A stretch of 64,000 nt of DNA from contig PTEX01000012.1 in NCBI GenBank assembly GCA_003342815.1, positions 4,049,880 to 4,113,879 of the forward strand. Direction: 5' to 3'. Positions 1-64,000 of the stretch are shown here, one piece after another; the stretch's first letter is position 1, and the number at the start of each line of letters is the position of its first letter. This stretch comes from Eudromia elegans (lineage: Eukaryota; Chordata; Aves; Tinamiformes; Tinamidae). A program made the translations under genes and the position numbers. Under the pieces are notes generated by a model. That model saw nothing but the letters and a program-made list of their open reading frames with translations, had not been told where the DNA came from and made no database searches.

Positions 1-648
1 TGACCTTTGGAATTTATCCTGGATTATTCTGCTAGGGATCCATCTTCAGATGAAGAAAAAAAGTGCGCAGTTATCAAAGCTATTTAAGGGACAACCATTT
101 AATAGCACCTAATGTAGTGAACAGAACAAAACTGAAAGCACATTACTTTGCAACAGATGTTGTGTCTCCTAGCAGGTTGACCTACTAAGGATACACTCAT
201 TTTTTATGTTTTTTTTTTTTTTTTCCCCATTCCATAGGATAACGTGGCATAATATTTCTAAGAGCATCACCTGGGAGATCATCTTGAGTCCTCCTCACCA
301 TTGAAGAGAAATTTAAATGCATTTCAAATTTGAAAGCTACGCTGAAATACAAAAGATGCATTGACATATCTTAATTACAAAGTGAAAACATAAAGGTAGG
401 AGTTTGCTCAGGTGGTGATTCACAAGTAAAACCTTACATTCATTTCCAATTTGACTTCAAAATTTCAGTTTTTCCAGCAAAATATTTTTGATCTCATTAT
501 TGTAAATACCAATACATTATTCTCAAATCACTCTCATATTCATTGAATGGAGTTACAACTTTATACACAGTCCATTTCTCCTAAGTGAACAAATATGAGC
601 AGATGATACTTTGAAAGTCTAATAAAAATGTTGCCTGATATTTTTCAG
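1..648. other. AT-rich non-coding flank
   Basis: There is no open frame with splice signals and no recognisable repeat. A short homopolymer T run lies near 207-224. It probably belongs to the intergenic region downstream of CAPS2. Confidence 0.5.
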
Positions 649-907
649 TTATTTGAACAGACACAGTAAGAAGCAGATCCCCATAAGACTAGCTGAAGAC
701 AGGTTCATAAAATCACTGATTCTGAGAAGTAAAAACAAAGTATTTCCAGCAAGAGAAATTCCAAGGGGAGTGACAAGGAAGGAATTGTTAACAAGCCACA
801 CCAGAATTCTCACCTTCCAGAAGCTTTGGCATGATTTGTTTTCCTGTGACAACCAACACATACAGACTTATGCAACCCCAGAAGAACTGAGAAAGTCCTT
901 CATTTGA
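649..907 (+). CDS. Possible terminal coding exon of an unidentified gene
   Basis: A pyrimidine-rich acceptor ends in CAG at 646-648. An open frame runs from there for about 85 codons to a TGA at 905-907. The peptide is basic and helical-looking, with an even amino-acid mix and no low complexity. I do not recognise the family. No upstream exon of the same gene can be seen within the 648 bases to its left, and no clear AATAAA follows closely. Open frames of this length also arise by chance in AT-rich avian DNA, and the opposite strand is open too, so this is a weak call. If real, the gene would converge on CAPS2 tail to tail. Confidence 0.22.
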
Positions 908-2335
908 GGATTTAAAGAAACTGCCATGCTAGTTATACATGAGGACAGAGTGCAAACACACTGATAATCAAAAGACAACAATGCACAAGTTATTAATACA
1001 AGAAATTATTGTCTCAAATAAGACAACCACTCACAGGGGAAGCAAAGTCCCATTTCAGCACTGACCTCCAATTCCCATAAAACAGAAATTCTGTCTCAGA
1101 GGAAAGTTCTGTTAGCCACAGGCTATATACTCAAAACATAGTCAGACAAGCATGGAGAAAATTATTGCATTTTAATTGCATAGGCTCAAGAAATGCAGTT
1201 CAATACACAGTTAATTTTCGTGACAGGCATACAGAGACCAAAGACGATCAAAAATGAATAGAAAATTAATAATGCATTTTTTAAAATTCCTTTACACAGA
1301 ATTAACAAGATTTTTTACACTGAAAGGCATATCTAGCTGAATATTCAAAGCAGCAAGGAATATTTAACTTTATGGTTTAATTTTTGTTGTGACAGGGTAT
1401 TACTTTTATACTTTTCTGTTTTATTCTTTCAAAGTAGATATGAAATTCTATACATCAGTTTGGATAAAGGATATAATTGCTTAGTTTTAGTTTAAAAATA
1501 GATTAAAAAGTACAAAAGACCAATATTTAAATTTTGTTTTCAAAAGAAGAAAATTTATCAAAATATAGCAAATAATTAAGTGCATCACAGAATCTGTATG
1601 TGTAGTGAAAGGCTGCACAGCATATACAGACACAAGATTCTTATTAAAACCACTGGGATTCAATGCTCAGCTTTGGATGCCTGACCAAGATGAATAATTA
1701 CGATCAGCAGAGGTGGTCTGCATATTAGCTTAAAAGCTAATTGATGTGAATTTCTGCACACTTTGGGTACTGCAGACATCCTCAAAATTGGAAGATGAAC
1801 TGCTCTTTCCCAGGCTAATCACTAGAATAAGAAACAAGAAACTAAAGGAATGTTATCAGAACAAGTATATTATTTTTATAAGCAGAAAATGCCGGAGAAA
1901 AGGTCTCATTGATATTTATACAGTCAAATTTAAAGTCTTCCACAATGAATGCATCATAAAATTAAATTTTCTCTTAATCATCCATGCATTTGAATGTCCC
2001 AGTTTCCTGTTATTTTAAAATAAGATGCTTTCTCCTCAAATCAAGTAAATGATGTCTTCTGGTATGGGGAATAGCATTTACAATTTCCAATAAAAAGGAG
2101 TGAACAGTATTTACATTTATGAAGTACTTAGTCTCAAAGGACATTAAGCAACTCATTATTTACTATTTTAAAAGCACGTAAAATTTCCAGCACTTGAAGT
2201 CAACGTAATTGTAACTAATTGTGAAGTAATGCATGTCAAGTCCTCACTTACTTAGTTTGCTCCTTTTTTATAATGTCTGTTTAATGTTGGTTTTCCTTTT
2301 TTTTTTTTCTTTTTTTTTTTTTTACTTCTTCCACC
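908..2335. other. Intergenic / CAPS2 3' UTR region
   Basis: AT-rich sequence without a convincing gene. The right end just before 2336 should be the CAPS2 3' UTR, read on the minus strand. A minus-strand AATAAA lies at 1420-1425 and is one candidate poly(A) signal. T-rich runs at 2297-2323 are simple sequence. Confidence 0.4.
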
Positions 2336-25910
<23,575 letters not shown>

Positions 25911-26639
25911 CTGAAAAACAGAAAAGACTGCTAGAAAATCATGTATTTCCTATGTAAGCACTTTTGTAAATAAACATTACTGCATTAAGAATAAAAAAAT
26001 GGCTATAATTGATAACATCGGTATTTTCTGCTCTACACTAGGAAAACATCTCTATCTTCCCTCTTTCAAAACCTCTTAATTTTAATCTTTCCTTACAAAT
26101 GCTATACCAGGTGTCTACCCAAATTTCTCCCTTAGCTTCCAACTTCGCCCCCTCATTCCCCAAGTTTTACCTGTGTTTAGGTACGCTCACATCAGCATTA
26201 CCAGCCTGTCACCTCTCGCCAGCGTCTCCCCTTTTCATCCAGGATTTACAGCTCTCCCCTTCATGTCCACAAGGATCCTGCCCCTTCCCAGGGAACCTCC
26301 AGGAGCACCAAAGCCTGTCTTTGTCCCAGCACACATCCCGCTCCTCTCGCTCCTCCTTCCCCCTCGCCAGCTGTGAACAGCAACCCTGCTGCTTAGGCCC
26401 CAGAGGTGACATGTCCCCGTTTCACGTCCCCACACACCAAGGCTGGACCCCGTTCCTACTTACACAGCAGGGTTCAGTCCCCAGCTTTTAACAAGCAGGA
26501 AGCAGAGCACTGTGATCCCTCCAAGAGGTGCTTGCGAAACACGAATGGAAAAGAATGAAAAAAAAAAAAAAAAAAACACAACCACACAAAAAACCCCCAA
26601 GCAGGGTTCCAGGCACCGGCCCCTCCTCAAGGCGCTTAA

Positions 26640-26995
26640 AGGGAAGACGCCTCCATCCTCACATCACCTCGAGCCCCATTACTGAGGGGCGGGAGGGGGG
26701 AAAACGACAGTCGCTTTTCCTGCGTTATCACGGCAGCTAATCCAGCAACTTGATCCCGGAAGGACGCCGCGAGGGGGGAAGGAGCCAGGGCCGGGAGAAG
26801 AGGCGCGTCCCGAGGGCCGGAGCTGGGGGAGAGAGGCGCTTCCCGCGGGAGCAGCGGGGCAGGTGCCGCGCGGGGAGCGGAAGCGGCTGCCGAGCGCCGC
26901 TAACCGCCATTAGCCGCTAACCGCTGCCATGGCGACGGCGGCGCGGCCGTTGGGAGGGCCTGGAGCGCCCCGCAGCCCCGCCACGTTTGCTACAC
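26640..26995 (-). promoter_or_regulatory. CpG-rich presumed CAPS2 promoter / first exon
   Basis: A sharp CpG island in otherwise AT-rich DNA lies just upstream of the first CAPS2 exon I could place. A tandem 'ccgctaaccgcca' repeat sits near 26897-26930. The missing start exon of CAPS2 should be here, but I could not fix its ATG and donor with confidence. The RIC3-like gene ends only about 80 bp away, so the two genes are very tightly packed. Confidence 0.55.
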
Positions 26996-27082
26996 CGTCC
27001 ATATTATATATAGTAATATGTCTGTTAACACGGATGTTAGCGAGAAAAAGAGTACAACGAACCCAAGGGCAGGATTTGTAAT

Positions 27083-27088
27083 TTTATT
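27083..27088 (-). terminator. Poly(A) signal of the RIC3/CCDC107-like gene
   Basis: AATAAA on the minus strand, about 720 bases downstream of the stop codon. The 3' UTR would cover 27070-27811. Confidence 0.6.
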
Positions 27089-27811
27089 ATACATATGAAA
27101 CATAGACAATACTTCTAATGGGCACTAGCCAATTACTAGGCAGCTGCTGCGTTCAACTAGTGACAGTTGGGTAAGAAACAAACGTGAGCCAAGCTATGGC
27201 ATTAAGGTCAAACGTAGCATATAGAACTAGGTATCAATCCTCAGGCAACAGCAGGAGTGCACTTACAGGACCCGTCTTGAAACAAAGCTGCCTTAGCAAA
27301 CAGATGTAATTATTCTGAAGTAGTGTCTGTGGTTAAGTTTCTCTCATCTGTCTATGAAAACATCTCTGAGATTTAACTCCGTATGTTTCTCATTTCTCTC
27401 GAAGTTTTCCATGAAGAGCTCAAGTCACCAGTACTCCAATGAACTCAAGAAACTCACAGTTAAAGGATGCAATAAGCTTATTAGCTACAAAACATATCTG
27501 AAACATCTCTTTTAATTATGAGACCTCAATATTTTACGGAAGCTTCAGATATAGTTACAATCCATTATATACAGAAAGTACAGAAAGTACAGAAATATCT
27601 TCTATAGGAAAAAATAAATAGAAAAAGTATGTAAACATCCCAAGTGAAACTCTGCTGCCATTGAAGCCAGTTACAAAACCGCTACAGACATTAGCACAGA
27701 CATTTCACCCTCTTTTTAAAGCATCAGCAGTGCATGTAACTTGGTTCAAACCAGCTTAAAGTGCATACAATATTGTGAAGATAACATATGCTTTTTAATG
27801 TTTTACATATT

Positions 27812-30800
27812 TCATTCACATCTATTACGTCTCCTCAGGCCTATTTCTTCTGGTTCAAAAACATCTGTGCTTATCATTTCTTGGTCTTCTACCACATCTG
27901 GCTCAAACACTTGATTTACAGCATATTCTTCACATAATTGATCCTCTTCTATTTCATAATCGTTATTAATATCCTCAAGCAAATCTTCATTACTCTTATC
28001 CTCTTGGTCATCTGTTTTTTTCTCTGAAGAATGTTCAGCAAATGACTGAATAAGGTCTTCAAGTTTCTCATTACAAATGTGGCTTACATCTTAAAATTTA
28101 CCAAAAAAAAAAAAATATTTTAGTGTAACGGTGAAAAGTTTCAGAATTAACTTAAAATTACTCATTTGTTTTCTCCCGTTTGAAGAAGCCTAAGCAAAGT
28201 AAAAATTCCCAGTGAATCACCCTTAACATTTTAGGTTCATCCTGAACCAATATGCACCTTGAAAGCCCTCAGATGAAACTAATATACATTTTGTAGTTAA
28301 ATACAATAATGTAAGCATTACCCGAAGTTTACTGCCCAAGAGCATCAGTCTAAAGTTAAATTTAGTCTGCTTCAACACAGCAGAACATGACTATGTAGTC
28401 TACCCTACTTCTAGTAGGTATAAATGTTCATCTGTTTTAGCATTTATTCTCAAAGAATTATGATTCATCACACACTTGTAACTAGATACACCGCAGGCAA
28501 GAAGAACAGTATTCCTCTAAATTCAAATTAATTCCCAATATGTATCACCAAAGATGCAGGAACTGAAAAGTGTTACAGCAAGATCTCTTTAATCTTTTAC
28601 AAACTACTACAATATTTAAATGCTGAAAATTCAAGTACCTTTCACGTTGTCTTCCGACTTATCCAATCCACTTTCTTTCATCAGTCGTCTAATTGATTGG
28701 AGTTGTGTCATTATTTCATCTTTCTGCTCACAAGCTAAAGCATTAACACTGGAAAAGAAGATAGATGTCAAGAGCTGAAAGACTACCTCAGAAGTGAACG
28801 TCTGATAACATTCCGCTGTAAATGTGTAAGATTGGAATTTTTCTTTCAGATGATAAATATCATAGCCAAGTTAGTGACAAGATTAGGTCATGCTTGTCGT
28901 TGATACTGTACACTTGGAAAGCAGGAAACCCAAACTGGTCAACCAAATTGGTCAATAAATCTACTATTTAAAAATTTAAACACATGCTGAATTCTGGAGT
29001 ACACTAAAAGAATAATTATTAAATTCTGCATGTTTAAGCTAAGTGTTACAGAAGATGTCAGTCTACACATGATGTGTAGCAGGGATACTTGTGTTTCTCA
29101 AACATTGTTTAGCTGTTAGCTCCTGAGGAGCTCCTACACATCTGCATGCATACTCAAATGTTACATTTCTTATGTCCTTATTTTGCACTATAACAGAAAG
29201 TTAAGCTTCCTTGAAACTCACATCATTTCTTACTCAGTTCCTTTCAAAACAAAAAAATAAGCAGCTAAATCTTGGTAACTATTTCTGTCTTCTTCTAATG
29301 GTATCAAAAGAAAAAAAAAACCTTAGTAGGCTATCAGAAATTGAATTTCTATAATGGCTTATGAATGCTCTTAAGCCTAAGGGTATCTCAATCATAAATC
29401 TGGGCTTTTTGTGTCTGTGGAGATGACAAATGCCAAAATTGGTATTAAATACTAACGGCTAAAGAACCACGGACTGACAAATTAAAAAAAGGTTCCTAAA
29501 CTGTTTCCTATCTATGCATAAGGAATTTTCACAGAATGGTTGAGGTTGGAAGGGGCCTCTAAAGATCTTCTAGTCCAACCCCTCCAGCAGGGGCCCCTAG
29601 AGCACGGGGCACAGGGTGGCATCCAGGCGGGTTTGGAAGATCTCCAGTGAAGGAGATTCCACCACCTCCCTGGGCAGCCTATTCCACAGCTCTGTGAACC
29701 TCACAGTAAAGAGGTTCTTCCTCACATAGAGATAGAACTTTCTGTGTTTTAATTTATACCCATTACCGCTCGTCCTGTCACTGGCCATCACAAAGAAGAG
29801 TTGGGCCCCGCGTTCTTTACACTCTCCCCTCAGATATTTGTGCATGTTGATGAGAACCCCTCTCAGTCTTCTCATCTCTGGACTAAACAGGCCCAGCTCA
29901 CTTGGTCTTTCCTCATAGATGCTCCCGTCCCCTAATCATCTTTGTTGCTTGTTGTGGAACCCCTTCTAGAAGCTCCAAATCCCTCCTGTACTGGGGAGCC
30001 CAGAACTGCACCCAGTACTCCAGGCGTGGCCACACTAGAGCTGAGCAGAGGGGCAGAATCCCCTTCCTCGACCTGCTGGTGCAATGGTCCTCCTGATGCA
30101 GCCAGGATCCCACCAGCCTTCTTGGCAACAAGGGCACACTGCTGCCTCATGGTTAACTTGTTGTCAACCAGGATTCCCAAATCCCTCTCCACAGAGCTGC
30201 TTTCCAGCGGGTCAGCCACTAATCTGTACTGGTGCCTGAGGTTATTCCTGCCCAGGTGCAGGACCCTGCACTTGTCCTTGTTGAATCCTGTGAGGTTCCT
30301 CTTTGACAGACTCTCCAACCTGTCTAGGTCCCTCTGAATGGCAGCGCAGCCCTCTGGAGTGTCAGCCACTCCACCCAGTTTTGTATCAACTTTTAAATCT
30401 TTGGAGAATTTCAATTGACAAAAACAATGCTAACAGAACTATTTTAGAATTACTCACCAGTTTGACAGTGGATCCAACTGAGTCAATAAAGAGTTTAACA
30501 TTTTCTCTGTCTGTGCTAGATGCTGCTCCAATTCTAACAGCTGATGCTCTAAAAAAAGAAAAAAACAAACTCCATGGAAAAAAATTCACTACCAAAATTC
30601 TTTCTCTCTAAGTTCTAGAACATCAAAAAGTAGTAGTGGGCTAAGAACATAAAATTTTTTACATGTGATCAAAAGCCCATCTCATCCAATCACCTGTTTC
30701 AATATTGCCCAAAAATAGGATAACTTGGCAAAAAAATGAGCGAGGACCTTCCTCTACTCCTAGTCTCCAAAACTATGCAGTTCCAGGACTTCCTGAGCCA

Positions 30801-33166
30801 GAAGTATTGTCTTACTACACTGCCATGATTTTTTCCAGCCAGACTTGCAGCTATTATGACAGTACTGGAAAACACAAAGGCACTACAGCAGAGATGAGTA
30901 TGCTTCCCCCTAAATTACAAATCAGTTTTGAGGAACAAAACCTAAAGATGGTGAGTAGGCTGTCTAAACAATTTTTGCTGCAACTGGCTATGCATGTGGT
31001 GTACAGAGACACTAGTAGATCATTCTGGCTTTTATCAATACAAAATTTGTATTTTATATTTACCAATATAAAAATGTGTCCAGAAGGGGGTGGAGGGTGG
31101 CAAGTGGGAAGTAAGACAATTGTGGAATTTGGATATGTCATTTTTCTCTGAGTAAAGCCTTAATTCGTGGCATATGGGGAATAACAGAATCAGACATTCA
31201 CAAGCTGTACCAAAAAGATAATTATAGAAGACACAGAAGAATCAATTAAGGTCTTATATTTTTGACAGGTCTATCATTTGGGCCAGAAATACAACAGTGT
31301 ACATAACTCTTTATCCATACTGTTCTACTACTAATACAGTCCAATTCATCAGCAGATTGTTATATCCTATTTAAATATCCTATTCTACTGAAGACCAGTT
31401 TTAAAGTATTGCTACAGAATACTGTTTTGAAGAATAGCATCATCTGGGGTTTTAATCAAGTCCCTATCTACTGAAGTTTACAGAATAATATACTTTTAAA
31501 ATATTTTTGTAGGTTAGTAGTGACATTTAAATAAGATCTTGTTCAACTGGACTGCATCAATGAAAATACACAGCTTTGTTTTAGTAGGAAATCTGCACTT
31601 CTGACGATTGTAAGCATTTCAAATGGACATCTTACCTGTTTCCTTTGCCTTGTCTTCTGTATTTTTTTCCTTCTTGGACAGACTTTCTTCTTGTGATTTC
31701 ATCTTTAATAAATATGATTATGTTACAAGAGTGCATAACATTTTCTTCACACATGAACTAATACTTAGAAACTTTACTGAAAGCAATTAATGACCACAAT
31801 CAGTTGTGTTTCATTCATGTGATCTTTTTATCTGCCTTGCTTTCTTCCCCATCTTCAATTAACTTCCATAATTTAAACAACGACGGCATGTTCTGCATTT
31901 CTATAACTTAAATTTCTATTGCGTACCTTAAGAAATTTGTATGCTGCAAACACTCCCACACCAAGAGCATACAACGGCATCAAAGTAAAGGCTAAGTCTC
32001 TTCCATTTCCTCTTCTTCTTTCACTCTTTCTCTCTTTTTCCATTGCATTTCTCATCTGCTGAATACTCTGGTAAGTTTTACCTTCAGAATTCCCTGGATT
32101 CAGGTGAGCTTGATGAATTGTTTGAGGACTACCTTAAAGATTAAATCATTTGAGAGGAAGAAGACAAGGTGAGAAAGAAAATTAAAGCTACGATTAGACT
32201 CAAAAGTTTCTTTTTTATGGCCCTCTTTGTTCATCACTCCTCTAAATGGTGTGATCAGCCCCAAATTCAAGTAAAAGTTACAGTACACTACTCCTCCATA
32301 AGTACAATTCAAGCTTGAAACTAGGTAGCAAAGACTCTCAAACTAAACTTCTGTCTTTTTCAAGATCAAGTTTTATTTTTCTTCAGTAACAGCAACACTA
32401 GCAAACTCAAGGAAAAGTACAGAAAGATTAGACTTGCTACTTGCCAATGTAAAAACAGACCTTTGGCCCTTGAGGGCTGGGAGCTGAATGTACATAGACA
32501 CACTCTTACACATTTACACTTTGAGCTTTTCACATTTTAAACATTAACAAATGGTAAGCTGCCCAAATCACACAACAGTATTTTTTTTTTTTTCCAGAAA
32601 AGCCTCTTCAGCTCTCTCTAGCACAGTGTCTGACACATTTTTCCAGGTCCTAATAACTCCTAGCAGCAGGGACTGGTTTCCACACTGGAACCCAGACACG
32701 GCCTCTTCTCCTCCCGGCTCCTGCTCAGCGCCGCGGGCTGGCTGCGGTAATGCCACCCGTTAAACACCTCCGCGCGGGTGGGACACGGGCTTCTCAGCAA
32801 TGATCCCCTCGCCGTGGGGGCAGTTTTCTCAAGACGAGTAAGGCAGCGAGGCGGCCGCAGGCCCGAACGAGGGGCAGGATGCGAGGGAGGGATGGACGCT
32901 ACCGCGCGCGCACCGGGGCTGGCTCCCCAGGCCGCTCCCGCTCGCCCGGGGCAACACCCGCATCCCGCTCAAGAGCGAGGCGATGTAAAACACCCCCAAA
33001 CGCACGCTCCCCCCGCACCCTTCCCGCTACCTCCGCGCTGCTGGCGGGGCCCAGCCTGGCCGCCCTGCACGGCCCTGCCGGCCCCCAGCATCCTGGGCAC
33101 CACGACGAGCACGCAGAGCACGAGCACGGCCGACACGAGCACCTGCTGCGCTACCGAGAGCGCCAT
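27812..33166 (-). CDS. RIC3/CCDC107-family membrane coiled-coil protein, complete, 6 exons
   Basis: Exons in transcript order: 33031-33166 (ATG at 33164-33166), 31927-32132, 31636-31702, 30458-30548, 28639-28748, 27812-28089 (TGA at 27812-27814). The sum is 888 nt, 295 residues plus stop, with GT-AG borders throughout. A hydrophobic N-terminal segment (residues about 5-25) recalls the RIC-3 chaperone start. A second membrane segment (LMPLYALGVGVFAAYKFLK, about residues 95-113) follows a basic stretch. Next comes a coiled coil (LEQHLAQTEKMLNSLLTQLD) that strongly resembles CCDC107, then an acidic tail ending in GLRRRNRCE, like the RIC-3 C-terminus. RIC-3 assists acetylcholine-receptor folding in the ER; that role is not shown here. 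Family membership is fairly sure, but which member is not: CCDC107-like fits the middle best. A CR1 copy fills part of intron 4. Confidence 0.75.
29531..30412 (-). repeat. CR1 LINE, about 880 bp, 3' part including end of ORF2
   Basis: The minus-strand frames carry the C-terminal part of the CR1 reverse transcriptase ORF (around KLGGVADTPEGCAAIQRDLD), followed by the 3' region. A few frame breaks show it is dead. It lies in an intron of the RIC3/CCDC107-like gene, in the same orientation. Confidence 0.93.
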
Positions 33167-33215
33167 GGTCGCTCCGGCCGCACCGCGCCGCGCCGCCCGC
33201 TTCCGCCCGGCGAGC

Positions 33216-33910
33216 NNNNNNNNNNNNNNNNNNNNNNNNNNNNNNNNNNNNNNNNNNNNNNNNNNNNNNNNNNNNNNNNNNNNNNNNNNNNNNNNNNNNN
33301 NNNNNNNNNNNNNNNNNNNNNNNNNNNNNNNNNNNNNNNNNNNNNNNNNNNNNNNNNNNNNNNNNNNNNNNNNNNNNNNNNNNNNNNNNNNNNNNNNNNN
33401 NNNNNNNNNNNNNNNNNNNNNNNNNNNNNNNNNNNNNNNNNNNNNNNNNNNNNNNNNNNNNNNNNNNNNNNNNNNNNNNNNNNNNNNNNNNNNNNNNNNN
33501 NNNNNNNNNNNNNNNNNNNNNNNNNNNNNNNNNNNNNNNNNNNNNNNNNNNNNNNNNNNNNNNNNNNNNNNNNNNNNNNNNNNNNNNNNNNNNNNNNNNN
33601 NNNNNNNNNNNNNNNNNNNNNNNNNNNNNNNNNNNNNNNNNNNNNNNNNNNNNNNNNNNNNNNNNNNNNNNNNNNNNNNNNNNNNNNNNNNNNNNNNNNN
33701 NNNNNNNNNNNNNNNNNNNNNNNNNNNNNNNNNNNNNNNNNNNNNNNNNNNNNNNNNNNNNNNNNNNNNNNNNNNNNNNNNNNNNNNNNNNNNNNNNNNN
33801 NNNNNNNNNNNNNNNNNNNNNNNNNNNNNNNNNNNNNNNNNNNNNNNNNNNNNNNNNNNNNNNNNNNNNNNNNNNNNNNNNNNNNNNNNNNNNNNNNNNN
33901 NNNNNNNNNN
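33216..33910. other. Assembly gap (695 N)
   Basis: An unbroken run of N inside a CpG island. GC-rich avian promoters are often lost in assembly. Any open frame that crosses it is an artefact. Confidence 1.
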
Positions 33911-34390
33911 CCCCCTGCCGGGCGCCGCCGGACACCGCGCGCAGCCGCCCGCGCACCCTGGTGCCCAGTGCGGCGCTTCGAGGCTGCCGGGCCGCGGCCG
34001 GGTGCCCTCCTCGGGTACCGCTCATCTTGCCGAGGACACGGCCGCCACGCCGTGCTGGAAGGAGGGAGGTATCGGCACCGCACTGGAGGAGCCATTTCAC
34101 AACGAGACGTTGATATTTTAAAACCTTCCTGCCCCCACATCGATAGGGACAAGGTTCCCCGTCACGTTTATAAGCCATCCCCAAAAGCTCTTCCACACAC
34201 GGGCGCTCAGGGCGGGTACACTCAGGCACACGGCAGGACCTGGATACCAGGTGGCCGCCGAGCAGGATCCCGGGCACCCCAAGAGGCCCCTCTTGGACAC
34301 AGACCCGCCTGGGGTCCCCGCCATCTGCACGGAAGCTTCTGGAAACAGCCCCTCTGTCCTGGTGTGCGTGCGGTGCGGCCGTTGGGAGCC

Positions 34391-42051
<7,661 letters not shown>

Positions 42052-45000
42052 CTCAATTTGAAATACATACTATCTGCTCAGTATAATCTTTAGTGAATTA
42101 AGCAAAAAAGTCGTACTAACATGACTTTAAAGACAACTTTCCTTGACAATAATTTGATTATTATTTTATGCTTCTTAGACCTTGCTAACACGCTAGGAAA
42201 ATATTTGTGTGAAAAAATTCTCTCTGGGAAAATGTTCACATGGCATCTGGTAAGATTTGGAACAGTATCAAATTTACCAAAAAATATGTCATATTTTAGT
42301 TACAGAATTCAAAGAAAAAAATATATGACAATTAAACAGCTGTTAGATTTCACACTAAGCTAATATTTAAAGTGGTCACTGCTTAATTTAGATACCAAAG
42401 AAATTTAGCATCATATTATGTATTCAGTGCTGTTTTCATAAAACAAAAGAATATCCTGAATAAAAAACAAAAATAAGATTCTATAATAAGACAGTATTTT
42501 AGAAATCTTCATATTTGTGAAGCAAGTAGAACTTAGTATTTATAAACTGATACATTTACTGACCCTTATTCAAAATGAGATGTTTCAGATTTATTATTAA
42601 CTATTTTTTTTCTAGCTCCTTGTGAAGAGAAAAAGTTAATCAAAAAGTTGAAATAGTAATATGGTTTATTTTAAACTTTGCATATTCCTTATTTTAACAT
42701 ATACTATTACCTAAGCATATTCTGTCTTTAGAATAGCATATTTCTGGCTTTTTAAATGTTCTGAAGTTTCAAAAATAAATTTTATTTGTAAAATTATTCA
42801 GGTCTGTTTAATTGATATGTATTTTGCTCCTCTATATCCAAAATATCAAATCAGTCATTACTGTGCTTTAATTTCACTTTCACCAAAAGGCAGATAATAC
42901 TTATAAAAGAATTTTAAATTATTTTCCTGTCAATATAATAAACTCTATTTTTTTATGCTTATAGATGAGACAGAATAAGACTATCCCAAGAATTTAAAAT
43001 ACCCCAAAAAAGCTTATGACTATTTTAGTCTTACAGGGTAAATGCCTATATTATTTACTCTGTTACTGCTCAATTTCAATTATTATTGGGTAGAGTTTTA
43101 CTTTGTTGGAAGCAAACTAATATCCTCCTTCAGTCAAATTACATCATTAACTTAATGTTCAGAACTGAAATTAATTTTCCAGAAAGATTCCAGGAGTTCA
43201 ACTTCCAGAAATAACTTTTCTCATTTCTTTTTTTCTAGATATGTGTTTGAAAATTTAGGTCAAAACATGGTGATTTATTATGTAAACCTATATGATAATT
43301 ACAGTGATTATATAAAAAGAATATTTATTCTTACTATAAGAGCTTCTCAAAGAAAATAAATTACATGTTTTATTGTAGATAAAGTTGAAAACAGCCATTA
43401 GAAATAAGTGCTAGCTGTTTCTTCAGATCAGCTATTCTACAGTTACTAAAATACAGCCAAAACTTTTCAAATACAAGCTTTATTTTTTAAAGCTTAGATT
43501 ACATTCGCAAATCCAGAAGTGTAAAATTACACACCTAAAACCATAAATGGGCAGCTCCTACATACCGACTTGCCCTGTGTGCAAGTTGCTGAGCACCAGC
43601 TGTTCCCACTTGTCCCGTTCTTGTGACTGAATCCGTACATGAGGGCAAACTTAAGAAACAGAGGCTTTATGTTTCCAGCCGCTCTAATCCAAAAGCAGAA
43701 GGGAAGAAGGGAGAAAGATGGATGTAAACATGGGAATTTTCTCAAAAATTTACACAGCTTCCTGCCTATTCTTACCTAATTGTACTAGATTTCACGTGAG
43801 CCTCCTGCAGCAACAGGCGAGGTTTGTGTTGTCCTGTCAGGTGTTAGGTGGATAGGCAAATCTTAAGGCTTCATTTTAGCCTGGTTTACAAGAAAGCCTG
43901 ATTAAGGCTGCTAAAAATCATCATTCTCTTTTTGTGCAGATCTTGAGGGTGGATTGCGCATCTTTCAATGCAGAGAATCACTAGATGGAGCTAGAGTCTA
44001 GCTCTGCAGAAAAGTATTGTAACTTGGAGCGGGTATGGGGAGCCTTCGGCCTCACAGAAGTCTCAAATAAGTTTCTGAACATTTTTTTTTTTTTTTGCCT
44101 GTACTAATGAAAAAGTGCCAGAGTGCTGGGTTATTAAATGAATCATCATAATTAGGACTGCTGCATTCCCTCCCACACACACCATCCTCCCAGGGACACC
44201 TACATGATTCCTTGCAGCTTTCTGGGGAGCACAGACATGGTGGAGGTGAGTCCTGCAGGCCAGAAGGAGGCAGCTGACAGGAAAACCCACATCCTGAGAG
44301 TGACAGGTAAGGGAAGAATGTTACATCAGCCACAGGAGGAAAACCCCCTCCAAAACACCAGCTGGTGTCCCTCCTACAGTTGCCCCTACCTTCCTGATAT
44401 CAGTCAAGGAGCCATGGCAGAGCTAAGAGGAAAATGAGGAGAGTATAGCTGAGACAGCCGTACACATGTGCACAACAAAATACTTGATTATATGCCTCCT
44501 ATTTATAGCACAGACATAGCTGTGAGCATGTCGGAGGGCTACAGCTCTCCTTAGATGTCACAGATCTTCATAAATTCTCCAAGGCAAAACAAAAGGACCA
44601 TTTAAGAGGGTAAAAAAGTTATCAAGCAATCAGGAAAGGCAACACCAGAACAGTCATTTCCACAAGTGTTTGGCATGACGAGGCCTGCCCTGAGGAAGAA
44701 GATCAGGGAGTCAGATCTGTGAATGCTATTTGCAGTCTTCCACAGATTTTCTCTTTAAACTTAACTAAATCTGAATTATAGACCTTGATTCTCCAACTGG
44801 ATGGCTGATCTAATGCTTTGGTGTGTTAACACAATGTGGTTTAGGTTTGAAAAATAAATTCTCTTAACTTGTAGAATAGTCAACAAGACCATACAAATCC
44901 CAATACAACCCATCCTTTCTGTCTCAGGAAATGATCGGACTTGGAATTTTACACTCAGACAGCTCCTGCTGATAGTGTCTCTTTTCTGGGATCACAGAAA

Positions 45001-45631
45001 GCTCTTGCAAAAAATGTAGGCTACCAACAATTACAAGGGTTCATAAATTTCATAAATGATTTCTAAATCATGCTTTTGCTGCACAGCAAACCAGAAAGCC
45101 ATAGGTCTGTTTTGCAGTAGGCTGCTGTCCAGGAATGTGTTTTCTGCTAGTGAAGTTAAATTTCAATATATGCAGTCTCTCTAATTCTGTCTATTCCTAG
45201 AGCACTTCTGAAATGGAGGAAAGGTGCTGTAAAATAATAGACAAAGCACAGATTTGTATTTTGTCAAAGCAGTTATTTCCATGATTGACGCATATTAGGA
45301 AAGCTGTACTACAGAACCTCATAAGATACACCTACAATTCCAGAATGCCTTAGCAAATAACTCAGTGGACCAGCTCAAATAAAAGGCAGAAGTTTGCCTC
45401 TGCATAAGTCCTTGGTGAGGTGCATGGCAGATGCCTGTTTTGGTATACCGTGCCAGTGACAGTCAAAATAATCACCTTGTGAAGCAATTTCACTTCCTGT
45501 TGCTTTCAAAATTTCAAGTACTTCCGCATCTAGCGGATAAGCACACTGAAGAACTGCTTGTCAATTTTATCACCAGCTAAGAGCTTTTTTCTTTTAAACA
45601 CATAAAAATGTTCTGAGAGCACTGAGAAATT
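42052..45631. other. Intergenic region between GLIPR1-like genes 1 and 2
   Basis: About 3.6 kb of mostly AT-rich sequence: the 3' UTR of gene 1 at the left, the presumed promoter of gene 2 at the right. Poly(T) at 44084-44096. I see no gene, and the short frames at 43.5-44.4 kb have no splice or family support. Confidence 0.5.
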
Positions 45632-48600
45632 ATGAGAATCACACTTTCCTGCGCTGTGCTGTTCTTCCTGGATCTCCTCACTTGCTGCAGTGCTTATGCA
45701 CAGAATCCCTTGCCTGACATAACAGATGCTAAGTTTATTAGAGACTGTGTGACAACTCACAACGACTTCCGATCCAAGGTGAACCCCCCAGCCAGCAATA
45801 TGCTTCGCATGGTAAGGCAGTGTTTGTGCTCAGCTTGAAAATTCATCTTGTGCTGCTCAAATAGTCCCTCTGTTCAGTTTCATTCATACTTTTCTTTATC
45901 TTTCTGTCAGTGATTTCGTTCCTATATATGATGGTTCTTTGAAGAAAATAGAATAGAAAAAATATTTTTCACAGCATTGTTCAGTGTTACTAATTTGAAG
46001 GGATTTCTGTCTTTAGGGTTGCTGTGCTAACCGTTAGCCAATCTTGCTGTAGTGTAAAAATATATGTGTTATTTGTCTCTCAGTATTTATTAGTTTTTAA
46101 TTAATTTTTAAAAGTTATGGTAACTTTAAAGTATGGGTACTAATATTTGGCCTGGAAAACAGAGCTTCCTCTATATATAACAGATATTGGAGCAGGACGT
46201 GGGTATCATTCAGCTTATCGAGAGAAATATGTTAATAAAAGATAGATGAGATAAGGAGTCAGTGTATGCCATTACTTTGAGCCGTGCAGCTCTGCTGTTT
46301 AGCTGGAAAGGAAGTTTAACCACAGGAACTACATGGGCCACTTCTGTGAAAGGAGCTTCATAGGAAAGATTGAAAACTCAGCCTATGTGCAATTGTAATT
46401 TCTAGCCATTTTGTTAAAACCTGTGTTTAATTAAGAATGATAGAGCATAAGAACAAACCTAAGTGATCAGACCAAAAATCCACCAAGTCTACCATGAGCA
46501 AGACAAACATACAAGAACCTCCTGAATCGAAGTTGTTGCATTTAAAAGCTCTGGATGATTTTTTTTTTTCTGGATGATTCTTTTCAAACTGCAGCTGAAA
46601 AAAATTCAAATTTTTACCATACCCACACCCTATAGCGAATATCTGTTTAAAAGTGTTTGAATTCAGCTGAATCACTGCAGTGCAGGTTATGTTTTGCTTT
46701 CTTCTCATTCCACAGTCCTGGGACCCAGCTTTGGCTAAGACTGCCAAGGCATGGGCAAAGAAATGCCAGTTTAAGCACAATATCTACCTTAAAAAGCCAG
46801 GGAAAGTGCATCCCACCTTTACACCTGTTGGAGAAAACATCTGGACTGGCACGGCCACCTTCTTTTCTGTGGACGGAGCTCTCAGTGACTGGTTTAATGA
46901 GATTCAGAGCTACGATTTCAATACCAATAGCTGTTCGGACCAGTGCGGTCACTATACCCAGGTGAGTTTTTCTTGTCCAAAGGTTTGTAGCCTAGCAATT
47001 TCACAGGATCAAAGTATAGGCTTGGATCAGGCTGCTTTGGAACAGAAATTAGATCAGGGATTTCTCTTCTCCACGTTAGTGCTGGATGAGTTTGGAAATA
47101 GAAAATTCTGAGCAGCAGGGCCCTGTTCTCACCATGGAAAGGGATTATCCCCCCAGCAATTTCATACTGATGTCATCTTTGAACTCCATAATTTAACAAA
47201 AACCACAAGTATTAGCACCTTGCTCCTTACCACAAGACGTGTCTGTGCCAGGCTGGGACATGCTCTTGGGTCCTACCACGCACAGAAAGGCTTCTGTGAC
47301 TCGTGCTTATACATGTATCAAGAGTAGGTACCTTTCGGAGGAAAAGCACCTTCTAGAGAAAACAGGAGGCATGCTTGAAGCTCACCATTAGAGACTTAAA
47401 TTTTAAGAGACTTTATGACTTTTAAAGAGACTTTATATTTTCTTGGTTTAATTATAGTATTTATTTGAAATATTTTTAAATGGTCAAAAAGATTCCCAGG
47501 AGACAAATGTGTCTTGATTATATCACCGTCTCTGTAGCAGGCAGCACATCTGGACAGTGCTTAGCCTGGAGGCAGGATGCTTGTTACCTAGTTTGCTCAA
47601 AATTACGTAGTTTTTGTCATTAAAAACATATATATATATAATATGCATGTATGTATATGTATATTAGAAGAAGAGAAAGCAATACACTGCATCTTTAAAT
47701 AAGACTGTGAATATAAGTCATCTACTTTCATGTTTCCAGGAGAACCTGACAATAAATGCAGAAAAATCAGTTAATCGTCTGCCTCAGCTTCCCTTTTGGC
47801 TTCTGCTGCTGTTTCTGTGCTGGCTGTTTTAAACTCCCATAAGAGCCCTTCACTTCAGTCATGGCTTCTTCCCTTAATCCTGTGAGTTGTAGTAGTTTTT
47901 CAGTATTTCAACGGGATGCTGTGTATCTCACTTTGCCTTTCAGGTTGTTTGGGCCACGAGTTACAAGGTTGGCTGTGCTGTTCACTTCTGTGACACAGTT
48001 GAGTATTTCCCAGGACTCCTCAAAGCAGCACATTTTGTTTGTAACTATGGACCAGCATAAGTTAATTATGACCTTTGGATTTTTTGTTATTTTAAAAACA
48101 TCCTCTAACTGGTCTGGTATCAGATATTACCAATAGTGGGATCAGTACTACAGAAAAAAATGCAACTGGTTGAGAGGAACTTCCCCAAGCCATTTAAAGC
48201 AAAGGCTGCTGCCCTCAGCCTTGGCTGCAGAAAATCCCTTTCTGAAAAAAAGCAGGTGAGCAGATTTCGCTCGGAGTTTTGACCATAAGCAAGAGCGGTG
48301 GAATTGTTTCTGTTTTGACTTCAGCCTGTGCAGGAAAATGGTTGGACTTGAGGATCTTGAAGGTCTTTTCAATGTTAAATGAGGAAGTAAAAGGAAGGCA
48401 GTCTTCTAGTTTATCCTATGCATTGCAATTTCTGGACAAGGAATTTACAGGTTGTGGGTGTAACTATTGTAAGGATTGTTTCTTTGCTAAAGCTGTGTTT
48501 CCTTCATAATAGCTTCCCATGATGAGTTATTCTACCAGCTTGATGAAATACTATATTTAAACTAGTCTTCATAAAAAAATAAGGGAGATAACCAAATATG

Positions 48601-51600
48601 GTTCTTCTGCTTTTCAGGGGAAATTACCCAACAAAACCTTACAAAGTAAGACGGTCATGCAGTGGATGCAGTAATGACAAGTGTGCGAACAATCTCTGTG
48701 GTAAGACTAAAGGAAAAAAAAAAGAGAAATTATTGATAAATAAAAGTACCATAATTATCAATGGAAATATAGTAATATAGTTGTGAGTCAATTTGCACTA
48801 AGTACATAGCGAATCTGCAGCCCACCAAAAAGGCAACAGTACCAAACACTGGTAAGGAGAGCGTAAGAAAAAGTAAAAAAAAGCTTTGCTCTTTAAGGAC
48901 CACAGTTAGAAAAACTAGAGTTTCCAATGGAAAGATAAATCCTTTCAATCACTTTCCACCTCTACGTCTGATCAAAAAGTTATATCTAAAATATTATCCC
49001 CAACAAATATTCCTCTCTGGTTCATTTCTCTTAGGAAAAACAGTTTATTTAACTTTGCTTTCTAGCTTTTCTTTAATATGTCCTATCACATTCCCAAAAA
49101 ACTATAGAGTTCTGAGTGAGCAATTGAAAAACACACCTATTTCTAACTTCTGTGACCTTCTGAAATACATCAATAAGAGCCTGGGTTTTGCACAATAGTG
49201 GATATTTTTTGATTATACTAGGTCCTAATTAGAGTCAGAAGTAGTATTTTAAATGAATGACATGCACCTGACATGCAACAATGTGAATATCGTAAAGACT
49301 TTTAGAGAAGGTCCCTACTAGCCAGCACCCAGGTAGATTAATCTGTAGAAACAAAAGAACATTTGGTATTCCTATTTCCTTCTGCGGTGTCCTGGCTGAA
49401 GGACCCACTGATGCATCACAGAATAACCACAAACCTCTCAGACTGTGAGGCAGGATGAGAGCTTTGAGGAGTTACGTGCTAGATCCTGAAAGCAGCTCTA
49501 CCATTGGGTCCCTTAGGGCAAGTCAGTAATTCCTGCAGGCTGCACACAGAAAGCCATGCAAATGCATCACAGCTGTTAACAAAGGTGTGATGAATTTTGT
49601 ACTTAGTGAGATTTGTCCATCTGTAACTGCTTTATTTAAATTAGCTTTGTATATAATTAAAAAAAAACCCCAACAACTAGGTTTCATTTTTGTTTGCTAT
49701 TGCTACCTCCTTATGATACATTTTTTTCCTAAAGCAAATGTTTCTTTTCTGCTTCGCTTATAGTTCAATTAAGTAATATTAGACCCACCTACGTGCTGGG
49801 AACCTGCCCTTGTTGACTTAGTTCCTCCCTTGTGAAATGTTTGAAACATAGACTGGCACTGAAGGTGCCCTCAGCCAGGCAGCAGCAATGGCTCACCTAT
49901 TTTAATGAATAACCATTTATGAATGCTTATTAATGAAATGATGATGAATGGTAATTAATGGATGATACTCACAATTGCTTTCTTTTCTGATCTCTCGACA
50001 GAAAACATCGAACGTGAGAAACTGCTAAGTATGGATCAAGTTGTTCTTCATCAATTCCCTACAATTTCAGGTTCACTTGGTGGGTTTTAATGACTGTTCC
50101 CTTGCTGTTTTTTAGGCTATGCCAACTGGTACCCAGACTGGGACACAGAGCCGCAGCCACTGCGGCCACGGCCCCCCCGGCCCCCTGCCCCTCGCCCTCC
50201 CGTCCGCCCACCCACGGGGCCTCCTACAGGGCAGCCACCTACCTCTTGTGACAGCTACTGTGTTGCAGCCATTTTGGCATGCTCCCCCCCACTGAATGCC
50301 CAAGACAGGCTCCCCTCCTCCACCCTGTCCCCTGCCCGGAGACAGATGCTGATTGGGCANAGGTTGGCGCCCAAACCCNGGNAGGTTCTGGGCTCAGAAC
50401 CTTCCCGAACCNCCTAGCCCCCTCCTCACCCAACTACCTGTCCCTGTCCATCACCCCCTATCTCCTCCTACTGGCCAATCCCTTTGTGGGAAAGGTTCCC
50501 CGTCCAATCCCCACCTGTCACCCCACCTTCCCAGACCCAATCATTTTATGACTTTTACCCCAGTTTGTTATATAAGCGTTGTACGCGATTCAATAAAGGT
50601 TCCCACTTGCATGGTCATTGGTCTCTGGTGTCCCTCTGTCTGTATGATTGATGTGTGAGTGGTGTGGGAGCCCCCTCAGTGTGCATCCCTCGTCGTCCCT
50701 TTGATCGTCAGCCCGTTCCCGTGTTTTATCCCCCCCTGGGATCAGCGGTGGAAGCTTTTGGAGTGAACCCCTTCCAGATCGTGCTCTCCAGTGGCTAGCC
50801 TAACGGGTAATTATTTCGGGTGGGTCTTGGCTGGGAGGGTCCACTTCAAGTGGCGCCCAACGTGGGGCTCGAACCCACGACCCTGGGATTAAGAGTCCCA
50901 TGCTCTACCGACTGCTCCACGTTGGGGCATAGGGGATACGGGGAGCTGGGCCGAAGGGAGTTTTGAGGGGACCTGAGGGTTTTATTTTCCTTTTCTTTCC
51001 TTTTGGGGGGANAAGGGTGAGGGGNGATATCCTCNGGGAGGGNTCCNCTGTTGCCCCNTGGGTTGGGAGTGGAACCTTGGGGCGAAGTGGGGGTTTGTCT
51101 TATTCTATCTTCGGGTTACCGAAGCGATTACTATTTGGAGGGTTGCAATCGGGGATTGCAACCACCCCCGAGTACCACCATTTGTGTCGGTGGGTCTTTT
51201 GGGGTGGGGGCCTAAATTGTTTAAGGTCCCGGCACCCAGCATTCTTGGCTGGGGACATATCGGGGCTTCATTCTTGAAGTAGCTCGCCGAGCCCCGGGGG
51301 CTCCAAATCAGTGGAAGCCCGGTAAAGTTCGGGGTAGCCGGCGCGATCGGCCAGGGGGGCCGGTCGGCGGGTCTGGGACCCGCAACCTCGGCAGCAGGAT
51401 TGCCTTACGGCAAAGCACCGCTGCCTCTTGATTGTACCTGCATTATTTCAGTTGTGTCATTCGTTCTGTATTTGTATTATTTGGTTTACTGTGATCTGAC
51501 TGTGCTTGCAGTTGTGTCATTCGTTCTGTATTTGTATTATTTGGTTTACTGTGATCTGACTGTACTTGATCTGTCTGTAAATATCTGTACATATTACTTA

Positions 51601-54600
51601 CCTGATTGTGTGTATATATATATACCGCGGATAGTACTGTATTGCGCCTTAAAGTTTGTTTGGACTGTGGTACTTACCTGCCTTTAGTTTGTGTGTATTG
51701 TGAATTTGGGGNCTGTCTAAGGTGTGCAAATGGGAGGTTGCGCTGCCAGGTTCGCAGAGCCACAAGAGCTCTGCCACCTGCGGTCGGTGCTTGCCGACCA
51801 GCAAACCGAGTGGACTGAAGTTAAAAGGATAATCAAAAAGATGGTAAAAAGGGGGTGTCTGAATGATTCGGATAATCTTTTAGACCACTCGGTTTGGAGA
51901 AGGTGGCACCAAGAGTTTACTGCGGANACGGGCGGNTCCTGGCTGAAGCAGCTTCANGCCAGGAGCCGTGCTGCCATCTGTNTGAAAGTGGCTCGATTTC
52001 TAAAAAGAGCGGAGATTGTGGCTATTGTACAGAGTGATAATGTATTTGCGACCGATGTTCTTAACCGTAAAAAAGAAATTGTATTTCGGCCGGCTATGGG
52101 NGGGTGGCAGACAGTCGCCGGGACCGTTTCNTCACCACCAAGACCGTCTGATCGAGTGTTCGCCNGACCGCCGCNCGAGANACCGCCGCCATTTTATCAA
52201 NAAGCGGCATCGGGAGCTCCGACTACCTCGGCGGCCGGAAGTTCGAATCCACCGGCGCCATTTCAGGGAAAAGGCCCTATACCGCTGACTCCTCCCCTTT
52301 CAGCCTATGGGGAAATAGAAGGAGGGGCTGGGCCCTCCTTGGGGTGTACAGCCTCCCCGCCCATAGGGGCGGCGCCCTCTCTGTACGGAGGAGGAGTTCT
52401 CCCCCCACAGCAAAGCGGCGCGCCGCCGCTTGTGGTGCCTAAGCCGGTGTGGGGGGGAAGCGGCGAACCGCCGTTTGCGGCCCCGAGGTCGGAGAGGGGA
52501 GAAGCTCGTCTTAAAGGCGAACTGACACAATATGATGGTATCAACGATAGTCACCCTAAACAAAGGGAATTGATGAAACAACATACTGAGGTCAAAGGTA
52601 TGGGACCTAAGGTAATGGCATATGAGAATGACAACACTAGAAAATGTAATGGGTATATAAATGAGATAGTACAGGGCTCACCTAAAAGGGCTATGTATGA
52701 AAGTAGGGTAAGAGAAAATTTTGAAGGTCAAACAGATAAGATAGTCAAAACCTTGTATGAAAAGGTCGATCTTAAAGGAATAGCTGCATTAGGTGATGAC
52801 CCTAAGAACCAACTAAGGCAAGTATCAAGGGAATGTAAAACTGACACTGACAGTGCTAACGATGAAGAGTCTGAGGGGCTTACCTCCAATCAGAAGGAGG
52901 AACTCAAGGTCAAAAACAAAGGCAAAAGGGTTAGATTGTTTAAAACCACTTACCGCTTTAACAGGCTCTGGCTAAAATGCGAAAGGTATAACAATAAGAT
53001 TAAAGAAGGCTCATCTGAAGGGACAGTAGATAAAGGTATAGGGAGAGAAACCTATGAAAGAATAACAAACGAATGTGGTATTAATAGCAATGGCTGCAAG
53101 AGCTATAATAGTAAGAAACTAAAAAGGATAGCAGCTCATAGTAATGATGAAGATGGTTGTAAAGAAGGCATCGATGAAGGATATGAGAGGTATAATAATA
53201 ATAAGATCTATGAGAGTTTATCGGCAGGAATAGCAAAGACATGTCAGTCAAAACAAATAGAGAGGAGGATTAGCAATAGAAGTGATGTTAAATACGATCT
53301 TAAAGTAATAAATGAAAAGGATTCAAATAGGAAAGGTAGAAAGGAAGAGCCTATACTTGTGGAGACGATAAATAATATAAAGAAGGGATCCAAGCTTATA
53401 GTGAAAAAGGCTCCTAACAATAAACCCAGCCAGTATCACTTGACTGTCGGTTGCACACTGGATACTTCCAGGGAGAAAAGCCCAAGCCTTTTTGAGAGTC
53501 TTAAAGTTGATATACCTGGAAATGCAGGATCTTCTAGCAGACCATCTAATCCAGAATTCTGCTACACCTTTTGCCCTGTTGGTGACAAGGTGCAGCAGAA
53601 AGAGAATCCCTCATCCCTCTTCTTTGATGACAAAAAACCTGCAGAAAAGAAAGCTCAGACCAGCCCGGAACAAGGTAATTTTAGCGCTCAAGCGATTGGC
53701 AAGCAGAGAGGACAGGAAGCTGACTATGTTAAAACAGAGAGTTTATCAACGACACAGTCTGGCACTGCAGCAAATATGCCTGAAGGTCTTACTCTTGATC
53801 TAGTGCAAGAGGCTTACGGAAGTGAAATGCATGATGCAGCATGTACAGAGCTCGCCTATGGAACTAGGATTGATTTAGCTCGGACCTCTGAGCCAGTGCA
53901 GGAAACTCTGAAACCCGTGGCACAGCTCTGTCCCTCCCTTGAAGGGCCCGAAGCTGCCCCGTCGCCCATATTGCCAAATATTGTGATGGAAGCCCCATTA
54001 GGTGCCGGGGCTGTTAGTGCAGAAGCCTCTGCTGAGCAGCTTGAAATTTCCCCATTAGGGACTTTCACTCCTATTGCCAGTTTTGAGAATGCTAAGCAGG
54101 AGACTGGTAAGCCTGAACGCAAGGAACCTGTTGGAAAGCTGTCTCCCCAGTTTGGGAAGCCTGACTTGTTTAATAGCCAGATGATTAACTTAGGTGTTGC
54201 CAACGCTATGGCTATTGAAGAGAATGGTATGTTCTTAGGATTAAAAGGGGACAGCCATTTAACGGAACCCGTTGTCCTGAAAGAAGGGCTCGAAAGGTCT
54301 GGCATTACTGCAGAAGTAAAGCCATACGACCTGTGCCAGATAAAAGGGATGGTAAAATATGAAGTATTTGATTGGGCTTTCAAACCTAATGACTCGTTGG
54401 CAGATCGGATAAACAACCCGCGGGACGGAGCGATGATAAGTGGTGGGCTGTTAAATAATTTTGTTGATGCCCCGCATTCCGATGCTGAAACATTAGAACC
54501 TGTGTCTATATCGAGGCCATCATTGCTGTCGCTGTTAAGATTGGCTGGTGCCGAGGGGAGTGTTTTCGCTATTGGGGGGCTCCTGATATATCTCGGGAAG

Positions 54601-56520
54601 TATGATGTACTTAAACAATTGTGTGATGAAAGGTCCTGCCACATTGTATACTGTATGAGCGATCTACTCGAAGAGTTCGTTAAAGTGCCTTGTTTTTTGC
54701 TAAGAGACTTCTGGCTAATATCCGAAATGTTTTCTCAAAATTCAGAAGTAGTGAGCCGGATGCTCGGCCAGGAGGAGACCCTAGACTATACTGAATCCAG
54801 CCTGCAAAAAAGGTGGAATTCTGAAAATGAACTCCCCCCTTCAGCCGACTCTCAATTCTGCCTAAAGGTCAATGATTCCGACCCTACCTCAGAGTCAGGC
54901 CGGTTCGGCGAAGGAATTGAAGTTGATTCCACCAATTCAGAAGACGGCGAGTCAGATGACGAGATACGGGAATCCTTTGATGGCGGAGAACACCCGCTAG
55001 ATCACAAGGCATTTGATGGGGTTGCACGGCCGGATAAGGGTTGTTTAGAGAGCGAGAGTACGGATCGCGAATCTGACTCAGACTCGCCTAGCACGGAAAT
55101 CGGGGACACCTCTGAGGACAGCAGTTGCAGTGGTGAAAACCTAGGATGGCATGACGATGAGGACGTCGCGCCCGTCTACTGGCCCCTTGATAAAGGAAAT
55201 GACATTCCAAAGGATACCGAGGACCCCGGTGGGGGAAAGTTACCAGACACAACCGATGATGCAGAGCCAGCGTTTTCCCTTATAAGGCCAGAACTCTGCA
55301 TCATCTGCCTCAGCCAGCCGAGATCGGGCTGTATAGTCCATAACAGAATCGGGCACCTGGTGTGCTGTTTCACCTGTGCCTGGAAGTTGAAGGGAATGAG
55401 GCGTCCGTGCCCAATCTGCAGGTTGCCCATTGAAATGATTGTATTTACCTTCTGTTGAAATTAATGAGTTACTTGTTATTTGAATTTTGAATTCCCTAGA
55501 GGCTTATAATTGCGACGTGTTGCTCGTTGAGTGCCTGTTGCAAGATATGAGTGCCCTTTCCCAAAATTTACCTCAAGGAACTGAGTTCTGAAATTGTCGC
55601 CCGTGTCTCCACTGTGTGTTCCCAACTGATTGTGGACCCTTCCTTTTGCTGTCGTTGCATGTTTTGAGTCTTAAAAGTCACATTGTAGTATTAACTGTGG
55701 TAAGTGTATCACTGATATTTTGTTCTTGCTCAAGTTAATGTTTACTGTTCAAATGTTATGATATATTTTCCCTTGTGTGTTCCTCTTTCTACTGAGCCTG
55801 TCTTGGGCAAAAGAAAAGGGGGGATATGTTGCAGCCATTTTGGCATGCTCCCCCCCACTGAATGCCCAAGACAGGCTCCCCTCCTCCACCCTGTCCCCTG
55901 CCCGGAGACAGATGCTGATTGGGCAAAGGTTGGCGCCCAAACCCGGGAAGGTTCTGGGCTCAGAACCTTCCCGAACCCCCTAGCCCCCTCCTCACCCAAC
56001 TACCTGTCCCTGTCCATCACCCCCTATCTCCTCCTACCGGCCAATCCCTTTGTGGGAAAGGTTCCCCGTCCAATCCCCACCTGTCACCCCACCTTCCCAG
56101 ACCCAATCATTTTATGACTTTTACCCCAGTTTGTTATATAAGCGTTGTATGCGATTCAATAAAGGTTCCCACTTGCATGGTCATTGGTCTCTGGTGTCCC
56201 TCTGTCTGTATGATTGATGTGTGAGTGGTGTGGGAGCCCCCTCAGTGTGCGTCCCTCGTCGTCCCTTTGATCGTCAGCCCGTTCCCGTGTTTTATCCCCC
56301 CCTGGGATCAGCGGTGGAAGCTTTTGGAGTGAACCCCTTCCAGATCGTGCTCTCCAGTGGCTAGCCTAACGGGTAATTATTTCGGGTGGGTCTTGGCTGG
56401 GAGGGTCCACTTCACTACTGCCTCAGTGTTTCAATTCTGAGGCCTTTGTTTTTGGTCCTGAGTGCTGGTGGGGTTCTTCTAGTACAGCAGTGGTATCCCC
56501 ATGCATTTATGTATGTGTAA
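45632..56520 (+). CDS. GLIPR1-like gene 2, broken by a provirus and by a lost splice donor
   Basis: Exons 45632-45811, 46716-46961, 47944-48056, 48618-48700, 50002-50028, then a last exon 50116-50260 that resumes after the provirus at 56421-56520 (TAA 56518-56520). Without the insertion these sum to 894 nt, 297 residues, in frame. Signal peptide residues 1-24, full CAP domain ([26 protein letters not shown]), cysteine hinge, a Pro/Arg-rich stretch, and a C-terminal hydrophobic anchor (ILRPLFLVLSAGGVLLV) encoded only after the provirus. Start and exon 2 read closest to human GLIPR1. Two defects: the donor after exon 3 is ATAAGT where both sister genes have GTAAGT or GTAAGC, and unspliced reading meets TAA at 48058-48060; and the provirus replaces the anchor by about 52 LTR codons up to TAG at 50415-50417. 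It may be a pseudogene, or make a CAP-only secreted protein of about 180 residues. Confidence 0.82.
48330..48380 (+). repeat. CR1 3' tip
   Basis: 'ggttggacttgaggatcttgaaggtcttttc', typical of the last bases of CR1, in intron 3 of GLIPR1-like gene 2. Confidence 0.5.
50255..50260. repeat. Target-site duplication, left copy (CTACTG)
   Basis: It repeats exactly at 56415-56420, directly outside the TG...CA ends of the provirus. Six bases fits alpha/betaretrovirus-type integration. Confidence 0.93.
50261..50848 (+). repeat. 5' LTR (588 bp)
   Basis: Matches the 3' copy base for base except for three substitutions and four N (50360, 50379, 50382, 50412). U3 holds several CCAAT-type boxes (near 50353, 50474, 50501 and 50537), a GGCGCC element at 50366-50371 and an inverted repeat around 50380-50406. 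Confidence 0.95.
50569..50576 (+). promoter_or_regulatory. LTR TATA box
   Basis: TATATAAG, followed by AATAAA at 50592-50597. Transcription should start near 50600, so the R region is short. Confidence 0.7.
50851..50868 (+). other. Primer-binding site, tRNA-Lys
   Basis: TGGCGCCCAACGTGGGGC is the complement of the 3' end of tRNA-Lys (CTT), the primer used by betaretrovirus-type elements. It begins two bases after the LTR. Confidence 0.95.
50851..50928 (-). tRNA. tRNA-Lys(CTT)-derived sequence extending the primer site, probably not a functional tRNA gene
   Basis: Complementarity to tRNA-Lys does not stop at the usual 18 bases. The minus strand reads through T arm, variable loop, anticodon arm (CTT, complement at 50891-50893) and D loop, about 63 bases that appear identical to the host tRNA. 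The remaining 5' acceptor half is different: it reads GCCCCAACG, which can pair with the 3' acceptor side, so a cloverleaf or long hairpin can close. A tRNA finder would probably score it. More likely reverse transcriptase once copied far into the primer tRNA and the product was kept. Confidence 0.7.
50929..51729 (+). other. Untranslated leader of the provirus
   Basis: About 0.8 kb between primer site and ORF, with no long ATG-initiated frame. It is GC-rich at first (packaging-signal territory), then T-rich with a 60-bp tandem duplication. A possible splice donor (CCCGGTAAAG) lies near 51318-51327. Confidence 0.55.
51451..51570 (+). repeat. 60-bp tandem direct repeat in proviral leader
   Basis: 51451-51510 and 51511-51570 are identical apart from a few bases at the right end (gcttgca versus acttgat). 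Confidence 0.95.
51730..55458 (+). CDS. Gag-like / MDM2-like fusion ORF of the provirus (1242 codons)
   Basis: The first ATG of the frame is at 51730; the open frame extends slightly upstream but without ATG. It begins Met-Gly-Gly-Cys, fit for N-myristoylation with a neighbouring cysteine. Residues 1-110 look like a helical matrix domain and about 130-260 are Pro/Gly-rich. About 265-560 is Lys/Asn/Tyr-rich and AT-rich, and about 560-920 is Ser/Pro/Glu-rich; neither is recognised. Residues about 925-1010 match the MDM2/MDM4 SWIB domain (YLGKY; CHIVYC.SDLL; VPCF). About 1055-1175 is acidic and contains FGEGIEVDSTNSED, close to the MDM2 acidic region. Residues 1190-1242 are an MDM2-type C2H2C4 RING: C1190, C1193, C1201, H1204, H1209, C1213, C1216, C1227 and C1230 supply the ligand positions, and it ends PIEMIVFTFC. 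MDM2 binds p53 and ubiquitinates it through this RING. The frame is open despite scattered N. Whether it acts on p53 is not known. Confidence 0.9.
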   Translation: MGGCAARFAEPQELCHLRSVLADQQTEWTEVKRIIKKMVKRGCLNDSDNLLDHSVWRRWHQEFTAXTGXSWLKQLXARSRAAICXKVARFLKRAEIVAIVQSDNVFATDVLNRKKEIVFRPAMXGWQTVAGTVXSPPRPSDRVFAXPPXEXPPPFYQXAASGAPTTSAAGSSNPPAPFQGKGPIPLTPPLSAYGEIEGGAGPSLGCTASPPIGAAPSLYGGGVLPPQQSGAPPLVVPKPVWGGSGEPPFAAPRSERGEARLKGELTQYDGINDSHPKQRELMKQHTEVKGMGPKVMAYENDNTRKCNGYINEIVQGSPKRAMYESRVRENFEGQTDKIVKTLYEKVDLKGIAALGDDPKNQLRQVSRECKTDTDSANDEESEGLTSNQKEELKVKNKGKRVRLFKTTYRFNRLWLKCERYNNKIKEGSSEGTVDKGIGRETYERITNECGINSNGCKSYNSKKLKRIAAHSNDEDGCKEGIDEGYERYNNNKIYESLSAGIAKTCQSKQIERRISNRSDVKYDLKVINEKDSNRKGRKEEPILVETINNIKKGSKLIVKKAPNNKPSQYHLTVGCTLDTSREKSPSLFESLKVDIPGNAGSSSRPSNPEFCYTFCPVGDKVQQKENPSSLFFDDKKPAEKKAQTSPEQGNFSAQAIGKQRGQEADYVKTESLSTTQSGTAANMPEGLTLDLVQEAYGSEMHDAACTELAYGTRIDLARTSEPVQETLKPVAQLCPSLEGPEAAPSPILPNIVMEAPLGAGAVSAEASAEQLEISPLGTFTPIASFENAKQETGKPERKEPVGKLSPQFGKPDLFNSQMINLGVANAMAIEENGMFLGLKGDSHLTEPVVLKEGLERSGITAEVKPYDLCQIKGMVKYEVFDWAFKPNDSLADRINNPRDGAMISGGLLNNFVDAPHSDAETLEPVSISRPSLLSLLRLAGAEGSVFAIGGLLIYLGKYDVLKQLCDERSCHIVYCMSDLLEEFVKVPCFLLRDFWLISEMFSQNSEVVSRMLGQEETLDYTESSLQKRWNSENELPPSADSQFCLKVNDSDPTSESGRFGEGIEVDSTNSEDGESDDEIRESFDGGEHPLDHKAFDGVARPDKGCLESESTDRESDSDSPSTEIGDTSEDSSCSGENLGWHDDEDVAPVYWPLDKGNDIPKDTEDPGGGKLPDTTDDAEPAFSLIRPELCIICLSQPRSGCIVHNRIGHLVCCFTCAWKLKGMRRPCPICRLPIEMIVFTFC
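55459..55808 (+). other. Proviral 3' untranslated stretch
   Basis: About 350 bases between the fusion ORF and the polypurine tract. No envelope-like frame. The remnant here may come from the sequence next to a former env or from the captured gene's 3' UTR; I cannot tell. Confidence 0.5.
55809..55824 (+). other. Polypurine tract
   Basis: A 16-base all-purine stretch (A-rich, then six G) two bases before the 3' LTR, the usual plus-strand primer site. Confidence 0.88.
55827..56414 (+). repeat. 3' LTR (588 bp)
   Basis: TG...CA ends. It is N-free and so gives the clean LTR sequence. TATA at 56135-56142. The inverted repeat GGGAAGGTTCT / AGAACCTTCCC spans 55945-55972 with a 6-base loop. Confidence 0.95.
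56158..56163 (+). terminator. Proviral poly(A) signal
   Basis: AATAAA in the 3' LTR, 16 bases after the TATA motif. Proviral transcripts, and host transcripts running into the left LTR (copy at 50592), could end here. Confidence 0.65.
56415..56420. repeat. Target-site duplication, right copy (CTACTG)
   Basis: Identical to 50255-50260. Removing one copy plus the provirus restores the reading frame of GLIPR1-like gene 2 across Tyr-Cys. Confidence 0.93.
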
Positions 56521-58787
56521 TGACCGTTGAAGACACTGATGGTTATCCTGCAGCCACATCCCTGAGGGAGAACACATCTAAAAAACACTCATGGTCAATC
56601 TCTCGCTGCTATCTCGGTGATGTTTGTCTGGCACAGAGAAGGCTGTTTTTCTACTCGAGGCAAGATTCAAGTGGCTGTACAGTGGCTAAAGCTAGTAGAA
56701 CATAATAGCATGGCCCTACCTCTAGCCTACTTTAATGCCTATAAGAGTTTCTGAGATCTGGCCCAGATAATGGAGATGTAACTGTATTTACTGCTTTTTA
56801 AGTACATTAAGATTAAAGCTTGTCCTATGCTTAATTTTACCTTTGTGTATCAATTTCTATTAAAGGTACTCTATTACTGGCAGTCTTAATATTCTGTTCT
56901 TCTGCCATCAGAGTTAAGCTTTGTCCCCCATAGCTAGAAGAGTATCAAGGAACACTAACAGGGTATTGAGGAAGGTTAACAGAGCAAAGACTGAGATGGG
57001 CTGTCTGGGAACAGCTGAATTTTAGGATATGAGATGATGAAAGCATCTGAAGATGTAGAACTAAAGCAGGAGGGAAGAAAGTCAACCTGAGTCTGCAGGC
57101 AGAGGGGGAGAAAATGAAGATGTCAGTGAAGATGAAAGGGGCCCAGGACAGACTTTCTCAGAAATTAAGAACTCAGCCTTCCTGGGACAGCCCAAATGAC
57201 TGATGTTTCTGGTTTGTATATACACCCATTCAGTCTCCAGCCACCTTTATCTATCTATAGTTTATAGTTCATTTGTGAGTAAAGATAAACAAACCCATAT
57301 TTCAAGCTAAGATTGTATGCAATCAGAAGCGCTGAGCTGTGCTATCAATATTTAAAGCTGTTTCTCCTCCTTTATCTTAGTCTTGTGTTTTGAGCCCACA
57401 GTGATTTAAATCCAGAACTGCTCTGCAGCTCAGAGTGAGCACAGCATCCAGCAGAATCATGTGGGCCCTAAGGGTTCAGACTCTTGTTATATGCTACAGA
57501 ATGTCCCCATGCAAGAAGATGGATACTTTAACTATTGTCAGTTCTTGTCCCTCGCAATATTTAGAGAGAAATAAAGATTTAAATGCCTGAGCTTCAACAG
57601 GAAGCCAAAGGAGGATGATGGAGGTGGTGGGTGTGGGCAGGAGGGGCCTGAAGCACCACAAGTGGGAGGTCAGCTGGGCACTCAGGGTTCTGCAGCCCAG
57701 AGCTGGACACCCCAACATTTGGCCACACCAAGCCCTGTGACACCCTGGCTCTGTGAGGTGGTCAGATCACTGGGAATGATTTACAGATTGTTAGGGCTCG
57801 GGAGGAGAAACACACATAGCACAGGGGTGGGATCACAGGAGAGAATCAGCCGTGACTGCAGCATGTTTGACTTGCAGTCCTTAGCCAATCTTATCCCTTC
57901 AAAAACTCAACAGACGTCAAAAATGACTGCTCATATTACAGTAAATTCACGGTTCAGCTAAACAGATTTGACACAGCATTTTGGTTCACAGTAATAGTCT
58001 CAACAATAACATTATTTAAAAAGAGAAAGCAAAACCAAAACTTTATTGCAACTCATAGCAAATGCATTAAGAAAAAAGATGTAGGGAAAAAAAGAAAAAA
58101 AAAGAAAAAAAAAGAACAAAAAACCCCCAGGAATCAAAGTACAGGAGAGTTGTGGCTTGCCCATCACTCCAAGTTTAAAGAAAAAAAAGAAAAAAGAAAA
58201 AAGAAAAAGAAAAAGAAAAGAAAAGAAAAGAAAAGAAAAGAAAAGAAAAGAAAAGAAAAGAAAAGAAAAGAAAAGAAAAGAAAAGAAAAGAAAAGAAAAG
58301 AAAAGNAAAGAAAAGAAAAGAAAAGAAAAGAAAAGAAAAGAAAAGAAAAGAAAAGAAAAGAAAAGAAAAGAAAAGAAAAGAAAAGAAAAGAAAAGAAAAG
58401 AGAGAAAAAAGAGAAAAGAGAAAAGAAAAGAGAAAAGAGAAGAGAAGAGAAAAGAGAAAAGAAAAGAGAAAAGAGAAGAGAAGAGAAAAGAGAAAAGAAA
58501 AGAGAAAAAAGAAAAAGAAAGAGAGAGAAAAAGAAAGGAGGAAAGAAGAAAAAGAAAGCTCCTGCAGCTCTGGTGAACTCAAAGCTTAACTTCCCTATTC
58601 TCATAGCAGCACTGCTGAAAATGACTCATTTCCTGACACAAATACCATATTCAGTCACCACGGATCAAGATAAAGTCCAGCCCACAAGCCTTCCAAGCAG
58701 ACGCTGTCTGCACTGCACAGCTAAAAGCACCTTATACAGCTGAACTGTTAAACTGCTTTTAATGCCAAAGATGAGAGGCTGAGAACC
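56521..58787. other. Intergenic region between GLIPR1-like genes 2 and 3
   Basis: Mixed-composition sequence with the 3' UTR of gene 2 at the left and the promoter and 5' UTR of gene 3 at the right. The only clear structure is the AAAAG microsatellite. The short frames here have no family support. Confidence 0.5.
58178..58557. repeat. (AAAAG)n microsatellite grading into AGAGAA repeats
   Basis: About 380 bases of purine-only repeat with one N at 58306. It lies 230 bp upstream of the start codon of GLIPR1-like gene 3. The Lys/Arg-Glu frames across it are artefacts. Confidence 0.97.
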
Positions 58788-61700
58788 ATGGCAAGCAGAC
58801 TGATTGCTCATGTGCTGGCCTTACTGCACTTCTGTCCTTCTCACGGCTCGTATGGACCATCTGCACTGCCTGATCCTGGAGATCCAGCGTTTATCGACGA
58901 CTGCGTGAGCACCCACAACCGATTCCGGTCTGAAGTGAGTCCAGCAGCTAGCAACATGCTTTACATGGTAAGGGACCTGCACGGCTTATGGGTGAGCGGG
59001 TAACATTGCAACGGTGCTTACAAGTCTCAGAAATTGTTTTGTAATTATCGGCTATAGAAGAAGAAGAGAGGGGGGCTGTATCAGCATTTTCTTTGAGGCA
59101 GACAACAAGACTGCGATTATCAGACAGGCTGATTCAGTAAGTGTGCAGTTTTGTGTGTAGTTTTGCATTGCTTAGTTACCAAATTCTGAAACTCAAGATT
59201 TCAACCTACAACCTTATGCTGTAGCTTGTGCTGTGAGAAGCTTCTCTCCCAGCCACTATAGTTCAGCCATCCAGGGTGTAATTTCAATGCACATTGAAAC
59301 ACAACCTTTCAGGTTCAAAGAGGTGAGGGCAGAGGCGGCTGCCAAATCCTTTGCATAGCTTTCTTTTACGCTTTCTCTGCGGGGCTCTCATGGCCAGGGA
59401 GCCAAACCAGAATTATTAACAGCTGCTCCTAAGCACAGCGGTTGCAGAGGGCTCAAAAGGAAAGGGGAACAAGCGCAGCAGAAATCAGTGCCGAGACCTC
59501 CACGCACACATTTTGTCTTCCTGCTTTCTCACTTCTCACTAGCACAGTATCTACAAGCACAATGCAAATATATATACACACACATAAGATACATATAAGA
59601 TATTTTATATATACATGTATATGAAAATATGTTCCAAATGCCCTGAAAGTGGCCACCTCGCACTGACGAAGACCCGCAGCACTGTGACCTGCTGCGGGGC
59701 TTGCAGCAGCCACAGCACGGACGAGGCTGTAACCACTTCCACAAGCTGTTGTATCCAGGGACAAAGCCCATCGTGGAGCTGTCCTGATCCGGAAGCTGGG
59801 GAGCTGCCTCTCGTTCTCCTGCTCTGCTGGGTAATATTTGAACCATAGTGTTATTTGGCATTTCCTCTGGGAATCATCTTCCCAAATCTTTCAGATGGGT
59901 CCTGCTACTACCTAGCTCTGATGTCCCTTTCTTCAGTCCCCTTTCTTAACATCCTACATGATCACCACCGGAAGAGAACATAAGCACATCCACAATTAGC
60001 AAGACCCCAAACTAAAAAATAAGACCATTTTCTATTTCTGGTGATTAAACTCTAGCAAAAGAAGTGGCCATTCACTTTGTTCTTACTTCAGATTTCTTCA
60101 GCTGGACATTAAGAATTATATCCAGTGTGATACAGAGCTGCCAGTGCATATTGTTCCAGACTCTATCAAGATTATTTTATTGGCCTTTCACTAGCAAGAT
60201 CTTAGTATATTTTATTGAGGGCAGCATTCATCCTTTAAAATTACAGTCATTTTGTGCCTGATTTTTCCTTTTAGAAAGCTAAAGAGTTCCTCCCACCAAC
60301 AAAAGGCTTTAAAAAAGGGTTATGGCAACTAATACAATAATTCAAATCATGATAACTTTCATTTTCATTATTTTCTAGTCTTAAATATGAGTTCTCCCAG
60401 GAAACTGTTAATGTGAAGAAAGCAGTACAATGCATGACAAAGTCTATTATGCAAGTAAAAGTATTGGAATTGAAAATAGCATATTTATTCATTTTTAAAT
60501 GGCTTTTAGCACTTTGAAAATGAGGAAACAAGATGATTTCTTTCTGATACAGGGAACTTCATTTTACTGTAGGTAATTGTCTGTTTAGATACATAAAAAT
60601 GAAGATTGTGAACTCAAGGCATTTCTACAACTGGATTTTTTTTTTTTTTTTAAGAAAACAGAGACTGCAAGTAACATCACACAACCAGTGACATTTGTAA
60701 CACTTCTGTTAAAAACAAGAATGCTGATTAACACATTTTTTATGTGACTAATGTGACCCCTCTTTCCTGTTCACTGTTACACATTCTCCTAAATTACTTT
60801 TCGGTCTGATCCAAAATGAGCAGAAAGATTCACACCAGTTTCCCTGGGGACTCACAAAGAGACTTTCAAACACCTCATGGTTTCGCATGTTCTATTTTGC
60901 TATTGCCTTGCATTACCATTCCGCAGTCAAATGATCAATTTTCCTTCCTCATATCAAAGAATAGCTCATCCTAGCTGTGGAATTAGCTCTGAGAGACACA
61001 TGGTGGAAAAAAACATGAAATGCATTGTTTTTTCCCAAACAGCTATGATATTGGTATGAAAATCTCCATGTCCTGTGCAGTTTCCCCCCATACAGGTTAA
61101 TATTTTTGCATAAATGAAGTTTCACAAGCAAAATTAGCATTATGAGTCTAGTTAAACTAACAATCAGACACAATTATGTAAATATAGATGTTTGCACACA
61201 CTTCAGTAGCTGACTTGTTCCTCACACAAGAGAAAGGAATGTATCTTGAAACTGAATTACTGTTAGTAGTGTTATATCAGCATCATTAACACTATTACAC
61301 AATCATAGACTCACAGAATGGCTGAGGTTGGAAGGAACTTCTGGAGATCATCCAGTCCAACCCCTCTGCTCCAGCAGGGTCACCTAGAGCATGTTGTCCA
61401 GGATTGTGGCCAGGAGGCTTTTGAATATCTCCAAGGAAGGAGAGACAATGTCTACAGTACAAACAGAGACAGTCCTACAACCCCATGCAATTTGAATAGG
61501 CAAGTGAACGAGTGACTGCCCAAACACAAATTCAGCTCTAACATTTGGAGTCACAAACCATAAAGGGTTGAATTTAAATTGCCCCCGGAATCCTAACATG
61601 CTTCTGAATACTCTGTGTGATTGATTTACACATCTCATTATTCAACACACCAACTGCCCAGGATCACTCACTACCCTAAAAACTCCCTTATGTTTAATGA

Positions 61701-63733
61701 GCAGCTAAGCACAAATCAGAAGTGTATCCGTAAGATGATGTAGCATACGGTTCTGTAAGTCTCAGCAGAAGTAACAAAGAAGTAAAACTGCAACGTGTAG
61801 GACACTGACATGCAGTTTCATCCAGATTACAGCTGAATTACTACTACTGAGTTACTGCTCTGGTAAGATACCTCTGTGATTTTTAATTGTATTTATTTTG
61901 CAGAGCTGGGATCCAGATTTGGCAAAGACTGCAAAAGCTTGGGCAAAGAAATGCATATTCAAACATAATACCTACCTCAAAGAGCCAGGGAAAGCTCACC
62001 CCAAATTCAGTCCTGTTGGAGAAAACCTGTGGACAGACTCATTTCAGATTTTTACTGCAAAAAGAGCCATCACTTCTTGGTATAATGAGGTCAATGACTA
62101 CACTTACGAGACCAACAGCTGCAGAAGAGTGTGCGGTCATTACACGCAGGTGCGTATTGCGTTTCACCACCCAAGCCATGAGCCCGAGTGGCTGCTCGCA
62201 CACAGAACCCTCGAGCTGCACGTAGGACATCGGGGGGAACTTAATGCCTTGTCCTAAGACTTCCTCTGGAAGTGCTCGGATGCCAAAACAAGGATTTGGC
62301 CACTGGTCTTAACATACCTGTCTTTTCAGATCGTTTGGGCTACGAGTTACAAAGTTGGCTGTGCTGTGCACTTTTGTCCGAGGGTGACGGGCTTCTCTGG
62401 AACCAACGCAGCACACTTCATTTGCAACTATGGACCGGCGTAAGCTCTTTTCATTACAAAAATTTTACAAGATTTGTGTCTAGCTGCTTCCATGCCGCAG
62501 CTCTTGGCCTTACGTGATCAGGCCCTCTTGCCAATAGTCATGTTTTGTGGGAGGAAACGGTCTCCCGAAGAGAAAGATGTTCACCCCTGCCCACCCAACT
62601 GTTTGTGGCTTAATGAGGACTACAGATCACAGCCAAAACCCAGTGGCACTGGCAGAAAGGGTAAAATACAAGATGCCGAAATTAGCCTGCTAAAGCAATC
62701 ACTTGAAAACTGATCTATTGCTCTTGAGTGCCAAGAGGGCCCCAGATGGTTGCCAAGGCACAGGCCCAAAGTTTGCAAATATTTACACATTTGCCTGCAT
62801 AATTAAGCCAGTAGCGCAGTGATTTGGGTAAATATTGAGAACAATGTGCAGTGCTTTAATCCACAGTCTTAGCATCAGTATGAGAATCTGGAGTTGTGGG
62901 GCTGGGGCTGTTCAAGGCACAAGTTCATCCAGAGATCCTTCTGAAAGTGCAAAGATGTGGTGTCACTTGTTACTGCATTAGATATGCATCGTTGGTAGGA
63001 TATTAACCACATCTAGCATGGATTTTTTAAAAACTTACCCAGCTAATTAATGCCACCACAGTCTAAACCTAAGTTTAAAAACATTATGCACATAATGTTT
63101 TGGGCCAACTATATGACAACCCATGAACCCAAGGAGATGTTTTGGCCTTGCTATTGCCCATCCTTTGTCCTTGAAGAATCAATCTAATGTCCCCAATAAG
63201 ATACCTTGAAGTGTCCCAGGTCTTTTTCTGCGCCAAAGCCCCAAAACATTCCCCACAAAGCCCTACACCCCATGTTAGTAGGTCGAGGGAAAAACAGAGG
63301 GCCAATCCTCACATAGGCTTTAGTTGAGGTCAGCTTTGAAGGTTAGCCCAACTCAGGTACAGCTTTAGGCAGCTAAATCCTACTTAGACACCCAGTTCCT
63401 TTTAGAGTTACCAGTAACTCGATGGCTGACGGTGTCAGTTCCCTAGCTAAAAGCCAGTGGTTGCCCAGGTTGTCCTCTCCATTGCCCTCTTGATCCTTGC
63501 TGTGTCAGGGGGATTGTGGGGATGCCTGGACTGAGGCTCCCTTGGTGCTGAGGAAATCACCAGTGACATGATGTAAATACATATAAATAACCAGCCGTGA
63601 ACGTTCTGCTCGTGAGGGCGGTTTCAGAGCCGTGTCGTTTTACTTGGCAGTGGCAACTACCCCCGGCAGCCGTACGCGCGGGGAGCAGCATGCAGCGAGT
63701 GCCAGGGCGACCAGTGCGCCAACAAGCTGTGCA
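58788..63733 (+). CDS. GLIPR1: GLIPR1-like gene 3, exons 1-4, continues past the window
   Basis: Exons 58788-58967, 61904-62149, 62330-62439 and 63651-63733, with the same lengths and phases as the sister genes (246-nt exon 2, phase-2 end of exon 3). The start is a Kozak-type ATG (accATGg) opening a signal peptide (residues about 1-21). CAP domain with GENLW, CGHYTQ and [12 protein letters not shown]; exon 3 (FCPRVTGF...AAHFICNYGPA) reads nearest human GLIPR1. Exon 4 holds the cysteine hinge (GAACSEC...C...C). The donor at 63734 is GTAAGT. The short exon 5 and the anchor exon should lie beyond 64000. No defect is seen, so this is probably the working GLIPR1 of this genome. Confidence 0.85.
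61301..61455 (-). repeat. CR1 3' fragment
   Basis: 'cagaatggctgaggttggaaggaacttctggagatcatccagtccaacccc', the standard reverse-complement CR1 end, in intron 1 of GLIPR1-like gene 3. Confidence 0.88.
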
Positions 63734-64000
63734 GTAAGTGCAAGACAAGCAGCCTCCCTCCCCAGGGCCACGGCAAGAGCAACGGCCCCCGAACGGAGGC
63801 TGGCGGGACACGGTGCTCAGCAGCCTCCAGCTCCTGAAGGGTGCCCTGGGAGGTCCAGGTTGCTGCGGTGCATAAGGAGCGGGCGAGATGGGCAGGTTTC
63901 TACCCCGAGCGGTGGTGGGATGGGGTCTGCTCTGGATGCTGCTGGTCACAGCCGACGGTGGCTGCTCTTTAAGAAGTTCTTGCCCTCATTTGTTCCCCCT
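63734..64000. other. Start of intron 4 of GLIPR1-like gene 3
   Basis: GC-rich at first. No acceptor followed by the expected 27-nt exon is visible before the window ends. Confidence 0.6.

What the first reader, a model, noticed from the sequence alone, without database searches (positions are those of the whole stretch)
54502..55458. MDM2-like p53-regulator gene captured by an endogenous retrovirus
The last third of the proviral ORF carries, in MDM2 order, a SWIB-type domain (with CHIVYC.SDLL), an acidic region (FGEGIEVDSTNSED) and a C-terminal RING in which every zinc ligand is kept at MDM2 spacing, ending PIEMIVFTFC. It lies between intact LTRs and in frame with a Gag-like start. Seen in sequence: the motifs, frame and position. 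Known: MDM2 inhibits and ubiquitinates p53, and acute retroviruses pick up host oncogenes as gag fusions. Inference: the element transduced an MDM2-family cDNA. I know of no report of an MDM2-carrying retroelement.
Basis: partly seen in the sequence, partly recalled or inferred. Interest (0 to 1): 0.97.

Follow-up and report, generated by a model that had tools for sequence, protein, structure and literature searches.

The report
Bird retrovirus family carrying MDM2
A bird genome holds a family of stripped-down retroviruses that long ago picked up the host's MDM2 gene (best known as the brake on the tumour suppressor p53), kept it under selection, and in some copies also carry pieces of two further host genes, RTN4 and CEP152.

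Summary
The window holds a complete provirus: 588-bp LTRs with 3 real mismatches, a 6-bp target duplication, a lysine-tRNA primer site. Its 1242-aa frame runs from a Gag start to an MDM2-type SWIB domain, acidic region and RING. The same genome (a bird by its feather keratins) holds at least 13 MDM2-carrying loci including the window; 11 of 13 have the Gag start upstream. The MDM2 segment is spliced (host introns interrupt SWIB), lacks the host zinc finger, forms one clade (98.4/99, ten copies) and is under purifying selection (pooled pN/pS 0.33, 45 pairs). Gag is cut off within or before capsid in all 11 copies with Gag matches; one copy keeps a clear env tail after MDM2. A full-length relative with open gag, pro, pol and env exists. 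RTN4/Nogo-A exon 3 is fused into the window copy and two others, CEP152 into four others. This is the anatomy of an acute transforming retrovirus, but as an old, multi-copy, selected germline family. Whether it inhibits p53 is untested; pocket residues have changed in the window's clade. Nine literature searches listed no MDM2-carrying retroelement.

The parts
50255..50260 (.). 5' copy of the 6-bp target-site duplication CTACTG
50261..50848 (+). 5' LTR, 588 bp
   Evidence: pairwise alignment of both LTRs
50851..50927 (-). primer binding site (complement of the tRNA-Lys 3' end) extended to the complement of a whole tRNA-Lys(CTT)
   Evidence: ARAGORN, Rfam tRNA; no tRNA gene found in 11 sibling loci or the helper-type locus, some of which lack this region
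51449..51568 (+). two tandem 60-bp repeats in the leader
51730..55458 (+). single open frame, 1242 aa (7 unread codons): Gag N-terminus - RTN4 piece - linker - MDM2
51739..52425 (+). Gag N-terminal part, about 50% identical to residues 24-250 of the Gag of the full-length relative on contig C70; the frame starts MGGC (my reading: possible lipid-anchor signal)
53625..54185 (+). captured RTN4 (Nogo-A) exon sequence in two pieces (490 and 75 nt), about 90.6% nt identity to the host exon
54175..54501 (+). linker of unknown origin, shared with sibling copies on C8, C565 (84-87% aa) and C593, C397 (39%); the genome search lists no match to it outside sibling loci
54508..54771 (+). MDM2-type SWIB (p53-binding) domain
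54772..55296 (+). acidic, Ser/Asp/Glu-rich region; host zinc finger not found
55297..55455 (+). MDM2-type RING with all eight zinc ligands, ending PIEMIVFTFC
55809..55826 (+). polypurine tract before the 3' LTR (read by eye)
55827..56414 (+). 3' LTR, 588 bp
56415..56420 (.). 3' copy of the target-site duplication CTACTG

Best explanation
The window holds one member of an endogenous family of defective, helper-dependent bird retroviruses that transduced a spliced MDM2 mRNA. The virus replaced most of gag, pro-pol and most of env with host cDNA, so one frame from the gag start codon makes a Gag-host-MDM2 fusion protein; LTRs, leader and primer site remain so that a full-length relative can move it in trans. 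Shown by sequence: the capture, the helper-type genome and purifying selection. Inferred: movement in trans; the Gag start anchors the protein at a membrane; the RING acts as an E3 ubiquitin ligase or pairs with host MDM2/MDM4; the product blunts p53-type arrest or apoptosis, or acts on another substrate bound by the SWIB domain, in infected cells. RTN4 and CEP152 coding pieces were acquired by the same lineage and shuffled among copies by recombination.
For: At least 13 MDM2-carrying loci in the genome besides host MDM2, host MDM4 and one other RING gene (27 matches); 11 of 13 have the Gag N-terminus upstream in the same orientation. LTR target duplications in the window and in L022. Five copies (window, L021, L022, L026, L028) keep one frame from gag through SWIB to RING. 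The host MDM2 SWIB is split over three exons and runs through in the ten proviral copies that have it. Ten viral rows form one clade, SH-aLRT 98.4 / UFBoot 99. All 12 RINGs read have Cys at position 449 as in the MDM2s used, Asn in both MDM4s, and more identities to host MDM2 than host MDM4. pN/pS 0.33 pooled (45 pairs), SWIB 0.39 (45), RING 0.24 (L024's RING left out); L025-L026 dS 0.74, dN 0.11. Contig C70 carries open gag, pro, pol and env with the expected Pfam domains; L021's gag start is 92% aa / 95% nt identical to it. Gag homology ends at residue 247-412 of 658 in the 11 of 12 copies that match. An Env TM tail lies after MDM2 in L031 (31 of 71 aa, E 5e-10).
Against: No expression, packaging or protein evidence. 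p53-pocket positions are conserved in 87 of 178 cells against 360 of 563 for the rest of the domain (window clade 18/53 against 103/168); Y100 is S in 9 of 10 and I61 is D in the three window-clade copies, so p53 binding may be lost or altered. The tree does not join the viral clade firmly to MDM2 (viral+MDM4 grouping 76.8/46), and L028's SWIB is by percentage nearer MDM4 (25/64 against 27/78). Two young pairs have higher ratios (L029-L031 0.65, window-L022 0.54). Pfam gives no SWIB hit. AlphaFold models were poor (pLDDT 48 and 61). Env tails in L022 and L024 are short and weak (E 0.01, 0.02), and the other seven of the ten regions tested gave nothing convincing. Only one full-length relative was examined.
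Confidence: 0.85

Rival explanations
1. The captured RING works, but not through p53: SWIB has been retargeted, and the fusion protein ubiquitylates another host or viral-restriction protein, or only hijacks host MDM2/MDM4 through RING pairing.
For: RING is more constrained than SWIB (pN/pS 0.24 against 0.39); pocket positions are less conserved than the rest; L023 has lost SWIB while its RING ligands stay intact in an open frame.
Against: SWIB is kept in 10 of 13 loci with pooled pN/pS well below 1; pocket residues L54 and G58 are kept in 10 of 10 rows, L57 in 9 of 10 and F91 in 9 of 9 readable rows.
Confidence: 0.4
2. Passenger: the host genes are neutral filler carried by defective elements copied by helpers, without a role.
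For: CEP152 and RTN4 pieces are fragmentary and shuffled, CEP152 constraint is weak (pN/pS 0.52-0.76), and two young MDM2 pairs have ratios of 0.54 and 0.65.
Against: MDM2 pN/pS 0.33 pooled over 45 pairs, most at saturated synonymous change, while LTR pairs are only 0.2-3.6% apart in the window, L022 and L024: most divergence predates integration and was filtered.
Confidence: 0.08
3. Host co-option: the copies are now host genes making dominant-negative or regulatory MDM2-like proteins.
For: Several long frames remain open.
Against: Young insertions with near-identical LTRs; several copies are broken; no orthology test was possible with one genome.
Confidence: 0.07
4. The source was MDM4, not MDM2.
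For: The tree groups the viral clade with MDM4, weakly (76.8/46); L028's SWIB is by percentage nearer MDM4.
Against: Cys449 in 12 of 12 RINGs read; more identities to host MDM2 than to host MDM4 in 12 of 12 RINGs; PDB E-values favour MDM2.
Confidence: 0.03

Closest known systems
Acute transforming avian retroviruses with gag-oncogene fusions (for example E26 gag-myb-ets; recalled)
   Same: Gag start fused to spliced host coding sequence, loss of most viral genes, need for a helper; more than one host gene in one frame as in E26
   Different: No MDM2, RTN4 or CEP152 in any known to me; those are recent single isolates, this is an old germline family with at least 13 loci and evidence of long-term selection
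Crocodilian ERVs with captured KIT-ligand (CrocERV29) and nectin3 (CrocERV31), PMC4299795 (passages and section 15 seen)
   Same: Multi-copy endogenous retroviruses with a captured host mRNA; purifying selection reported there
   Different: There the gene sits between pol and env or replaces env; here it is a gag fusion that replaces nearly everything and involves an E3 ligase; MDM2 has 0 occurrences in that paper's main text
Host MDM2
   Same: SWIB, acidic region, RING in order, all zinc ligands
   Different: Zinc finger missing, p53 pocket altered, C-terminal tail changed, Gag-fused

Membership tests
MDM2 protein family | N-terminal SWIB/p53-binding domain | tested here: met
   phmmer E about 1e-12; shuffle control; but no Pfam SWIB hit
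MDM2 protein family | C-terminal RING with all eight zinc ligands at MDM2 spacing | tested here: met
   ligands complete in 10 of 12 RINGs read, including the window; L024 and L031 damaged; L034 not read
MDM2 protein family | central RanBP2-type zinc finger | tested here: not met
   window and L026 segments match no zinc-finger part of the host gene; host last exon aligns only in its RING end to the 11 copies that match it, in L024 from a little further upstream; finger present in host. So: MDM2-derived, not a complete MDM2
MDM2 protein family | binds p53 and ubiquitylates it | not testable with these tools
   only pocket conservation was counted
Acute transforming (delta-gag-onc) retrovirus | LTRs, primer site and target duplication around a gag-host fusion | tested here: met
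Acute transforming (delta-gag-onc) retrovirus | loss of replication genes | tested here: met
   no pro/pol/env of the C70 type in the 64-kb window at E<=1e-3; Gag cut before NC
Acute transforming (delta-gag-onc) retrovirus | captured sequence is spliced cDNA | tested here: met
   MDM2; CEP152
Acute transforming (delta-gag-onc) retrovirus | transforms cells | not testable with these tools
   none
MDM4 | Asn at the position of MDM2 Cys449 | tested here: not met
   Cys in 12 of 12 RINGs read; Asn in the two MDM4 sequences used

The most novel reading that the evidence does not exclude
A long-lived lineage of helper-dependent, multi-gene transducing retroviruses kept a viral MDM2 as its essential gene for millions of years, swapping LTRs, leaders and gag starts among several full-length bird retroviruses and adding host modules (CEP152, later RTN4) in one Gag-host polyprotein; the viral MDM2 evolves away from the p53 pocket while keeping the RING, which suggests a retargeted or decoy ubiquitin ligase.
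Probability: 0.55. Interest if true: 0.95.

Novelty: new variant of a known kind. Interest (0 to 1): 0.92.

Why it matters
Oncogene-carrying retroviruses are textbook, but as far as I recall they are recent isolates that are soon lost. Here an oncogene-type gene has been carried, diversified and kept under selection in a germline retrovirus family, so the question of what a captured oncogene does for a virus over evolutionary time becomes directly testable. Nine literature searches listed no other MDM2-bearing retroelement, and I know of none that joins pieces of RTN4 and CEP152. It also offers naturally evolved MDM2 variants for studying p53 binding and RING function.

Tried and rejected
Gag-pol-env-MDM2 in one virus: L027 looked like it (RT, integrase, Avian_gp85 beside the RING), but an LTR-like stretch lies between env and MDM2, so it is read as a nested insertion. 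Zoarces viviparus P0010 (29% over 97%) is read as a fish MDM2-like gene without zinc finger (sequence only), not a relative of the element. The C2 match (L036) is read as an unrelated RING gene. The search for homologous proteins with a longer piece and with a Gag start gave no hit at E<=0.001; one search returned no MDM2 at all, so it is not evidence of absence. AlphaFold of the whole segment and of SWIB were too poor to search with. The linker before SWIB has no Pfam hit in the window, and its alignment with siblings no credible PDB hit (one at E 0.08); its origin stays open. LTR copy number in the genome was never obtained.

Full report
Observation. The window contains one complete provirus at 50261-56414. 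Its LTRs are 588 bp and differ at 3 true positions plus 4 N. CTACTG lies directly outside both LTRs. A lysine primer site follows the 5' LTR; unusually the complement extends over a whole tRNA-Lys(CTT), 50851-50927; the tRNA scan found none in 11 sibling loci or the helper-type locus, some of which lack that region, and L022 has the primer site without the extension. One frame, 51730-55458, 1242 aa, fills most of the inside. The last 318 residues match MDM2 in two places among solved structures: the full-length chain over both domains at E 6.6e-30, RING-only chains at 9e-22 to 3e-17, SWIB chains at about 1e-12, far above 1000 shuffles. Pfam confirms the RING only.

Host. The genome has 27 feather-keratin matches, up to 88% identical (query recalled), so I take it for a bird. 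It was not named. Host MDM2 lies on contig C14 at about 1.17-1.18 Mb in several exons, host MDM4 on C519. The window is on the same contig C14, at 4.05-4.11 Mb.

A family, not one event. A search of the genome with the MDM2-like segment gives 27 matches, a lower bound by the tool's own note. By contig these are 13 MDM2-carrying loci including the window, plus host MDM2, host MDM4 and one other RING gene. I fetched the 12 sibling loci. The Gag N-terminus lies upstream in the same orientation in 11 of 13 (not L025, L027), and both SWIB and RING are found in 10 of 13 (L023, L034 and L027 are incomplete). LTR pairs were found by self-comparison in 8 of 13, several only partial: window, L022 (625 bp, 99.7%, target duplication CACGAT read by eye), L024 (590 bp, 96.4%), L029, L031, L025, L023, L034. 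L021 is cut off by an N gap, L026 and L028 by contig ends; none was found in L030, and L027 is nested. Five copies keep a single frame from gag through SWIB to RING: window 1242 aa from ATG, L021 1376, L022 1507, L026 1517 and L028 1112 from stop to stop (window, L022 and L028 contain unread codons).

cDNA origin. In the host gene SWIB is split over three exons, with breaks after KEV and after KEHR; the ten proviral copies with SWIB run through. The host acidic exon aligns with the acidic region of L026 (E 0.008). The zinc finger is missing: host last exon aligns to the copies only around the RING. The exon that I recall as carrying the NLS gave no match to the window or L026 segment, the two tested. 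So the capture was of spliced RNA, followed or accompanied by internal loss. By the zinc-finger test the viral protein is MDM2-derived, not a complete MDM2.

Which paralogue. The 12 viral RINGs that could be read (L034 is cut) carry Cys at position 449, as do the MDM2s used, where both MDM4s have Asn, and all 12 share more residues with host MDM2 than with host MDM4. In SWIB, compared over unequal numbers of columns, nine of ten are by percentage nearer host MDM2 and L028 nearer MDM4. The SWIB+RING tree makes the ten usable viral rows one clade (98.4/99) but joins it weakly with MDM4 (76.8/46), which I read as long-branch attraction. L023 and L027 were left out of the tree because they lack a full SWIB, L034 had neither domain usable, and L024's damaged RING was masked. 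One clade plus the common zinc-finger loss suggests one capture.

Selection. Nei-Gojobori counts over 45 pairs of ten copies give pN/pS 0.33 pooled and 0.39 for SWIB; RING gives 0.24 with L024 left out. L025-L026 has dS 0.74 and dN 0.11, L026-L028 0.35 and 0.08, window-L021 0.11 and 0.03; two young pairs are less clear (window-L022 ratio 0.54, L029-L031 0.65). Between clades synonymous change is mostly saturated, while LTR pairs of the window, L022 and L024 are 0.2-3.6% apart, so most divergence happened before these integrations. With a recalled bird neutral rate near 2e-9 per site per year the window copy would be about 1.3 million years old; this date is rough.

Anatomy of transduction. A gag query finds 87 matches in the genome, a lower bound. 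I examined one full-length relative, on C70 (L042; its 5' LTR is cut by the contig start): open gag, pro, pol and env with Gag_p24, zinc knuckle, RVP, RVT, RNase H, integrase and Avian_gp85 domains. L021's gag start is 92% identical to it in protein and 95% in DNA. Of 12 copies tested 11 show Gag homology, which ends at residue 247 to 412 of 658, before or within the capsid domain; L028 has a further weak match to residue 377. So none of these has a whole capsid or a nucleocapsid. No pro, pol or env of this type occurs in the 64-kb window at E<=1e-3, and in the sibling loci no pro or pol hit lies between gag start and RING (L027 aside, whose order is nested). Hits in L024, L028 and L034 lie outside the MDM2 frame and, as I read the order, belong to neighbours. 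In L031 71 residues of Env TM follow MDM2 (31 identical, E 5e-10); L022 and L024 keep short, weak traces, and the other seven of ten regions tested show none that I trust. Gag starts and MDM2 do not share one history: window and L021 are 39% alike in Gag but about 84% in the MDM2 segment, and their DNA differs in likeness to C70 (95% for L021, about 73% for the window), which suggests recombination.

Two more host genes. The coiled-coil middle of L021, L022, L024 and L026 matches, in order, exons on C361; in L021 and L022 it is contiguous over three host introns. A further exon about 9 kb downstream on C361, which I take for the same gene, hits solved human CEP152 at 3.6e-12. CEP152 was not detected in the window or the other copies tested at E<=0.01. 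The window ORF instead carries, at 53625-54185, sequence of an exon on C575 with an 837-aa open frame, at about 90.6% DNA identity; that host frame is 43.6% identical over 838 positions to human RTN4 (E 4e-152, human sequence recalled). L034 and L023 carry other RTN4 pieces in changed order (85-95% DNA identity). Host MDM2 exons are only 60-75% identical to the viral ones, so RTN4 was probably taken later, or MDM2 evolved faster. CEP152 pN/pS is 0.52-0.76, weaker constraint than MDM2.

Function. In the window copy the zinc ligands, the linchpin Arg and the E2-facing Ile are kept (residue roles recalled). p53-pocket positions (list recalled) are less conserved than the rest of SWIB: 87 of 178 against 360 of 563 over ten copies, 18/53 against 103/168 in the window clade, 27/53 against 113/169 in the L025-L026-L028 clade, 42/72 against 144/226 in the rest. 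So ubiquitin-ligase or RING-pairing activity is the better bet; p53 binding is plausible in L025, L029 and L024 and doubtful in the window's clade. Gag begins MGGC or MGVC, which could anchor the fusion at membranes (inference).

Literature. Nine full-text searches listed no MDM2-carrying retroelement; I saw their listings only. The nearest precedent is the crocodilian KIT-ligand and nectin3 captures (PMC4299795; passages and section 15 seen). E26 gag-myb-ets is recalled. The library lacks most subscription papers, and one avian ERV survey that I tried by a recalled DOI was not held.

Noticed in passing
window 50851-50927: The primer site runs on into the complement of a complete tRNA-Lys(CTT), as if reverse transcription had copied the whole primer tRNA; the scan found no tRNA in 11 sibling loci or the helper-type locus, some of which lack the region.
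   Followed up: partly
window 46671-47108 and 61880-62254: Two CAP-domain (cysteine-rich secretory protein) matches, 76% alike over 155 bp of DNA, flank the provirus, as in a tandem pair of CAP genes.
   Followed up: no
G000:C14: The host MDM2 gene lies about 2.9 Mb from this provirus on the same contig; probably chance.
   Followed up: no
L027 4965-5510 and L037: A viral MDM2 fragment lies next to the LTR of a pol-env provirus, and several retroviral pieces appear nested there.
   Followed up: partly
L021, L022 acidic region: A stretch that follows SWIB in L026 (FSHNLEMVGWEPG; FSHSLEMVGWEPG in L021) sits inside the acidic region of L021 and L022, suggesting recombination between MDM2 subtypes; the window lacks it.
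   Followed up: no
L023 4604-5773 and L034 5920-7209: RTN4 pieces occur in changed order (C-terminal part before N-terminal part), as after a tandem or circular rearrangement.
   Followed up: no
window 58177-58557: A 5-bp AAAGA repeat array just downstream of the provirus.
   Followed up: no
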